64,000 nucleotides of DNA from an uncultured Pelagibacteraceae bacterium (GTDB lineage Bacteria; Pseudomonadota; Alphaproteobacteria; Pelagibacterales; Pelagibacteraceae): positions 1-64,000 of the forward strand of contig CACAWY010000002.1 in assembly GCA_902536385.1 (NCBI GenBank). The letters are read 5' to 3'. Positions 1 through 64,000 of the stretch are shown one piece after another. The notes under the pieces were generated by a model. The model worked only from the letters and a program-made list of their open reading frames with translations, did no database searches and had not been told where the DNA came from. Each line of letters opens with the position of its first letter. Within the stretch, counting starts at the first letter, position 1. The translations under genes were made by a program, and so were the position numbers.

Positions 1-1
1 T

Positions 2-217
2 ATAACTACATCTTTGTTCGATAATCGAGTTCTTTACTCTGAGCCAGTTAAATATATTGCAAAGTTAAGAGATTTAAAAACTGATAATAACAATCAATTA
101 CTTAAATGTAAAATGGAAGCTGCTGGTCATGGAGGAATGTCTGGGCGTGACAATGCGATCACGGAATTGGCAGAAGAATATTCTTTTATTTTAAAATCTG
201 CAAAAATTTTGAGATAA
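2..217 (+). CDS. ptrB: Oligopeptidase B (protease II), C-terminal fragment
   Basis: Only the last ~71 codons are inside the window; the reading frame is open back to base 2, so the gene starts upstream. The residues fit the C-terminal end of the S9 prolyl-oligopeptidase family: 'YSEPVKYIAKLRDLKTDNN' matches the segment that follows the catalytic Asp in protease II, and 'AGHGGMSGR' carries the catalytic His. The family cleaves short peptides after basic residues, usually in the cytoplasm or periplasm. The stop codon lies just before a heat-shock promoter, so the following gene is probably transcribed independently. The S9 family is clear; the exact subfamily rests on this short tail. Confidence 0.8.
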   Translation: MTTSLFDNRVLYSEPVKYIAKLRDLKTDNNNQLLKCKMEAAGHGGMSGRDNAITELAEEYSFILKSAKILR

Positions 218-221
218 AAAT

Positions 222-249
222 CTTGAAAAAATAAAAATAATTCCCATAT
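222..249 (+). promoter_or_regulatory. Sigma-32 (RpoH) heat-shock promoter of hsp20
   Basis: CTTGAAA at 222-228 and CCCATAT at 243-249 are separated by 14 bases. This matches the E. coli RpoH consensus (CTTGAAA, 11-16 bases, CCCATnT) at every defined position. The predicted transcription start is about base 256-257, roughly 50 bases before the hsp20 start codon. That RpoH drives this gene is inferred from the sequence and from the usual regulation of small heat-shock genes. Confidence 0.85.
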
Positions 250-256
250 CAGTATT

Positions 257-306
257 GTCGGTTGCCAAATGGGACTGACATTAACCTTGCTAACAAAGGA
301 GGATAT
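257..306 (+). promoter_or_regulatory. ROSE-like RNA thermometer in the hsp20 leader
   Basis: The predicted 5' UTR folds into two hairpins. Hairpin I pairs 257-263 with 273-279 and 265-266 with 271-272 around an AAAU loop, leaving G264 bulged. Hairpin II pairs CCTTGCT (285-291) with the Shine-Dalgarno stretch AAGGAGG (296-302) across a short AACA-containing loop. A TTGCT element opposite the SD, with a G-G or bulged G inside an imperfect stem, is the hallmark of ROSE thermometers of alphaproteobacterial and enterobacterial small heat-shock genes. This leader is shorter than classical ROSE elements. Melting on heating would free the SD. Confidence 0.65.
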
Positions 307-750
307 ATGACAAGTAAGGATCTATCGATCTTTAATTCACTAAGACCTTTTAGTATTGGATTCGATGACATGTTTGATCAATTCGAGTCTATGCTAGGGA
401 ATGGCAGTCTTGCTGTACAAAGTAATTACCCGCCATACAACATCCGAAAAGCAGGCAAAGACAAGTATGCTATTGAAGTAGCAGTTGCTGGTTTTAACAA
501 GGATGATGTTGAAGTTGAATATGAAGATAATCTTTTAACTATAAAAACAAAAGACGTTAAAAGAACTGAAGAAAAAGAAGGTGATGAAGTTATTCATCGA
601 GGAATATCTCAAAGATCTTTTGCTAGATCATTTACAATCGCAGATGATGTAAAAGTAAATGGTGCTGAATTAAAAGATGGTTTGCTAACTATTTCTTGTG
701 AAAAAATTATCCCTGAAATGAAAAAAAAAAGACTTATTGAAATAAAATAA
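307..750 (+). CDS. ibpA: Small heat-shock protein, Hsp20/IbpA family
   Basis: A 147-residue alpha-crystallin-domain chaperone that binds unfolding proteins without ATP and holds them for refolding by DnaK/ClpB. The ACD spans roughly residues 37-130 and includes 'IEVAVAGFNKDDVEVEYED' and the conserved G-L-L of 'LKDGLLTISCEK'. An IbpA-type N-terminus ('LRPFSIGFDDMFDQFE') precedes it. The start chosen is ATG 307, because AAGGAGG sits 4-10 bases upstream and residues encoded from 262 are leader sequence. It has its own sigma-32 promoter and a thermometer-like leader, and is followed by a strong bidirectional terminator. Single-gene transcription unit. Confidence 0.93.
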   Translation: MTSKDLSIFNSLRPFSIGFDDMFDQFESMLGNGSLAVQSNYPPYNIRKAGKDKYAIEVAVAGFNKDDVEVEYEDNLLTIKTKDVKRTEEKEGDEVIHRGISQRSFARSFTIADDVKVNGAELKDGLLTISCEKIIPEMKKKRLIEIK

Positions 751-760
751 GTTTACCTTA

Positions 761-783
761 CTTGCGGAGTTTAACTCCGCAGG
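761..783. terminator. Bidirectional hairpin terminator between hsp20 and a lipoprotein gene
   Basis: TGCGGAGT (763-770) and ACTCCGCA (774-781) form an 8-bp G+C-rich stem with a TTA loop, extendable by C761-G783 and T762-G782. It sits between two convergent genes, 10 bases after the hsp20 stop and a few bases before the end of the minus-strand gene. It has no long U tract on either side, but the position and strength of the stem make a shared terminator likely. Confidence 0.7.
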
Positions 784-786
784 TAA

Positions 787-1092
787 TTAAAAACAGTTTT
801 TACTACTAAAACCAACAACAATATTTCTTGGATTTACCTCAAACTTTCGCTCACACTTAATCTTATATTTCTCAGTAATATAAACGTAATTTCTATTTCT
901 TGTTTTTAAAAACTCAACTTTGTCTGGTTGACCATAAAAATTTTTAAGATCTTTTTCAGATTTATTTAACCATTTACTTAATTCCTGTTTCTCTTTATCA
1001 GTCGTATCCTCTATTTTTTTAGATACAGTTTGACAACCACTTATCGAAATTAATAATAATGTGTATAAAATTGCAAAAAATAATTTTTTCAT
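787..1092 (-). CDS. Small predicted lipoprotein, function unknown
   Basis: 101 residues. The N-terminus is a lipoprotein signal peptide: KK, a hydrophobic core and the lipobox 'ISGC' with the acylated Cys at about residue 20. The mature part is lysine-rich, with a predicted helix ('IEDTTDKEKQELSKWL'), the segment 'NFYGQPDKVEFLKTRNRNYVYI' and a C-terminal stretch with two cysteines ('IKCERKFEV...SKNCF'). The G-x-P-D-x-v pattern loosely resembles the SmpA/OmlA (BamE-like) fold, which also follows a lipobox, but similarity is too weak to name it. Convergent with hsp20 and divergent from the purine permease. Confidence 0.75.
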   Translation of the reverse strand: MKKLFFAILYTLLLISISGCQTVSKKIEDTTDKEKQELSKWLNKSEKDLKNFYGQPDKVEFLKTRNRNYVYITEKYKIKCERKFEVNPRNIVVGFSSKNCF

Positions 1093-1150
1093 TTTTACCC
1101 TTATTTTATAACGAAAAGTTATAAACAGATATATTTACTGTGGGTTGAAT

Positions 1151-1173
1151 CTAATCAGCTATGTCTGATTTAG
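1151..1173 (+). other. Hairpin in the leader of the purine permease gene
   Basis: CTAATCAG (1151-1158) and CTGATTTAG (1165-1173) can pair with one bulged T around a CTATGT loop. It lies ~55 bases before the permease start codon in a 135-base gap between divergent genes. It could be an operator for a dimeric regulator or part of a structured leader. I do not see the conserved core of the purine riboswitch here. Confidence 0.4.
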
Positions 1174-1227
1174 TTAAGATTTTGTTACGTATATAGAGTA
1201 ATAAACTCATAACGGAGGTTTAATTAT

Positions 1228-2538
1228 ATGATGGAAAAATATTTTGAGTACAGAAAAAACAAAACAAATTTTAGAACTGAAGTAATCGCCGGTGTGACAA
1301 CTTTCCTAACAATGGCTTATATCATGTTCTTAAATCCTTTTATCCTCTCTGGTGAATTCGCTGGAACAGAAAAAGGTTTTTTTGACTTTGGAGCAGTATT
1401 CACTGCAACAATTTTAGCAAGTGCTTTAGCCTGCTTTATAATGGCCCTGAGGGGTAAAACTTGGCCTGTGGGATTAGCGCCTGGAATGGGAATCAATGCA
1501 TTTGTTGCTTACGGGGTGGTTGCAGGAATGGGTTACACGCCTCAAGCAGCTTTAGGAGCTGTTCTCGTGGCAGGTGTAATCTTCTTAGCAATTTCATTAA
1601 CGCCATTGAGAGCTTGGTTAATAAATTCGATTCCAAAAAGCTTGAAACTTGGGATTGGCGCAGGAATAGGTTTGTTCTTAGCAATTATTGGACTGGAAAT
1701 AATGGGAATAACTGCAGATCATCCAGTAACGTTGGTTACATTAGGTGATATTAAAAATCCTTTAGTGCTTTTAGCATGTGCAACTTTTGTATTCATGATT
1801 GTTTTAGAGAAAATGAAAGTTAGAGGAAATATTATAATTGGTATTTTGCTCTTTAGTATCATTGCATGGGTATCTGGTTTAGCTAAATTTAATGGTGTTG
1901 TAGGATCAATCCCCCCAATGACTTATTTGTTTGAGTTTGATCTTAAAGCGGCGCTTAGCGCTGGTATGGCTTCTATAGTCTTTACTTTATTGTTCATTGA
2001 CTTTTTTGATACAGCAGGAACACTTACTTCTGTAGCTAATGTTGCTGGAAAAGTTGACAAAAAAGGGAGAGTGCAAGATATTGATAAAGCAATGTTATCA
2101 GATAGTGTTGGTACAGTTGCAGGAGCTATGATGGGTACAACAACTGTTACAAGTTATGTTGAGTCAGGTTCTGGTGTAAAAGCTGGTGGAAGAACAGGAA
2201 TGACTTCTTTAGTCATTGGTGTATTATTCTTAGGTTGTTTATTTTTTGCACCTCTAGCTACAAGTCTGCCAAAAGAAATAGATGGGGCAGCCTTGTTATA
2301 CGTTTCAATCTTATTTGTTAGAAACATCACAGACATAGAATGGAACGATATAGCAGAGTCTGGTCCTGCAGTGTTAGCTATGTTGGTCATGCCATTGACA
2401 TACTCTATTTCAAATGGAATTGCTTTAGCTTTCATCGCTTACGCATTAATCAGAATTTTTACTGGTAAATTTGGTAAAACTTCTCCAGCAATCTGGGTAA
2501 TTGCAGTTTTAAGCGTATTAAGTTTTTATGTAGGTTAA
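1228..2538 (+). CDS. NCS2 family purine permease (AzgA/PbuG/GhxP-like)
   Basis: 436 residues and about 12-14 hydrophobic segments; an inner-membrane proton symporter for nucleobases. The N-terminus 'RTEVIAGVTTFLTMAYIMFLNP' and the segments 'GLAPGMGINAFVAYG' and 'DFFDTAGTLTSVANVAGK' are characteristic of the AzgA branch, whose members carry adenine, guanine or hypoxanthine; substrate choice cannot be read from sequence. GGAGG at 1214-1218 supports ATG 1228 (the second codon is also ATG). It converges on a purine phosphoribosyltransferase gene, so uptake and conversion to nucleotide are genetically adjacent: import, then salvage with PRPP. A strong hairpin terminator separates the two. Confidence 0.92.
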   Translation: MMEKYFEYRKNKTNFRTEVIAGVTTFLTMAYIMFLNPFILSGEFAGTEKGFFDFGAVFTATILASALACFIMALRGKTWPVGLAPGMGINAFVAYGVVAGMGYTPQAALGAVLVAGVIFLAISLTPLRAWLINSIPKSLKLGIGAGIGLFLAIIGLEIMGITADHPVTLVTLGDIKNPLVLLACATFVFMIVLEKMKVRGNIIIGILLFSIIAWVSGLAKFNGVVGSIPPMTYLFEFDLKAALSAGMASIVFTLLFIDFFDTAGTLTSVANVAGKVDKKGRVQDIDKAMLSDSVGTVAGAMMGTTTVTSYVESGSGVKAGGRTGMTSLVIGVLFLGCLFFAPLATSLPKEIDGAALLYVSILFVRNITDIEWNDIAESGPAVLAMLVMPLTYSISNGIALAFIAYALIRIFTGKFGKTSPAIWVIAVLSVLSFYVG

Positions 2539-2545
2539 AAATTCT

Positions 2546-2567
2546 AGGGCCAGTTAATTCTGGCCCT
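2546..2567. terminator. Bidirectional hairpin terminator
   Basis: AGGGCCAG (2546-2553) and CTGGCCCT (2560-2567) form a perfect 8-bp stem around TTAATT, followed on the plus strand by TAATTCTTTAATT. It lies between the convergent purine permease and phosphoribosyltransferase genes and can serve both. Confidence 0.8.
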
Positions 2568-2574
2568 TAATTCT

Positions 2575-3102
2575 TTAATTCATTTGATGTTTCTTTATTA
2601 AATCTTCAACTTTTATCTCTTCATAATGCTCGAAAGGCTGAACAATCCATGGGTTACTTTCTAACCTTTCCGCACAAAAATCAGGTTCAAAGGTTGAATC
2701 TTTTTTCTTCCATAAAACAGCTGTTTTAATTTCTTTTATATTTCCTTTTAGCGGTGGATATTTTTTTAACCAATCAATACTTTTATTTAATGTAACCCCA
2801 GTATCAGATAAATCATCGCAAAGTAGAATGTTGCCTTTCATCTCTTGAACTGTTGAACTCATTTCCCTAGAAAAAACTAAATCTCCTTGTTGATCTTCAA
2901 CACCTTCGCCAGAATAAGATTCTACGGCTAAATAAGCACATTTTAATTTGAAGACACGGCTTAATACATCAATGATTGGAGCAGCACCTCTCATAATTCC
3001 AATTAGCAGATTGGGTTTAAAACCACTTTTATAAACTTGTATTGCTAGTTTTTCTACGATTTGATTGTACTCTTTCCAATCAATGATAAGTTTATCTGCC
3101 AT
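2575..3102 (-). CDS. Xanthine/guanine-type phosphoribosyltransferase
   Basis: 175 residues, type I PRTase fold. The PRPP-binding motif is 'ILLCDDLSDTGVTL' (two acidic residues, then D-T-G-x-T), and 'LIGIMRGAAPIIDVLSR' is the PPi-binding loop. It transfers the phosphoribosyl group from PRPP to a 6-oxopurine to make the nucleotide. Overall layout resembles the Gpt/HpcT-like enzymes found in alphaproteobacteria and archaea; base preference (xanthine, guanine or hypoxanthine) is inferred from that resemblance and from the purine permease next door. It is divergent from the DUF1330 gene, with 33 bases between them. Confidence 0.85.
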   Translation of the reverse strand: MADKLIIDWKEYNQIVEKLAIQVYKSGFKPNLLIGIMRGAAPIIDVLSRVFKLKCAYLAVESYSGEGVEDQQGDLVFSREMSSTVQEMKGNILLCDDLSDTGVTLNKSIDWLKKYPPLKGNIKEIKTAVLWKKKDSTFEPDFCAERLESNPWIVQPFEHYEEIKVEDLIKKHQMN

Positions 3103-3135
3103 GAAGAAAGCTAAATTATTTTTAAGGAGTTGTAA

Positions 3136-3423
3136 ATGAAAGGTTATGTAGTTTGTGTTTATAAAAATATAACTAATGAAGAAAAGTTAAAAGAATATGC
3201 AATTAGAGCTAGAGCAGCAGTTGAAAAGTTTAAGGGAAAATTTTTAATTAGAGGTGGAAGATCAACATCGAATGAAGGTGAAAAGTCTCCAAGAACAGTA
3301 GTAATTGAATTTCCGTCCTATGATGAGGCTAATAAATTTTATAAGTCAGAAGAATATCAAGATGCACATTCTGTTCTTAAGGGCTACGCAGAACGTCAGC
3401 ATCAGATAATTGAGGGTGCTTAA
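3136..3423 (+). CDS. DUF1330 family protein
   Basis: 95 residues, the usual length of this dimeric alpha-beta (ferredoxin-like) family. Typical features are 'KEYAIRARAAVEKFKGKFLIRGG' and 'VVIEFPSYDEANKFYKSEEYQD'. AAGGAG at 3124-3129 precedes ATG 3136. The biochemical role of the family is not established. Its 3' end overlaps the end of the convergent glycosylase gene by four bases. Confidence 0.85.
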   Translation: MKGYVVCVYKNITNEEKLKEYAIRARAAVEKFKGKFLIRGGRSTSNEGEKSPRTVVIEFPSYDEANKFYKSEEYQDAHSVLKGYAERQHQIIEGA

Positions 3424-4061
3424 TACTGAATTGCAGTTGTGTCGATACTTCTCCATAAGAACATGGTAGCTACAGAGCAATAAGGTGAGAATTTTTTACC
3501 AAGATTTTTTGTAAATTTAACTGGCGGTAGATAATTTTTTTTATAATTCTTACTAATTGCTCTTAGTAAACCGATATCTAAAGTTTTTTTCTTATCATAA
3601 GTTGGCCAAATATTCGGTCTGTTCAAAGTAAAAATTAGTATCATCATTCCACTCCACATAGCAATTTGTCTTAAAGACGATAAATAAGTAATTGCGTCTT
3701 CATCATTCATTTTTTTTAGTAGTGCAGGATTAAATTCTTTTGTGATCATTTTTTTTGAAATATCTTTTATACCTAATGCTTTCATTCTACTTAAGCCACA
3801 TCTTCTCAAACTAGCAAATGATAACTTATTTATTATTTTGGGATTAATTTTACCCTTACATTTTGTCTTTAGTCTATTAAAGATAGCGTCTGCACTTTTT
3901 GTAGAAACTTGTTGACCACATACAGCTTTAACTAAAGAATAAAAAATATCTCTTCTTGTAGTTAATGTCACATCTTTATAAGTTAGAATTAATTTTTTCA
4001 TAACTTTATCTTTTTTTGATAAGTATTTTTTAGCCTTGTTCCAATAACTAGGCTTACTCAT
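3420..4061 (-). CDS. HhH-GPD DNA glycosylase (AlkA-like) with altered core motifs
   Basis: 213 residues. The family is recognisable from 'FYSLVKAVCGQQVSTKSADAIFNRL' (N-terminal helices of AlkA/Mag type enzymes) and 'PYCSVATMFLWRSID' near the C-terminus. Such enzymes excise alkylated bases such as 3-methyladenine. The helix-hairpin-helix, normally near 'IKGIGPWTAEM', reads 'LRQIAMWSGMM' (residues 130-140), so the two loop glycines are gone. The segment that should run straight from 'IWPT' to 'DIGLL' carries extra residues 'YDKKKTL' before a candidate catalytic Asp. It may be catalytically weak. The start overlaps the EamA gene stop by 4 bases (ATGA), suggesting co-transcription. Confidence 0.75.
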   Translation of the reverse strand: MSKPSYWNKAKKYLSKKDKVMKKLILTYKDVTLTTRRDIFYSLVKAVCGQQVSTKSADAIFNRLKTKCKGKINPKIINKLSFASLRRCGLSRMKALGIKDISKKMITKEFNPALLKKMNDEDAITYLSSLRQIAMWSGMMILIFTLNRPNIWPTYDKKKTLDIGLLRAISKNYKKNYLPPVKFTKNLGKKFSPYCSVATMFLWRSIDTTAIQY

Positions 4062-4939
4062 GCTCTAGGATTAATTATTTGTTTTTTAAGTTGAGACTCT
4101 CTTACAAATATTATTAATGAACTTGCAATGACTAATAGCGCACCAAATAACGTTAAAATCTTAGGAACTTCACTCCAAATTAAAAATCCAAATACGATTG
4201 CAAACACAAGGCTTAAATATTTAATTGGTGTAACTAATGATGCCTCAGCTAGTCTATAACTTTGTGTTAAAAGAAGATTTGCTATACTTCCACATAAGCC
4301 CATGATTGTAAAAATGATAAAATCTATTAATGTTGGCATTTTCCACTCCACAAAGAATATCGTTCCAAGACCAATTAAAGTACAAAGAAAAGTAAAATAA
4401 AATGCAATTGTATAGTTAGGTTCAGTTTTTGATAAAGATCTTACACTAATTGCGACGCACGCAAAGAAAATACAAAATATTATTGGAGTAATGTAGAAAT
4501 AATTTAAATCTATAAAAGCGGGCTGTACTATTAATAACATTCCAATAAAACCTAAAAACACAGCTGACCATCTTTTAATTCCCACTTTCTCAGACAAGAA
4601 AAAAATTGAAGCTACAGTAACGAATATTGGTCCTCCAAAAGTTAAAGACACTACATCGGCCAATGGTAACTCTCTTAAACCTATAAATAATGCTATGATT
4701 GCTGCTGCTCCTGAAATAGCACGGAACGCATGAAGGCCAGGTCTAGATGTTTTGTAAAAACTAAACAATTTATCTCTTGGTATAATAAAAAAAATTGGAA
4801 TAAAACCTATGAAGAACCTTAAAAATAAAACTTGTCCAACTGGATAATAATCAAGCCATTTCACGCAGATATCCATAATTGAAAAGCAGATTACGCTTCC
4901 TACCATGTACAATACGCCTATTTGATTTTGTGTTAACAA
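4058..4939 (-). CDS. EamA/DMT family transporter
   Basis: 293 residues and ten predicted membrane helices arranged as two EamA repeats (about residues 8-140 and 150-285). The 'GLRELPLADVVSLTFGGPIFV' and 'LLLTQSYRLAEASLVTPIKYLSLVFAIVFGFLIWSE' regions are typical of the inner-membrane drug/metabolite transporter superfamily related to RhaT/RarD/YdcZ. Exporters of amino acids or metabolites are common in this family, but the substrate is not visible. It is the first gene of a two-gene unit with the glycosylase, and is divergent from msrA with a 39-base gap. Confidence 0.88.
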   Translation of the reverse strand: MLTQNQIGVLYMVGSVICFSIMDICVKWLDYYPVGQVLFLRFFIGFIPIFFIIPRDKLFSFYKTSRPGLHAFRAISGAAAIIALFIGLRELPLADVVSLTFGGPIFVTVASIFFLSEKVGIKRWSAVFLGFIGMLLIVQPAFIDLNYFYITPIIFCIFFACVAISVRSLSKTEPNYTIAFYFTFLCTLIGLGTIFFVEWKMPTLIDFIIFTIMGLCGSIANLLLTQSYRLAEASLVTPIKYLSLVFAIVFGFLIWSEVPKILTLFGALLVIASSLIIFVRESQLKKQIINPRA

Positions 4940-4978
4940 TTTACTATCCTTTCAACTTCAAAATATATTAAATAACTT

Positions 4979-5425
4979 ATGCAGAAATGTACACTCGCAC
5001 TTGGCTGTTTTTGGAAACCTGAGGAAAACTTCAAAAATAAACCTGGAATATTAGAAACTGAAGTAGGTTATGCAGGAGGTAATAGTGAGCAAACAACTTA
5101 TGAGGATGTATGTACTGGTAAAACTGGACATGCTGAAGTTGTAAGGCTTACTTTTGATGAAAATATAATCTCATTTAAAAAAATATTAGATTTGTTTTTC
5201 AAAATGCACGATTCAACACAAAAAGATATGCAATATCCAGATGTTGGTACTCAATATAGAAGTGAGATTTTTTATGAGACTGAAAAACAAAAAAAAGAAG
5301 CATCTGAGATTCTAAATCAGTTTAATAAAAAATTAGACGGAAAAATTCAAACCAATATCTCTGCTATCAAGAACTATTGTAAAGCAGAGGAATATCATCA
5401 AAAATATATTGAAAAAAATAGATAA
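4979..5425 (+). CDS. msrA: Peptide-methionine (S)-S-oxide reductase A
   Basis: 148 residues. Reduces methionine-S-sulfoxide in proteins and free methionine. The catalytic motif 'GCFW' occurs at residues 9-12, and 'EVGYAGG', 'YEDVCTGKTGHAEVV', 'FFKMHDSTQKDMQYPDVGTQYRS' and 'AEEYHQKYIEK' follow the family in order. The usual 'GVE' after GCFW is 'KPEENF'. There is no C-terminal resolving Cys after 'YHQKY'; Cys 130s in 'NYCKAEEYHQ' is the only late cysteine. First gene of a tight run with a sulfurtransferase and an RND pump: stop and next start overlap by one base (TAATG). Confidence 0.93.
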   Translation: MQKCTLALGCFWKPEENFKNKPGILETEVGYAGGNSEQTTYEDVCTGKTGHAEVVRLTFDENIISFKKILDLFFKMHDSTQKDMQYPDVGTQYRSEIFYETEKQKKEASEILNQFNKKLDGKIQTNISAIKNYCKAEEYHQKYIEKNR

Positions 5426-6246
5426 TGAAACAACTAGTATCAACAGAGTGGTTGGGTAAAAATTTAGATAATGTAAAAATTTTAGATGCTAGCTGGCATC
5501 TTCCAAATGCTAATAGAAATTCTCTTGAGGAGTTTGAAATTGAGCACATTGTAAATTCTATTTTTTTTGACATAGATAAAAATTCTAATCAAAAAACAAA
5601 TCTTCCACATATGCTTCCTTATAAAGAAGATTGGGAGATGATTGTTTCAACGTTAGGAATTTCTAATTCAGATCATGTAATTGTATATGACAACTCAGAT
5701 GTTTTTAGTTCATGTAGAGTTTGGTACACATTTTTATATTTTGGTCACGACTCTAACCTTGTCTCCGTACTTGATGGTGGTTATAAAAAATGGATAAAAG
5801 AAAAACGGCCAATAACTAATCAGAAAATTAATGTTGAAAAAACTAAATATCTTTCAAATGAAAATACATCTCTTGTAATTAATAAAGATGAAGTAAACAA
5901 AAATATTATGGATAAAAAATTTCAATTACTTGATGCTAGAGGAAAAGAAAGATTTTTAGGTTTACAACCTGAACCTCGTAAAGAGTTGAGAAGTGGAAAT
6001 ATTAAAGGATCAATAAATCTCCCTTTCCAAGAACTTTTAAAAGAGGATAGAACTTTTAAAAAAAAAGATGAATTAATTGAAATTTTTAAAATAAATAAAG
6101 TATCAATTCAAAAAGAAATGGCCTTTACATGTGGTTCTGGGGTTACTGCGTGTATTTTAGGTCTAGCTAATTCTATTATAAGTGGTAAAAAACCTGTTAT
6201 CTATGACGGCTCTTGGGCTGAATACGGATTAGATAAAAAAATATGA
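5425..6246 (+). CDS. sseA: Rhodanese-type sulfurtransferase (3-mercaptopyruvate/thiosulfate)
   Basis: 273 residues with tandem rhodanese domains. The N-terminal inactive domain contains 'VIVYDNSDVFSSCRVWYTFLYFGH'; the C-terminal active domain has 'LLDARGKERFLG' and the catalytic loop 'CGSGVTA'. That loop (C-G-S-G-V-T/S-A) is typical of 3-mercaptopyruvate sulfurtransferases. The enzyme moves sulfane sulfur to thiols or cyanide. It overlaps msrA by one base and the membrane-fusion gene by four, so it probably shares their transcript; a common theme of thiol or oxidative stress is an inference. Confidence 0.9.
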   Translation: MKQLVSTEWLGKNLDNVKILDASWHLPNANRNSLEEFEIEHIVNSIFFDIDKNSNQKTNLPHMLPYKEDWEMIVSTLGISNSDHVIVYDNSDVFSSCRVWYTFLYFGHDSNLVSVLDGGYKKWIKEKRPITNQKINVEKTKYLSNENTSLVINKDEVNKNIMDKKFQLLDARGKERFLGLQPEPRKELRSGNIKGSINLPFQELLKEDRTFKKKDELIEIFKINKVSIQKEMAFTCGSGVTACILGLANSIISGKKPVIYDGSWAEYGLDKKI

Positions 6247-7115
6247 CAACTTCTTCAAAAATTAAAACTCTTCTGATTTTTTTTTTCATAGTTATTTTTG
6301 CAATAATAGCGGCTAGACATTTCATAGGTCTTCATTTTAAAAAAAAATTTAGCGTAAGACCTGCACCGGGAGTAATCGTTTCAACCGTTGAAAAATCTCT
6401 TTTTTATAAAAGCATTGAGACTTTTGGTACAGCAATTGCTCAAAATTCAAAGGCTTACAGGGTGCAATCAAGTGAGATTAATGGAAAAATAAACCTCGAA
6501 AATAGATTTGTAAAAAAAGGTGAAACTATACTTTCTTTAAAAGACGGAGGGAACCTAATCGCAGATTTTTCTGGTAAAGTGGGGAAGAGAGAAATTGCTC
6601 AGGGTGTTTTGGGTTCTGAAAGTTTGATAATAACATTGGATGATCTTAAAAAAATAGTAATAGACATCAAGGTACCCGAAAATTATGTGAGTGTGCTTAA
6701 AACAGGACTAAAAGCTGAGGTTACTAGCTCTGCTTATAAAAAAACTTTCAAAGGGAAAATAGAAGCAATAAGTTCACGTATTGACCCATCTACTAGATCT
6801 ATACTTTCAAGAATTATAGTTGATAATTCAAATTTTGAAATCATTCCAGGCCAGTTAATGACTGTGAAAATTATCTACGATGAAAAGGATCAAATCGGTG
6901 TTCCAGAAAGCGCTGTCACAATTCAGGGGAACACAGCTTTTGTCTACATTGTAAATGATAATAAAGCAGAAAAAAAGAATATTGAAATTGGTAAAAGAAA
7001 CTTTGGTAAAGTCTCAGTGATATCTGGATTGAATGAGGGTGATATTGTTATTAGTGAAGGTGTTTCTAAAGTACGAGATAATGGTAAAATTAAAATTATT
7101 ACATCTGCTCAATAA
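6243..7115 (+). CDS. RND efflux periplasmic adaptor (HlyD/membrane fusion protein), short form
   Basis: 290 residues with one N-terminal membrane anchor (about residues 8-26). The biotinyl-lipoyl-like and beta-barrel regions are visible ('VKKGETILSLKDGGNLIADFSGKVGKREIAQG', 'VIDIKVPENYVSVLKTGLKAEVT', 'SRIDPSTRSILSRIIVDN', 'PGQLMTVKI', 'VPESAVTIQGNTAFVYIV'). The alpha-helical coiled-coil hairpin that normally splits the lipoyl domain and contacts TolC is essentially absent: the two lipoyl halves are joined by a short linker. It ends exactly where the RND pump begins. Confidence 0.88.
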   Translation: MTTSSKIKTLLIFFFIVIFAIIAARHFIGLHFKKKFSVRPAPGVIVSTVEKSLFYKSIETFGTAIAQNSKAYRVQSSEINGKINLENRFVKKGETILSLKDGGNLIADFSGKVGKREIAQGVLGSESLIITLDDLKKIVIDIKVPENYVSVLKTGLKAEVTSSAYKKTFKGKIEAISSRIDPSTRSILSRIIVDNSNFEIIPGQLMTVKIIYDEKDQIGVPESAVTIQGNTAFVYIVNDNKAEKKNIEIGKRNFGKVSVISGLNEGDIVISEGVSKVRDNGKIKIITSAQ

Positions 7116-10100
7116 ATGTTCTTGACTGACCTTTCAATAAAAAGACCTGTGGTAGCCTCAGTAATGAGTTTGGTTTTAGTTATATTCGGTTTAGTAACTT
7201 TTCAAGAAATTCCTACAGATGAATTACCAGAAGTTCAGCCACCAGTCGTAACAATACAAACTGAATATAGAGGTGCTTCAGCTGAAATAGTTGACACACA
7301 AATAACGCAAAAAATTGAAGATTTTGTTGGAGGAACTCCAGGTTTAGAGACCATTGACTCTTTCAGTGAAGACGAAAGTTCAAGAATTACTTTAACTTTT
7401 GAAACTGACTTAAATTTAGATGATGTCACTAATGATGTCAGAAGTTCTGTATCTAGAGTTTTAGATAATCTACCTGAGGGAGCTGAGCAGCCAGAAATAT
7501 TTAAACAAAGTGCTGGTATGCGAACTACAATGTGGCTTTCTTTCAATTCTGAAACTATGTCTGACTTAGAACTAACAGACTATGCGGACAGATATTTAAC
7601 AGATACATTTTCAACAGTTGATGGAGTCGGTCGTGTTAGGTTGGGAGGTCAAAGAGAATTATCACTTAGGATTTGGCTAGACCCGATAGCGCTTGCTGCA
7701 AGAGATTTAACTACTGAGGAAGTAGAAAATGTACTGAGAAAAGAAAATGTTGAATTTCCTGCTGGTAGAATAGAGTCAAAAGATATTGATCTGACTATTA
7801 AACTTAATAAGGCTTACAGTAATTTAGATAATTATAAAAACTTACCTCTTAAAAGAGCAATAGATGGATCAATTATTACTCTTTCTGATGTTGCTAGAGT
7901 GGAATTAGGGGCTGAATCGACACGAACTTTATTTAAAGGCAACGGTAAGCAAGTAGTTGGAATAGGAATTTACCAGCAATCAGATGCAAATACTATTGCT
8001 GTTGCTGATGGAATAAAAAAGAAAATTAAGGAACTAAGACCTAGTTTACCCCCAAATACCACTTTAGAAGTTTCGTTCGATAGAAGTAATTATATCAAAA
8101 CTGCGATCAAAGAGGTTTACAAAACTCTTTTTATCGCTTTAATTTTGGTGACTATAATTATTTATCTATTTTTAGGAAATATAAGAGCATTGGTAGTTCC
8201 AATAGTTGCTTTGCCTGTTTCATTGATCTCTACTTTCTTGGCAATTTATATTTTCGATTTTTCAATTAATCTCTTCACACTTATGGCTTTGGTATTGGCA
8301 ATTGGAATTGTTGTAGATGATGCAATTGTAATGCTTGAAAATATTGTTAGGAGAATTGAATTAGGTGATACTCCTCTTGTTGCGGCATTCAAGGGGGCTA
8401 AACAAGTTTCATTTGCAATTATTGCTACTACAGTTGTTTTGGTCGCTGTGTTTGTTCCATTAATTTTTATAAAAGGAATTACTGGAGTATTATTTACTCA
8501 AACTGCAATAACACTTGCATCTGCAGTTATTATTTCAAGTTTTGTTGCCTTATCGTTAAGTCCAATGTTGGCTAGTAAGTTTCTTAAACAAAATATGAAT
8601 AAATCAAAAATAGTTTTGAAATTTGAGAAATTTTTAAAAAATTTAACCTACCTGTATAAGGTGTCTCTTCTAGGATGGATAAAAAAAAGAGCAACAATTA
8701 CTATTTTTTTGTTATCTACCTTAGTTTTAACTTTATTTTTTTTTAATTTCATAAAAAAAGAATTGATTGCCCCTGAGGATAGAGGAGCTTTTTTCGTAAT
8801 TGTAAAAGCGCCCCAAGGATCAGGCTTTAATTTTACAAAGAATAGAGCCGAAGAAATTGAAGATTTATTATTACCAAACGTTGGTAATGGTGAATATAGG
8901 AAATTGATAATGAGGGTGCCAGGTTTTGGTAAATCTGCAAAACAAGTCAATAGTGGTTTTATTATTGTTCTTCTCGAACCTTGGAAAAAAAGAAATCGTC
9001 ACGGTGTTGAAATAATGAGAGAGTCTTTTGGAAAGATTTCAAAAGTGCCGGGTGTATTAGCTTTTCCGATAATGCCTCAAGGAATAAGAACGGGAGGAAT
9101 AGAGAGTCCGGTACAATTTGTTATTTTAGGTAATACTTACGATCAACTTATTGAATGGAAAGAAATAATCAAAAAAGAGGCAAGAAAAAATCCAGGTTTA
9201 AATTCAATAGAAGATGACTTCGATCTCAACAAACCTCAACTAAATGTTAAAATAGACCAAAAGAAGGCTGCTGACCTTGGGGTTTCAACTGAAGATATAG
9301 GTAAAACAATTGAAACTATATTTGGATCAAGAAGAGTAACTAACTTTACTAGAGATGGTAAAGAGTACTCTATTATTCTGCAAGGAGATATCAAAGATAG
9401 GCAGGAACCTGAGAGCATAAGCAAAGTTTTTGTGAGATCAAAAAATAATAATAAACTAGTATCAATATCAAACCTAGTATCATACGATGAGGAAGGTCAG
9501 TCACCTTTCCTAGCTCGTTACAATAGACAAAAGGCAGTAACTATTTCAGCTAGATTAGTTGGCGACTATTCACTTGACGAAGCACTTAAGTTTTTAGTTA
9601 GTGTAGTTGAGCGAAATACTCCTCAAGCAAAAATAGCTTATAAAGGTGAAAGTGAGGAGTATAAGAAAACTAATACTGAGCTGTATATAATTTTTGCACT
9701 TGCATTAATAACCGCTTATCTTGCAATGAGTGCACAATTTGAGAGTTGGAAGCATCCATTTACAATCATGTTGACTGTGCCAATGGCTATACTTGGAGGT
9801 TTGTTAGGTTTGCTTGTAGTCGGTTCATCATTAAATGTTTATAGTCAAATAGCTTTGATAATACTCATAGGATTATCTGCAAAAAATGGAATTCTCATCG
9901 TTGAGTTTGCAAACCAATTGAGAAAAGAAGGTAAAAATTTAGAAGTAGCTGTATTCGAGGCAGCTGCAATAAGATTAAGACCTATACTTATGACGAGTTT
10001 ATCTACGATAATAGGGGTCTTGCCTCTGATACTTGGAACAGGCCCAGGTGCAGCAAGTAGACTAACTGTCGGGATAACTATTTTTGGCGGAATGCTTTTT

Positions 10101-10211
10101 TCTACTTTCTTTACACTTTATGTAATTCCTACCATTTATACAATTGTAGGAAAAAATACAAAAAGAATTGATGCTGTTGAAATTGATCTGAAGAAGCAGC
10201 TTAAAAAATAA
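7116..10211 (+). CDS. RND family inner-membrane efflux transporter (HAE1/AcrB type)
   Basis: 1031 residues, normal length for an AcrB/MexB-type pump: TM1, large periplasmic loop, TM2-6, second loop, TM7-12. The proton-relay acidic pair is present in TM4 ('GIVVDDAIVMLEN') and the partner Lys in TM10 ('GLSAKNGILIVEFAN'). 'SIKRPVVASVMSLVLVIFG' and 'LPTDELPEVQPP'-like N-terminal features match the family. It exports drugs, bile-salt-like compounds or lipids from the inner leaflet or periplasm. No TolC-like outer-membrane gene is present in the window. Transcribed with the adaptor, with no gap between the genes. Confidence 0.93.
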   Translation: MFLTDLSIKRPVVASVMSLVLVIFGLVTFQEIPTDELPEVQPPVVTIQTEYRGASAEIVDTQITQKIEDFVGGTPGLETIDSFSEDESSRITLTFETDLNLDDVTNDVRSSVSRVLDNLPEGAEQPEIFKQSAGMRTTMWLSFNSETMSDLELTDYADRYLTDTFSTVDGVGRVRLGGQRELSLRIWLDPIALAARDLTTEEVENVLRKENVEFPAGRIESKDIDLTIKLNKAYSNLDNYKNLPLKRAIDGSIITLSDVARVELGAESTRTLFKGNGKQVVGIGIYQQSDANTIAVADGIKKKIKELRPSLPPNTTLEVSFDRSNYIKTAIKEVYKTLFIALILVTIIIYLFLGNIRALVVPIVALPVSLISTFLAIYIFDFSINLFTLMALVLAIGIVVDDAIVMLENIVRRIELGDTPLVAAFKGAKQVSFAIIATTVVLVAVFVPLIFIKGITGVLFTQTAITLASAVIISSFVALSLSPMLASKFLKQNMNKSKIVLKFEKFLKNLTYLYKVSLLGWIKKRATITIFLLSTLVLTLFFFNFIKKELIAPEDRGAFFVIVKAPQGSGFNFTKNRAEEIEDLLLPNVGNGEYRKLIMRVPGFGKSAKQVNSGFIIVLLEPWKKRNRHGVEIMRESFGKISKVPGVLAFPIMPQGIRTGGIESPVQFVILGNTYDQLIEWKEIIKKEARKNPGLNSIEDDFDLNKPQLNVKIDQKKAADLGVSTEDIGKTIETIFGSRRVTNFTRDGKEYSIILQGDIKDRQEPESISKVFVRSKNNNKLVSISNLVSYDEEGQSPFLARYNRQKAVTISARLVGDYSLDEALKFLVSVVERNTPQAKIAYKGESEEYKKTNTELYIIFALALITAYLAMSAQFESWKHPFTIMLTVPMAILGGLLGLLVVGSSLNVYSQIALIILIGLSAKNGILIVEFANQLRKEGKNLEVAVFEAAAIRLRPILMTSLSTIIGVLPLILGTGPGAASRLTVGITIFGGMLFSTFFTLYVIPTIYTIVGKNTKRIDAVEIDLKKQLKK

Positions 10212-10800
10212 TATACTTATTTTTATCTAAATTTTTCTTACAAAGTGTTAATTGTTTTCTGTATTTGTTTGCCATATCTTTTACTGATTTTGCATAAATT
10301 ATAGCTTTTTTATCTTTAGAATAATTTTTATAATCACCCCAACCTTTGTAATAAGCTAAATACTGCTTGTAAGCGTCACTCTTCGAAATTTTTAAAATTT
10401 TATTGGTTTTATAAATATACCAACCAATAAAATCGACAGAGTCTTTAAATCTAGCTCTTGTTGCTAAAGGACTATTAGTTTCTCTTTTATATTGCTCCCA
10501 TGTTCCTTTTACTGCTTGAGAATATCCAAATGAACTTGAAGGTCTTTTAAACGGAATTACTTTAAATAATTTTTTTCGTGGTGGCTTAGCTAACCAATCA
10601 AAATCGCTTTCTTTTTTTACAAAGGCTAATTGTAGATGTATAGGGGCCCCCCATCTTTTATATGAAGCTTTTGCATGTTTGTACCAAAGATACCTTTCTT
10701 CAAAAATTGCACAGCTATTTTGTGTATTTTTTGGTATTGATGAACAAGCGCTAAGAATAAATACAATTGAAATAAATATAATTTTTTTAAAAAGAATCAC
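10201..10800 (-). CDS. Lytic transglycosylase-like (SLT) lipoprotein
   Basis: 199 residues from a GTG start (no ATG precedes the signal peptide). The signal peptide ends in the lipobox 'LSAC', so an outer-membrane-anchored lipoprotein is expected. 'LAFVKKESDFDW' carries the candidate catalytic Glu, and 'SSSFGYSQAVKGTWEQYKRET' is the G-x-x-Q substrate-binding segment of SLT-fold lytic transglycosylases; 'YLAYYKGWGDYKN' resembles the later tyrosine motif. It would cut glycan strands of peptidoglycan. The 3' end overlaps the RND gene by 11 bases in convergent orientation. Confidence 0.8.
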   Translation of the reverse strand: MILFKKIIFISIVFILSACSSIPKNTQNSCAIFEERYLWYKHAKASYKRWGAPIHLQLAFVKKESDFDWLAKPPRKKLFKVIPFKRPSSSFGYSQAVKGTWEQYKRETNSPLATRARFKDSVDFIGWYIYKTNKILKISKSDAYKQYLAYYKGWGDYKNYSKDKKAIIYAKSVKDMANKYRKQLTLCKKNLDKNKYIIF

Positions 10801-10820
10801 TGACTAACTTATACTAAAAA

Positions 10821-11324
10821 TCAATTAAGCTTTCTCCACTTTTCTGGTATCACAAAAGATCCTTCCCAAATACCTAGCATATTTTCTTTCGCATGCTTTT
10901 CATCTCTAACATAATCTTTTGAATATCTTTTATATGCAACTGCATAGCCATTTCTTACCATCCATTTATTAAGATTAACCTTATCTTTAAAGCAGGTAGC
11001 TAAAAATCTTTTGTACCTGTCTTTTGACAAAGAAATACATTTAATTTCTGAATTCTGAATTTTGTCTTTTAATTTATCCTTTGATACGACTCCACATGAA
11101 TAATTTTTGTTAAATTGAAAACTGATTATTGCTGAAATTTTAAAAAAAGGCTTTTTACATTTTTGTCTCATTTCTGGTGCATCAATTCCCTCTAATCTTA
11201 TTTTTTTTGAATTTATTTTCAAAGTATCGCCATCAATAATTTTCGGCACTCCAGAGATTTCTGTGCCATTTAATGATTGAGTTAAAAAAAAAGTTATGAT
11301 TAATATTAAGAATGTTTTTTCCAT
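10821..11324 (-). CDS. Secreted thermonuclease-family nuclease (SNase-like)
   Basis: 167 residues with an N-terminal signal peptide (about residues 1-20, cleavage near 'LNGTE'). The OB-fold nuclease core is clear: 'IIDGDTLKI' (Ca-binding Asp), 'IRLEGIDAPE' (Arg, Asp and the catalytic-type acidic residues) and 'DRYKRFLATCF' with the second Arg. 'WMVRNGYAVAYKRYS' and 'KENMLGIWEGSF' follow the family. It probably degrades extracytoplasmic DNA/RNA, perhaps for phosphate or nucleobase scavenging (inference). It overlaps the VanZ-like gene by 19 bases. Confidence 0.87.
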   Translation of the reverse strand: MEKTFLILIITFFLTQSLNGTEISGVPKIIDGDTLKINSKKIRLEGIDAPEMRQKCKKPFFKISAIISFQFNKNYSCGVVSKDKLKDKIQNSEIKCISLSKDRYKRFLATCFKDKVNLNKWMVRNGYAVAYKRYSKDYVRDEKHAKENMLGIWEGSFVIPEKWRKLN

Positions 11325-11701
11325 TTTATAAAACTATTTATTAGTAAAACTAAAACTACTCCTGCAATATTAGCTATTAAATCATTTAATTCAAAGGCTC
11401 TATTAGGAACTATTAAGTGTAAAATTTCTAAAACACAGGATAAAAATAAAATAACTATATAGTTAGTAAAAATATTTTTAATTCTTAATCTTACTATTAT
11501 TGCCAATGTAGTGATATAAGAAAAAAAAATTAAATGATTAATCGAAGTGCCAAATGGGTTATTTATTAAATTTGGTTGTTGTCCTAAGTTTCCATATAAA
11601 AAGTACCCTACTAAACTTCCTGGAAATAAATAGAGAATGAGTAAAACTACCAATGAAAAATAGTAAACATAATCAGTGAATTTAAATATAGTATTTTTCA
11701 T
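11306..11701 (-). CDS. VanZ-like family membrane protein
   Basis: 131 residues from ATG 11699-11701. The frame stays open further upstream, but that would run into gpmA on the other strand, so the internal ATG at the start of 'MKNTIFKFTDYVYYFS' is chosen. There are four predicted membrane helices. 'IVPNRAFELNDLIANIAGVVLVLLIN' matches the VanZ-like signature (P-x-R, D-x-x-x-N-x-x-G). Function of the family outside glycopeptide-resistance clusters is unknown. The 3' end overlaps the nuclease start by 19 bases, indicating a shared transcript. Confidence 0.75.
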   Translation of the reverse strand: MKNTIFKFTDYVYYFSLVVLLILYLFPGSLVGYFLYGNLGQQPNLINNPFGTSINHLIFFSYITTLAIIVRLRIKNIFTNYIVILFLSCVLEILHLIVPNRAFELNDLIANIAGVVLVLLINSFIKWKKHS

Positions 11702-11741
11702 TATCAATTTAATATAGTACATAATAGCTATTTTAACTATT

Positions 11742-12461
11742 ATGACTAAATTAATTCTCACAAGACATGGGCAGAGTGTTTGGAATGCTGAAAATAAGTT
11801 TACAGGTTGGGTTGACATAGATCTATCCAAAAAAGGAGTCCTGGAAGCAGAAAAATCAGGTCAGATTATAAAAGATTTAAATATTAAAATTGATATTTCT
11901 TACACATCCTATCTAAAAAGAGCTATCAAAACTCTTACAGTTATTCTTCAAAAAAATAATTTAGAGCTTAAATTCAATACCGCCTGGCAACTTAATGAGA
12001 GGCACTATGGTTCTTTAACGGGTTTAAATAAAGAAGAAACTAAAAATAATATTGGTGAAGAACAATTCAAAAAGTATAGGAGATCATGGGATGTAGCTCC
12101 CCCTCCAATGGATGAAAAAAATGATTATCAAAATTTATTCAGTCCTTTGAATGCAAGTATTCCTGTAGGTATGACACCGTTTACAGAGTCTTTAAAAGAC
12201 ACGTATGACAGAGTGATACCTTTTTACAAAAACGAGATTAAGAAAAACCTTTTGGGCCAAAAAAATGTTTTGATTTCAGCTCATGGAAACTCTCTTAGAG
12301 CTCTGTGCAAATACTTATTCAGTATTTCGGATATGAAAATAAATGAATTGGAAATACCAACAGGAAATCCTTTAGTTGTTGAATTTAGCAGTAATTTAAA
12401 AATTGAAAAGTATTATTATCTAGATAGGTCTAGAGCTAAAGACATTATTTTTAATCAATAA
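11742..12461 (+). CDS. gpmA: 2,3-bisphosphoglycerate-dependent phosphoglycerate mutase
   Basis: 239 residues. Interconverts 3- and 2-phosphoglycerate in glycolysis/gluconeogenesis. The phosphohistidine motif is 'LTRHGQSVWN' (His-9 region), followed by 'NKFTGWVDIDLS', 'NERHYGSLTGLNK' and the second catalytic His in 'ISAHGNSLRAL', all in the normal order. Length fits the dPGM family. It is divergent from the VanZ-like gene (40-base gap) and its 3' end overlaps that of murU by 11 bases. Confidence 0.96.
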   Translation: MTKLILTRHGQSVWNAENKFTGWVDIDLSKKGVLEAEKSGQIIKDLNIKIDISYTSYLKRAIKTLTVILQKNNLELKFNTAWQLNERHYGSLTGLNKEETKNNIGEEQFKKYRRSWDVAPPPMDEKNDYQNLFSPLNASIPVGMTPFTESLKDTYDRVIPFYKNEIKKNLLGQKNVLISAHGNSLRALCKYLFSISDMKINELEIPTGNPLVVEFSSNLKIEKYYYLDRSRAKDIIFNQ

Positions 12462-13149
12462 TATTAAGACTTAAAATTTTATTATACATGTCAAAAGTGT
12501 TTAAATGGTAAAATTTTTGATTACTTTCTAAACCATATAAATTTTTATCTTTTATTAATCTATTCCATATTTTATTCATTGAAAAAACTTTTAGTTTTTC
12601 ACTGATTAAAAAACTTCTATTAGTAATTTGTAGCCCAGTAAAAATAAATTGATTTTGACTATCCTTTGAAATTTTTTCATTATTTAAATTAAAATCTCCA
12701 TTAAAAGAGGGATCAATAGATAATTTTTTGTTGACTAGAAGTAACGTCGGTTTTTTGTTTTTAAAATAAATTTTCTCAAGGCTCCTCACTTCCTCTAGGT
12801 AATTCTTGCTCCAAATTGTATCTGGGTTTATTACAAAAAATGGATTTTCACCAAAATTTTCTGTACCCTTAAGCACCCCTCCTCCTGTATCTAATAACAA
12901 ATCTTCTTCATTAGAGACTCTGATCTTAACCTTAAATTTTTTGTTATTGATAAATGATTTAATCTGATCAGGAAGGTGGTGGACGTTAATAATTATTTCT
13001 CGTACACCATGAATGATCATTAAATTTATTGCCCTTTCCAATAATGTAAAATTATTTATTTTTAATAATGGTTTAGGTGTTTTAAGTGTTATAGGGTGCA
13101 TTCTTTTTCCTAGTCCTGCCGCTAAAATCATTCCGTATTTAATATTCAT
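12451..13149 (-). CDS. murU: N-acetylmuramate-1-phosphate uridylyltransferase (MurU-like nucleotidyltransferase)
   Basis: 232 residues. Nucleotidyltransferase fold: 'MILAAGLGKRMHPITLKTPK' is the nucleotide-binding G-x-G-x-R...P-K-P motif, and 'FFVINPDTIW' supplies the metal-binding Asp. In the MurU pathway the enzyme makes UDP-MurNAc from MurNAc-1-phosphate, allowing muropeptide recycling that bypasses de novo synthesis. The call rests mainly on position: it overlaps by 4 bases the AmgK-type kinase that makes its substrate. A hexose-1-phosphate nucleotidyltransferase of other specificity cannot be excluded. Confidence 0.82.
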   Translation of the reverse strand: MNIKYGMILAAGLGKRMHPITLKTPKPLLKINNFTLLERAINLMIIHGVREIIINVHHLPDQIKSFINNKKFKVKIRVSNEEDLLLDTGGGVLKGTENFGENPFFVINPDTIWSKNYLEEVRSLEKIYFKNKKPTLLLVNKKLSIDPSFNGDFNLNNEKISKDSQNQFIFTGLQITNRSFLISEKLKVFSMNKIWNRLIKDKNLYGLESNQKFYHLNTFDMYNKILSLNIID

Positions 13150-14108
13150 GATTTGTTTAATCTTTTTAGTTTTTTTATAGGTAAGTATTTGTAAAATAAA
13201 AATTTTAAATTTTTAAGTGCAGGATTTTGCAATCTTTTTTCAATTAGTGTCCATGTGTAAGGCAAAAACTTAAGATAATAATCTTTTTTATCTCTTTTGT
13301 ATAAACGTACAAATATTCCCAATATTTTGAGATTTCTTTGGACCGATAAAATATCAAAGTCATTTTTTAATTTAAGAATATGATCATTTTTTAGTTTTGA
13401 ATTCTTATGATAAAAATTTAATAATTTTTTTTGTAATTTATTAGATAACTTTATTCTCACATCATCGATTAAAGATGATACATCATATAGAGGATTACCA
13501 ATAATAGCATCCTGGGTATCAATTATTCCAAATTTATTTTTATTGATCATTATATTTGAAATGTGAAAATCTCTATGTACGAAAGTATTATTTTCGTAAT
13601 TTAGTTTTTTATACACATTATTTAATTCAAACCTTAGAATTTTTTTAATATTTCTCACTTTTTTATTTTTGAGAAAATATTTTAAGTACCAATCAAAGAA
13701 TAAATCAGATTCTTTGTGAAGATTAGATAATGTATATTTTGAAATTTTAATCTTTAACTTTTCGAATTTATAAAGTTTTTTAACTTTTATTTTTTGTATT
13801 TTAATTAGTAATTTTATTAATGATTTATAGCTATTAAGTTTATTTTTTTTTAAAATGATATGATCGTAGAAAGATTTTTCTCCTAAATCTGATATTTCGA
13901 TCATATTGTTTTTATAATGATTGCTTACTAATTTTGGAGCATTAACTCTGTTGTTGTTAAGCACTTTATTTATCACTGTATATACGGCAAGATTTTTAAA
14001 TTTCTCTTTTTTGGCAGTGACAATAATTGAGGTTTTGTTATTTCTTGTTAATCTATAAAATTCTCTAAAAGAAGCATCTCCTGAAATTTTTTTTAATTTA
14101 TACTTCAT
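13146..14108 (-). CDS. amgK: N-acetylmuramate/N-acetylglucosamine anomeric kinase (AmgK-like)
   Basis: 320 residues, APH/choline-kinase fold. Starts with 'ISGDASFREFYRL', a typical AmgK N-terminus. The catalytic loop 'FVHRDFHISNIMI' (H-x-D-x-x-x-x-N) and the metal-binding 'GIIDTQDAIIGNPLYDV' are present. It phosphorylates the anomeric carbon of MurNAc/GlcNAc, feeding MurU. The C-terminal half is very rich in Lys, Asn and Leu. It overlaps tsaE by 11 bases and murU by 4, so the three genes form one transcription unit with ahcY. Confidence 0.85.
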   Translation of the reverse strand: MKYKLKKISGDASFREFYRLTRNNKTSIIVTAKKEKFKNLAVYTVINKVLNNNRVNAPKLVSNHYKNNMIEISDLGEKSFYDHIILKKNKLNSYKSLIKLLIKIQKIKVKKLYKFEKLKIKISKYTLSNLHKESDLFFDWYLKYFLKNKKVRNIKKILRFELNNVYKKLNYENNTFVHRDFHISNIMINKNKFGIIDTQDAIIGNPLYDVSSLIDDVRIKLSNKLQKKLLNFYHKNSKLKNDHILKLKNDFDILSVQRNLKILGIFVRLYKRDKKDYYLKFLPYTWTLIEKRLQNPALKNLKFLFYKYLPIKKLKRLNKS

Positions 14109-14550
14109 TTTCTACGTTCTTCCATTTTCCTGGTCCTTGTATTTTTATTATTCTTTCATTATCATTTTTTCCATACTCCAAATTAATTTCTAATTTATTA
14201 TTCAATGGTGTTTTAACTAAGTCTGGCCATTCAATAATTTTAATTGTTTTTTCATTTTCTGAAAAAATACCAAGATGATCTAATTCTTTGGATTGTTTCA
14301 ATCGATAAAGGTCATAATGCATAATTTTAAAATCTTTAATTTCATATTCATAAAGCAGGTTAAATGTAGGACTCAATACTTCTGTTTCTTTAAGTCCTTT
14401 TTGATTTTGCAAGTTATTAATTAAATATCTTGTAAACGTGGTTTTTCCTACACCAATTTCACCAATTAAAAAAATGCAATCACCATTTTCTAAATTTTTA
14501 GAAATTTTTTTAGATATTTGGTTTAAATGGTCTAGGGATTTAACAATCAT
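14098..14550 (-). CDS. tsaE: tRNA t6A synthesis ATPase TsaE
   Basis: 150 residues. The Walker A motif 'GEIGVGKTTFTRYL' and 'SPTFNLLYEYE', followed by 'IMHYDLYRL' and 'IKIIEWPDL', are signature segments of TsaE/YjeE. It helps the TsaB-TsaD complex install threonylcarbamoyl on A37 of ANN-decoding tRNAs. The TsaB partner is encoded later in this window (58440-58823) in an unusually short form. Next to amgK/murU, as in many alphaproteobacteria. Confidence 0.93.
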   Translation of the reverse strand: MIVKSLDHLNQISKKISKNLENGDCIFLIGEIGVGKTTFTRYLINNLQNQKGLKETEVLSPTFNLLYEYEIKDFKIMHYDLYRLKQSKELDHLGIFSENEKTIKIIEWPDLVKTPLNNKLEINLEYGKNDNERIIKIQGPGKWKNVENEV

Positions 14551-14559
14551 TAGCTACTA

Positions 14560-15849
14560 TTAGTAGCGGTAAGTATCTGGCTTAAATGGTCCTGATGGTT
14601 TAACGCTAATATAATCGGCTTGCTCTTTTGACATCTTTGTTAATTTGGCACCTACTTTTTCTAAATGAAGCATTGCAACTTTTTCATCAAGATGTTTTGG
14701 AAGCACGTAAACTTTATTGTCGTATTTATCTGAATTATTCCATAATTCAATTTGAGCAATCACTTGATTTGTAAATGAGGCACTCATCACAAAACTAGGA
14801 TGTCCAGTAGCACATCCCAGGTTAACCAATCTACCTTCAGCTAAAAGAATGATTCTTTTTTTACTAGGTAATTCAATTTCATGAACTTGAGGTTTTATTT
14901 CATCCCACTTATAGTTTTTCAATGCCTCAACTTGAATTTCATTGTCAAAGTGGCCAATGTTGCAAAGTATTGCTCTGTCTTTCATGTTTCTCATATGGTC
15001 TGCTGTGACTATATCTTTATTTCCAGTAGCGGTAACGACTATATCTGCATCTTTAATAGCCTCATCCATAATAACAACTTCGTAGCCCTCCATAGCAGCT
15101 TGTAATGCACAAATTGGGTCTGTTTCAGTAATCATAACTCTTGCGCCTGCTTGACGTAATGAAGCTGCACTTCCTTTGCCAACGTCACCAAATCCAGCCA
15201 CAATAGCTACTTTTCCTGACATCATTATATCAGTTGCTCTTTTTATTCCATCTACTAAACTTTCTCTACAACCATAAAGGTTATCGAATTTGGATTTTGT
15301 CACTGAGTCATTTACATTAATAGCAGGAATTAATAATTCTTTATTAGACTCCATTTTTTTTAATGCTAGAACACCTGTTGTCGTTTCTTCTGAAACTCCT
15401 TTAACATCTTTTAATAAATTTTTATATTCTTTATGCATTAAGGCTGTAAGATCACCACCATCGTCTAAAATCATATTTGGTTTCCAATCTTTTTTCCCTT
15501 CAATAGTTTGTTTAACACACCACCAGTATTCTTCCTCTGTCTCACCTTTCCAAGCAAATACAGGAATACCCGCTTCAGCTATTGCTGCTGCTGCATGATC
15601 TTGAGTTGAAAAAATATTACATGAAGACCACCTAACTTCAGCTCCTAATTCTACTAATGTTTCAATTAAAACTGCAGTTTGTATTGTCATATGAAGACAG
15701 CCAAGGATTTTTGCACCCTTTAAGGGTTTTTTGCCTTTATAATCTTTCCTCAAAGCAATTAATCCCGGCATCTCTGTTTCTGCTAGAGAAATTTCTTTTC
15801 TACCAAAATCTGCCTGAGAAATATCTTTTACTTTATAATCCTGTCCCAT
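14560..15849 (-). CDS. ahcY: S-adenosyl-L-homocysteine hydrolase (adenosylhomocysteinase)
   Basis: 429 residues from ATG 15847-15849 ('[19 protein letters not shown]'); an upstream in-frame ATG would add 13 non-homologous residues. Reversibly hydrolyses SAH to adenosine and homocysteine using tightly bound NAD. NAD-binding '[12 protein letters not shown]', substrate residues in '[18 protein letters not shown]' and 'ILDDGGDLT', and the C-terminal '[13 protein letters not shown]' are all present. Forty-eight bases separate it from chvG; no SAH or SAM riboswitch is recognisable in that gap. Confidence 0.97.
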
Positions 15850-15897
15850 ATTGAAGGAGTTATTATCAACATAAATAAACCATATCAAGAAATAATG

Positions 15898-17418
15898 TTA
15901 GGATAATTTAGGAAGTAAAACCTCAACCTGTGCTCCTTTTGCGTTAAGCCTATTTGAAGCGGCTATTGTGCCTTTATGTAATTGAACAATATTTTTTACA
16001 ATATTTAAGCCTAAACCAGAATGCTTTCCAAAACTCGAAGGCCTATTGCTGTAAAACCGTTTAAAAATTTTTTGAGGAGATGTTTCAGCAAAACCAGGCC
16101 CTTCATCTTTTACTGATAGTAATAGATTAGCTGAGGTTTCTTCAAGATTAATTTCAATTTTTTGATTATCCTGGCTAAAAGAAATAGAGTTATCTAATAG
16201 ATTTGCAATCACTTGTTCTAATCTATTACTTATACCAAATATGAAATGACCATTTTTACTTTTAATTTTATTTATAAACTTTATGTCAATTTTTTTATTC
16301 TGATTTATAAGATCTTGGTTAAAATCTTCAACAACACCATAAATAATTTCAACCAAATTAATTTTACTCATTTTCTCACGAGATAAAGAAGCTTCATCTT
16401 TTAGCATTTGAGTATAATCAGTTATTAATCTTTCTATTCGTTCTACATCGTGATTTATTATCTTAAGAAGTTTATCAACCTCATTTTTTTCAATAGTTTT
16501 GTCTAGAAGTTCTGAAGCGCTTTTTAAGGATGCGAGCGGATTCCTTATTTCGTGAGCTAAATCATTTGAGAATGTCTCTGCTCTATTTGTTCTTTGCTGC
16601 AATTCTTTGGTCATTTCATCAATTGACTTTGTTAGTTTTCCAATTTCATCATCTCTTACAAAGACTTTGTTTATATCTATTGTTTGATTAGATTTTTTTT
16701 TAATTCCATCACTAAACTTAACTAAAAGGCCAATTGGTTTTAAAATATATTTGTTTAAAAAAAGAGAAAAGATTAAAATTACAATCACTACTGCAATCAT
16801 AGTTCTAATAATGAATGCTTTTCTCTCTTTTACAGCATTGGTGATATCATTTGCTTGCTCGGACACTACAATATATCCGATTTCATTATTTTTAAATTTA
16901 ATCTTACTAAGTGTACTTACAAAAAAATTATTTTTTTCATCGATGGTTAGAGTCATTATTTCATCATTATATTTATTTGTGATGATATCCTTAATTTCAT
17001 CTATTTCCTCTTCTTCAAGTCTTTCTTCAATCTCTGGGGTAATTGAATTATCTCCTAAAGCTTCCTCGAAAATTATATCTGATCCTGTAAATACACTTTG
17101 ATCCAAATCTAAAATATTTGTATCTCCAATAAGATTTCCGGATAAATCATAAAATTGAACACGGTCTAAACTTTGAAATAAAAATCTGGTAGAAAGTAGA
17201 AAATCTCTTATCCCCTCTTTAGTATATTCTATATTAAGTCTTTCAAGATTATCCTTGGTATTAGTAATAACTATTTTGTGATTTTCTGATCTTTCTTTCA
17301 CTAGAGTTGGCTGAATTGCTTCAAGGTATATAATTGTAAAGAGTCCTAAGACAGAGAAGACTGTAAGATTAATTATTAAAAACTTCTTTAGTATAGAAGC
17401 TGATTTTTTTTGTTTCAT
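15898..17418 (-). CDS. chvG: Envelope-sensing histidine kinase, ChvG/ExoS type
   Basis: 506 residues: TM1 at about 13-33, a ~180-residue periplasmic sensor, TM2 at about 203-223, then HAMP, HisKA and HATPase domains. The phospho-acceptor H-box 'FSNDLAHEIRNPLASLKSA', N-box 'ANLLDNSISFS', G1 'DEGPGFAE' and G2 'SGLGLNIVKNIV' are all intact. It abuts the response-regulator gene (one-base overlap) and precedes ahcY, as in the alphaproteobacterial ChvG-ChvI locus that controls envelope and acid responses. HprK/PTS genes that commonly follow chvG are not here. Confidence 0.87.
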   Translation of the reverse strand: MKQKKSASILKKFLIINLTVFSVLGLFTIIYLEAIQPTLVKERSENHKIVITNTKDNLERLNIEYTKEGIRDFLLSTRFLFQSLDRVQFYDLSGNLIGDTNILDLDQSVFTGSDIIFEEALGDNSITPEIEERLEEEEIDEIKDIITNKYNDEIMTLTIDEKNNFFVSTLSKIKFKNNEIGYIVVSEQANDITNAVKERKAFIIRTMIAVVIVILIFSLFLNKYILKPIGLLVKFSDGIKKKSNQTIDINKVFVRDDEIGKLTKSIDEMTKELQQRTNRAETFSNDLAHEIRNPLASLKSASELLDKTIEKNEVDKLLKIINHDVERIERLITDYTQMLKDEASLSREKMSKINLVEIIYGVVEDFNQDLINQNKKIDIKFINKIKSKNGHFIFGISNRLEQVIANLLDNSISFSQDNQKIEINLEETSANLLLSVKDEGPGFAETSPQKIFKRFYSNRPSSFGKHSGLGLNIVKNIVQLHKGTIAASNRLNAKGAQVEVLLPKLS

Positions 17419-18116
17419 TAGCTAACATTCCATCTATACCCACTTCCATATCTAGTTTCAATTGCAGAAAACTTTTCATCAACCTTTTTAAACTTTTTTC
17501 TTATTCTTTTTACATGACTATCAATAGTCCTATCTTCAATTTCAGTATTTTCCTTGTACGCTATATCCATTAAATGGGCTCTTTCTTTTATTACCCCTGG
17601 TCTTTTCGCTAATTCTTTTACTATTAAAAATTCTGTAGTGGTAAGCTTATCTGGCAAAGCTTTTCCATTCCATTCGCACTCTAATTGAGCAGGGTCCAAC
17701 TTTAATTTACCATGACTAATAATGTTTTTCGTATCATCTACAGTATTAGTTTTTTTTCTTAATTGAACTCTTATTCTTTCTATTAAAACTTTTGTAGAAA
17801 AACCCCCAGATTTTTTTACAAAATCATCAGCGCCCAACTTCAACCCAAGCAATTCATCAACTTCATCATCTTTTGATGTTAAAAAGATTATTGGAATCGA
17901 CATTTTTTTTTTTAGTTTTTTTAGCAACTCTTCTCCATCCATCCTCGGCATTTTAATATCTAAAATTGCTAGGTCAGGTGGATTTCTGCTTAACCCGATT
18001 AAAGCTGACTCTCCATCAATATAAGTTTGAACTTTAAATCCCTCTCTTTCCAAAGCCATGCTTATGCTTGTCAGAATGTTTCTATCATCGTCAACCAATG
18101 CAATAGTTTGAGTCAT
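17418..18116 (-). CDS. chvI: OmpR-family response regulator, ChvI type
   Basis: 232 residues: receiver domain (1-120) with 'VDDD' and phospho-acceptor 'LAILDIKMPRMDG', then a winged-helix DNA-binding domain ending 'DSHVKRIRKKFKKVDEKFSAIETRYGSGYRW'. It partners ChvG, encoded directly downstream. At the end of the receiver the usual K-P dipeptide after 'ADDFV' is replaced: the sequence reads 'ADDFVKKSGGFS', so the conserved Lys is kept but the following Pro-Phe is shifted by inserted Ser-Gly-Gly. The effect on phosphorylation-coupled conformational change is unknown. Confidence 0.88.
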   Translation of the reverse strand: MTQTIALVDDDRNILTSISMALEREGFKVQTYIDGESALIGLSRNPPDLAILDIKMPRMDGEELLKKLKKKMSIPIIFLTSKDDEVDELLGLKLGADDFVKKSGGFSTKVLIERIRVQLRKKTNTVDDTKNIISHGKLKLDPAQLECEWNGKALPDKLTTTEFLIVKELAKRPGVIKERAHLMDIAYKENTEIEDRTIDSHVKRIRKKFKKVDEKFSAIETRYGSGYRWNVS

Positions 18117-18155
18117 ATTTTTATTCTCTTAATTATGTTGTCAAAATTTAGGCGT

Positions 18156-20918
18156 TTAATGGGCCTCTCCCCAATTGTTTCCAGAGTTAATACTTACTTC
18201 TAAAGGTATAGAGAACATATGGTGGTCTGAACTTGTAACTGACGTCATCGCTGATTTAACAATTTTTTTCACTTCACTTTCATCTTTTTTTAAACACTCA
18301 AAAATAAGTTCATCATGTATTTGTAAAAGCATTTTAGCTTTCTTTTTTTCTTCAAGAATTTTATCAATTTTAATCATTGCTAGCCTAATGATATCTGCTG
18401 CTGATCCTTGTATTGGAGCATTGATTGCTGCTCTCTCCTGAAATGCACGTACACTAAAATTTTTATCATTAATTCCTCTGAGATGTATTCTTCTTCCAAA
18501 AATATTTGTTACAAAACCTTGTTTTCTACAGATTTTAACCGTCGTATTCATATAATCTTTTATCTCAGGAAATTTTTTAAAATATGAATTAATAAAACTT
18601 AAAGCTTCTTCATTTGAAACTGAAATTTGTTTTGCTAATCCATATTGTGTGATTCCATAGATAATTCCAAAATTAATTGCCTTGGCTTTTCGTCTATAAT
18701 CATCTGTCACTTTTTTAATTGGAACATCAAATACTTGACTAGCAGTTAAAGAATGAATGTCCAGATTATTTTTAAAAGCTTTCTTTAATTCTTTTACATC
18801 AGCCATATCAGCAAGAATTCTCATTTCTATTTGATTATAATCTGCTGAAATTAGTAAATTATTTTTATCAGCTATAAAAGCTTTTCTTATTTCTTTTCCG
18901 TCCGAAGTTTTTATTGGAATATTTTGTAAATTAGGATCACTTGAGGCTAACCTTCCGGTATTAGTTGCGGCTAGTAAGAAAGATGTATGTACTCTTTTTG
19001 TTTTTTTACTTATATGGTCTGGCAATGCGTCTGTGTAAGTGCTTTTCAATTTTGAAACTTGGCGCCATTCTAAAACTAAATTAGGAAATTTATGTCCATT
19101 CAATGCAAGATCTTCAAGAATTTTGGCACTCGTAGCTAAACTCCCTTTTTTTGTTTTTTTTAATTTTGTTATTTTTAGATCGTTATAGATAATTTCTCCT
19201 AATTGTTTTGGCGATCCAATGTTAAATTCTTTACCCGATATTTTATAGATTTCTTTTTCAATTTTTGTTAATCTTTCCTCAAATTTTTTAGAAAGTTTTT
19301 TTAGATAAGTATCGTCTACTTTGATTCCTGCAGTTTCTAGTTTTGAAAGAATTTTAATCATTGGTTTTTCAAACACATCATAAATTTTGTCTAGTTTCTC
19401 TTCAGATACCCTTTCAGATAAAATTTTATACAATCTGAAAGTAATATCTGCGTCTTCGGCTGCATAGGCGGTAGCAGATTTAAGATCTACTTCAGAAAAA
19501 CTTAATTGTTTTTTTCCAGTTCCAACTATTTCTTTGTAGGAGATTGTTTTGTGTCCGAGATGTAATTCGGACAAAGTATCCATGTTATGCCTATTGTTAC
19601 CAGCATCTAATGTATACGAGAGCAACATAGTGTCGTCGATTGGGCTTAATTCAATACCGTGATTTTTAAATATAATAAAATCATATTTTATATTTTGACC
19701 AATTTTTTTTATACTTTTGTCTTCTAAAATTGGTTTAATTTTTTTTAAAACTAAGTCTTTTTTTAATTGTGTTTTTTCTTTATGACCTACTGGAATATAA
19801 AAAGCCTGATTAAGTTCATAGCATACTGATATACCAACTAAATCTGCTTCCTGTGGATTTAGTGATGAAGTTTCCGTATCTACTGCAATGATCGAACTTT
19901 CATTTAACTTTTTTATTAGCTCATCTAATTGATTTTCTTTTGAAATAGTTTTGTAAGACTTTGTGTTTATAGTGTTTTTTTTATTAAGATTTTTTTCATT
20001 TAAATTTTTATTTCCTGGTTCACCATAAAAACTAATAGCTTGGCTAAGTAACCTATTGAACTCCATCTCTCTTAAAAAGTTATATAGTTTATCTTTATTA
20101 ATATCTTTAATCATAAAATCGGTAGCATCGGTTTTTAATGGTACGTCATTTTTTAAAGTAACTAATTGCTTGCTAATCAAAGCTTTATCTTTATTTGATA
20201 ATAATGTTTCTCTTCTTTTGTTCTGAGGTATTTCAGATGCTTTATTTAATAAATTTTCTAAAGTTTTATATTTATTTATAAGTTCCGAAGCTGTTTTAAT
20301 GCCTATACCTGGAACTCCTGGTACATTATCTGAGCTATCTCCAGCAAGTGATTGTACATCGATTACTTGGTTTGGTTTAACTCCAAATTTTTCAATTACT
20401 TCTTTTTCTCCTATTACTTTACTTTTCATAGGATCAAATAACCTTATTTTATTTGAAACTAATTGCATTAAATCTTTATCCGATGATATTACTGTTACAG
20501 TGGCTCCGGCTTCTGTAATTTTTTTTGCATAGGTAGCTATAAGATCATCTGCTTCATAGTTTATAAGTTCAATTGATGGTAAATTGAAAGCTTCAACCGA
20601 TTTTCTTATATACTCAAATTGAGGCGCTAAATCATCAGGCGCCTCTGTTCTATTTGCCTTATAGTCACTGTAAATTTCGTTCCTAAAGTTTTTCCTAGCT
20701 GAGTCAAATATAACTGCAAAATGAGTTGGCTTATTTTTTGAATCGTCTGATCTTACGTCCTCTAAAAGTTTAAAAAGCATCGAACAAAAACCACTCACGG
20801 CTCCGGTAGGTAATCCATCGCTTTTTCTGGATAAAGGGGGTAAAGCATAATAAGCTCTAAAGATATATCCTGAGCCATCAACCAAATAAAAATGATCTGT
20901 TTTTTTTATTGAACCCAT
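18156..20918 (-). CDS. polA: DNA polymerase I
   Basis: 920 residues from ATG 20916-20918 (another in-frame ATG lies 9 bases upstream). Three domains: 5'-nuclease (about 1-290; 'FAVIFDSARKNFRNE', 'YEADDLIATYA', 'LAGDSSDNVPGVPGIG'), 3'-5' exonuclease with intact 'VDTETSSLNP' (proofreading residues D-x-E kept) and polymerase with motif A 'SADYNQIEMRILA', motif B 'RRKAKAINFGIIYG' and motif C 'QIHDELIFE'. It processes Okazaki fragments and fills repair gaps. It is divergent from an ABC ATPase gene (43-base gap). Confidence 0.96.
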   Translation of the reverse strand: MGSIKKTDHFYLVDGSGYIFRAYYALPPLSRKSDGLPTGAVSGFCSMLFKLLEDVRSDDSKNKPTHFAVIFDSARKNFRNEIYSDYKANRTEAPDDLAPQFEYIRKSVEAFNLPSIELINYEADDLIATYAKKITEAGATVTVISSDKDLMQLVSNKIRLFDPMKSKVIGEKEVIEKFGVKPNQVIDVQSLAGDSSDNVPGVPGIGIKTASELINKYKTLENLLNKASEIPQNKRRETLLSNKDKALISKQLVTLKNDVPLKTDATDFMIKDINKDKLYNFLREMEFNRLLSQAISFYGEPGNKNLNEKNLNKKNTINTKSYKTISKENQLDELIKKLNESSIIAVDTETSSLNPQEADLVGISVCYELNQAFYIPVGHKEKTQLKKDLVLKKIKPILEDKSIKKIGQNIKYDFIIFKNHGIELSPIDDTMLLSYTLDAGNNRHNMDTLSELHLGHKTISYKEIVGTGKKQLSFSEVDLKSATAYAAEDADITFRLYKILSERVSEEKLDKIYDVFEKPMIKILSKLETAGIKVDDTYLKKLSKKFEERLTKIEKEIYKISGKEFNIGSPKQLGEIIYNDLKITKLKKTKKGSLATSAKILEDLALNGHKFPNLVLEWRQVSKLKSTYTDALPDHISKKTKRVHTSFLLAATNTGRLASSDPNLQNIPIKTSDGKEIRKAFIADKNNLLISADYNQIEMRILADMADVKELKKAFKNNLDIHSLTASQVFDVPIKKVTDDYRRKAKAINFGIIYGITQYGLAKQISVSNEEALSFINSYFKKFPEIKDYMNTTVKICRKQGFVTNIFGRRIHLRGINDKNFSVRAFQERAAINAPIQGSAADIIRLAMIKIDKILEEKKKAKMLLQIHDELIFECLKKDESEVKKIVKSAMTSVTSSDHHMFSIPLEVSINSGNNWGEAH

Positions 20919-20961
20919 AATATACATATTACATTGAATTTTAATCTATTAATAAAAAAGT

Positions 20962-21891
20962 ATGAACAAATTTGCATTAACTGTTGAAAATCTAACAAAA
21001 GTTTACCTCTCTTCAAAAACCAAAAAACATAATAAAGCATTAAATGAATTAAGTTTTGAAGTTAAACAAGGTGAGATATTTGGTTTATTGGGTCCTAATG
21101 GTGCTGGCAAAACTACCTTTTTAAGTATCCTTGGAGGTACAGTTGTTAAGACTAGTGGCAAAGTCAATGTTTGGGGATTTGATTTAGATCGAAATCCTCG
21201 GCAAGTAAGAGCGTCAGTGGGAATAGTGCCTCAAGAGGTAAACTTAGATGCATTTTTTAGTCCAAAAAAACTTCTTGAACTTCAGGCAGGTCTTTATGGC
21301 ATTACAAAAGAAAACAGAATAACAGATTTAATATTAAAGATGGTTTCTCTCGAAAATAAGGCTAACGCATATTCTAGAAGTTTATCTGGAGGGATGAAAA
21401 GGAGATTGTTAATTGCAAAAGCTATGGTCCATCAACCTCCAATTTTAATTTTAGATGAGCCTACAGCCGGAGTTGATGTAGAATTGAGAAATAATCTTTG
21501 GGAAAATGTAAAAGCTCTTAATAAAGAAGGAGTAACGATAATATTAACGACTCATTACCTTATCGAGGCTCAAGAAATGTGTGATCGAATAGCAATTATA
21601 AACAAAGGAAATTTAGTTGCGTTAGATACTACTGAAAGATTATTAGAACAAATAAAAACTAAAAAAATAAATTTTAAAGTAAAAAGTATTGATTTGAATA
21701 AAAAATTAACAATGAAAGGTATCAATTTTAGAATAAGCTCTAAAAACTCTTTATTAGTAACTTATGAAAAAAATTCACTAGATTTTGGAGAAATAATTAA
21801 TTATTTAAATAAAAATAACATTAAAATTGAGGATATTTATACAGAAGATGGAGATTTAGAGGATGTTTTTGTTCAATTAACAAAATACTAG
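20962..21891 (+). CDS. ABC transporter ATP-binding protein, ABC-2/DrrA-YadG type
   Basis: 309 residues. Walker A 'GPNGAGKTTF', Q-loop 'GIVPQEV', signature 'LSGGMKRRL', Walker B 'ILILDEPTAGVD' and switch His 'TTHYLIEAQEM' are intact. The C-terminal 85 residues form the small domain seen in DrrA/YadG ATPases. Such ATPases normally pair with an ABC-2 permease encoded next to them, but the next gene (31 bases on) is bioY. The signature is not that of ECF-type biotin ATPases (BioM). A permease partner must be elsewhere. Confidence 0.88.
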   Translation: MNKFALTVENLTKVYLSSKTKKHNKALNELSFEVKQGEIFGLLGPNGAGKTTFLSILGGTVVKTSGKVNVWGFDLDRNPRQVRASVGIVPQEVNLDAFFSPKKLLELQAGLYGITKENRITDLILKMVSLENKANAYSRSLSGGMKRRLLIAKAMVHQPPILILDEPTAGVDVELRNNLWENVKALNKEGVTIILTTHYLIEAQEMCDRIAIINKGNLVALDTTERLLEQIKTKKINFKVKSIDLNKKLTMKGINFRISSKNSLLVTYEKNSLDFGEIINYLNKNNIKIEDIYTEDGDLEDVFVQLTKY

Positions 21892-21922
21892 ATTTTAATC
21901 AAAAAAAAGTTAAATTGTTAAT

Positions 21923-22474
21923 ATGGAAATCGTTAAAAGTTTAAAGCAAACAAAGTTAATTAGATATATGTTTATTGCTTTGTTAGGTTCTATTCTTTTG
22001 GCCTTATCGGCTAAAATTAAAATACCCTTTTATCCAGTCCCAATGACTATGCAAACCTTAGTCGTTTTGTTTATAGGGATATGTTTTGGCTGGAAACTTG
22101 GTGTGGCTACAATTTCCTTGTACTTATTTGAAGGTATTATAGGAATGCCAGTTTTTTCAGGCACTCCAGAAAAAGGTTCTGGGATTTTATACTTTACAGG
22201 ACCAACAATGGGTTACTTGATCGGTTTTATTATTGCAGGATTTATAGCTGGAAAATTTAATTATGATAATAATCTAATTAAAAATTTTTTTAAATTGGTT
22301 TTTGCCACTAGTTTCATCTATATTTTTGGTATTCTATGGTTAGGAACTTTAATTGGTTGGGATAAACCAATATTTAAGTTAGGAGCTCAACCTTTCTTGT
22401 TAGCTGAATTATTTAAAGTTCTAATCGCAACTTTTACTTTAAGCCAAATCAAAAAGTTTAGAAAATTTATTTAA
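21923..22474 (+). CDS. bioY: BioY biotin transporter S component
   Basis: 183 residues, about six membrane helices. The BioY core is clear: 'AKIKIPFYPVPMTMQTLVVLFIG' and 'LFEGIIGMPVFSGTPEKGSG', followed by 'GPTMGYLIGFIIAGFIAG'. BioY binds biotin with high affinity; it can work with an ECF module (BioMN or a shared one) or, as reported for solitary BioY proteins, alone. No bioM or bioN is in the window. Possible co-transcription with the upstream ATPase, whose family argues against a functional pairing. Convergent with regA (one-base gap). Confidence 0.93.
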   Translation: MEIVKSLKQTKLIRYMFIALLGSILLALSAKIKIPFYPVPMTMQTLVVLFIGICFGWKLGVATISLYLFEGIIGMPVFSGTPEKGSGILYFTGPTMGYLIGFIIAGFIAGKFNYDNNLIKNFFKLVFATSFIYIFGILWLGTLIGWDKPIFKLGAQPFLLAELFKVLIATFTLSQIKKFRKFI

Positions 22475-22475
22475 C

Positions 22476-23048
22476 TTATTTTGGTGATCTTTTAGATAGA
22501 ATTCTTTGTAATGTTCTCCTGTGCATTTTAAGTCTTCGAGCCGTTTCAGAAACATTTCTATTGCATAATTCAAAAACTCGATGAATATGTTCCCACTTTA
22601 CTCTATCTGCAGACATAGGATTTTCTGGCGGTTTAGCCTTTGACTCAGGAGAGGCTAATAAAGCTGCTTCAACATCGTCAGCATCAACTGGTTTAGCAAT
22701 ATAATCGATCGCTCCCTCTTTAACAGCAGCTACAGCCGTGGGTAGATTCCCGTATCCCGTTAGCATTACAATTCTACTATCTTTTTTACTCTTTGAAAGT
22801 TCTTTTACAACATCTAATCCGTTGCCGTCTTCAAGCCTAAGATCAATCAAGGCAAAGGCTGTTGGGGCTGTCTTAGCTATTTTTAGGCCTTCAGCTACTG
22901 ATTTAGCCTCTTTAACTTGAAATCCTTTCTTCTCCATGGCTCTTGCAAGCCTACCCCTTAAGGGATCATCATCATCAAGGATTAATAGCGATTTATCAGC
23001 AAAGTCTGCTAATTTTAGCTGCTCTGGGATGTTTTTTTGCATTCTCAT
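22476..23048 (-). CDS. regA: Redox response regulator RegA/PrrA/ActR
   Basis: 190 residues: receiver domain (residues 15-130; 'LLILDDDDPLRGRL', phospho-acceptor 'ALIDLRLEDGNG', 'VMLTGYGN', 'IAKPVDADDV'), a proline-containing linker and a Fis-type helix-turn-helix whose recognition helix 'ARRLKMHRRTLQRILSKR' is the family hallmark. ATG 23046-23048 or the in-frame ATG two codons later are both possible starts. RegA controls respiration, carbon and nitrogen genes in response to quinone redox state sensed by RegB, which is encoded 4.3 kb away beyond the polyamine operon. Confidence 0.95.
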   Translation of the reverse strand: MRMQKNIPEQLKLADFADKSLLILDDDDPLRGRLARAMEKKGFQVKEAKSVAEGLKIAKTAPTAFALIDLRLEDGNGLDVVKELSKSKKDSRIVMLTGYGNLPTAVAAVKEGAIDYIAKPVDADDVEAALLASPESKAKPPENPMSADRVKWEHIHRVFELCNRNVSETARRLKMHRRTLQRILSKRSPK

Positions 23049-23055
23049 TGAGAGT

Positions 23056-23083
23056 TATATAGGTACTGTTGACAAAATTTCAA
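23056..23083 (-). promoter_or_regulatory. Candidate sigma-70 promoter of regA
   Basis: On the minus strand TTGAAA (23078-23083) and TATATA (23056-23061) are 16 bases apart, with the -10 ending 8 bases before the start codon, so the transcript would be almost leaderless. The region is A+T-rich, which raises the chance of fortuitous matches. Confidence 0.45.
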
Positions 23084-23098
23084 CACGACAAAAATGTC
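23068..23098. promoter_or_regulatory. Two adjacent dyads over the regA promoter (possible RegA sites)
   Basis: GTTGA-N7-TCAAC (23068-23084) overlaps the predicted -35, and GACA-AAAA-TGTC (23087-23098) lies just upstream of it. The second resembles loosely the GCGNC...GNCGC half-site pattern described for RegA/PrrA binding. Autoregulation is a hypothesis only. Confidence 0.35.
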
Positions 23099-23120
23099 CT
23101 TTTTTTCTTTACATAGTGTC

Positions 23121-23157
23121 AAAAAAACCTTAAACGCGGAATAAATAAGGTTTTTTT
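23121..23157 (+). terminator. Terminator-like or attenuator hairpin upstream of the ODC gene
   Basis: AAAAAAACCTTA (23121-23132) and TAAGGTTTTTTT (23146-23157) form a perfect 12-bp dyad around a 13-base loop that contains CGCGG. On the plus strand it ends in a run of T, like an intrinsic terminator, but only two G-C pairs stabilise it. It lies 53 bases before the ODC start and well outside the regA gene, so it would act on a plus-strand transcript entering the polyamine operon. Confidence 0.45.
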
Positions 23158-23209
23158 TATTAAATTTTTTAAAAAATCTTTGTGTAATTTAACGTGAGGA
23201 ACACATGAA

Positions 23210-24391
23210 ATGGGAAAATTTAAAACAGTTAACGAGCTAGTTAACTCATTACAACCAGATCACCCCGTATATTGTATGCGGTTAAACGAGATTAAAAAAT
23301 CCGTAAAATTTTTTAAAGATAATTTTCCTGGAAAAATACTCTACGCTGTCAAAACGAATCCAAACGAAAAAATTATTAAACAGATTATTGCTAATGGTGT
23401 TAATGAATTTGATGTTGCTTCTCTAAATGAAATTAAGCTTCTAAATAAAATTAAGTCGGATGCGAAGTTACATTTTATGCATACTATTAAAAGTAAAGAA
23501 AGTATATCGTCAGCTTACTTCGATTATGGCGTTAAAAGTTTTTCTCTTGATAGTAAAGATGAGTTGAGGAAAATTCTAGAGGCCACTAATCAAGCAAAAG
23601 ATTTAGAATTATTTGTAAGAATTGCAATTTCGAATGAACACGCTGAAATAGATCTATCTAGAAAATTTGGTGCGCTTCCCTCTGAAGCTTTAGGATTAGT
23701 AAGATTATGTAAGGAACATTCAAAAAAACTTGGCATAAGTTTTCACGTTGGCTCTCAATGTATGCACAAAATTTCTTACTCAAAAGGAATTCGTGAAATA
23801 GGAAATATAATTAAAAAAACAAAAATAATACCAAATACAATTAATGTTGGTGGAGGATTTCCGTCTGTATATCCAGATCTTAATCCTGAACCATTAATTA
23901 ATTATATGGAAGAAATTAAAAAAGAGATTAATAATTTAAAGTTAAATAAATTACCAGAAATTATATGTGAGCCAGGAAGAGCTCTTGTGGCAGAAAGTGG
24001 ATCTACAATTGTTAAAGTTATTTTAAGAAAAAAAAATAGCTTGTACATTAATGATGGTACATATGGATCTTTATTTGACGCTGGGGCACCAAACTTTGTT
24101 TTACCTTCAAAGATGATTACAAGCGGAAGAATTCAGTCTAAAAAACTAACTGCTTTTAGTTTTTTTGGACCAACGTGTGATGGATTAGATTATATGAAAG
24201 GACCTTTTTTGTTACCAAATAATATTAAAGAAGGTGATTATATAGAGTTAGGTCAGTTAGGGGCTTACAGTCTTACTTTCAGAACAAACTTCAATGGTTT
24301 TTATTCAAATGACATTCACGAATTAAGTGACAAACCAATTATATCTATGTACGATAATGCTAATGATAAAGTTGGTTCTTTAGTAGCTTAA
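23210..24391 (+). CDS. Ornithine/lysine decarboxylase, PLP fold III
   Basis: 393 residues, normal for the eukaryotic-like (alanine-racemase fold) ODC family. PLP Lys48 in 'YAVKTNPN', phosphate-binding 'NVGGGFP' and 'CEPGRALVAESG', and the active-site Cys323 in 'FFGPTCDGLDYMKG' are present. It makes putrescine from ornithine (or cadaverine from lysine). ATG 23210 is chosen with GAGGA at 23196-23200; an ATG at 23205 is out of frame. Its last base is the first base of the next start codon (overlap 24391). First gene of a four-gene polyamine operon. Confidence 0.9.
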   Translation: MGKFKTVNELVNSLQPDHPVYCMRLNEIKKSVKFFKDNFPGKILYAVKTNPNEKIIKQIIANGVNEFDVASLNEIKLLNKIKSDAKLHFMHTIKSKESISSAYFDYGVKSFSLDSKDELRKILEATNQAKDLELFVRIAISNEHAEIDLSRKFGALPSEALGLVRLCKEHSKKLGISFHVGSQCMHKISYSKGIREIGNIIKKTKIIPNTINVGGGFPSVYPDLNPEPLINYMEEIKKEINNLKLNKLPEIICEPGRALVAESGSTIVKVILRKKNSLYINDGTYGSLFDAGAPNFVLPSKMITSGRIQSKKLTAFSFFGPTCDGLDYMKGPFLLPNNIKEGDYIELGQLGAYSLTFRTNFNGFYSNDIHELSDKPIISMYDNANDKVGSLVA

Positions 24392-25437
24392 TGAATAAAA
24401 AAAATAGTCCGAATATCGGACACAATAAAAAATCTTTACTTAATTCCCCAATTGAGCACATCGATATCAAGTCTTTTGATGCTCGTAAGATTATTGATGG
24501 TATGAGTAAAATGTCTTTCACTTCTAGAGATACAGCCAAAGCGGCAGCTATATATAATGAAATGCTTGCAGATAAAGATTGTTCGATTTTTTTAACTTTA
24601 GCAGGCTCAACTTCAGCAGGTGGATGCATGGATTTATACACTGATTTAGTAAAACATAACATGGTTGATGCTATTGTGGCTACAGGGGCTTCGATTATAG
24701 ATATGGATTTTTTTGAAGCTCTAGGTTTCAAGCATTATCAGGGATCCCAATTTCAAGATGATACTGAGCTAAGAAACAACTATATTGACAGGATATATGA
24801 CACTTATATTGATGAAGAGGAACTTCAAGCGTGTGACAAAACTATATGTGATATTGCTAATTCTCTAAAACCTAAACCATATACCTCAAGGGAATTTATT
24901 AAAGAACTTGGAAAATATTTAAAAACAAATTCTAAGAAAAAAAACTCATTAATAGAAACTGCTTATGATAGTAATGTTCCAATATTTTGTCCTGCTTTCA
25001 CAGATAGTTCAGCAGGATTTGGGCTTGTAATGCATCAAGAACAAAATCCAGAAAATCACATCACTATAGACTCAATAAGAGAGTTCAGAGAAATAACTGA
25101 AATTAAACTCAAATCAAAACAATCGGGATTATTAATGGTTGGCGGTGGGGTACCCAAAAATTTTATTCAGGATACAGTGGTTTGTGCGGAGTTATTAGGT
25201 AAAAAGGTAGATATGCATAAATACGCAATTCAAATAACTGTAGCAGATACGAGAGATGGTGCTTGTAGTAGTTCTACCTTAAAAGAAGCAAGTTCGTGGG
25301 GCAAAGTGGATGTGACGAAGGAACAAATGGTGTTTGCTGAAGCTACAAGTGTATTGCCCCTAATAGCAAGCGATGCGTTTCATCGAAAACATTGGCAAGC
25401 AAGACAAAAAAGAAATTTTCAAAATTTGTTCAATTAA
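24391..25437 (+). CDS. Deoxyhypusine synthase-like protein (polyamine aminobutyl transferase family)
   Basis: 348 residues of the DHS family: NAD-binding segments 'IFLTLAGSTSAGGCMD' and 'LLMVGGGVPKNFIQD', and the catalytic Lys305 in 'LKEASSWGKVDV', followed by 'ATSVLPLIASDAF'. True deoxyhypusine synthase modifies archaeal/eukaryotic IF5A, which bacteria lack. Bacterial DHS-like proteins in polyamine operons have been linked to homospermidine or related long-chain amine synthesis by aminobutyl transfer. Placement between a decarboxylase and the agmatine-to-putrescine genes supports a polyamine product; which one cannot be read from sequence. Confidence 0.85.
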   Translation: MNKKNSPNIGHNKKSLLNSPIEHIDIKSFDARKIIDGMSKMSFTSRDTAKAAAIYNEMLADKDCSIFLTLAGSTSAGGCMDLYTDLVKHNMVDAIVATGASIIDMDFFEALGFKHYQGSQFQDDTELRNNYIDRIYDTYIDEEELQACDKTICDIANSLKPKPYTSREFIKELGKYLKTNSKKKNSLIETAYDSNVPIFCPAFTDSSAGFGLVMHQEQNPENHITIDSIREFREITEIKLKSKQSGLLMVGGGVPKNFIQDTVVCAELLGKKVDMHKYAIQITVADTRDGACSSSTLKEASSWGKVDVTKEQMVFAEATSVLPLIASDAFHRKHWQARQKRNFQNLFN

Positions 25438-25443
25438 AAAATA

Positions 25444-26319
25444 ATGAGTAAAACGAAGATAGCATTAGTGCAAATGAAAATGTCTTCTGACCCAAAAAAA
25501 AATATTCAAAATGCTGTCGACAAAATTAATTCTGCAGCAAAAAAAGGTGCAAAAATAATTTGCTTACCAGAATTATTCATGACAAAATATTTTTGTCAGG
25601 TTGAAAGTCATAAAAACTTTAATTTCGCTGAAAAAATACCAGGGCCTAGTAGTAACTTTTTTTCTGCACTTGCTAAAGAACTAAAAATTATTTTAATAAT
25701 TTCATTATTTGAGAAGAAGACCTCCGGGCTTTATCACAATAGTAGTATTGTAATTAATGAAAAAGGTAAACTTTTAGGAAAATACAGAAAAATGCATATA
25801 CCTGATGATCCACAATTTTACGAGAAGTTTTATTTTGCTCCTGGAGATTTAGGTTTCAAATCTTTTAAAACTTCAAAAGGTAATTTAGGAACTTTAATAT
25901 GTTGGGATCAGTGGTTTCCTGAAGCAGCAAGATTAACAGCTCTTAAAGGAGCAGAAATTATTTTTTATCCAACCGCTATTGGATGGCATCCAAAAGAAAA
26001 AAGGAAATTTGGTAAGTCGCAACTCGAGTCCTGGCTTTCAATTCAAAGGTCTCACGCAATAGCTAATGGTATATATGTTGCTGCAGTAAACAGAGTAGGA
26101 ATTGAAAAACAAGGTAATAAAAAGATAGAGTTCTGGGGGAATAGTGTAATATTTGATCCTAGTGGTAACGTTGTTAAAAAAGCCAGTTTAAAAGAAAACA
26201 TTTTAATTTGTGAAATTGATTTCAAAAAAGTAGAAACTTCTAGACAACATTGGCCTTTTTTTAGAGATAGAAGAATAGACTATTACAAAGGACTACTTAA
26301 AAATCCAAGAGATGCCTAG
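25444..26319 (+). CDS. aguB: N-carbamoylputrescine amidohydrolase
   Basis: 291 residues, nitrilase superfamily. The catalytic Glu is in 'IICLPELFMTKYFCQ', the Lys in 'GKYRKMHIPDD' and the nucleophilic Cys in 'LGTLICWDQWFPEAARL'. 'WPFFRDRRIDYY' at the C-terminus is typical of AguB. It hydrolyses N-carbamoylputrescine to putrescine, CO2 and ammonia. It follows the DHS-like gene by 6 bases and overlaps aguA by 8, so it is co-transcribed with both. Confidence 0.94.
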   Translation: MSKTKIALVQMKMSSDPKKNIQNAVDKINSAAKKGAKIICLPELFMTKYFCQVESHKNFNFAEKIPGPSSNFFSALAKELKIILIISLFEKKTSGLYHNSSIVINEKGKLLGKYRKMHIPDDPQFYEKFYFAPGDLGFKSFKTSKGNLGTLICWDQWFPEAARLTALKGAEIIFYPTAIGWHPKEKRKFGKSQLESWLSIQRSHAIANGIYVAAVNRVGIEKQGNKKIEFWGNSVIFDPSGNVVKKASLKENILICEIDFKKVETSRQHWPFFRDRRIDYYKGLLKNPRDA

Positions 26320-27358
26320 AATAACAAAATCTCTTTTCAGGATGCCAGCTGAATGGGAAAGACAACAATCTACATTAATAGGATGGCCTTATAATAAAAA
26401 TGATTGGCCAGGCAAATTTAAAAATATCCCCAAGATATTTGCTGAAATAATCTCTAAAATTACTAAGTCTCAGGAAGTAAATCTATTAATTAAAAACTAC
26501 AATTCTAAGAATGCAATTAAAAGATTGCTTAGGAAAAATAATGCAAAAGTACAAAATATAAAATTTATAATTTGTAAAACAGATAGGGTATGGATGAGAG
26601 ATACAGGGCCGATATTTATTAAGGATAAAAAAAATCAAAATATTTTATTGAATTGGAAGTTTAATGGTTGGGCTAAATATAAAAATTATAGGGCTGATAA
26701 TAAAGTCAATTTAAGAATAAAAAGTCATTACAAAGGAAGTGTCATCACCCCAAAGTTTAATAAAAAACCAATAGTTCTCGAGGGGGGAGCGATCGATGTT
26801 AATGGAAAAGGTTTACTACTCACAACCAAAGAATGCTTATTGAGTAAAATTCAACAAAGGAATTCTTTCTTAAAAATAAAGAATTATAATCGCATATTCA
26901 AAAAGTTTTTAGGAGCAAAAAAAGTTATTTGGCTAAATAAAGGAATTGAGGGAGATGATACTCATGGTCACGTTGATGATATTGCTAGATTTGTAAAACA
27001 TAATAAAGTTTTTCTTGCTTACGAAAATAATAAAAAAGATAAAAATTTCAAAAATCTTGATGAAAACTTGAAAATTTTGAAAAAAATCAGAATTAATTCT
27101 TCACAAATTAGAATTAAAAAAATTCCTATGCCTAGACCTATTTATATAGATAAAATAAGAGTTCCAGCATCGTATTTAAACTTTTATATTTTTAATAAAT
27201 TTGTTTTATTGCCTACTTTCAATGATCCAAAAGATAAAATAGTGATTAAAATTTTTAAAAAAGAATTTAATAATAGAAAAATTATTCCTATAGATTGTTC
27301 AGAATTAATTTGGGGGTTTGGAGCAATTCATTGTTTAACACAACAAGAGCCAAAATAA
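26312..27358 (+). CDS. aguA: Agmatine deiminase
   Basis: 348 residues, guanidino-group-modifying (pentein) fold. 'MPAEWERQQSTLIGWP', 'DRVWMRDTGPIF', 'VLEGGAIDVNG', 'GDDTHGHVDDIARF' and the catalytic Cys in 'WGFGAIHCLTQQEP' are all in place. It converts agmatine to N-carbamoylputrescine, the AguB substrate. No arginine decarboxylase supplying agmatine is visible in the window. Last gene of the polyamine operon; convergent with regB (8-base gap). Confidence 0.95.
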   Translation: MPRITKSLFRMPAEWERQQSTLIGWPYNKNDWPGKFKNIPKIFAEIISKITKSQEVNLLIKNYNSKNAIKRLLRKNNAKVQNIKFIICKTDRVWMRDTGPIFIKDKKNQNILLNWKFNGWAKYKNYRADNKVNLRIKSHYKGSVITPKFNKKPIVLEGGAIDVNGKGLLLTTKECLLSKIQQRNSFLKIKNYNRIFKKFLGAKKVIWLNKGIEGDDTHGHVDDIARFVKHNKVFLAYENNKKDKNFKNLDENLKILKKIRINSSQIRIKKIPMPRPIYIDKIRVPASYLNFYIFNKFVLLPTFNDPKDKIVIKIFKKEFNNRKIIPIDCSELIWGFGAIHCLTQQEPK

Positions 27359-27366
27359 GTTTTTAC

Positions 27367-28650
27367 TTAAAGTATAATATTTTTAGGAGACCAGCTAATT
27401 ACTACTGAAGCACCACCTAAATTTTTATCATCTTTAAATATTAGTTTAGCATTTTGTCTTTCTAGCAAAGTTTTACCCAAGAAAGTTCCAAGGCCCAAGC
27501 CAGAGTTTGAATTTAATTCTAATGATCTGGACTTAATATATGGTTCCCCTAATTTTTCAATAATATCTTTTGGGAATCCTGGCCCATCATCATTCACTGT
27601 AATTTTTATTTCTTTATCGTTGCTAATAAGAAAAATATTAACTTTACTTTTTGAAAATTTAATTGCATTGCCTATAAAATTTCTTAAGCCATAGATCATT
27701 TCTGCTGATCTTTGAATATCAATTTTATTTTTATCATTATCAGAAACTAAAATAATTTCTTTAGAAGTTGTCTCTTTAAAAGAATTTATAATTTCCTCAA
27801 GTAAATTTTCTAATTTCGTCGAGCTAAAAAATTTATCCTCCTCTATCTGTTTTTTTGATATTCTTTTAAGAATTTCACTACATCTTTTGGACTGGCTGAT
27901 TAATAGATCAATATCTTTAGATAGCTCGTTGTTATCCCCAATTTCTTTTTTCAATTCTCTAGCAACTACACTTATTGTAGCTAGAGGTGTTCCTAGAGAA
28001 TGAGCTGCTGCTGCGGCTTGCCCGCCTAAAGACTCTAATTCATATTCTTTATAAATAACTTCCTGAAGTTTTTTAAATGCTTCTTCTGTTTTCTTTTTTT
28101 CACCAGAGAAACGAATCCCGAAATAACTTAAAAATATTAAACCAATTAATATGGAGATAATAATTCCGAATTTATAAAAATTTGGAAAATGTAACAAATT
28201 CATATCCTCTCCTGGCAAAGGTAAATAAAAAAATGATATTGTTAATAAAAGTAGCGAGGTTATAACGCCTAAAATAATTGTTGTACCCATGCTTAGAAAT
28301 GTTGATGAAACGATGGCTGGTATAATTAATAGAAAAGAAAAAGGATTAAAAATTCCTCCAGTCAAATAAAGAAGGGCGCTTAGTTGTAATAAATCTATCA
28401 AGAGAAAGGGAACTGCATAAAAATCTTTTAGTTGATTGATTTTAATGCCAAATTGAAGATACAAATTTGTGGCTAAACCCAGTGAAATGATTAAATAACT
28501 TTCTATGATTGGAAAAGGTAAATTTAAGTAATAAAAAACTATACTAATTGCTAAGATTTGGCCAATAATGGCTATATACCTTAAAATTGTTAATGTATTT
28601 TTATCTAAGCTTAAATTCTCTTTTGTGCGAAAGAGAGTTGAGAAATTCAT
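27367..28650 (-). CDS. regB: Redox sensor histidine kinase RegB/PrrB
   Basis: 427 residues with six predicted membrane helices (residues 20-185) and a cytoplasmic kinase core. RegB signatures are kept: 'GGIFNPF' (98-104, ubiquinone-binding loop), the redox-active Cys257 in 'SKRCSEIL', and N, G1 and G2 boxes ('GLRNFIGNAIKFS', 'DDGPGFPKD', 'SGLGLGTFLGKTLL'). The H-box reads 'AAAAHSLGTPLATI': the phospho-acceptor His217 is followed by Ser, not the Glu usual in RegB. The cognate regulator regA is separated from it by the polyamine operon, and no senC/regC is here. Confidence 0.92.
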   Translation of the reverse strand: MNFSTLFRTKENLSLDKNTLTILRYIAIIGQILAISIVFYYLNLPFPIIESYLIISLGLATNLYLQFGIKINQLKDFYAVPFLLIDLLQLSALLYLTGGIFNPFSFLLIIPAIVSSTFLSMGTTIILGVITSLLLLTISFFYLPLPGEDMNLLHFPNFYKFGIIISILIGLIFLSYFGIRFSGEKKKTEEAFKKLQEVIYKEYELESLGGQAAAAAHSLGTPLATISVVARELKKEIGDNNELSKDIDLLISQSKRCSEILKRISKKQIEEDKFFSSTKLENLLEEIINSFKETTSKEIILVSDNDKNKIDIQRSAEMIYGLRNFIGNAIKFSKSKVNIFLISNDKEIKITVNDDGPGFPKDIIEKLGEPYIKSRSLELNSNSGLGLGTFLGKTLLERQNAKLIFKDDKNLGGASVVISWSPKNIIL

Positions 28651-28657
28651 TATAAAG

Positions 28658-30718
<2,061 letters not shown>

Positions 30719-30825
30719 TTAATTTTTTGGATGCTTAAATATATCATTTTTTGAAAATAATATAAAACCACTCTTTGCTATGATGACCTAGAATTATTCT
30801 ATATCAACAGTTTTAAAGCAAAAAA

Positions 30826-30860
30826 TAAAAAAAAATCTAATTTAAGATAAATTTAGATTT
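30826..30860 (-). terminator. Intrinsic terminator at the end of dnaN
   Basis: On the minus strand AAATCTAA, which contains the last codon and stop of dnaN, pairs with TTAGATTT across a 12-base loop and runs directly into a nine-base T tract. Plus-strand arms are 30833-30840 and 30853-30860. It would end the dnaA-dnaN transcript, so gyrB probably has its own promoter in the 30716-30832 gap. Confidence 0.7.
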
Positions 30861-31968
30861 TCATCGGCATAATAACATAAAAACTATTCTTATCAGAAAC
30901 ATCTTCAATAAGAACAGGTGAAACAGCATCTTTGAGATTAATTTTTAAATCTTTATTTTCTACTTCCGAAGCAATTTCAATTAAGTATTTAGAGTTAAAA
31001 CTAATATTTAAATTTTCAGAGTCAAATTTAGCTTGAATTTTTTCATTTCCGTCTCCAGAATTAGCACTATTTACAGATAATTGTACATTATCTTTGTTTA
31101 TTAAAAGTTTAACGCCTTCTTTCCTGTCAATAGAAACGCTTGTTACTCTTTCAATTGAATTTATAAAATCTTTTGAAGAAACTATTAGCTTTTTATCGTT
31201 ATTAGTTGGAACAACTTTTCGATAGTCTGGGAAATTTCCATCAATAACTTTTGAAACTAATTTCATTTTCCCTAACGTAAACTTGATCTTATTTTCACTT
31301 GTTTGAATATTAAGATCTTCTGAATTGTCTGCTAATAGAGAGCATAGTTGAAACACCGTCTTTCTTGGTAAAATTAATGATGAAAAATTACTTATATTTT
31401 CAATTTCAATACTACTTGATGATAATCTATGACTATCTGTTGCGACACCCGTAAGAAAATTTTTACCTTGTGACTCTGTTAAATGGATAAACACACCATT
31501 CAGATAATGCCGGGTATCATCGTTCGAAATAGATATTTTTGTTTTATTTAGAAGTTTTAAAAATTTATTACTTTTAATAGAGATTTCTTTTTCTTTAAAT
31601 TCATCTGCGAAAGTAGGGAAATTATCTGTTGGAAGGCACAAAAGATTGAAGTCTGAATTTTCACTTTTTAAACTTAATTTATTTTTTGTTTTAAGATCAA
31701 AACTTAATTCAGAATTGGAGGATATTTTTCTCAATATATCATATAGAACGGAGGCTGAAGTAGTAGTGCTGCCTTCTGTTGAAATCCTTACATCCTCAAT
31801 TTCATCATAAAAAATAATATCTAAATCAGTGGCTACTATAGATAATTTTTTATTTTTTAGTTGTAAAAGCACATTAGACAGAATGGGTAACGTATTTTTT
31901 TTTTCTACTATACCTTGGACAAAATTTAAAGATTTTAACAGTGTGTCTCTTTTGACTACAAATTGCAT
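30853..31968 (-). CDS. dnaN: DNA polymerase III beta sliding clamp
   Basis: 371 residues, three clamp domains of about 120 residues. Typical features include 'LPILSNVLLQLKNKKLSIVATDLD', 'RHYLNGVFIHL', 'ATDSHRLSS' and the C-terminal 'FYVIMPMKI' (the family ends in V-M-P-M-R/K-L/I). It encircles DNA and tethers Pol III. It begins exactly after the dnaA stop, so the two are co-transcribed. The termination hairpin overlaps its last codons. Confidence 0.96.
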   Translation of the reverse strand: MQFVVKRDTLLKSLNFVQGIVEKKNTLPILSNVLLQLKNKKLSIVATDLDIIFYDEIEDVRISTEGSTTTSASVLYDILRKISSNSELSFDLKTKNKLSLKSENSDFNLLCLPTDNFPTFADEFKEKEISIKSNKFLKLLNKTKISISNDDTRHYLNGVFIHLTESQGKNFLTGVATDSHRLSSSSIEIENISNFSSLILPRKTVFQLCSLLADNSEDLNIQTSENKIKFTLGKMKLVSKVIDGNFPDYRKVVPTNNDKKLIVSSKDFINSIERVTSVSIDRKEGVKLLINKDNVQLSVNSANSGDGNEKIQAKFDSENLNISFNSKYLIEIASEVENKDLKINLKDAVSPVLIEDVSDKNSFYVIMPMKI

Positions 31969-33363
31969 TTATTGTTGATCTAGTAGAAGGCTTTTTATCT
32001 GACTAATATTTTTTTTCATCTCATCATCTTGTTCTGATAATCTAGATATAGTTTTTACTGCATGTATGACTGTTGTGTGATCTCTGTTTGCAAATCTTCG
32101 ACCAATCTCTGGTAATGACCTGGAAGTCATTTTTTTTGCCAAGTACATTGCAATTTGTCTTGGTCTAGCCAAAGGCCTGGATCTTCTTTGTGATAACATT
32201 TCGCTTAAGGCTATGTTGAAGTAATTAGAAACAACATTTTGAATTTTATCTACTGTAATTACTCTTATTTGATTAAAGACATCTTTTAAAATATTTTTAC
32301 AATCATTTATATTTAAATTTTTATTATGCACTCTGCTAAACGCAATTACTCTATTTAAAATTCCAATTAATTCTCTAATATTAGTTTTACTCTCACTAGC
32401 AATAAAATTTATAACTTCGTCACTTAAACTAATTTTTTCTTTAAATTGATTTTCAATTTCTTCAATTTTTTTCTTAATAATTTTAGATTTCAATTCGAGA
32501 TCTGGTATTTCTATATCAACAACCAATCCACCAGATAATCTAGATTTTATTCTATCTTGAACCCTATCAAGCTTCATTGGAGCTCTATCCGAAGATATAA
32601 TTATTTGAGATCCTTTATCCATCAAGCTGTTAAAAGTATGAAAAAACTCTTCTTGTAAACTCTCTTTACCGCTTATAAATTGTATATCATCAATGATAAA
32701 CACTGATGATTTCCTAAAAAAATCCTTGAAATTTACCATATCATTTTTTTTTATTGATTTAATGAAATGATACATAAATCTCTCAGCAGAAATGAACATT
32801 ACATTATTATTATTCTGAAGTGAAAGACCTATGGCATTGAGTAGATGGGTTTTTCCAAGACCAACACCTCCACAAATATATAAAGGGTTATATCTTGAAA
32901 TATGCTCACACACCTTTTTAGAATATGATAATGCTATATCGTTACTTTTGCCTTGTATAAAATTTGCAAAACTCAGACTTGGATTCAACCTGTTGTAGTT
33001 AAGAATTGAGTCTCTTATTTCGGTAACTTTGTTAAGTTCGTTGATTTTAGCTAGTTCTTGATTTTGTTTAACTTCCTCGATAATTTTAAATTCAATACGA
33101 TTTAAGCTTAATTTAAAGCTTTTGACTTGCTCTAAGATTTTGTCCAGGTATCTTGAGACAATCCAATCTCTAAAAAATCTTGTTGGTACCCCTAAAATTA
33201 AATAATCATTGTACTCTTTTACTAAAGATATTTTCTGAAGCCAGCTATTATAAATTTCGCCACCAAAGGTTTTTTTAAACGATTCCTGTACATTCTCCCA
33301 AATCAACGTCTTTTCTTCTTCTGAAACATAAACGTTTTGCTTTTTTATATTATTTTTTTCCAT
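31969..33363 (-). CDS. dnaA: Chromosomal replication initiator DnaA
   Basis: 464 residues: domain I (about 12-90), linker, AAA+ ATPase with Walker A 'GGVGLGKTHLL', Walker B 'SVFIIDDIQFI' and the arginine-finger region, then the DNA-binding domain with 'SRSLPEIGRRFANRDHTTVIHAVKTI'. It binds DnaA boxes and opens oriC. Followed without a gap by dnaN and preceded by a 222-base intergenic region and rpsT. Confidence 0.97.
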   Translation of the reverse strand: MEKNNIKKQNVYVSEEEKTLIWENVQESFKKTFGGEIYNSWLQKISLVKEYNDYLILGVPTRFFRDWIVSRYLDKILEQVKSFKLSLNRIEFKIIEEVKQNQELAKINELNKVTEIRDSILNYNRLNPSLSFANFIQGKSNDIALSYSKKVCEHISRYNPLYICGGVGLGKTHLLNAIGLSLQNNNNVMFISAERFMYHFIKSIKKNDMVNFKDFFRKSSVFIIDDIQFISGKESLQEEFFHTFNSLMDKGSQIIISSDRAPMKLDRVQDRIKSRLSGGLVVDIEIPDLELKSKIIKKKIEEIENQFKEKISLSDEVINFIASESKTNIRELIGILNRVIAFSRVHNKNLNINDCKNILKDVFNQIRVITVDKIQNVVSNYFNIALSEMLSQRRSRPLARPRQIAMYLAKKMTSRSLPEIGRRFANRDHTTVIHAVKTISRLSEQDDEMKKNISQIKSLLLDQQ

Positions 33364-33585
33364 GTAGAATTTTCTAAAGAGATTCCTTTAAACGCCTTTT
33401 GGAAAATATTTGCAACTATGTACAGGTTGTAATTAAAAATAAATTTGTAATCTGGTTGTAAGATTATCGTTACGATAGAAATTATATAATTTAATTTTAA
33501 AAAAAAATTAGCTACTACATTTGGTTTTACGAATCTAAATGTAACCAATAGTCAAACTTTAACAACTGGGAATTGATAAGGATAA
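33364..33585. other. Intergenic region between dnaA and rpsT
   Basis: 222 bases with no convincing gene. It contains a 13-base perfect dyad TATCGT-T-ACGATA (33465-33477), several TTGTAA repeats around 33438-33460, and one 7/9 match to a DnaA box (minus strand TTATCCTTA, 33577-33585). The dnaA promoter must lie here. A cluster of consensus DnaA boxes is not seen, so I do not call an origin. Confidence 0.5.
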
Positions 33586-33837
33586 TTAAATTTTTTTTGA
33601 AATTCTAGAAATTTTTCTCGCAGCTGATTTTCTATTTATAATTCCACTTTTAGCAACCTGCATTAGAATTGATTGAAATTTTGAAAAATATTTTTTAGCT
33701 TTCTCTTTTTCATTAGATTTAATCAATAAATCCATTTGTTTTACTGCATTTTTAAACTTACTTTTTCTAATTTTGTTAACCTGAGTTTGTTTTTTAACTC
33801 GTCTAACTCTTCTAACTGCTGATTTTGTATTTGGCAT
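33586..33837 (-). CDS. rpsT: 30S ribosomal protein S20
   Basis: 83 residues, lysine/arginine-rich, all-helical. 'PNTKSAVRRVRRVKKQTQVNKIRKSKFKNAVK' at the N-terminus and 'GIINRKSAARKISRISKKI' at the C-terminus match S20. Binds 16S rRNA in the body of the small subunit. Position between mutM and dnaA is conserved in alphaproteobacteria. A sigma-70-like promoter lies just upstream, giving a very short leader. Confidence 0.95.
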   Translation of the reverse strand: MPNTKSAVRRVRRVKKQTQVNKIRKSKFKNAVKQMDLLIKSNEKEKAKKYFSKFQSILMQVAKSGIINRKSAARKISRISKKI

Positions 33838-33845
33838 TTTTTAGG

Positions 33846-33876
33846 ATTATATATATCGACATATGTTTATGGTCAA
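33846..33876 (-). promoter_or_regulatory. Sigma-70-type promoter of rpsT
   Basis: On the minus strand TTGACC (33871-33876) is followed by TATATA after 17 bases, overlapping TATAAT (33846-33851) after 19. Transcription would start about base 33838-33840, directly at the ATG at 33837. No Shine-Dalgarno is present, so rpsT mRNA may be leaderless or nearly so. Confidence 0.5.
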
Positions 33877-33881
33877 CTTTA

Positions 33882-34754
33882 TTATTTTTGACATGCTTTG
33901 CAAAAAAAAGAGGCTCGATTTGAAATAACCAATTTAGTAATTGTCATGTTGCAATCTATGTTAGAACATTTTTCTCCTTTTCGACCATAAACCTGAAAAT
34001 ATTGTTGAAAGGTGCCTTTTTTTCCATCTTCATTGCTAAAATCTTTGATTGAGGATCCTCCAAATTTAATCGCTACTTTTAGAGTTTTTTTTGTATTTTG
34101 CACTATTTTTTTTATTTCATAATTTTTGAGTGTAGATACTTTTCTGGTAGGCCTAATGCCAGACTTGTGCAAAATTTCATTAACATAAATATTTCCTAAT
34201 CCAGAAATAAAATTTTGGTCCATTAGTAAATTTTTAATGTTTCTGTTTCGACCTAAAATAAAATTTTTAAAATACCTTGAATTCCAATTTTTAGTTAGAG
34301 GCTCAGGTCCTAATTTTTTAAAGTGGGAATTTTTTATGAATTGTTCTAAATTATATAATTTTATAAAACCAAATTTTCTAATATCATTAAAAATTAATTT
34401 TTGTTTATCCTTAAAAAAAAATATTACTCTATCATGTTTTTGCTCTTTTTTTTCATCAATTAACTCATAGTAAAAACTTGTTTTAATTTTTTTGTCTTTT
34501 TTATTTACAAAGAAAAATTTACCAGTCATTCCAAGATGAATTAATATTAGTAAGTCTTTATTTGTTTTAAAAATTAAAAATTTTGACCTTCTTTTGATTT
34601 TTTTAATTTTCAATCCAATCAATTTTGAAATTTCTTGTTTCTTGACCTTATATCTCAAATTGCCATCATTGATCTTTACTTTTTTAATTATCAAATTTAG
34701 TATTTTCTTCTCCAAGGACCTTTTAACAACTTCAACTTCGGGTAATTCTGGCAT
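33882..34754 (-). CDS. mutM: Formamidopyrimidine-DNA glycosylase (Fpg/MutM)
   Basis: 290 residues. Starts 'MPELPEVEVV' (N-terminal Pro nucleophile), contains the helix-two-turn-helix region 'LLMDQNFISGLGNIYVNEIL' and the C-terminal zinc finger with four Cys ('CSNIDCNMTITKL...FFCKACQK'). It removes 8-oxoguanine and formamidopyrimidines. It is 15-20 residues longer than E. coli Fpg because of Lys-rich insertions near residues 85-110. Divergent from ubiE with only 11 bases between start codons. Confidence 0.95.
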   Translation of the reverse strand: MPELPEVEVVKRSLEKKILNLIIKKVKINDGNLRYKVKKQEISKLIGLKIKKIKRRSKFLIFKTNKDLLILIHLGMTGKFFFVNKKDKKIKTSFYYELIDEKKEQKHDRVIFFFKDKQKLIFNDIRKFGFIKLYNLEQFIKNSHFKKLGPEPLTKNWNSRYFKNFILGRNRNIKNLLMDQNFISGLGNIYVNEILHKSGIRPTRKVSTLKNYEIKKIVQNTKKTLKVAIKFGGSSIKDFSNEDGKKGTFQQYFQVYGRKGEKCSNIDCNMTITKLVISNRASFFCKACQK

Positions 34755-34765
34755 ATAATTAATTA

Positions 34766-35470
34766 ATGAAAAGTACTATTGAAGATAAAAAGAAGTTAGT
34801 CAATTCAGTTTTTACAGATGTTCATAAAAATTATGACCTAATGAATGATATTATTTCTTTTGGTATTCATAGAAAATGGAAAGAAAAATTTATTGATTGG
34901 ATGAATCCGCAACCCTATTCAAATTTAATAGATGTGGCTTCTGGGACTGGTGATATTGCTAAACTTTTTTATAATAAATCAAACAAAACTAGTGAAATTA
35001 CATGCGTTGAACCAAATGTTCACATGTTAAATCAAGGGAAAATTAAACTTAAAAATATAGATAATATTAAATGGATAAATTCTTTAGCAGAGAATATACC
35101 AGTGACAGACGACACATATGACTATTATTCTATAAGTTACGGAATAAGGAATGTTGTGGACATAGAAAAAACATTAAAAGAGTCATTTCGGATTTTAAAA
35201 CCAGGAGGACGTTTTATGTGTTTAGAGTTTTCAAAAATTGATAATGAGATATTAAGTTTCCTATACAAACAATATTCAAAAACTATTCCTTTTATTGGAA
35301 AGTATGTTGCTGGCTCAGATAAACCTTATAAATATTTAATTAAGAGTATAGAAAAGTTTCACAATCAAGAGCAACTAGCTGAATTAATGAGAAAAAATGG
35401 TTTTTCTAATGTAGAATTTAGAAACGTTTCCAATGGGATCTCAGCAATACATTCTGGTTGGAAAATTTAA
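34766..35470 (+). CDS. ubiE: Ubiquinone/menaquinone C-methyltransferase UbiE
   Basis: 234 residues, class I SAM methyltransferase: 'NSVFTDVHKNYDLMNDIISFGIHRKWK', SAM loop 'LIDVASGTGDIAKLF', 'YYSISYGIRNVVDIEKTL' and 'RILKPGGRFMCLEFSK' are UbiE signatures. It methylates the benzoquinone ring at C2 in ubiquinone synthesis. ubiB begins one base after its stop codon; together they face mutM. Confidence 0.95.
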   Translation: MKSTIEDKKKLVNSVFTDVHKNYDLMNDIISFGIHRKWKEKFIDWMNPQPYSNLIDVASGTGDIAKLFYNKSNKTSEITCVEPNVHMLNQGKIKLKNIDNIKWINSLAENIPVTDDTYDYYSISYGIRNVVDIEKTLKESFRILKPGGRFMCLEFSKIDNEILSFLYKQYSKTIPFIGKYVAGSDKPYKYLIKSIEKFHNQEQLAELMRKNGFSNVEFRNVSNGISAIHSGWKI

Positions 35471-37036
35471 ATGTTTAAAAGAGTTTTTAAATTATTTCAA
35501 ATTGCAAGGAAACTATCTGTCTCTGGCGCGATAGAAACTATCAATGAAATTCATAATATGCCGTCGAGTTTGAATTTATTTTTTAATCTAATTTCTATTG
35601 GATCTTCTTCAAAACAATTAGAAAAACAAAATACACCAGGTGAAAAACTTTGTATTGCTTTGCAAGGAATGGGTACAACTTTCATAAAATTAGGTCAATT
35701 TCTTGCAACGAGACCAGATATTATTGGAGAAGAATTAGCAAAAAACTTAGAAAAGCTTCAAGATAAAGTCCCTGCATTTGATTTATACGATGCGAAAAAA
35801 GTTATTAAAAAAGAGATAGGTGAAAGCTTTTACAAAGATATAAAAGAATTAAGTGAGCCAATTGCTGCGGCCTCGATTGCTCAAGTTCATTTAGCTAAAA
35901 TAATGTTTGAAAATCAAGAAAAGCTAGTTGCTATAAAAATTTTGAGACCCGATATAGAGAAGTTATTCAATGAAGAATTAGACGCTCTGATGCTTTTTGC
36001 TTATATAGTAGAGAATACTTTTTTTAAGGCTAAACGACTTAAGCTAGTAGAAGTGGTTCACCTTTTGCGAGAAATAACAAATATTGAGATGGATTTAAGA
36101 TTTGAGGCTGCTGCAGCAAATGAACTTTATGAAAATACAAAAAATGATTTTGGATTTAACGTTCCAAAAATTTATTGGAATTACACTACTAAAAGAATTC
36201 TCACATTAGATAAAGTTGAAGGTGTTTCAATTAGAGAACAACAAAAACTTAAAGACCATGGGGTAAATCTAAAAAAATTAGCAGAAAATTTAATACAATT
36301 TTTTTTGAAACAAGCTGTTAGAGATGGTTTTTTTCATGGTGATATGCATCAGGGAAATTTATTTGTTGATAAAAACGGAAATATAATTCCAGTAGATTTT
36401 GGTATTATGGGTCGTTTAGATAAAAACAATAGAAAATTTTTAGCAGAAATATTGTATGGTTTTATTCAGAGAGATTACATTAAGGTTGCTGAAGTTCATT
36501 TCCAAGCTGGCCTTGTGCCTCAAAACGCATCTAAAGAGGAATTTGCTCAAGCGTTAAGATCAGTAGGGGAGCCGATATTTGGTCAATCAATAAAAGATAT
36601 TTCTGGTGGTAATTTATTGGCTCAACTTTTTGAGATAACTGAAAAATTTAATATGCCTACTCAACCTCCCCTGCTTTTATTGCAAAAGACAATGGTAGTA
36701 GTTGAGGGTGTTGCTAGAAAACTTTATCCTGAAACAAATATTTGGGAAGTTTCAAGACCAGTTCTTGAAGATTGGTTAAAAAATATCAAAAGTCCAAAAT
36801 CAACAATTGATAAAGCTATAAACACTTCGTCAGAAATATTAAAGAGAATACCTGATTTGCCAATATTGATGGATCGAGCAGATTATGCATTAAAATTAAT
36901 GGCTGAGGGAAAAATAAATTTAGCTATAGGTTCAAACAAAAATTTAGAAATTGAACAAATGAAACTTAAGAATTTCAGAAATAATATAGTAATTAGTTTT
37001 TTTGGTATTGTAATTGTCTTTTTATTAGTATTTTAA
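35471..37036 (+). CDS. ubiB: Ubiquinone biosynthesis kinase-like protein UbiB
   Basis: 521 residues, ABC1/ADCK atypical kinase family. The 'KxGQ' motif is 'FIKLGQFLATRPDIIG', the Ala-rich nucleotide loop is 'PIAAASIAQVHLAK', and the catalytic segment is 'DGFFHGDMHQGNLFVDKNGNIIPVDFG'. One or two C-terminal membrane helices ('NNIVISFFGIVIVFLLVF'). It supports coenzyme Q synthesis and lipid extraction. Sits between ubiE (0-base gap) and coaBC (6 bases). Confidence 0.94.
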   Translation: MFKRVFKLFQIARKLSVSGAIETINEIHNMPSSLNLFFNLISIGSSSKQLEKQNTPGEKLCIALQGMGTTFIKLGQFLATRPDIIGEELAKNLEKLQDKVPAFDLYDAKKVIKKEIGESFYKDIKELSEPIAAASIAQVHLAKIMFENQEKLVAIKILRPDIEKLFNEELDALMLFAYIVENTFFKAKRLKLVEVVHLLREITNIEMDLRFEAAAANELYENTKNDFGFNVPKIYWNYTTKRILTLDKVEGVSIREQQKLKDHGVNLKKLAENLIQFFLKQAVRDGFFHGDMHQGNLFVDKNGNIIPVDFGIMGRLDKNNRKFLAEILYGFIQRDYIKVAEVHFQAGLVPQNASKEEFAQALRSVGEPIFGQSIKDISGGNLLAQLFEITEKFNMPTQPPLLLLQKTMVVVEGVARKLYPETNIWEVSRPVLEDWLKNIKSPKSTIDKAINTSSEILKRIPDLPILMDRADYALKLMAEGKINLAIGSNKNLEIEQMKLKNFRNNIVISFFGIVIVFLLVF

Positions 37037-37042
37037 TGAGTT

Positions 37043-38272
37043 ATGCCTGTAAAAAATAAAAAAATCCTTATTATCATTGGAGGTGGTATCTCTGCCTATA
37101 AATCACTAGATCTAATAAGGATTTTAAAAAAAAATAAAAATGAAGTAAAAACCATTTTAACAAATAGTGGGAAGGAGTTTGTAACTCCTTTATCTTTAAC
37201 CGCCCTAACAAATAATAAAACTTTTGAAGATATATTTGATACAAATTCAGAATCCGAAATAGATCACATATCTTTATCAAGATGGGCTGATTTAATTATT
37301 GTATTGCCTGCAACTGCTAATTTTATGACTAGATTAAGTTTAGGGAAAGCAGATGATCTTGCCACTACAGTTATTTTGGCCTCAAATAAAGATATTTTAC
37401 TAGTTCCAGCTATGAATGTTCGGATGTGGATACATAAAGCAACACAATCAAATGTAAAAATCTTACAAAATTTCGGATATTTATTTATTGGACCTGAAAA
37501 AGGAGAAATGGCTTGTGGAGAATATGGCGAAGGTAAGATGTCGAGCCCAAGACAAATATTCTCATATCTTGAAAATTATTTTTACAAAAGAAATTTAGTA
37601 AGAAAAAAAAATCTCAAAGCGCTAGTAACAACTGGACCAACAAGAGAATATATAGATCCTGTAAGGTATATTTCAAACGAGTCGAGTGGAAAACAAGGGT
37701 ATGAGATAGCATTGGCGCTTGATAAACTGGGATTCAAAACTACTCTAATTATTGGACCATCGCACTTAATTAATCAAAAAAATATTAAAACCAAAAAAAT
37801 AGTCACATCAGATGAAATGTTAACAGAAGTAAAGAAATCACTACCAGTTGATGTTGCGGTATGTGCCGCAGCAGTATCAGACTTCAAACCGTCTAAAAAA
37901 AATAAGAGTAAAATAAAAAAAGATCAAGTAAATTTAAAATCCATCGATTTAGAAAATAGCAAAGATATTTTAGAATTCTTAGGTAAAAATAACAAACATA
38001 GACCAAAATTAGTAGTAGGTTTTTCAGCAGAAACTGAAAATGTTAATAAGAATTCTTTAATAAAGATGAAAAAAAAAAATTGCGATCTTATTATCGCTAA
38101 CGATGTTTCTAAAAAAAACTCAGGCTTTAATTCTGATTATAATAAAATTTCAATAATTGATAATGATGGACAAGTTAAAACAATTAAAAGAAATAAAAAA
38201 AGTTTCATAGCAAACAAAATAGCTGAGGTTATTTTAGATAAAATATTAGTTGATGACAGAAATTTTAATTAA
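37043..38272 (+). CDS. coaBC: Bifunctional phosphopantothenoylcysteine decarboxylase / phosphopantothenate-cysteine ligase
   Basis: 409 residues. CoaC domain (1-190): FMN-binding 'GGGISAYKSLDLIR', catalytic His in 'DHISLSRWADLIIVLPATAN', 'PAMNVRMW' and the Cys clamp 'MACGEYGEGKM'. CoaB domain: 'VTTGPTREYIDPVRYISNES', 'CAAAVSDFKP' and 'VVGFSAET'. It performs two consecutive steps from phosphopantothenate to phosphopantetheine in CoA synthesis. Its 3' end overlaps dut by 20 bases. Confidence 0.95.
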   Translation: MPVKNKKILIIIGGGISAYKSLDLIRILKKNKNEVKTILTNSGKEFVTPLSLTALTNNKTFEDIFDTNSESEIDHISLSRWADLIIVLPATANFMTRLSLGKADDLATTVILASNKDILLVPAMNVRMWIHKATQSNVKILQNFGYLFIGPEKGEMACGEYGEGKMSSPRQIFSYLENYFYKRNLVRKKNLKALVTTGPTREYIDPVRYISNESSGKQGYEIALALDKLGFKTTLIIGPSHLINQKNIKTKKIVTSDEMLTEVKKSLPVDVAVCAAAVSDFKPSKKNKSKIKKDQVNLKSIDLENSKDILEFLGKNNKHRPKLVVGFSAETENVNKNSLIKMKKKNCDLIIANDVSKKNSGFNSDYNKISIIDNDGQVKTIKRNKKSFIANKIAEVILDKILVDDRNFN

Positions 38273-38690
38273 AAGACTGTCTAAAAATGTAAAATTACCA
38301 AAATACGAAACCAGTGGTTCCTCGGGCATGGATTTAGCTGCAAATATTGAATCCCCAATAACAATTGAGGCAGGAGAATCTTCTATAATCCCTACAGGAA
38401 TTTCAATTTCAATTCCAAAAAGTTTTGAAATCCAAGTAAGACCTAGATCGGGATTAGCTTCTAAAAATCAAATATCAGTTCTTAATACTCCAGGAACAAT
38501 TGATTCTGACTATAGGGGAGAAATTAAAGTTATACTTATAAATATGGGAAAAAAATCTTATACGGTGGAAAATGGAGCTAGAATAGCTCAAATGGTTCTT
38601 TGTCCAATCATTAAAGCTAAAATAATAGAGGTAGAAAGTTTACAAAAAACTGATAGAGGGTCTGGTGGTTTTGGATCTACAGGTAAATAA
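38253..38690 (+). CDS. dut: dUTP pyrophosphatase
   Basis: 145 residues from ATG 38253 (a TTG directly before it is less likely). The five trimeric dUTPase motifs appear in order: 'SSGMDLAA', 'RPRSGLASK', 'NTPGTIDSDYRGEIKV', 'GARIAQMVL' and 'DRGSGGFGSTGK'. It hydrolyses dUTP to dUMP, preventing uracil misincorporation and feeding dTMP synthesis. The coaBC-dut arrangement is common in bacteria. Confidence 0.96.
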   Translation: MTEILIKRLSKNVKLPKYETSGSSGMDLAANIESPITIEAGESSIIPTGISISIPKSFEIQVRPRSGLASKNQISVLNTPGTIDSDYRGEIKVILINMGKKSYTVENGARIAQMVLCPIIKAKIIEVESLQKTDRGSGGFGSTGK

Positions 38691-38696
38691 TAATAA

Positions 38697-39446
38697 ATGG
38701 ATTTTAATTTTAAAGACTTCAAAAGGTTTGAGAAACAAATAATCCTTAAAAATATTGGAATTCGAGGCCAAAAAAGAATTTTTAAGTCAAGAGTATTAAT
38801 AATTGGTGTTGGAGGACTTGGCTGCCCACTCTTAACTTATCTAGCTGCCTCTGGAGTTGGAACTTTAGGAATTGTAGATTACGATAGAATTGAATTAAGT
38901 AATTTAAATAGGCAAACCTTATTTTTGGCAAATGATGTAGGCAAGTTTAAAGTTAATCAAGCTAAAATTTATATAAGTAAAATTAATAGAAAAATCAAAA
39001 TAAAGACATACAAGAAAAAAATAACACCAACAAATATTAATCCTATAATAAAAAGTTTTGATATAATTTGTGATGGAACTGATAACTATGACACACGTTA
39101 TTTAATTAATGATCAATGTAAGAAAAATAAAAAAATTCTTATTTCTGCCGCTATAAGTAAATTTGAAGGACATTTGTACAAATTTAATTTTTCAAAAAGA
39201 GGATCTTGTTATCGATGTTTTATGCCAGAAAAACCAACTTTACAAAATGATTGTCAAACTGATGGTATTTTTTCGCCAGTTGCTGGAGTGCTAGGATCTC
39301 TCCAAGCTAACGAAGTTTTAAAAACAATTTTAGGATTAGAAAATGACCTAAGTAATGAAATGATTATATTTGACTCTATGCAAACACATTTTAGAAGAGT
39401 AAAATTAAGTATCAATCCAAATTGCAAAAATAAATGCAGAAAATAG
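38697..39446 (+). CDS. moeB: ThiF/MoeB/HesA-family adenylyltransferase
   Basis: 249 residues, E1-like fold. ATP-binding 'IIGVGGLGCPLL', Arg finger region 'VDYDRIELSNLNRQTLF', 'DGTDNYDTRYLINDQC' and two C-x-x-C zinc pairs ('CYRC' and a C-terminal 'CKNKC'). It adenylates the C-terminus of a sulfur-carrier protein (MoaD or ThiS). The choice between MoeB and ThiF cannot be made from this window; neither moaD nor thiS is nearby. Overlaps the next gene by 13 bases. Confidence 0.85.
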   Translation: MDFNFKDFKRFEKQIILKNIGIRGQKRIFKSRVLIIGVGGLGCPLLTYLAASGVGTLGIVDYDRIELSNLNRQTLFLANDVGKFKVNQAKIYISKINRKIKIKTYKKKITPTNINPIIKSFDIICDGTDNYDTRYLINDQCKKNKKILISAAISKFEGHLYKFNFSKRGSCYRCFMPEKPTLQNDCQTDGIFSPVAGVLGSLQANEVLKTILGLENDLSNEMIIFDSMQTHFRRVKLSINPNCKNKCRK

Positions 39447-39874
39447 TCTATATTATTTTGTTTTCTTTAACTTTTGCAAATCTCACAGCAGAAGAATATT
39501 TTCTAACACTTAGAAACGATAAAGTTAACTTGAGGCAAGGACCTTCTTTTGAATATCCAATAAAGTTATTTTATAAAAAAAAATTTCTTCCTGTTCTAGT
39601 TCAAGATAAATTTGAAAATTTTAGAAAGATTAGAGATCATGAAAATAATACTGGATGGATTCATGTTTCGCAATTATCTAAAAAAAAGGCTGCAATTGTA
39701 ATTGATGACGATCAATTAATTTTTAATAAACCATCCATTTACTCAAAGCCGTCTGTGATTTTAAAAAAAGGGAGACTATGTAAAATTTTTAAATGTACAG
39801 ACTCTTGGTGTAAAGTAAAAGTGTCAAATTATAAAGGTTGGATAAAGAAAGACAGTTTGTGGGGTTTGTTGTAG
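39434..39874 (+). CDS. Exported SH3-domain protein
   Basis: 146 residues with an N-terminal signal peptide (about 1-19, 'LTAEE' following). Two bacterial SH3 repeats: 'KVNLRQGPSFEYPIKLFYKKKFLPVLV...GWIHVSQLS' and 'SKPSVILKKGRLCKIFKCTDSWCKVKV...KGWIKKDSLWG'. The arrangement matches the alphaproteobacterial family once called DUF1058. A periplasmic cell-wall-binding or adaptor role is inferred. Last gene of the ubiE-ubiB-coaBC-dut-moeB run; the next gene converges after 2 bases. Confidence 0.82.
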   Translation: MQKIVYIILFSLTFANLTAEEYFLTLRNDKVNLRQGPSFEYPIKLFYKKKFLPVLVQDKFENFRKIRDHENNTGWIHVSQLSKKKAAIVIDDDQLIFNKPSIYSKPSVILKKGRLCKIFKCTDSWCKVKVSNYKGWIKKDSLWGLL

Positions 39875-39876
39875 AT

Positions 39877-40119
39877 CTATTTTTTATACTTAGAAGTCCA
39901 AATCTTATCCAAAATAAAATACCAAATTGCATTAGCTAATGGTTCAACTATTGCATCGGTTAGAGCTATCATAAAGGGAACGTTAGCTATTGACATTAAA
40001 ACTGTAATTGCAATAGCGAAGTGACCGATTGTGTATATGATTGTCCTTAAAATCGACCCTTTGTTGTTTGTGTATATACTTTTTGACGCTGTTAGAATTC
40101 CGTGAGTAAATTCAGTCAT
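39877..40119 (-). CDS. DUF2061-like small membrane protein
   Basis: 80 residues with one or two hydrophobic segments ('TIYTIGHFAIAITVLMSI', 'MIALTDAIVEPLANAIWYFI'). The spacing of charged and small residues and the closing 'IWYFILDKIW' resemble DUF2061. Function unknown. It starts immediately after the hydroxylase stop and is the third gene of the katG run, so it may be under the same Irr control. Confidence 0.6.
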   Translation of the reverse strand: MTEFTHGILTASKSIYTNNKGSILRTIIYTIGHFAIAITVLMSIANVPFMIALTDAIVEPLANAIWYFILDKIWTSKYKK

Positions 40120-40749
40120 TTAGTTGAAAGGATTTTCTAGAACACATGCAACTAGATGTATTCTATTTTGTTCCCCTCCATTAAAAAAATTATGATATTT
40201 TGTATTATTAGTGATTGTTGCTGATCCATCAGCTGGCATGTGTCTACAAACATCTTCGATAACCATTCTGCACCCTTTATTTGTAATTATTGGTATATGA
40301 AGCCTTGGCTCAGGGTCTCTGTGCCAACTTAAAGTAGATCTAGGTTCTTTTAACAAAATTCTAACTCTTCCAAGTTTAAAGTGTTTTTTCAAAGTATCAT
40401 AAACTTCCTCTAAATAGGTTCCTTTAAACTCCGGAACAATTTCAGTGTACTTTGACTCATCGATTGGTTTATCTCTAACGATCTCTTCTCCTTTTTCATC
40501 AGGAATTGTCCAATAGGTTCCTCTAACATTATGACCTTCAGTAGACGATTTATCACCTGGGATCTGATTTAAAGAAATTGCTCCAAAATTTTTAATCCCA
40601 AGGGTGTTGAACTTTTTTTTTTTGAGAACTGAATTTAAATCAGCCCTCATTTTTTCTATATCAAATTTTAAATTTGGAACCTTGTAAAAATCATCCTTAA
40701 TATTTTGATTCAAAGGTTCCAAATTCTCTGTTGGTTTAACTATTTCCAT
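40120..40749 (-). CDS. Aspartyl/asparaginyl beta-hydroxylase-like 2OG-Fe(II) oxygenase
   Basis: 209 residues. 'STLSWHRDPEPRLHIPI' and 'NTKYHNFFNGGEQNRIHLV' provide the candidate iron-binding His/Asp residues and the distal Arg of the aspartyl/asparaginyl hydroxylase jelly roll; 'RVRILLKEPRSTLSWH' is typical. Substrate is unknown: related enzymes hydroxylate proteins, proline, lipids or small molecules. One base separates it from katG, so it is probably in the same operon, which would place an iron enzyme under an iron/heme regulator. Confidence 0.78.
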   Translation of the reverse strand: MEIVKPTENLEPLNQNIKDDFYKVPNLKFDIEKMRADLNSVLKKKKFNTLGIKNFGAISLNQIPGDKSSTEGHNVRGTYWTIPDEKGEEIVRDKPIDESKYTEIVPEFKGTYLEEVYDTLKKHFKLGRVRILLKEPRSTLSWHRDPEPRLHIPIITNKGCRMVIEDVCRHMPADGSATITNNTKYHNFFNGGEQNRIHLVACVLENPFN

Positions 40750-40750
40750 C

Positions 40751-42925
<2,175 letters not shown>

Positions 42926-42938
42926 CTAATTTTTATAG

Positions 42939-42955
42939 TTTATAACGATTCTAAA
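42939..42955 (-). promoter_or_regulatory. Irr box (ICE-like palindrome) at katG
   Basis: The minus strand reads TTTAGAATCGTTATAAA, one mismatch from a perfect TTTAGAA-N3-TTCTAAA inverted repeat, the pattern described for Irr/ICE sites in Rhizobiales. Its TATAAA end could serve as the -10 element of katG, so binding would compete with RNA polymerase. An almost identical 21-base stretch (ending TTATAAACTAT) precedes irr. Confidence 0.7.
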
Positions 42956-42976
42956 GTGAAAACAAGCGACAAACTG

Positions 42977-43384
42977 TCAATTTTTCAGATTTATGAATAC
43001 CTCTATGTTTTTAATTTTCTTACCATTTGGTGCTTTTGGAATTTTTTGTATAACTACTTCGTTGGCGTTAATATCAATTAATTCTGAAGTTTCACTATCA
43101 TAAAAATGATGATGATTAGAAACGTTTGTATCGAAATAGGTTTTTTTTCCTCTTACCTCTACTTCACTTAAATGACCGGCATCTTTAAAAGCATGAACGG
43201 TATTGTAAATAGTTGCAAGAGCAAATTTAGAGGTTGTTTTTTTTTCCAAAAGTTTATTTAAACTCTCTACTGTAAAATGAAAAGTTTTATCTCTATCAAA
43301 TAAAAACTTAGCTATTTCTACTCGTTGTTTAGTTGGCCTTAAACCTGATGTTCTTAATTTTTTAAAAATATCTATTTTTTTCAC
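42977..43384 (-). CDS. irr: Iron/heme-responsive regulator Irr (Fur family)
   Basis: 135 residues from a GTG start. The winged helix 'LRTSGLRPTKQRVEIAKFLF...ALATIYNTVHAF' and 'GKKTYFDTNVSNHHHFYDSETSELIDI' match Irr, including the HHH heme-linked motif (about residues 90-93). Irr represses or activates iron- and heme-related genes in alphaproteobacteria when heme is scarce. It lies just upstream of katG (same strand) and divergent from fabA-fabB-fabI, the usual alphaproteobacterial order. An Irr-box-like palindrome precedes it, suggesting autoregulation. Confidence 0.92.
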   Translation of the reverse strand: MKKIDIFKKLRTSGLRPTKQRVEIAKFLFDRDKTFHFTVESLNKLLEKKTTSKFALATIYNTVHAFKDAGHLSEVEVRGKKTYFDTNVSNHHHFYDSETSELIDINANEVVIQKIPKAPNGKKIKNIEVFINLKN

Positions 43385-43407
43385 GTTTTTTAGTAGTTTT
43401 TTAATAG

Positions 43408-43424
43408 TTTATAATCATTCTAAA
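43408..43424 (-). promoter_or_regulatory. Irr box (ICE-like palindrome) at irr
   Basis: The minus strand reads TTTAGAATGATTATAAA, differing from the katG site only in the two central bases, and is followed by the same CTATnAAAAA context. It sits 24 bases before the GTG start of irr in the 92-base gap shared with the divergent fabA gene. Predicts negative feedback by Irr and possible influence on fabA. Confidence 0.7.
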
Positions 43425-43476
43425 TCACAAATATATATGAAACTTTTGCTAAATCAAGTAAAACAGTTTCTAAATC

Positions 43477-43980
43477 ATGCAAAAAAATAGTTACAACTAT
43501 GATGAATTAATTTCGTGTGGTGAGGGAAAATTATTTGGCGAAGGTAATGCTAAACTTCCACTACCCCCAATGTTAATGTTTGATAGAATTACTTTGATAA
43601 AAAAAGATACTGGTGAGTTTAAGAAAGGTTTTATTAAAGCAGAACTTGATATTAAAAATGATTTATGGTTTTTCGACTGTCATTTCAAGAAAGATCCAGT
43701 AATGCCTGGTTGTCTAGGATTAGATGCTATGTGGCAATTGGTTGGCTTTTATTTGGGTTGGATAGGTGAACCAGGAAAAGGTAGAGCTTTGGGTGTAAAT
43801 TCTGTAAAGTTTACTGGCGAAGTATTAAAAAATATTAAAATGGCTACTTACGAGATTAATATGAAAAGGATCCTAAAAAAAGAGGGAACAGTAGTTGGAT
43901 TGGCGAATGGCATTTTAAGTGCAGATGGAAAAGTGATTTACACTGCTGAAAATTTAAAAGTGGGGTTATTTAACTCATGA
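43477..43980 (+). CDS. fabA: 3-hydroxydecanoyl-ACP dehydratase/isomerase
   Basis: 167 residues, hot-dog fold. The active-site His is in '[23 protein letters not shown]' together with the Asp of 'LGLDAMWQ'; '[12 protein letters not shown]' near the N-terminus is typical of FabA. It introduces the cis double bond at C10, the branch point of unsaturated fatty-acid synthesis. Overlaps fabB by 4 bases (ATGA). Divergent from irr. Confidence 0.96.
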
Positions 43981-45191
43981 AAAGGGTTGTTGTTACTGGA
44001 ATTGGTGTAGTTTCTTGCTTAGGAAATAATCAGAAAGAAGTTTACAAATCATTACTAAATTCTAAATCAGGAATTACGTTTTCTCAAGAATACAAAGAGT
44101 ATAATTTAAAAAGTCATGTTCATGGAAAACCTAATATTAAACTTGAGGATTATGTTGATAGAAAGTTTATAAGATTCATGGGTCCTGGCTCAGCTTATAA
44201 CTTTGTTTCAATGAACGAAGCAGTTAAAGACTCAGGTTTAGATGCAAAAGATGTAAGTAATATTTCTACAGGAATGATAATGGGTTCTGGTGGTCCTTCC
44301 ATTGAAAATGTAATTTTAGCAGCCGACAAAACTAGGGAAAAAAGTCCTAAAAGGATGGGACCGTTTGTAGTACCAAGAACTATGTCAAGTACTGCATCTG
44401 CGACTTTAGCAGTGCCATTTAAAATCAAAGGTGTCAATTATACTATAAGTTCTGCATGTGCAACTAGTGGTCATTGTATCGGCAATGCAATGGAATTAAT
44501 TCAACTAGGAAAACAAAAGATAATATTTGCAGGTGGTAGTGATGAAGTTCACTTCGCCATGACAGCAATGTTTGATGCAATGACTGCCTTATCTTCAAAG
44601 TACAATGACACACCAGAAAAAGCTTCAAGACCATATGATAAAACAAGAGATGGATTTGTTATATCAGGAGGTGGAGGTGTTTTAGTTTTAGAGGAATATG
44701 AACATGCAAAATCAAGAGGTGCAAAGATATATGCAGAATTGACTGGCTACGGAGCCACTTCAGATGGTTATGATATGGTAGCTCCATCTGGCGAAGGAGC
44801 GGTAAGATGTATGAAGATGGCATTGAGTACTGCAAAAAATAAAATTGATTACATAAACACTCATGGTACATCTACTCCAGTTGGAGATATAACTGAATTA
44901 AAAGCAGTTGGAGAAGTATTTAATGAATACAAACCTAAAATAAGTTCGACAAAATCACTTGCGGGTCACTCGCTCGGTGCTACATCAGTACATGAAGCTG
45001 TATATAGTTTAATAATGATGAAAAACAATTTTATTGCTGCCTCAGTAAATATAAACGACATGGATGAAGAAGCAAAAAAATATCCTATAGTCACAAAGGT
45101 AGAAAAAGATGTAGAATTAAATTCTATAATGTCAAACAGTTTTGGTTTCGGTGGAACTAATGCTACTTTAGTATTTGAGAAGGTAAAATAA
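43977..45191 (+). CDS. fabB: 3-oxoacyl-ACP synthase I
   Basis: 404 residues, thiolase fold. Catalytic Cys in '[20 protein letters not shown]', His in '[13 protein letters not shown]', Lys and second His in '[20 protein letters not shown]'; ends with '[17 protein letters not shown]'. It elongates the cis-unsaturated acyl-ACP made by FabA. Second gene of fabA-fabB-fabI; shares its last base with the fabI start. Confidence 0.96.
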
Positions 45192-45976
45192 TGGATTTAA
45201 TGAAAGGAAAAAAGGGATTGATAATGGGTGTTGCAAATGAACGCTCAATAGCTTGGGGTATATCTCAAAAACTTGCTGAAGCTGGTGCGGAATTAGCTTT
45301 TACTTATTTAGGGGATGCCTTAAAGAAAAGAGTAATACCTTTAGCAGAAAAATTAAATTCTAAAGTTACTTTTAGCTGTGATGTCGAAAAAAAAGAGGAA
45401 ATTGTTAAGCTCTTCGAGGATATTAAATCAAAATGGGGAGAAATTGACTTTGTAGTTCATGCTGTAGCTTTTTCTGATAAGTCGGAATTATCAGGAGAAT
45501 ATTTAAATACAACACGAGAAAACTTTTTAAGAAGTATGCTAATTTCATGTTTTTCATTTACTGAGGTGTCAAAAGAAGCTTCTAAAGTGATGAAAAAAGG
45601 TGGTAGTTTACTCACACTTACATACGAGTCAACAAAAGCAATTCCAAATTATAATGTTATGGGAGTTTGTAAATCTGCTTTGGAGTCAAGTGTAAAATAT
45701 TTAGCAAGAGATCTGGGTAATAAAAAAATAAGAGTGAACGCAATTAGTGCGGGTCCCATAAAAACTTTAGCTGCTTCTGCAATTGGAGACGCAAAGTTTT
45801 TGTATAAATGGAATGAAGACCATTCATTTTTGAAAAGAAATGTAGATATTCATGATGTAGGTAACTCTGCATTATATATGCTAAGTGAATTATCCGCTGG
45901 CGTAACTGGGGAAATCCATTATGTAGATGCAGGTTATAATAAGGTTGGCATGCCAGATCCTAAGAATATGGCTTAA
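45191..45976 (+). CDS. fabI: Enoyl-ACP reductase (NADH)
   Basis: 261 residues, SDR fold. '[18 protein letters not shown]' binds NAD; catalytic Tyr and Lys are in '[24 protein letters not shown]'. '[13 protein letters not shown]' replaces the commoner 'LTYYGAEKVVPNYN', so the second Tyr near the catalytic site is Glu here. It reduces the enoyl-ACP in each elongation cycle. Its 3' end overlaps pnp by four bases, convergently. Confidence 0.95.
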
Positions 45977-48045
45977 GCAGAAGCTTGTTTGATTGATAGT
46001 TTTACTTTTCCTCTATCAAACCCTACCACTTTGACAGATACTTCATCACCCTCTTTTACAACATCGCCAACTTTTGCTACTCGTTTATTAGCTAACTCAG
46101 AAATATGCACAAGTCCATCTTGTTTTCCTAAGAAGTTAACAAAAGCTCCAAATTCCATAATTTTAACTACTTTTCCTTTATAAATTTTACCCATTTCAGG
46201 TTTAGCAATTAAATTTTTTATAAAATCAATAGCTTTATTTCTTGAAGCTTCATCTGGTGCAGCTACAGTTACCTCACCTGTATCTTTAACATCAACTTTA
46301 GCTCCTGATGTCTCAACAATTTCTCTAATTGTTGCTCCGCCTTTACCTATTACAGTAGCTATATCTTTTTTATCAACTTTAATAGTTTCCATTTTTGGTG
46401 TGTGTTTTGAAAACTCTTTTCTTGATGTTTTTATTGCTTTATTCATTTCACCTAATATGTGTTCTCTTCCTATTTTTGCTTGATCTAAAGCTTTTTCCAT
46501 AATTTCAAATGTTATACCGGTTATCTTGATATCCATTTGAAGAGATGTAATTCCATTTTTTGTTCCAGCAACTTTAAAGTCCATATCACCCAAATGGTCT
46601 TCGTCTCCTAAAATGTCAGATAGAACAGAAAAATTATCACCTTCTTTTATTAATCCCATTGCTATTCCAGCAACTGGTTCTTTAATGGGAACTCCTGCGT
46701 CCATTAAAGATAATGAAGTCCCACAAACTGTTGCCATTGATGAAGATCCGTTAGACTCTGTTATTTCTGAAACAACCCTTAATGTATAAGGGAAATTTTC
46801 CTTTTTAGGTAAAGACGAGTTGATTGCTCTCCATGCTAATTTTCCATGTCCGATTTCTCTTCTGCCAGTACCTATTCTTCCACATTCCCCCACTGAAAAT
46901 GGTGGGAAGTTATAGTGCAACATAAAATTTGATCTTTGCATGCCCTCTAAGCTTTCTAATCTTTGCTCATCATCTGCCATACCGAGAGTAGTAACTACAA
47001 GAGCTTGGGTTTCTCCTCTAGTAAAAAGGGCAGAACCATGTGTTCTAGGTAAAACACTCACATCACATTTTATCTGCCTTACATCTGCTAAACCTCTCCC
47101 GTCTATTCTTTTCTTTTCTTTCAGTATCGCAGTCCTTACTATATCTTTTTCTAAAGATTTTAATTGGGCTAGTACTTGATTTTCTGTAATAGTCTCGTCC
47201 TCAGCAAACATTTCTTTACATTTTGTCTCTATTTCAGAAATAGCTGTAGACCTTTTTTTTTTATCTATTTCTTTGAACGCGCTTCTTAAATTACTTTCAA
47301 ATTTTTCAGCGATTTTCTTTTTAGTAGTAGAATGATCAACCTCCTCGACCTCCCACTTAGTTTTACCAGCTTTTTTCGCTAATTTTTCAATGGCTTCTAT
47401 TATAGGAACAAATTTCTCGTGACCAAATTTTACGGCATCAAGCATAACTTTTTCAGATAGTCCTGATGTTTCTGACTCAACCATTAAAACTGCATCTTTA
47501 GTTCCTGCAACTACTAAATCTAATTGAGACTCTTTTAGCTCTTCTACAGAAGGATTTAGCAAAAACTTTCCATCTTTGTATCCAACTCTACTTGCAGCTA
47601 TCGGTCCCATAAATGGTAATCCCGATATTGCTAAAGCAGCTGAAGAAGCAATAATTGACAAAATATCTGGTTGATTTTCGCTATCGTAAGATAAAACTGT
47701 AGGAAGCACTTGTACTTCATTCATAAAACCAGATGGAAACAAAGGTCTTATTGGTCTATCTATTAATCTAGAAATTAAAGTTTCGGCTTCAGTTGGTCTT
47801 GCTTCTCTCTTGAAGTATCCCCCAGGTATTTTTCCTGCAGCATAATATTTTTCTTGATAATTCACAGATAGTGGAAAGTAATCCTGGCCTTCTGCAACTT
47901 TTTTTGCACCTACAGCAGTTGCAATCACGACTGTTTCTCCCAATGAAGCAATAATAGCTCCGTCAGCTTGACGTGCAATTTTTCCAGTCTCTAAAGTTAA
48001 TTTTTTACCATTAACTTCAATTTCCTCCTTATGTATTTTGAACAT
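45973..48045 (-). CDS. pnp: Polynucleotide phosphorylase
   Basis: 690 residues: two RNase PH domains ('[15 protein letters not shown]', '[18 protein letters not shown]', '[19 protein letters not shown]'), an all-alpha linker, a KH domain ('[15 protein letters not shown]') and an S1 domain ('[26 protein letters not shown]'). Phosphorolytic 3'-5' RNA degradation. Follows rpsO with a one-base overlap, the standard rpsO-pnp arrangement; ends slightly early after S1, with a short 'KLSIKQASA' tail. Confidence 0.97.
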
Positions 48046-48305
48046 TATTTCCTTATATTAAGTTGTTTTAAAACTTTTTGATATGACTCAGCATTTTTCT
48101 TTTTAAGATAAGCAAGAAGCTTTTTTCTTTTGTTAACCGATTTTGTCAAACCTAAAGTTGAATGTTTGTCTTTTTTAAATTTTTTAAAATGATCAGAAAG
48201 TTTAGTAATTTTATCTGTAAGCAAACCTATCTGAATTTCTGTCGAGCCAACATCTTTATCATGTATAGCAAGGGATTTAATTGTATCTTTTTTTTTCTTT
48301 ATCAT
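48045..48305 (-). CDS. rpsO: 30S ribosomal protein S15
   Basis: 86 residues. '[36 protein letters not shown]' and '[27 protein letters not shown]' are diagnostic for S15, which binds the 16S rRNA central domain and in E. coli represses its own translation. ATG 48303-48305 lies inside the end of rbfA (29-base overlap), where truB would normally intervene. Confidence 0.96.
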
Positions 48306-48675
48306 GATCTTTATTTTTTTTTATAATTTTCTCAATCTTTTCAGCATATTCAAAAGAGTTATCTTCTACAAAAGTGAGTTTAGGAAGAAACTTAATGTCT
48401 AGCCTTTTAGACAGGGCTTTTCTAACAAGATGAGAGTATTCCGTCAAGATTTTTACAGTTTCTTTTGTATCAATACCACCTAAAGGAATAACATAAACCC
48501 TTGCTGTTTTAAGATCTGCCGTCATTCTGACTTCCGTAACAGTAGTAAGCTTTGAGTTAAATGAAGGTATTTTAGCCTCATTTCTTATAAATAATTCGCC
48601 TAAATTTTGTTTCACTAACTCTCCTACCCTAAGCTGTCTTTGAGAAAAAGTTCTGTTTGAATTTTCACCTGACAT
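48277..48675 (-). CDS. rbfA: Ribosome-binding factor A
   Basis: 132 residues, KH-like fold. 'RQLRVGELVKQNLGELFIR' and 'VTEVRMTADLKTARVYVIPLGG' are typical, followed by 'RLDIKFLPKLTFVEDNSFEYAEKIEKII'. Required for late 30S maturation. The Lys/Asp-rich C-terminal tail ('[13 protein letters not shown]') is the part that overlaps rpsO. The gene starts at the infB stop with a one-base overlap. Confidence 0.95.
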   Translation of the reverse strand: MSGENSNRTFSQRQLRVGELVKQNLGELFIRNEAKIPSFNSKLTTVTEVRMTADLKTARVYVIPLGGIDTKETVKILTEYSHLVRKALSKRLDIKFLPKLTFVEDNSFEYAEKIEKIIKKNKDHDKEKKRYN

Positions 48676-50855
48676 TAGATTGATCTTTCTATTTTCTCCG
48701 CTAAATATGATTCTATTACATCTTTTTCTTTAAAGTCTATAAAGTCTTTTATACTCACTCCACACTCTAGACCAGTGCTCACTTCTTTAACTTGATTTTT
48801 TTCTCTAAAGAGTGTCAATATTTCTCCATTATGAACCACAACACCATCTCTTATAATTCTTGCTTTTGATTTACTTTTAATTTCTCCACTTATGACTTTT
48901 GAACCAGCAATCTTGCCGGCACTAGAAACTTTAAATATTTTTTGTATTTCTGCCGTGCCAAGAATAGTTTCTCTAATTTCTGGTTCTAGAAGACCTGAAA
49001 GTGATTTTTCAATGTGATTTAAAGCTTCATAGATAATATTAAAAAATTCGATTTTAATTTTTTGATCTTCTGCTAATTTTTTTGCTTCCCTATTAGGCTT
49101 GACATTGAAACCAATTAAAATCGCATTTGAGGCTTTTGCAAGATAAACATCTGTTTCATTTATCATTCCTATATCTGATAAAATAATTTTGGCCTCTACT
49201 TCTTTGTGATTTATTTTATCAATTGCCATTTTGAGTGCTTCGCTAGACCCTTGTACATCAGATTTTATAATTATATTTAGCTCTTCTTTGTTTTTTACGT
49301 TATCAAATAAAGTAGTTTTATCTTTCGCTATTAAATTATTTTTCGCTGTATCACTTTTTTTAAATTCAGACATTTTTTTTGCCTCATCCTCATTTTTTGT
49401 AACCATAAATTCTGCACCAGCATAAGCTGAGTCGTTCATGCCTAAAATCTCTACTGGGGCTGAGGGTAGTGCTTCATTTACTGTTTTTCCCTCGTGATTT
49501 ATCATTGCTCTAATTTTTCCCCACGTGTCCCCACAAATAAAATAATCTCCTCTTTTTAGTTTACCATTGCTTATTAGAATTGTTGAAACTGGTCCTTTAC
49601 CTTTGTCAATCTTCGACTCGAGCACGACTCCTCTAGCTCTATCAGTATATGAGGCTTTTAAATCTAATATTTCTGACTGTAGTAAAATACTTTCCTTTAA
49701 TTTATCTAAATTTAATTTTTTCAAAGCTGATACTTCCACAAATAAAGTATCTCCACTCAAGTCTTCTGCTATTAATTCGTACTGCATCATTTCATTTTTA
49801 ATCTTGCTGATATTTTTTTCAGGAAGATCACATTTATTTATAGCCACTATTATTGGAACTTTTGCAGCTTTAGCGTGTTTAATTGCCTCTACTGTTTGTG
49901 GTTTAATTCCATCATCTGCAGCAACTACTAGAACAATTATATCTGTAATTTTAGAACCTCTAGCTCTCATTTCTGTGAAGGCTGCATGGCCTGGAGTGTC
50001 AATAAATGTTATCAATTTTCCAAGATCAGTTTCAACTTGATAAGCTCCTATATGTTGGGTAATACCACCGTACTCACCTGAAACAACATTTGAGTCACGC
50101 AAAGAGTCAAGCAAAGATGTTTTTCCATGATCGACATGTCCCATGATTGTTACAACTGGAGGTCTCAATTTTACTTCACCTTCAAATTTTTCTTTAAGTT
50201 TTACAGACTCAATGGATGGCTTATCTTCTATAATGGGTTTGTGCCCAAATTCTTTAACAATATATTCTGCAGTATCTTTATCAATATTATGATTTATTGT
50301 TGCCACTACTTTCATATTAAATAAAAATTTAATGATCTCGCTTGATTTTTCTGCCATTCTATTTGATAGTTCTTGAATAGTAATTTGCTCAGGAATTTTT
50401 ACCTCCTTTATTACTTTCTTAAATTCTTTCTTGTCTTCTCCTTCAGGTTTGTTTTTTTTCTCTTTTAATCTCGCTCTTCTGACAGATGCTAAACTTCTTT
50501 GTTTAATATCAATTTCTTCAACATTCAAAGCTCTTGATACTGTCAATTTAAAATCTCTTTTATCAACCGGACTTTTTAGTTTAAGTTTACTTTTTCCACC
50601 TGGTTTATTATCTTTTTTTATAAAATCTTTTGTTGCTTGTTGTTCAATAAATTTTCTCTCAAAATTTTTTCTCTTAAATTCCGAATTAGTATTTACATTA
50701 GGAGTTGAACCATATTTCGTTGGCTTACTTCCTCTAAAGGGTTTTTTTTTATCAATAGAGAATGATTTTTTTCCTGATGATTTTAGTGAACTTGTATCTA
50801 TTTTTTTTCTTAGACCAGATGATATTGTAAGTGTCTTCTTTTTATCTTTAACCAT
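48675..50855 (-). CDS. infB: Translation initiation factor IF-2
   Basis: 726 residues, shorter than enterobacterial IF-2 owing to a reduced Lys/Ser-rich N-terminus (about 1-150). The G domain is complete: G1 'GHVDHGKTSLLD', G3 'DTPGHAAF', G4 'INKCD'. The later domains include 'SDVQGSSEALKMAI' and the C-terminal fMet-tRNA-binding end. It delivers initiator tRNA to the 30S subunit. Four bases from nusA; the ylxR gene that usually separates them is missing. Confidence 0.97.
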   Translation of the reverse strand: MVKDKKKTLTISSGLRKKIDTSSLKSSGKKSFSIDKKKPFRGSKPTKYGSTPNVNTNSEFKRKNFERKFIEQQATKDFIKKDNKPGGKSKLKLKSPVDKRDFKLTVSRALNVEEIDIKQRSLASVRRARLKEKKNKPEGEDKKEFKKVIKEVKIPEQITIQELSNRMAEKSSEIIKFLFNMKVVATINHNIDKDTAEYIVKEFGHKPIIEDKPSIESVKLKEKFEGEVKLRPPVVTIMGHVDHGKTSLLDSLRDSNVVSGEYGGITQHIGAYQVETDLGKLITFIDTPGHAAFTEMRARGSKITDIIVLVVAADDGIKPQTVEAIKHAKAAKVPIIVAINKCDLPEKNISKIKNEMMQYELIAEDLSGDTLFVEVSALKKLNLDKLKESILLQSEILDLKASYTDRARGVVLESKIDKGKGPVSTILISNGKLKRGDYFICGDTWGKIRAMINHEGKTVNEALPSAPVEILGMNDSAYAGAEFMVTKNEDEAKKMSEFKKSDTAKNNLIAKDKTTLFDNVKNKEELNIIIKSDVQGSSEALKMAIDKINHKEVEAKIILSDIGMINETDVYLAKASNAILIGFNVKPNREAKKLAEDQKIKIEFFNIIYEALNHIEKSLSGLLEPEIRETILGTAEIQKIFKVSSAGKIAGSKVISGEIKSKSKARIIRDGVVVHNGEILTLFREKNQVKEVSTGLECGVSIKDFIDFKEKDVIESYLAEKIERSI

Positions 50856-50859
50856 AACA

Positions 50860-52410
50860 TTATTTATATACTATCTCTCTTGCAGCCATTATTAAATCGT
50901 CAGCTTCCTTTCTCGATAAAGAAAATTCTTCAAGGTATCCTTCTACACGTATTTTTTTACCTTTAATTTCATCAAAACCTCCGATTAATTCATCAGAAGA
51001 CAAATCAGCAAAATCACTTAACTTTTTGATATTTTTCTGTCCAAGTATCACAAGCATTCCTTGCGTCATTCCCTTCAAGCTTATCAATTGATCGTCGACA
51101 CCAAGTTCTTTTAGCTTAATTGCAACTGCCTCTTTCTCTTTAACCAGTGTCTCTTTAGATCTTTTTATAAGTTCAGACGCAGTTTCTTCATCTATAGCAT
51201 CGATTTTTGATATTTCTTCTGATTTTGATTGAGCTATTTCTTCTACAGAAATAAATCCTTCTGATACAAGAAGCTGACCTAATGTTTCATCAACTTCTAA
51301 ATTTTTAATAAGCGCTTCTGTTCTCTCTTTAAATTCATTTTGTCTTCTTTCTGAGTCCTCTTTGTCTGTCAAAATATCTATTTCGAAGTTCGTTAATTTT
51401 GATGCTAAGCGAACATTTTGACCTCTTCTTCCAATAGCTTTACTTAAATTTTCTTCAGATAGAATTATATCGATTCTTTTATTATCTTGATCTATTAATA
51501 CCTTTTGAATTTCTGCTGGAGATAGAGATTCTGAGATTAAAGTAGGGAGATCCTCTGTCCATTTTATAATGTCAATTTTTTCACCGTGCAATTCATTTAC
51601 TATGGTTTGTACTCTGCTTCCTCTCATTCCTACACAGGCTCCAACGGGATCAATAGAAGAGTCTTGTGAATAAACACAAATTTTTGCTCTGCTACCAGGA
51701 TCTCTTGCTACCGATTTAATCTCTATAGTTCCCTCATATATTTCGGGAACTTCTTGAAAAAATAATTTTGCCAAAAATTGTGGATGTGCTCTTGATAAAA
51801 ATATTTGGTGTCCTTTTAACTCTTTTTTAACTTCGTAACAATACGCTTTAACTCTATCGCCTGTTTTAAGTATTTCTCTTGGAATAAGTTCATCTTTTTT
51901 TATTACTCCCTCTGCTTTACCTAAGTCAATAATCACGTTTCCATACTCTAATCTTTTTATGATCCCGCTTAAAATTTGTCCTTGTTTGTCTATAAAATCT
52001 TCGTATTGCCTATTTTTTTCTGCTTCTCTTACTCTGCTGCTTATTACCTGTTTTGCGCTTTGTGCTGCTATTCTTCCAAAATCTATTTGTGGCAGTTCCT
52101 CAAATATTTTATCACCTATCTTTAAACTATTATTATTAGGATCAATTTTATTTGCTTGTTCTATGGTAATTTCTCTAGCCCCATCTTCAACCTTTTCAAC
52201 AATTTCAAGAACTTTTTTGATTTTTATCTCTCCAGTCTCTCTATCAATCACTACTTCAATGTTATTATCGTTACCAAATTTTGTAAGCGCAGCTTTTTGG
52301 ATTGCACTTTCCATGGATCCAATTACCAATTCCTTATCAATAGACTTTTCGTTTGCTACTGCTTCTACTATTCTGAGTAGTTCTAATTTATCTAATCCTC
52401 TATTTAACAT
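50860..52410 (-). CDS. nusA: Transcription termination/antitermination factor NusA
   Basis: 516 residues from ATG 52408-52410 ('MLNRGLDKLELLRIVEAVANEKSIDK'); the frame remains open further but through the terminator hairpin, so the internal ATG is chosen. N-terminal RNAP-binding domain, S1 ('GQILSGIIKRLEYGNVIIDLG'), two KH domains ('GSRVQTIVNELHGEKIDII', 'AIGRRGQNVRLASKL') and two C-terminal acidic repeats. It modulates pausing and intrinsic termination. First gene of nusA-infB-rbfA-rpsO-pnp; rimP is not upstream. Confidence 0.96.
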   Translation of the reverse strand: MLNRGLDKLELLRIVEAVANEKSIDKELVIGSMESAIQKAALTKFGNDNNIEVVIDRETGEIKIKKVLEIVEKVEDGAREITIEQANKIDPNNNSLKIGDKIFEELPQIDFGRIAAQSAKQVISSRVREAEKNRQYEDFIDKQGQILSGIIKRLEYGNVIIDLGKAEGVIKKDELIPREILKTGDRVKAYCYEVKKELKGHQIFLSRAHPQFLAKLFFQEVPEIYEGTIEIKSVARDPGSRAKICVYSQDSSIDPVGACVGMRGSRVQTIVNELHGEKIDIIKWTEDLPTLISESLSPAEIQKVLIDQDNKRIDIILSEENLSKAIGRRGQNVRLASKLTNFEIDILTDKEDSERRQNEFKERTEALIKNLEVDETLGQLLVSEGFISVEEIAQSKSEEISKIDAIDEETASELIKRSKETLVKEKEAVAIKLKELGVDDQLISLKGMTQGMLVILGQKNIKKLSDFADLSSDELIGGFDEIKGKKIRVEGYLEEFSLSRKEADDLIMAAREIVYK

Positions 52411-52421
52411 TTTATTGCCCC

Positions 52422-52446
52422 TAAAAAAAAATGGGCAAGTGCCCAT
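52422..52446 (-). terminator. Strong intrinsic terminator directly before nusA
   Basis: On the minus strand ATGGGC-ACTT-GCCCAT is followed by nine consecutive T. The stem is 6 bp with four G-C pairs and the T tract ends 12 bases before the nusA start codon. It terminates metK transcription and, because a candidate promoter lies upstream of it, could act as an attenuator for the nusA operon. Confidence 0.85.
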
Positions 52447-52452
52447 TTTGAA

Positions 52453-52469
52453 TTTCAATAATATTGAAA
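52453..52469. promoter_or_regulatory. 17-base perfect palindrome in the nusA leader
   Basis: TTTCAATA-A-TATTGAAA is a perfect dyad between the candidate -10 element and the terminator hairpin. In RNA it would fold poorly (two G-C pairs only), so a protein-binding site is as plausible as an RNA hairpin. Confidence 0.5.
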
Positions 52470-52470
52470 G

Positions 52471-52499
52471 TATTTAAAAGAAAATTATGGTTTTTTCAA
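52471..52499 (-). promoter_or_regulatory. Candidate sigma-70 promoter of the nusA operon
   Basis: On the minus strand TTGAAA (52494-52499) and TAAATA (52471-52476) are separated by 17 bases. The -35 lies two bases after the metK stop. Predicted start near 52464-52465, giving a leader of ~55 bases that contains the intrinsic terminator. A+T-rich context means this is only a candidate. Confidence 0.5.
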
Positions 52500-52501
52500 G
52501 T

Positions 52502-53665
52502 TCACAGTTTAAATAAATCAACTTTATCGGTTTTTTCCCAAGAAAATTCACCCTTATTTGTTGGTTTTCTACCAAAGTGTCCGTACGAGGATGTTATTTG
52601 GTATATAGGATTATTCAAGTTTAACATTTCTCTGATTCCTCTGGGAGACAAATTAAAATTTTCAATTATTATATTTTTAATTTTTTCAACTTTAGCCTCA
52701 TCTTCATTTTCTAATTTAATTAAAATAGATAACGGTTTTGATACTCCGATCGCGTAAGCAAGTTGAATTAAACATGTATCGGAAACTCCTGCAGCTACTA
52801 TGTTTTTAGCTAAGTATCTTGCAGCATATGCTGCAGATCTATCTACTTTTGTTGGGTCTTTTCCAGAAAATGCTCCACCACCGTGAGGAGCAGCTCCACC
52901 ATAAGTATCAACAATAATTTTTCTACCAGTTAACCCGGTGTCTCCATCAGGTCCACCAATTATAAATTGACCAGTTGGATTTATGTAAATTTCTTTTTCT
53001 TTCAAACCCTTTAAATACTTTTTTGGTATTGATTTATTTATATATGGAACAACTAGTTCTCTAACCTGTTCTTGAGATAAATCTTTGGAATGTTGTGTTG
53101 ATATTACCACTGAAGTCACTTGTGAAGGTTTATATTGATTGTACATCATTGTAACTTGACTTTTTGAATCAGGTTCTATTCCTTTCAAATTACCGCTTTT
53201 TCTATCCTCGGCCATTAATCTCAAAATCTTGTGAGAAAAGTGAATTGGAGCAGGCATTAAATCTTCAGTTTCTTTACAAGCGTAACCAAACATAATACCT
53301 TGATCGCCTGCGCCCTCATCTTTATTTTTTTTAGAGTCTACACCCATAGCAATATCTGCTGATTGCTCATGTAAATGGGACTCTATATTTGCAGTTTTCC
53401 AACTAAAACCTTTTTGATCATAACCTATATCTTTTATACAATTTCTTACATTATTTATTAGTTCATCTTTATCTAATTTTGGCCCTCTAGTTTCTCCAGC
53501 TAAAACAACTTTATTTGTAGTTGCTAAAGTTTCGCAAGCAACTCTAGAAAAGGGATCTCTTGACAAATATGAGTCTACAACCATGTCTGAAATTCTATCG
53601 CAAACTTTATCTGGGTGACCCTCTGAAACAGACTCACTAGTAAACAAATAATTTTTATTAGTCAT
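52502..53665 (-). CDS. metK: S-adenosylmethionine synthetase
   Basis: 387 residues. '[22 protein letters not shown]', '[15 protein letters not shown]' (the family hexapeptide region), '[24 protein letters not shown]' and '[19 protein letters not shown]' are all intact. It makes SAM from methionine and ATP; the SAH recycling enzyme AhcY is also in this window. Its start overlaps lnt by 8 bases, leaving no room for a leader riboswitch. Confidence 0.97.
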
Positions 53666-55217
53666 TATTTTTTTTGTAAAAATTAAAGATAAAAATATAT
53701 GTAAATAAAAGAGTAAAAAATATCAAATCATTTTTATTTTTATTTTTATTTTTCATTAAAGGTACTTCTAGTTGAATTGAGCCTGCTTCATTAATATTAA
53801 GTTTTTTAACTATCTCTCCTTTATTATTAATAATTGCGCTTATACCTTTATTTGCTGATCTAACTAGGAATGAATTTTGTTCAATTGATCTAAATATCGC
53901 TTTTGCAAAGTGTTGATAAGGACCTATTGAGTTACCAAACCAACCATCCTCAGAGATATTTATTATTAAGTTAGTACCAATTTCAGATCTTTGAACAAAT
54001 TCAGTGAAAATAATCTCATAACAAATTAAAGGTAGAATGTTTAATTGTTCCAATTTTATATTCTTTTGTTTATTTCCTTGGATAAAAGATCCGTGGCCTT
54101 CAGTAATTTTCTTCAATCCTATTTTATTTAATTGATTTTCGAACGGTAAAAATTCACCAAATGGCACAAGTTTTTGTTTTCTATACTCTCTAATTATATC
54201 CATATTGTTATTCAAAATAACTAAACTATTATAAAAACCTTTTTTCTTTTCATCTAATCTATTTATACCAAAAAGTATTAAATGATTTTTACCAAAATTT
54301 TTTGAAAAAGAATTTTTTAAAATTAAAATTTCATCATAACTATAGCCACTAAAAACTCCTTCCGGCCAAATAAAAAGGGTTTTTGCATCCTTTTCGGGAT
54401 CGCTATATCTTATTAACTTTTGCAGCCTTTTTTCTATTTCATTTTCACTCAAATTGTATTCTAAATTAAAATTAGGAGAAACTACCTTTATGTTAAATTT
54501 TTCCTCAACAGATAAAATTTTTTTTTGATTCAAATTTATTGAATAATTTCCATAGATATAAAGAAGGAATAATACAAAAGGTGCTAAAATAATTGATAAA
54601 ATTTTTTTACCCTTGTTAATCTTAAAAAATATGACAGATGGTATTAGAAAAATCGTAATAATAATTAAATTTAAAGAGAAGAGCCCGATTTTGTTCAAAA
54701 TTTGAATAATTTCATTTGCCCAAGAAAAACTATAGGCCCAAATATTCCAAGGAAAACCTGTAAGAATTTTTCCCCTAATAAAATCTGATATGGCTAGAAC
54801 ACTTGATAAAAGAAAGATTGAAGGAGAGTTTAATTTTAGAAATGGACCAATAAAAACAACTAAAACTGAAAAAAATAAACTTAAAAATAAAGGAACTAAT
54901 AAAAGACCTAAAGGTATTAAAAATTTAAAATTTTGATCGAAAGTTAACGAATGAGTTATCCAGTGAATACCACTTAAATAGTATCCGAAACCAAAAGCTG
55001 TACCAAAAATAAAGAGATTTTTTTTAAATGGTTTTTTTCGGTAAGTTCCTTTGGATTTTTTCTTTATATAAACTATCAAATAAAAAAAAAGAGGTAATAT
55101 TAAAAAATTTATTAACGTAAAATTAAATGGTTCAAAAGAAAAAACTGTTAAACTTCCTAAGACAAATGGAACTAAGTATAATGTGACTAAGTGACTATTA
55201 AGATATCTATCAATCAT
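53658..55217 (-). CDS. lnt: Apolipoprotein N-acyltransferase
   Basis: 519 residues: about seven N-terminal membrane helices, then a periplasmic nitrilase domain with the E-K-C triad in '[10 protein letters not shown]', '[12 protein letters not shown]' and '[13 protein letters not shown]'. '[18 protein letters not shown]' also fits. It N-acylates lipoproteins, several of which are encoded in this window. It follows ybeY without a gap and overlaps metK. Confidence 0.94.
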
Positions 55218-55682
55218 TTAATCTAAACATGATAAAATTTTTTTCTCAACTTGCAACATATTGTAAAAATCCTTATCTTTTTTATGATCATATCCAAATA
55301 AGTGGACCAAACCATGTACCCAAAGTTTGTTAAAATTTATCTTAAATTCTACTAGGTTATTTTTTTTTTTTATTTTACTAATATTAACTATTATATCACC
55401 TAAATAAATATCTTTTTCATTTTTAAATTTCTTTTTAAGTTCTTTCTTGCCATAAAAAGGAAATGACAATACATCAGTAGTTTTATTTTTTTTTCTGAAT
55501 TTCTTATTAAGTTTTCTAATTTCACTATCTCCAGAAAGAAGTAAAGTTAAAAAAAAATTTTTATTTCTATATTTTTTAAATTTTTTATTTAAATTGATAA
55601 CTCTTCTATCTACAAAACCAACTGGATTTTTAAAATATTGATACCAAGATTTATTATTGATAATTGTATTAATTTTGATCAT
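55218..55682 (-). CDS. ybeY: Endoribonuclease / rRNA maturation factor YbeY
   Basis: 154 residues. The zinc-binding signature 'HGLVHLFGYDH' (H-x3-H-x5-H) and 'LNKKFRKKNKTTDVLSFPF' identify the family. It takes part in 16S rRNA 3' processing and ribosome quality control. Overlaps the end of phoH by 14 bases. A corC-like (CBS transporter-associated) gene, often next, is missing. Confidence 0.94.
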   Translation of the reverse strand: MIKINTIINNKSWYQYFKNPVGFVDRRVINLNKKFKKYRNKNFFLTLLLSGDSEIRKLNKKFRKKNKTTDVLSFPFYGKKELKKKFKNEKDIYLGDIIVNISKIKKKNNLVEFKINFNKLWVHGLVHLFGYDHKKDKDFYNMLQVEKKILSCLD

Positions 55683-56673
55683 CAGTGCTTTTCGATTGAT
55701 AAGCCCTAATAATCTTTGAAACTAATGGGTGGCGCACAACATCACTGTGATCGAATTCGACTATTTTTATTTCTTCTAAATTTTTTAATATATTTTTTGA
55801 TTTTATTAAGCCTGAAAGAGATTTATTTATAAGATCAATTTGTGACGGGTCACCATTAACTACTAGTTTAGAATTTTCACCAATTCTTGTTAAGAACATT
55901 TTAATTTGAGTTTCAGTAGCATTTTGAGCTTCATCAAGTATAGCAAAACAATTTTTCAATGTTCTTCCCCTCATGAAAGCTAAAGGGGCAATTTCAATTT
56001 CTCCAGATTCTATTTTTTTATCGATTTTGTCCGCACCAAATAACTCGTAGAGTGCATCGTAAAGTGGTCTTAAGTAAGGATCAACTTTTTCTTTCATATC
56101 TCCAGGTAAAAATCCAAGTTTTTCACCCGCCTCTACTGCTGGTCTAGACAAGATAACTCTTTCAATTTTCTTTTCCATTAACATTGTAACCGCAACAGAT
56201 ACTGCTAAAAAACTTTTTCCAGTTCCTGCGGGACCTAAAGAAATTATTATATCGTTTTCCTTTAAAGCTTTAATGTAGTCAGATTGCTTTTCAGATCTTG
56301 CGATAACCGATTTTCTAGGAGTGCGAATTAGTTGTTGGAATGATTTAACATTAGACTCTTCTTGCTTAAAATTTTTTTTCACAGATAATAATATATCCTC
56401 TTTTTCAATAACTTTCGTTAATAAATATTTATTCGCCAAAAATTTTAAAGCCTCAGAAAAAATGCTTGTATTTTCTTTTTTTCCTTTGCAAGTAATGGAG
56501 TTTCCTCGGAAGAATATATTATTATTAGTTAACTTTTCCAACTCTTTCAGATTCTGATCAAATTGACCAACGATAGACATTAGCATCTCATTGTCATTAA
56601 TCTGTATATTAATTGTTTCCTTATCAACTTTTTTTATTATAAGATTTTGATCTAGCTTGGTAATCTCAGACAT
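55669..56673 (-). CDS. phoH: PhoH-like ATPase
   Basis: 334 residues. Walker A 'SLGPAGTGKSFLAVSVA', 'LSRPAVEAGEKLGFLPGD', Walker B 'CFAILDEAQNATETQ' and 'RIGENSKLVVNGDPSQIDL' are typical of the PhoH P-loop family, with an N-terminal KH-like extension. Proposed to act in RNA metabolism alongside YbeY, its constant neighbour. Two bases separate it from miaB. Confidence 0.93.
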   Translation of the reverse strand: MSEITKLDQNLIIKKVDKETINIQINDNEMLMSIVGQFDQNLKELEKLTNNNIFFRGNSITCKGKKENTSIFSEALKFLANKYLLTKVIEKEDILLSVKKNFKQEESNVKSFQQLIRTPRKSVIARSEKQSDYIKALKENDIIISLGPAGTGKSFLAVSVAVTMLMEKKIERVILSRPAVEAGEKLGFLPGDMKEKVDPYLRPLYDALYELFGADKIDKKIESGEIEIAPLAFMRGRTLKNCFAILDEAQNATETQIKMFLTRIGENSKLVVNGDPSQIDLINKSLSGLIKSKNILKNLEEIKIVEFDHSDVVRHPLVSKIIRAYQSKSTDDQN

Positions 56674-56675
56674 AT

Positions 56676-58010
56676 TTATGCGGCAAAATCATTTTTTGCA
56701 ATACGAGGAATTGTTTCACCAAATAATGTATTTAGGTTTCCACTTAAAATTTTTACCTCTGTTATTGTTGCTGTTAAATTTTTATCGCTTTTTACAATTA
56801 CGGAATTAGAATATTCGTCTCTACCAAAAAATTTATTTGTATTAACTTCTCTATTTTCAAATAGAACTAATGATTTTTTATCAAAAAGTTTTTTTCTATA
56901 ATTCATTTTAATTTCATTAGCAGTTTTCTGAAACATTATTAATCTCTCTTTAGCAATACCATCACTAATTTTCTTCATTGATGCAGCTGGAGTACCAGGT
57001 CTAGGACTAAAAATAAAGGAGTAAGTATTTATGAACTCTACTTCTTTTAAAAGTTTTAGTGTCTCATTAAAATCCTCTTTTGTTTCTCCAGGGTATCCAA
57101 TTATGAAATCACTAGAAAATTTTATTTTAGAATTTATTTTTTTTAACTTTGAAACCACTTCAAGATACTCTTCGATATTATGTTTGCGATTCATGTCCTT
57201 TAAAATTTTATTAGATCCACTTTGAACTGGTAAGTGTATGAAAGGCATCAACTTACTAGACTTATGATGCGCATCAATTAAATCAGTTGTAAAGTCTATT
57301 GGATGAGATGTTGTATATCTAATTCTTTTAAGATTTTCTATTTTTGATAATTGGTAAATTAAGTCTGAAAGTCTTCTATTATTATAATTATAAGCATTCA
57401 CATTTTGACCTAGTAATGTTATTTCCTTAGATCCATTATCAACTAACTTTTTACATTCATCTGACAATTCTTCAATTGATCTTGAAAATTCAGCACCTCT
57501 TGTATATGGCACAACGCAAAATTTACAAAATTTGTCACAACCTTCCTGGATAGTAATAAATGATGAAACTTTACTGTTAGAATTTCTGATTTGGTTTAAG
57601 GTATCAAATTTCTCATTAACTTCAAAATCTGTATAATCAATTTTTTTAGTTTTTTTCTCAATTTTGATAATGGCATTATTTATTTCATGATAAGACTGAG
57701 GTCCAATCACAGCATCAATATATTTTTCTTTGTTTAATAAAATTGCACCTTCTGCCTGAGCAACGCAACCAGTAACAATTACAATAGGTTTTTTCTTATT
57801 TCTAAAATTTTTTTTTATTCTTCCTACATCGTGATAAACTTTTTCCGTTGCTTTTTCTCTTATGTGGCAAGTGTTGAGGACATAACAATCAGCATCCTCA
57901 ATCTTATTTGCTTTTTTATAATTAATTTTTTTTACTAAATCATAAATACGATTACTATCGTACTCATTCATTTGACAACCAAAAGTTTTTATGAAAATTT
58001 TTTTTTGCAA
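56676..58010 (-). CDS. miaB: tRNA-2-methylthio-N6-dimethylallyladenosine synthase
   Basis: 444 residues, radical-SAM methylthiotransferase. N-terminal cluster Cys in 'KTFGCQMNEYDSNRI', 'VLNTCHIREKA' and 'VTGCVAQAEG'; radical-SAM motif 'GCDKFCKFCVVPYTRG'; TRAM domain at the C-terminus. It adds the 2-methylthio group to i6A37 of tRNA. Located between phoH and fur/mur, as in other alphaproteobacteria. Confidence 0.96.
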   Translation of the reverse strand: MQKKIFIKTFGCQMNEYDSNRIYDLVKKINYKKANKIEDADCYVLNTCHIREKATEKVYHDVGRIKKNFRNKKKPIVIVTGCVAQAEGAILLNKEKYIDAVIGPQSYHEINNAIIKIEKKTKKIDYTDFEVNEKFDTLNQIRNSNSKVSSFITIQEGCDKFCKFCVVPYTRGAEFSRSIEELSDECKKLVDNGSKEITLLGQNVNAYNYNNRRLSDLIYQLSKIENLKRIRYTTSHPIDFTTDLIDAHHKSSKLMPFIHLPVQSGSNKILKDMNRKHNIEEYLEVVSKLKKINSKIKFSSDFIIGYPGETKEDFNETLKLLKEVEFINTYSFIFSPRPGTPAASMKKISDGIAKERLIMFQKTANEIKMNYRKKLFDKKSLVLFENREVNTNKFFGRDEYSNSVIVKSDKNLTATITEVKILSGNLNTLFGETIPRIAKNDFAA

Positions 58011-58011
58011 T

Positions 58012-58431
58012 TTACTTTTTTATTTTTGAACCATACAATTCAAGTTTGTGATCAACAAGATTATATCCTAATTTTTTTGCAATTTTTTTTTGCAATTCTT
58101 CAATATCTTTATCCACAAATTCTACTATCTCTCCACTATTTATGTCGATAAGATGGTTGTGATCATCGTTTATTTCATAACGAGCTTTACCTGCTTTAAA
58201 ATCATGTTTTACAAGTATTCCAGCTTCTTCAAATAATTTTACAGTACGGTAAACTGTGGCTATGCTAATTTTATCATCTATATCTGAAACTCTTTTGTGT
58301 AGTTCATCAACGTCTGGATGATCTTTTGATCCGTAAACTTCTTTAGACTCAGATAGAATTTTTGCAATGACTTTTCTTTGGTCAGTAAGTCTTACACCCT
58401 TTTGTTTGCATTTTTCCTCTATAATACTCAT
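58012..58431 (-). CDS. fur: Fur-family metal regulator (Fur/Mur)
   Basis: 139 residues. Winged helix 'GVRLTDQRKVIAKILSES...ISIATVYRTVKLFEEAGIL' and dimerisation/metal region 'YEINDDHNHLIDINSGEIVEFVDKDIEEL'. The Cys-x2-Cys of E. coli Fur is absent, as is usual in alphaproteobacterial Mur/Fur, which often sense manganese. A second family member (irr) lies 15 kb away. Position before miaB is conserved. The adjacent rimI gene of other genomes is missing. Confidence 0.9.
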   Translation of the reverse strand: MSIIEEKCKQKGVRLTDQRKVIAKILSESKEVYGSKDHPDVDELHKRVSDIDDKISIATVYRTVKLFEEAGILVKHDFKAGKARYEINDDHNHLIDINSGEIVEFVDKDIEELQKKIAKKLGYNLVDHKLELYGSKIKK

Positions 58432-58439
58432 ATCTTAAT

Positions 58440-58823
58440 TTAACTTATATATATGGGCTTAATCAATTTTTTTTCTACTAAATTTTTATCTAACAATTTT
58501 TCTATATTTTCCTGATTAAATTCTACTAAATCAGTGTTTTTATATCCATACAATTTAGTTTTTTTGGAAATTACAAGACCTTTTGCGATAGCCATTGAAG
58601 TTCTTATTCCAGAAAAACTGCCAGGCCCTTGATTTACTATAATACTAAAATCCTTATCCGGTATAACATTATGAGAAGTTAGGAAATCTTGTATTTCAGC
58701 AACAAGATACTCATATTTATTTTTTTGATTGTTGCAATTATGAATAAAAAAATCTTTATTTATTCTCAAACCTAATTTATCATCTTTACCTATGCAGTTG
58801 ATTATTAAAAAATTGTTAATCAT
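58440..58823 (-). CDS. tsaB: TsaB with the second domain apparently deleted
   Basis: About 127 residues from ATG 58821-58823, against ~210-230 in most bacteria. Domain I is recognisable: 'YEYLVAEIQDFL' and the signature 'IVNQGPGSFSGIRTSMAIAKGL' (V-x-x-G-P-G-S-F-T-G-x-R). Beyond about residue 95 the sequence jumps to a short tail ending 'KKLIKPIYIS', which resembles the C-terminal 'PxYxR' strand. Domain II (roughly 100 residues) is missing in between. TsaB is the non-catalytic partner of TsaD in t6A synthesis; the interface lies mainly in domain I. Upstream starts at 58835 and 58850 are possible. Confidence 0.78.
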   Translation of the reverse strand: MINNFLIINCIGKDDKLGLRINKDFFIHNCNNQKNKYEYLVAEIQDFLTSHNVIPDKDFSIIVNQGPGSFSGIRTSMAIAKGLVISKKTKLYGYKNTDLVEFNQENIEKLLDKNLVEKKLIKPIYIS

Positions 58824-59847
58824 TATTGTTTTCATTATAACTTTTGACATTCATCAATCAAAGTTATTTGCATCTAAAACTTATAGCTTTGATGATTATG
58901 GATTAATTTCAATAATGTACCATAGATTTAATGAAGGAAAGTATCCCTCCACCAATATCCAATTAGATATTTTTAAACAACAACTCGATATAATTCAAAA
59001 TGAGGGTATTAAATTTATTCACCCGAAAGATTTTAAAAATACTCTCTCTGAAAATAAAAATGAGAGAAAAATTTTGTTAACGATTGATGATGGTTTATTG
59101 TCTTTTTATGAGAACGCCTGGCCAATTTTAAAAGAGAAACAAATTCCTTTCATTTTATTTGTAAACACCAGAGAAGTTGGCTCTTTTAACTATATGAATT
59201 GGAAACAAATTCTTGAACTATTCAAAGAAGATTTTGTAGAAATTGGTAATCATAGCCACTCTCATGAGTATCTAGTCGAGGAAAATGCTGAAATTATTAA
59301 GAAAGATATAATTAAATCAATAAAAATATTTGAAGATAAGTTGGGTAAAAATTCAGAATTCTTTTCTTACCCTTTTGGTGAGTATAGCCTCAAATTCAAA
59401 AAGATAATTAAAGATTTAGGTTTCAAATACGCTTTTGGACAACATTCAGGAGTTATAGATGAAACAAAGGATATATTTGGTTTACCACGTTTTCCTATTA
59501 ATGAGAAATATGGAGAAATTAATAGATTTAAAACATTAATGAGAACGTTACCATTTAAATATAAAAGCATTATTCCTGAGGATAGATATCTTGTTCAATC
59601 AAAAAACCCTCCAAACGTAAAAATTGAATTTTATGAAGATATCAAAAATTTAAATCAAATCTCCTGTTTTTCAAATGAAGGTGACCAGTGGAGAAACTCT
59701 AAAATTAATTTCATTAAAACTAATGTTTTACAAATTAATATAGAGGAAAAATTTACTAGCGAGAGAGGCAGAATTAACTGTTCATTGAGAGAACAAAATG
59801 GTTTTTGGAGATGGCTAGGAATTCAGTATGTAATTAGTGAAAAATAG
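58792..59847 (+). CDS. Exported polysaccharide deacetylase family protein
   Basis: 351 residues with an N-terminal hydrophobic signal (about 5-27). The NodB-homology core is present: 'ISIMYHRF', 'ILLTIDDGLLSFYENAWPILKEKQIPFILFV', metal-binding 'IGNHSHSHEYL' and 'FSYPFGEYS'. A C-terminal ~90-residue region is unassigned. Likely de-N-acetylates a cell-wall or exopolysaccharide. Its start overlaps the 5' end of tsaB on the other strand by about 30 bases. It is the only plus-strand gene in the last 18 kb and abuts the end of the glucosaminidase gene convergently. Confidence 0.85.
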   Translation: MQLIIKKLLIIIVFIITFDIHQSKLFASKTYSFDDYGLISIMYHRFNEGKYPSTNIQLDIFKQQLDIIQNEGIKFIHPKDFKNTLSENKNERKILLTIDDGLLSFYENAWPILKEKQIPFILFVNTREVGSFNYMNWKQILELFKEDFVEIGNHSHSHEYLVEENAEIIKKDIIKSIKIFEDKLGKNSEFFSYPFGEYSLKFKKIIKDLGFKYAFGQHSGVIDETKDIFGLPRFPINEKYGEINRFKTLMRTLPFKYKSIIPEDRYLVQSKNPPNVKIEFYEDIKNLNQISCFSNEGDQWRNSKINFIKTNVLQINIEEKFTSERGRINCSLREQNGFWRWLGIQYVISEK

Positions 59848-61365
59848 TTAAGAATTTAATTCTACTTGTTTTACTGAATTTACTAAACGCACTAACTCAA
59901 AGTCTGATAAATTGTTTTGAGTAATAATTTGATTTAATATCTTTGTATATTCAGACCCTGTTTGTGCATAATTTTTTAAAGTATCAGTTAATGCTAATCC
60001 AGTTATTTTTTTGTTTTTATCTCTGAGTGATTTTCTTTTTTCTCTAAATTTAGAATAACTTTTATGTGTGTTTAAATTATTCTTATAAGCTTTAACCGAA
60101 GCTCTTAAAATAGGGAATTTTAAAATTTTGTGGTTTTTGTCACCATCTCTTTTAAGTGGCGCAATTCCTTGACCATCCCATGTCCACTGGCCAAAAATGG
60201 CATTTCCTTCTAAAGCAAATCGTGAAGTTCCCCAACCACTCTCTTTTGCAGCTTGAGCTAGTGCGATTGATACAGGTATCATGTCCATTCTAAACATGAG
60301 TTCATTCATATTTCCCTTTTTAACTTTATATTCTAAGAGTTTTTGTCTCAACCATTGTTTTTCTAAATCAGACGTGAACTTTTTTTCTGACAAGTTTTTT
60401 AATTTCTCTCTATCATCAAGGATTTTTTCATTTTCAGCTACAATTAAAGGTAGGACAATTTTAATGAATGTTTCTTTTTTTAGTTTAATGCTTTGAAGAT
60501 TGTCTAAATCTCTAGGAAATTGAGTAAAGTAAATTGGTTTTACTAACTTTTCATTTCTAACTTTTCTTAGATCATAATCTACGTCTTTAAAGAGTTGAAT
60601 GACTGTTTCAGTTTTTAAATTTAGATCAGGTAAAATCACTTCAGCTACATTATTTCTTTTAACTTTTAGTTCAGGTTTTTTAACTTTAATTTCAGGCTTT
60701 TTAATTTCTTTATTTGCTTCAGGTTTCTTAGTTTGTTTTTTTATTTCAGGAGTCTTTGTTTCTTTTTTAATTTTTACATCAGGTTTTTTTACCTCTATTT
60801 TTTTATTTGAAAAATCGTACCCTTTGTAAGTATTGTAACCTACAATTATTGAGGTAGTAATTCCTATAACTAAGAAAAATCCAATAATAACGTTTCTTGC
60901 ACTTTTTTGGTCTATTTGTTGATTGTAAATTGAATTAAATACATCAGTAAATAAATCTCCAAAAAATTTTGCTACTGTAGAACCTAACATTGGAAGAACA
61001 TTAAGTAAGTTAATTCCAGCGTTACCCATGCCTTTCCAAATACTACTTATTCCGTGATTAACTTTCCTAGAGGTATCATATTTATAATTTTCAACTTTTC
61101 TAAAAAATCTATTTTTATCTCTAATTTTTTCTTCTTTGTAATCAATTATATTCGACTTTAACTTTGAAATTGGTTTAGTGAAGTTTTCTTTAAAAAAGCT
61201 TGTCTTAAATTCTTTTGGTATAATTATTTTATTTTTTTTTAAAATTAATTCAATTTGGCCTGTCGTTAGATTCATTCTCCTCTTTGTGTAATCTTGTATT
61301 TCTTTTACATTATAAATGTATGCTAGTTCTAACAGTTTATCTCTATAACTAAGCTTCTTTTTCAT
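59848..61365 (-). CDS. Membrane-anchored Bax-like glucosaminidase
   Basis: 505 residues. N-terminal cytoplasmic region (1-157), one membrane helix (about 158-180), then a Lys/Pro/Glu-rich linker with imperfect 'KKPEIK/KKPELK' repeats (190-240), and a C-terminal glucosaminidase domain (about 340-500) with 'SIALAQAAKESGWGTSRFAL' (candidate catalytic Glu) and 'GNAIFGQWTW'. The domain matches the Bax/FlgJ-type N-acetylglucosaminidases that cut peptidoglycan. The linker is suited to reaching across the periplasm. Three bases downstream of nfu. Confidence 0.85.
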   Translation of the reverse strand: MKKKLSYRDKLLELAYIYNVKEIQDYTKRRMNLTTGQIELILKKNKIIIPKEFKTSFFKENFTKPISKLKSNIIDYKEEKIRDKNRFFRKVENYKYDTSRKVNHGISSIWKGMGNAGINLLNVLPMLGSTVAKFFGDLFTDVFNSIYNQQIDQKSARNVIIGFFLVIGITTSIIVGYNTYKGYDFSNKKIEVKKPDVKIKKETKTPEIKKQTKKPEANKEIKKPEIKVKKPELKVKRNNVAEVILPDLNLKTETVIQLFKDVDYDLRKVRNEKLVKPIYFTQFPRDLDNLQSIKLKKETFIKIVLPLIVAENEKILDDREKLKNLSEKKFTSDLEKQWLRQKLLEYKVKKGNMNELMFRMDMIPVSIALAQAAKESGWGTSRFALEGNAIFGQWTWDGQGIAPLKRDGDKNHKILKFPILRASVKAYKNNLNTHKSYSKFREKRKSLRDKNKKITGLALTDTLKNYAQTGSEYTKILNQIITQNNLSDFELVRLVNSVKQVELNS

Positions 61366-61368
61366 ATT

Positions 61369-61917
61369 TTATTTTGCCTCAACAGAATTTACTTCTTTCA
61401 CATAGTGTTTAAGAAGATTTTGAACACCTTGCTTTAATGTCATTAATGAACTTGGACATCCAGAACAACTGCCTTGTAATTCGACCTTTACGACTCCATT
61501 TTCGAAGGATTTAAATTTAATATCGCCTCCATCCCTCGCTACAGCAGGTCTTATTTTAGTATCTAAAACATCTATAATTTTCTTAACAGTTTCATTTTTT
61601 TCACCTGTAGGAGAACTGGATTTTTTCATTTCTTTTAAAATAGGTTCTTGGTTATTAGCAAAGTAGTGATTTAAATGTGAAATTACCATTGGCTTTAATT
61701 CATTCCAAGAAACATTTTCGTTTTTATTAACTGATAAAAAGTTTTTTGATAGAAGGACTAACTCGACACCTTTAAATTCTAAAAGTTCTTTTATAAATTG
61801 ATTTGACAAATCTTTGGATTTATCTTTTTGAAATTCTTCTGTTCCAATCTCTGAAATTACGTTATCTGAAAGAAATTTCAAAGAATTTGGATTTGGAGTG
61901 GATTCAGTTTGTATCAT
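61369..61917 (-). CDS. nfu: NfuA-like iron-sulfur scaffold/carrier
   Basis: 182 residues: Nfu_N domain ('MIQTESTPNPNSLKFL', residues 1-90) and NifU C-terminal domain with 'GGDIKFKSFENGVVKVELQGSC' continuing into the cluster motif C-S-G-C (C-x-x-C). It transfers 4Fe-4S clusters to apoproteins, such as MiaB encoded nearby. Order murJ-trpS-nfu is usual in alphaproteobacteria. 12 bases separate it from trpS. Confidence 0.94.
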   Translation of the reverse strand: MIQTESTPNPNSLKFLSDNVISEIGTEEFQKDKSKDLSNQFIKELLEFKGVELVLLSKNFLSVNKNENVSWNELKPMVISHLNHYFANNQEPILKEMKKSSSPTGEKNETVKKIIDVLDTKIRPAVARDGGDIKFKSFENGVVKVELQGSCSGCPSSLMTLKQGVQNLLKHYVKEVNSVEAK

Positions 61918-61929
61918 GAGAAATTTATA

Positions 61930-62934
61930 TTATATCAAACCTACTTTTTCACGTATATTTTTAAGGTTTTCCTCAGCAATAATATTGGCTTTTTCACTGC
62001 CTTTTTCCAAAATTTGCTCAAGATGGGGCTTATTCTCTAAGAGTTTTTTTATTTCTTTACCAACAGGTACTATCTCATTAATTAAGGCTTCTGCTAGTTT
62101 AGTTTTTAAGAAAGAATATTCTTTGCCTGACATCTCATTTATTGCTTTATCCAAATTAATTTTTGAAACCTCTGAGTAAATGTTAATTAAATTGAGTGCT
62201 TCAGGCTTTTTTTCTAAACTTTTAATATTATCTGGTATTGGCTCTGAGTCGGATTTTGCTTTTTTTATCTTTTTATTAATATCGTCTGCACTATCTTTTA
62301 AATTAATTCTTGAGAAATCGGATTCTTCTGACTTGCTCATTTTTTTTGTTCCGTCTCTCAAGCTCATTACTCTCGAGATATTTTTTTGGATTAACGGTTC
62401 AGGTAATGGAAAAAAATCTTCACAATTATAGTCATTATTAAATTTTTGAGCTATGTCCCTAGAGAGTTCTAAGTGTTGTTTTTGATCAGCTCCGACAGGA
62501 ACATGAGTTGCTTTATACAAAAGAATATCAGCAGCCATTAAATTAGGATAAATGTATAAACCAACACTAGCTTTTTCTTTATCAGATCCTGCTTTATCCT
62601 TAAATTGTGTCATTCGATTTAACCAACCAATTCTAGAAACACAATTTAAAATCCATGCTAATTCAGCATGTCCTGAGACTGATGATTGATTAAAAATTAT
62701 ACTTTTATCCGGGTTCAAACCTGTTGCTAAAAAACTAGCAACTGTTTCTAAGACATTTTCTCTAAGTTCATTTGGTTTCTGGAAAACTGTGATGGCATGT
62801 AAATCTACAACGCAATAAATACACTTAATTTTTCTCTGCAAAGATACAAAGTTTCTTAAAGCTCCAAAATAGTTTCCTAAATGTAAATTACCAGTTGGTT
62901 GAACTCCGGAAAATACTAATTTTTTTTCACTCAT
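61930..62934 (-). CDS. trpS: Tryptophanyl-tRNA synthetase
   Basis: 334 residues, class I synthetase. HIGH-type motif 'PTGNLHLGNYFGALRNF', KMSKS in 'DGTKKMSKSEESD', and 'VPVGADQKQHLELSRDIA' are present. Charges tRNA-Trp. Its first codon directly follows the murJ stop codon. Confidence 0.97.
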   Translation of the reverse strand: MSEKKLVFSGVQPTGNLHLGNYFGALRNFVSLQRKIKCIYCVVDLHAITVFQKPNELRENVLETVASFLATGLNPDKSIIFNQSSVSGHAELAWILNCVSRIGWLNRMTQFKDKAGSDKEKASVGLYIYPNLMAADILLYKATHVPVGADQKQHLELSRDIAQKFNNDYNCEDFFPLPEPLIQKNISRVMSLRDGTKKMSKSEESDFSRINLKDSADDINKKIKKAKSDSEPIPDNIKSLEKKPEALNLINIYSEVSKINLDKAINEMSGKEYSFLKTKLAEALINEIVPVGKEIKKLLENKPHLEQILEKGSEKANIIAEENLKNIREKVGLI

Positions 62935-64000
62935 TTAATTTGTTCTGTAGTTTTTAATTTTTAGTAACCCAAATAAGTAACAAGATATCAAATAAATAGT
63001 AACTACGATACCTACAATAATTAATAAATAAACAGACTTAAACATATAATTGTATACAAGATAATTAGCATATTTTGTTAGAGTAAAGATAAGTGCTAAA
63101 GACATTATTGCTGTAGAGATAAATATTTTTAATGAGTTGTAAAATAATTTATTCTTAATAAGTAAAAAATTGCTTTTCTTTAATAAGTAAAAATAAATAA
63201 ATACGCCTATCCAAGTAGAAATTGAAGTGGCGATCGGTATTATAATAAAACCAACATTATTAAAAAAACTTACACTTATGATTATGTTTAAAAATACAAT
63301 GAAAGAAGATATATAAAAAGGTGTTTTTGTGTTGCCTCTGGCAAAGAAAAAATTTGCTAATATCTTAATTAGTGCAAATGCAATAACTCCATATCCAAAG
63401 AACACTAGAGCATTAGATGTCATCTCCACATCTTTCATACTAAATGAACCATATCCAAACAATCCATTAATAATTTCTTTTGATGCAATGATTAAGCCAC
63501 AACTCGCTGGAACAGAAAATAATAGTGATAGTTCTATAGACTTATTTTGAATATCAGAAACTTTTAAAAAATTTTTGCTTCTAAAAGCTTTTGTAAGCAC
63601 AGGTAAAGATACAGTTCCAACGGCAATTCCCGCAATTGCTAAATTAATTTGATAGACACGATCAGCATAATATAAATATGATACAGCCCCGGATTGAAAA
63701 GAAGCAATAATTGTTCCAACTAGAATATTTACTTGAGTTACCCCTGAAGAGAAAATACTTGGGATTAATTTCTTAAAAAAAAATTTTATTTCTTTTGTAA
63801 TCTTCAATTTCAATTTTATTTTTGGTTTATAGAAATTAAAAGTTACATAAATCAAAAAAATTAATTGAATAATTCCCGCTAATGTTACTCCATAAGAAAG
63901 TTGTTGTGCAATATCAAATCCATATAAATAAGAAATTATTATACTTATTATCAAAACAATATTTAAAATTATTGGAGCTGCTGCAGCGGCTGCGAATTTA
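62935..64000 (-). CDS. murJ: Lipid II flippase MurJ, partial (C-terminal part)
   Basis: At least 355 residues are visible; the frame is open to the window edge, so the N-terminus lies beyond base 64000. The visible part begins 'KFAAAAAAPIILNIVLIISI', the conserved 'F-x-P-A...N' region at about residue 145 of full MurJ, and continues with around nine membrane helices, including 'GVTQVNILVGTIIASFQSGAVSYLYYADRVYQ' in part and 'GTVSLPVLTKAF'. MurJ flips lipid II across the inner membrane for peptidoglycan assembly. A TTG near 63954 should not be taken as the start. Confidence 0.93.
   Translation of the reverse strand, partial: KFAAAAAAPIILNIVLIISIIISYLYGFDIAQQLSYGVTLAGIIQLIFLIYVTFNFYKPKIKLKLKITKEIKFFFKKLIPSIFSSGVTQVNILVGTIIASFQSGAVSYLYYADRVYQINLAIAGIAVGTVSLPVLTKAFRSKNFLKVSDIQNKSIELSLLFSVPASCGLIIASKEIINGLFGYGSFSMKDVEMTSNALVFFGYGVIAFALIKILANFFFARGNTKTPFYISSFIVFLNIIISVSFFNNVGFIIIPIATSISTWIGVFIYFYLLKKSNFLLIKNKLFYNSLKIFISTAIMSLALIFTLTKYANYLVYNYMFKSVYLLIIVGIVVTIYLISCYLFGLLKIKNYRTN

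Follow-up and report, generated by a model that had tools for sequence, protein, structure and literature searches.

How is a small heat-shock gene controlled in SAR11 bacteria, cells that are among the most abundant in the ocean and are noted for their very few regulators? The question is raised by the region upstream of hsp20 in a 64,000-nt stretch of DNA (referred to here as the window) from an uncultured member of the Pelagibacteraceae. The window begins within the final codons of a gene for an S9-type peptidase, and hsp20 follows. No other HSP20 gene was found in the draft genome (974 kb, ~82% complete). Its closest named relatives, uncultured Pelagibacteraceae and Ca. Pelagibacter ubique HIMB058, place it in SAR11. 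From the sequence, an original prediction placed both a sigma-32 promoter and a minimal ROSE-like RNA thermometer in front of this gene. The analysis described below indicates that positions 222-309 very probably constitute such a two-layer heat-shock switch, consisting of an RpoH promoter and a ROSE-like thermometer. The relevant features are as follows.

222-228, + strand: -35 element CTTGAAA of the sigma-32 (RpoH) type; TTGAA is conserved in the family, and groES and lon share the promoter type
243-249, + strand: -10 element CCCATAT of the sigma-32 type, preceded by T242; one mismatch to the consensus CCCCATNT
~255-258, + strand: predicted transcription start, placed by its spacing from the -10 element; leader of ~50 nt
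257-279, + strand: hairpin I, 7 bp plus bulged G264 plus 2 bp, with a 4-nt loop; covariation
285-302, + strand: hairpin II, in which the Shine-Dalgarno sequence AGGAGG pairs with a ROSE core, (C)CUUGCU, whose G289 is bulged; conservation and covariation
297-302, + strand: Shine-Dalgarno (SD) sequence AGGAGG
307-750, + strand: hsp20, small heat-shock protein (IbpA-like), 147 aa; PF00011, E 6e-20
310-319, + strand: codons 2-4 (ACA AGT AAG) plus G319, under strong synonymous constraint by tree counts

The promoter had been described as a full match to the RpoH consensus. Its two elements do lie at 222-228 and 243-249, separated by a 14-nt spacer in the CTTGAAA - N11-16 - CCCCATNT arrangement of sigma-32 regulon promoters, but the -10 element departs from the consensus at one position. 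Taken by itself the pattern is not beyond chance, with 0.58 occurrences expected per window. A genome-wide scan for CTTGAA-N11-17-CYATNT returned 16 sites and the reversed control also returned 16, so that the pattern is no evidence by itself. Among the four scan sites with the full CCATAT ending, however, three lie directly upstream of genes, namely hsp20, groES, and lon (the latter two named by looking at the protein sequences, without a family search), a set of genes expected for an RpoH regulon. The genome also encodes rpoH (TIGR02392, 364 bits, above the curated cut-off).

Conservation of the region was assessed in 110 hsp20 loci from Pelagibacteraceae genomes of at least 10 genera, and the promoter and hairpin features recur before hsp20 in nearly all of them. 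TTGAA is present between -80 and -120 in 102 of the 110 loci, and in 96 of these 102 the distance from the TTGAA core to the bulged-G core of hairpin I is 40 or 41 nt. The anti-SD motif and the SD are kept in 108 of the 110.

Hairpin I, which had been predicted as a 9-bp hairpin, occupies exactly the coordinates proposed for it, with one bulged G; positions 257-263 pair with 273-279, and 265-266 with 271-272. Across the family leaders its main helix is 99.6% paired. When changes were counted by parsimony on an hsp20 tree built without the first 15 codons, as a correction for relatedness, at least 30 coincident changes were found over the five outer pairs of the helix (5, 2, 13, 4, and 6), compared with 0-5 in mispaired columns. 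Over 90 distinct aligned leaders, 97.6% of cells are paired, and 109 double-changed cells were observed vs 24 in shuffles; the level of covariation was reached by none of 500 shuffles, and sliding the pairing partner sharply lowers these values. Compensatory changes, which the original prediction had proposed to look for in the leaders of relatives, are therefore abundant, and close relatives do not lack them.

These data bear on the simplest alternative, in which transcriptional control alone matters and the AT-rich leader forms its hairpins by chance. The counts of the promoter pattern and of the SD-hairpin motif do fit chance by themselves, the latter, followed by an ATG, being expected ~0.3 times per simulated 64 kb. 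Position before an HSP20 gene together with conservation nevertheless lifts them above chance, and the covariation, the conservation, and a leader fold z-score of -3.0 refute the chance-fold reading as far as structure is concerned; a chance origin of the leader structure is ruled out by the covariation. This alternative as a whole retains almost no probability. A transcription terminator was also considered and is unlikely, since no U-run follows hairpin I or hairpin II. Elsewhere, a GC-rich inverted repeat (GCGGAGTT/AACTCCGC, window 762-782) lies between hsp20 and a convergent small lipoprotein-like gene (787-1092, - strand), and is probably a terminator common to both.

The bulged-G motif of hairpin I, UYGCC/GGGR, resembles a ROSE core and is of the same kind as the core of hairpin II. 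ROSE_3 leaders from outside the class have it too, as if one motif underlay both hairpins. One group of SAR11 leaders (L080-L082, L086, L087, L089, L090, and L092) has a longer hairpin I loop, of the form UYGCU-UAAUGUUA-GGGCC, and in this long-loop group U-A replaces C-G beside the bulge.

The imperfect second hairpin that had been proposed, in which CCTTGCT pairs with the SD, is confirmed at 285-302 and carries a ROSE core. Positions 285-288 pair with 299-302 and 290-291 with 297-298, leaving G289 bulged, and the AUG of hsp20 at 307 lies 4 nt past the SD. The ROSE hallmark, a U(U/C)GCU sequence imperfectly paired with the SD around a bulged G in the 5′ leader of a small heat-shock gene, is thus present (287-291/297-300, G289), as is the layout of two hairpins in total with a stable hairpin I at the 5′ side. 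Within the Pelagibacteraceae, helix II is nearly fixed, which is expected because the strand is tied to the SD. In a class-wide alignment, however, C-G, A-U, U-A, and G-C are all seen at the basal pair of hairpin II, indicating compensatory change in hairpin II too, although that alignment was fitted to the model and its counts lean towards structure. Compensation of another kind is seen between the foot of the stem (column 55) and column 62. These are C and A in 62 leaders and A and U in 27, with one exception, so that the lower C-G lost with a foot A is made up by an upper U-A. The SD-masking helix accordingly has six pairs in 98 of 108 leaders, seven in six, and five in four, a near-constancy that may reflect selection for a roughly constant melting point.

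Nearest-neighbor folding describes hairpin II differently. It shows no sharp opening, with an unpaired SD fraction of 0.26 at 15 °C and 0.32 at 42 °C, and it tends to place the anti-SD strand in the CCUU/AAGG register or against codons 3-5 rather than in the ROSE register; in the window, ViennaRNA slightly favors the CCUU/AAGG register. The nearest-neighbor model gives no credit to the non-canonical pairs of a ROSE core, which surround the bulged G in the solved ROSE structure, and its melting curve was set aside as uninformative for this reason. Variant leaders rule against CCUU/AAGG as the conserved register: five (L078, L085, L088, L093, and L094) lose two of its pairs and all five keep the ROSE register. 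Four of them, from distant genera (L085, L088, L093, and L094), carry UCGCU, which U(U/C)GCU also permits.

A conserved structure need not be a thermometer. The leader could be maintained for some other purpose, such as mRNA stability or protein binding, with masking of the SD incidental. Covariation does support hairpin I much more strongly than hairpin II, and hairpin I is predicted not to open with heat. Such a role would leave unexplained a UUGCU/AGGAG core that is near-invariant, lower and upper pairs of hairpin II that compensate, and a leader that is repeatedly tied to Hsp20 across classes and overlaps ROSE_3 leaders, and it is considered improbable. The preferred reading, a promoter and a thermometer acting in series, is supported comparatively in both layers, the first by the groES and lon promoters and the presence of rpoH, the second by the U(U/C)GCU core with its bulged G and by the compensatory pairing in relatives.

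Under this two-layer model, heat stress would lead RpoH (sigma-32) to transcribe hsp20 from the promoter ending at 249. In the resulting ~50-nt leader, hairpin I (257-279) would be stable and hairpin II (285-302) weak, with the UUGCU core of hairpin II and its bulged G masking the SD. At normal sea temperature, hairpin II would restrict ribosome binding; at raised temperature it would melt locally and Hsp20 would be translated, while hairpin I would remain folded, perhaps as a scaffold or insulator. If so, the only small heat-shock gene found in this SAR11 genome would be under an RNA thermometer and its mRNA would sense temperature directly in a streamlined genome, which would provide a direct handle on the heat response in warming seas.

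The nearest known system is the ibpA gene of Pseudomonas, whose sigma-32-dependent transcript begins with two hairpins in a leader of 61-62 nt (Krajewski et al. 2013, PMC3669281). Functional tests showed that its hairpin II, containing U(U/C)GCU, melts on heating and that hairpin I is unaffected (PMC3669281). The SAR11 leader shares the sigma-32 promoter, the restriction to two hairpins, the masking of the SD by U(U/C)GCU, and the small-Hsp gene downstream, and differs in being shorter (~50 nt) and AT-rich, with six pairs in hairpin II. By analogy, it most likely works as the Pseudomonas leader does. The short two-hairpin design combined with a sigma-32 promoter is consequently not new, and single-hairpin thermometers exist as well. 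The SAR11 leader is a previously unlisted ROSE-like member whose architecture has been known from Pseudomonas since 2013. The main text of a 2009 article on the structured RNAs of P. ubique (PMC2704228) does not mention it, and no earlier description of the SAR11 hsp20 leader was found in the other literature examined.

Other ROSE elements are more distant. Classical rhizobial ROSE (RF00435, as in hspA of Bradyrhizobium) also has U(U/C)GCU with a bulged G opposite the SD of a small-Hsp gene, but is built of three to four hairpins over ~100 nt rather than two. The enterobacterial ibpA element (RF01832) has the same core and the same type of gene and is longer, with more hairpins. The hsp17 thermometer of Synechocystis, which is not known to contain a ROSE core, resembles the SAR11 leader in the very short leader, the masking of the SD, and the small-Hsp gene. 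It is made of one hairpin (PMC3669281). The search with Rfam ROSE models that had been suggested as a check did not recognize the window; there was no match at the gathering threshold or at E values up to 10, whether to RF00435, to the enterobacterial model, or to RF02523 (ROSE_3), and RF00435 had no match among the Pelagibacteraceae genomes of the class search.

The link to ROSE_3 came instead from covariance models of the element itself. A model from SAR11 leaders only (R1) detected it at E < 3e-5 in 14 alphaproteobacterial genomes from other families. Twelve of these matches precede an Hsp20 relative (tblastn), one an Hsp20-like reading frame recognized by eye, and one an RpoH-like sigma factor. 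A second model (R2), from the class-wide alignment and containing sequences of Alphaproteobacteria only, recovered two leaders from a different class of the same phylum, for which Rfam gives RF02523 (70.7 and 67.1 bits) on the same bases. These two ROSE_3 leaders (one genus, 5.4- and 6.7-Mb genomes, probably Gammaproteobacteria) precede Hsp20-like genes and have a hairpin I bulged-G core, GAUGCC...GGGU, as in SAR11. An intermediate, L124, matches ROSE_3 over its full length at 28.6 bits, below the threshold of 43. Within the window's own genome, no further convincing copy of the element was found (next best E 0.16).

Codons 2-4 of hsp20 raise the further question of whether the thermometer extends into the coding sequence. 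On the tree, codon 2 shows one synonymous change and codons 3 and 4 none; only five of 104 conserved-residue columns have one change or fewer, codons 2-4 being among them. AGUAAGG (313-319) is complementary to the anti-SD strand CCUUGCU (285-291) and could form an alternative stem. A two-state switch can be imagined in which CCUUGCU exchanges between the SD (the ROSE fold) and codons 3-5, in place of a simple melting zipper. The freezing of codons 2-4 speaks for this, given that AGT and AAG are minority codons (18% and 23%), as do the seven complementary bases, whose changes mostly keep pairing through G-U (AGGUAAGG, AGUAGGG in L065, L073, and L056). In a 72-nt transcript, ViennaRNA prefers the codon 3-5 stem, but the stem is lost in a 90-nt transcript, where the coding region pairs internally. 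The complementarity of single leaders is borderline against synonymous shuffles (median p 0.06) and is lacking in distant genera with the leader (median p 0.44), L072 breaks the stem, and codons 2-4 could be kept for another reason, UAAGGA itself being SD-like. Such an exchange is thus a rather doubtful mechanism, and it is correspondingly unlikely, if conceivable, that the SAR11 thermometer is a bistable element of ~65 nt that joins leader and coding sequence, with codons 2-4 frozen and a constant six SD-masking pairs.

Similar leaders are not confined to hsp20 genes. Three genera of one alphaproteobacterial order (four genomes) have a ROSE-type element of two hairpins immediately upstream of an RpoH-like sigma factor: L137/L270 (genome G365, before ORF 1779-2648, + strand), L239/L271 (G273), and L275 (G576). 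TIGR02392 is the best family for all three factors, below its cut-off in each case, and the two that were tested score above the cut-off of the sigma-32 subfamily NF005143. The arms of hairpin I differ among these leaders yet match (AGAACUGCU, GAAUUGCU, and AUAACUGCU), and their R2 scores are 45.6, 33.7, and 16.9 bits. A ROSE-type thermometer would here sit on the heat-shock regulator itself. Together with the ROSE_3 leaders, these elements suggest that two-hairpin ROSE is not limited to one class of Pseudomonadota and was recruited to rpoH in one order.

Among 387 alphaproteobacterial genomes, RF00435 has matches in nine (two over the cut-off) and R1 in 20 (E < 3e-5), with no overlap, which suggests that short ROSE leaders are under-annotated in Alphaproteobacteria and that Rfam ROSE models miss many. 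In another family of the class, a ROSE-like two-hairpin leader (L253/L272 of genome G726, 26 bits) precedes a lon protease gene (ORF 1180-3501, + strand).

Follow-up and report, generated by a model that had tools for sequence, protein, structure and literature searches.

The nusA operon of SAR11 bacteria is preceded by a terminator hairpin that, to judge from comparison across relatives, is a real and strongly conserved element, and that we treat as a rimP-leader of the general published type, a member from which rimP has been lost. We estimate a probability of roughly 60 per cent that this SAR11 form attenuates the nusA operon as an intrinsic terminator close to the promoter, under feedback from NusA. 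The anatomy of the hairpin, its conservation, its single copy per genome and its staying with nusA where RimP is undetectable were obtained directly. The kind of attenuator is known, here in a rimP-less setting; what is new and useful is that NusA and RimP come apart in SAR11. The hairpin would also be a strongly conserved regulatory RNA element within very streamlined ocean genomes.

Results

In the window (the whole stretch of 64,000 nucleotides that was analysed), open reading frames and Pfam matches give the minus-strand gene order lnt, metK, nusA, infB, rbfA, rpsO, pnp. The upstream gene metK (52502–53665, assigned by Pfam, stop codon at 52504–52502) lies on the same strand as nusA (50860–52410, ATG at 52410), whose product carries NusA_N, S1, and KH domains by Pfam and has its best named matches, at 94 per cent identity, in uncultured Pelagibacteraceae. 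The 91 nt from the metK stop to the nusA ATG contain a −35-like box, a weak −10-like box, a palindrome, the hairpin with its U9 tract, and a ribosome-binding site read from the sequence as AGGGG (52418–52422, minus strand); AGGAG-like sites are common to the nusA leaders of most relatives. In the window, the interval from metK to nusA holds no rimP gene. Further down the operon infB follows nusA directly, with zero genes between them (50855–50860); ylxR occupies that place in many alphaproteobacteria. The rbfA and rpsO genes overlap by 29 bases (48277–48305) with truB absent between them, and TruB_N was not found in the window's genome, which is 81.5 per cent complete.

The hairpin itself, AAAAUGGGC-ACUU-GCCCAUUUU (52428–52449, minus strand; as DNA AAAATGGGC/ACTT/GCCCATTTT, read from 52449 to 52428), bears the rimP-leader motif and was recognised from the sequence, a consensus scan, the predicted fold and its relatives. 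The first-pass annotation, which proposed a candidate NusA-dependent attenuator at this place, had given the terminator a stem of 6 bp; the count is instead 7 bp with four G-C pairs (AAUGGGC/GCCCAUU), or 9 bp when the further flanking A-U pairs are included. It had correctly placed the end of nine U at 12 bases before nusA, the U9 tract running from 52431 to 52423 on the minus strand, with its first U bases overlapping the lower stem and its end 12 nt from the ATG. A consensus scan of 14 kb returned three terminator-like sites, the hairpin being the strongest, but 3.9 such sites are expected from shuffles under this loose criterion, and the consensus scan alone therefore proves nothing. A stricter scan found just three sites in the 64-kb window, and the predicted fold of the leader RNA is better by 2.6 sd than those of its shuffles. 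The 974-kb genome has a single match to the pattern GGGCN4GCCCNT5 and none to the reversed control.

Conservation in relatives, which had been named beforehand as a check on the attenuator, proved to be strong. Among 91 distinct Pelagibacteraceae leaders, gathered by a match to NusA with no hairpin required, none lacks the hairpin: the UGGGC-N4-GCCCA stem is invariant in all of them and is followed by U9 in 90 and by U10 in one, with the four loop bases taking 19 different forms. A second SAR11 family contributes 16 leaders with GUGGG-loop-CCC(A/G)C-U9, and 27 further loci from nine genera all have the GGG...CCC form and a U tract. Each of the 34 genomes of the genus with an identified nusA has exactly one match to TGGGN6CCCAYT7, just upstream of nusA, and no match to the control pattern. 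Pair −2 is A-U in Pelagibacteraceae and G-C in the second SAR11 family and in 18 alphaproteobacteria that have rimP, and pair −1 is U-A, U-G, or C-G across groups; on this comparison the helix is preserved through letter changes between groups. The 5′ U at pair −1 is nearly constant and its partner alternates between A and G, a hint that the 5′ arm of the hairpin may be read as sequence.

Most Pelagibacteraceae leaders have U9 directly joined to AGG(A/G)G, 12–13 nt before the ATG, and such an abutment is what one might expect of a post-transcriptional role, in which the hairpin guards the 5′ end of the message or the U tract beside the ribosome-binding site aids translation of nusA. We hold this to be very improbable because the spacing to the start codon varies, from 11 to 24 nt among Pelagibacteraceae leaders and from 4 to 130 nt to the gene elsewhere (PMC2965389); the element moreover has the shape of a terminator, and termination has been observed at the homologous site of S. 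agalactiae (PMC4448216).

Another reading is that the hairpin is a mere 3′ terminator of metK, with nusA transcripts arising through read-through or at a promoter in another place, given that it stands on the metK strand, 50-odd nt past the stop codon, where metK transcripts would end anyway. However, the end of metK lies 720–860 nt off in the second SAR11 family and in several Pelagibacteraceae genera, where another gene intervenes (in the second family a Methyltransf_4 gene of TrmB type) and the hairpin is still found 10–30 nt before nusA; for three Pelagibacteraceae genera other than the window's the distance to metK is about 720–750 nt. The motif also precedes rimP in E. coli and in alphaproteobacteria, and a plain 3′ terminator need not hold its stem letters and its U9 tract (once U10) in 91/91 leaders. 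It is because the upstream gene changes that we disfavour a metK terminator and rate it as quite improbable. By the same comparison the hairpin goes with the nusA operon and not with the upstream metK, which supports the first-pass view of a terminator-type attenuator that belongs to nusA, since the hairpin stays when the upstream gene changes.

The sigma-70-like promoter that had been proposed for this interval stands in part. Its −35-like hexamer TTGAAA (52494–52499, minus strand) falls inside the conserved block TCTTGAAAAAACC, and a CTTGA box is found in 87 of the 91 leaders, nearly always 53–58 nt before the hairpin. The −10-like hexamer TAAATA (52471–52476, minus strand), at a 17-nt spacer, is weak, however, and the site is absent among the consensus-scan matches listed for the minus strand. 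When leaders are compared at fixed spacing the −10 is poor in the window's genus, TAAAAA and TAAATA being the commonest hexamers at such spacing in relatives; good promoter hexamers could be read by eye in the sister genus g137 (TTGAAT-N16-TATATT) and in the second SAR11 family (TTGATT-N17-TATAGA). From these sequences a promoter probably lies upstream of the hairpin, and with transcription starting near 52464 the terminated RNA would be about 40 nt long.

Two other features of the leader were considered and set aside. Pairing of the CUUGAAAAAA block with the U tract and AGG, as seen in the predicted fold, is not favoured; the second SAR11 family keeps CTTGA without the A tract, and a −35 box thus fits the conserved block better than pairing does. 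The 17-base palindrome reported by the first-pass annotation is present (TTTCAATATTATTGAAA, 52453–52469, minus strand), but it recurs in only one of 91 relatives, and its reading as an operator is rejected. Palindrome arms of equal length arise in about 1.5 per cent of shuffles, and the feature is probably not functional and best read as chance.

The RimP N-terminal domain was detected in 126 of 144 genomes of the class and in none of 61 SAR11 genomes (many of them incomplete, 16 at least 90 per cent complete), and the RimP C-terminal domain was detected in none of 98 SAR11 genomes, all at least 90 per cent complete except the window's own; a SAR11 RimP too diverged for both domain models would have escaped these searches. 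With rimP not detectable in SAR11, the hairpin directly precedes nusA. Outside SAR11, 12 further rimP-less alphaproteobacteria were found to have nusA, and in two of these GGUGGGUUAUCCC(A/G)CC-U8/9 stands directly before it, in two there are looser forms, and in eight there is no recognised motif before nusA; retention of the hairpin in the absence of rimP is thus not universal. The two loci with GGUGGGUUAUCCC(A/G)CC-U8/9 (L090 and L096) come from different families and have almost identical hairpins.

Discussion

Where the hairpin is kept without rimP, RimP is an unlikely sensor. That SAR11 has no detectable RimP and yet keeps the hairpin before nusA speaks against RimP being the product that is sensed in this group and favours NusA, which becomes the natural suspect.

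In the mechanism that we propose, transcripts would begin some 20 nt upstream of the hairpin and, together with any read-through from metK, would reach UGGGC-N4-GCCCA-U9, where many would stop at a length of about 40 nt and some would continue into nusA-infB-rbfA-rpsO-pnp. At the hairpin, polymerase-bound NusA would make pausing and termination stronger, perhaps through contact with the 5′ arm and its conserved UGGGC; high NusA would turn the operon down, and low NusA would turn it up. What we infer is that termination takes place in vivo, where transcription starts, and that the effector is NusA; the termination step draws on form and conservation, and the NusA step on published work in other bacteria together with the argument from rimP loss. 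The idea of NusA feedback is plausible by that analogy and is not new, having been published before, and the present reading agrees with the earlier work on the homologous element (PMC2965389; PMC4448216), as it does with the NusA feedback reported for the E. coli operon.

Several observations weigh on the other side. The uninterrupted U9 suggests strong termination unaided, which counts against NusA dependence, and in B. subtilis the U tracts of terminators that depend on NusA are often interrupted. Further points against the feedback model are the eight of 12 rimP-less alphaproteobacteria outside SAR11 that have no recognised motif, and the weak −10. The operon also codes for IF2, RbfA, S15, and PNPase, and the hairpin could be a genuine operon attenuator that answers to an effector other than NusA, for example IF2, S15, NusG, or the elongation state of the polymerase. 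This we consider unlikely, as among the operon's products NusA is the one with a known effect on intrinsic termination and is the reported regulator of the E. coli operon, its own, while the short leader shows no room for an alternative antiterminator structure.

NusA feedback through the hairpin can also be put in a stronger form, to which we give somewhat less than even odds: the element would itself be a NusA sensor whose UGGGC 5′ arm is read by NusA, some 40 nt making up a minimal feedback circuit that each genome has at one site, and SAR11 would be a natural rimP knockout. If this is true, SAR11 reveals the purpose of the rimP-leader.

The rimP-leader was described as a terminator that stands before rimP-nusA-infB and whose GGGc...gCCC stem is unusual, in most cases with no visible antiterminator and 4–130 nt from the gene in other bacteria; it was presented as the commonest predicted bacterial attenuator, and its effector was left open in 2010, with NusA as the best candidate factor, RimP as the alternative, and feedback already proposed (Naville and Gautheret 2010; PMC2965389). 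The SAR11 hairpin shares the stem and U stretch (GGGC-ACUU-GCCC, U9), likewise shows no antiterminator, and at 12 nt falls within that range of distances from the first gene of the nusA-infB operon. It differs in that nusA comes first instead of rimP, in a shorter stem flanked by A-U pairs, and in its uninterrupted U9. The feature that gives the leader its name, rimP directly downstream, is absent, RimP being undetected in the genome and in the order, but motif and operon are identical and membership is accepted on that account. The first-pass suggestion that the attenuator replaces the long rimP-containing leader of other bacteria is accordingly wrong: the rimP-leader element itself has stayed, and rimP appears to have gone. 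A search of Rfam at the gathering threshold gave no match for the window and a relaxed search gave sub-threshold hits only; the rimP leader family RF01770 scored 14.1 bits (E 5.6) against a threshold of 47 bits, so that membership is in the general published type and not in the Rfam family. Operon position and terminator type are shared with RF01770, whereas that family is a 102-position model titled for gammaproteobacteria.

Among 30 alphaproteobacterial loci that have rimP, the strict motif occurs in 18, on the coding strand and 71–162 nt before the RimP domain; the only other motif matches, at four loci, are found close to that position but on the opposite strand, and we take them for mirror images of the same hairpin. 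Checked directly in E. coli K-12, the motif GGGCUUUAGGCCC-U7 ends 17 nt before the rimP start, and the metY-rimP-nusA-infB leader thus resembles that of SAR11 in placing it shortly before the first protein gene; the E. coli leader differs in its upstream part, which has a tRNA gene, more than one promoter (several in all), and another terminator in tandem. That second terminator, CCCCGATTTATCGGGG-T6, is found just upstream of the rimP-leader hairpin (L223, about 3058–3090, minus strand), and a tandem inverse terminator motif of this kind was described by Naville and Gautheret (PMC2965389).

The main text of Meyer et al. (2009), on structured RNAs of Pelagibacter, does not mention nusA, rimP, or metK, and our literature search found no start-site or terminator maps for SAR11 among the papers listed. 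The closest mapped counterpart for comparison is the rimP-nusA leader of S. agalactiae, in which rimP is present and the start and end were mapped experimentally, whereas the SAR11 leader is known from sequence; in that leader termination occurs at an intrinsic terminator 31 nt after the start, a length similar to the RNA of about 40 nt expected here, and NusA feedback has been proposed there as well (PMC4448216).
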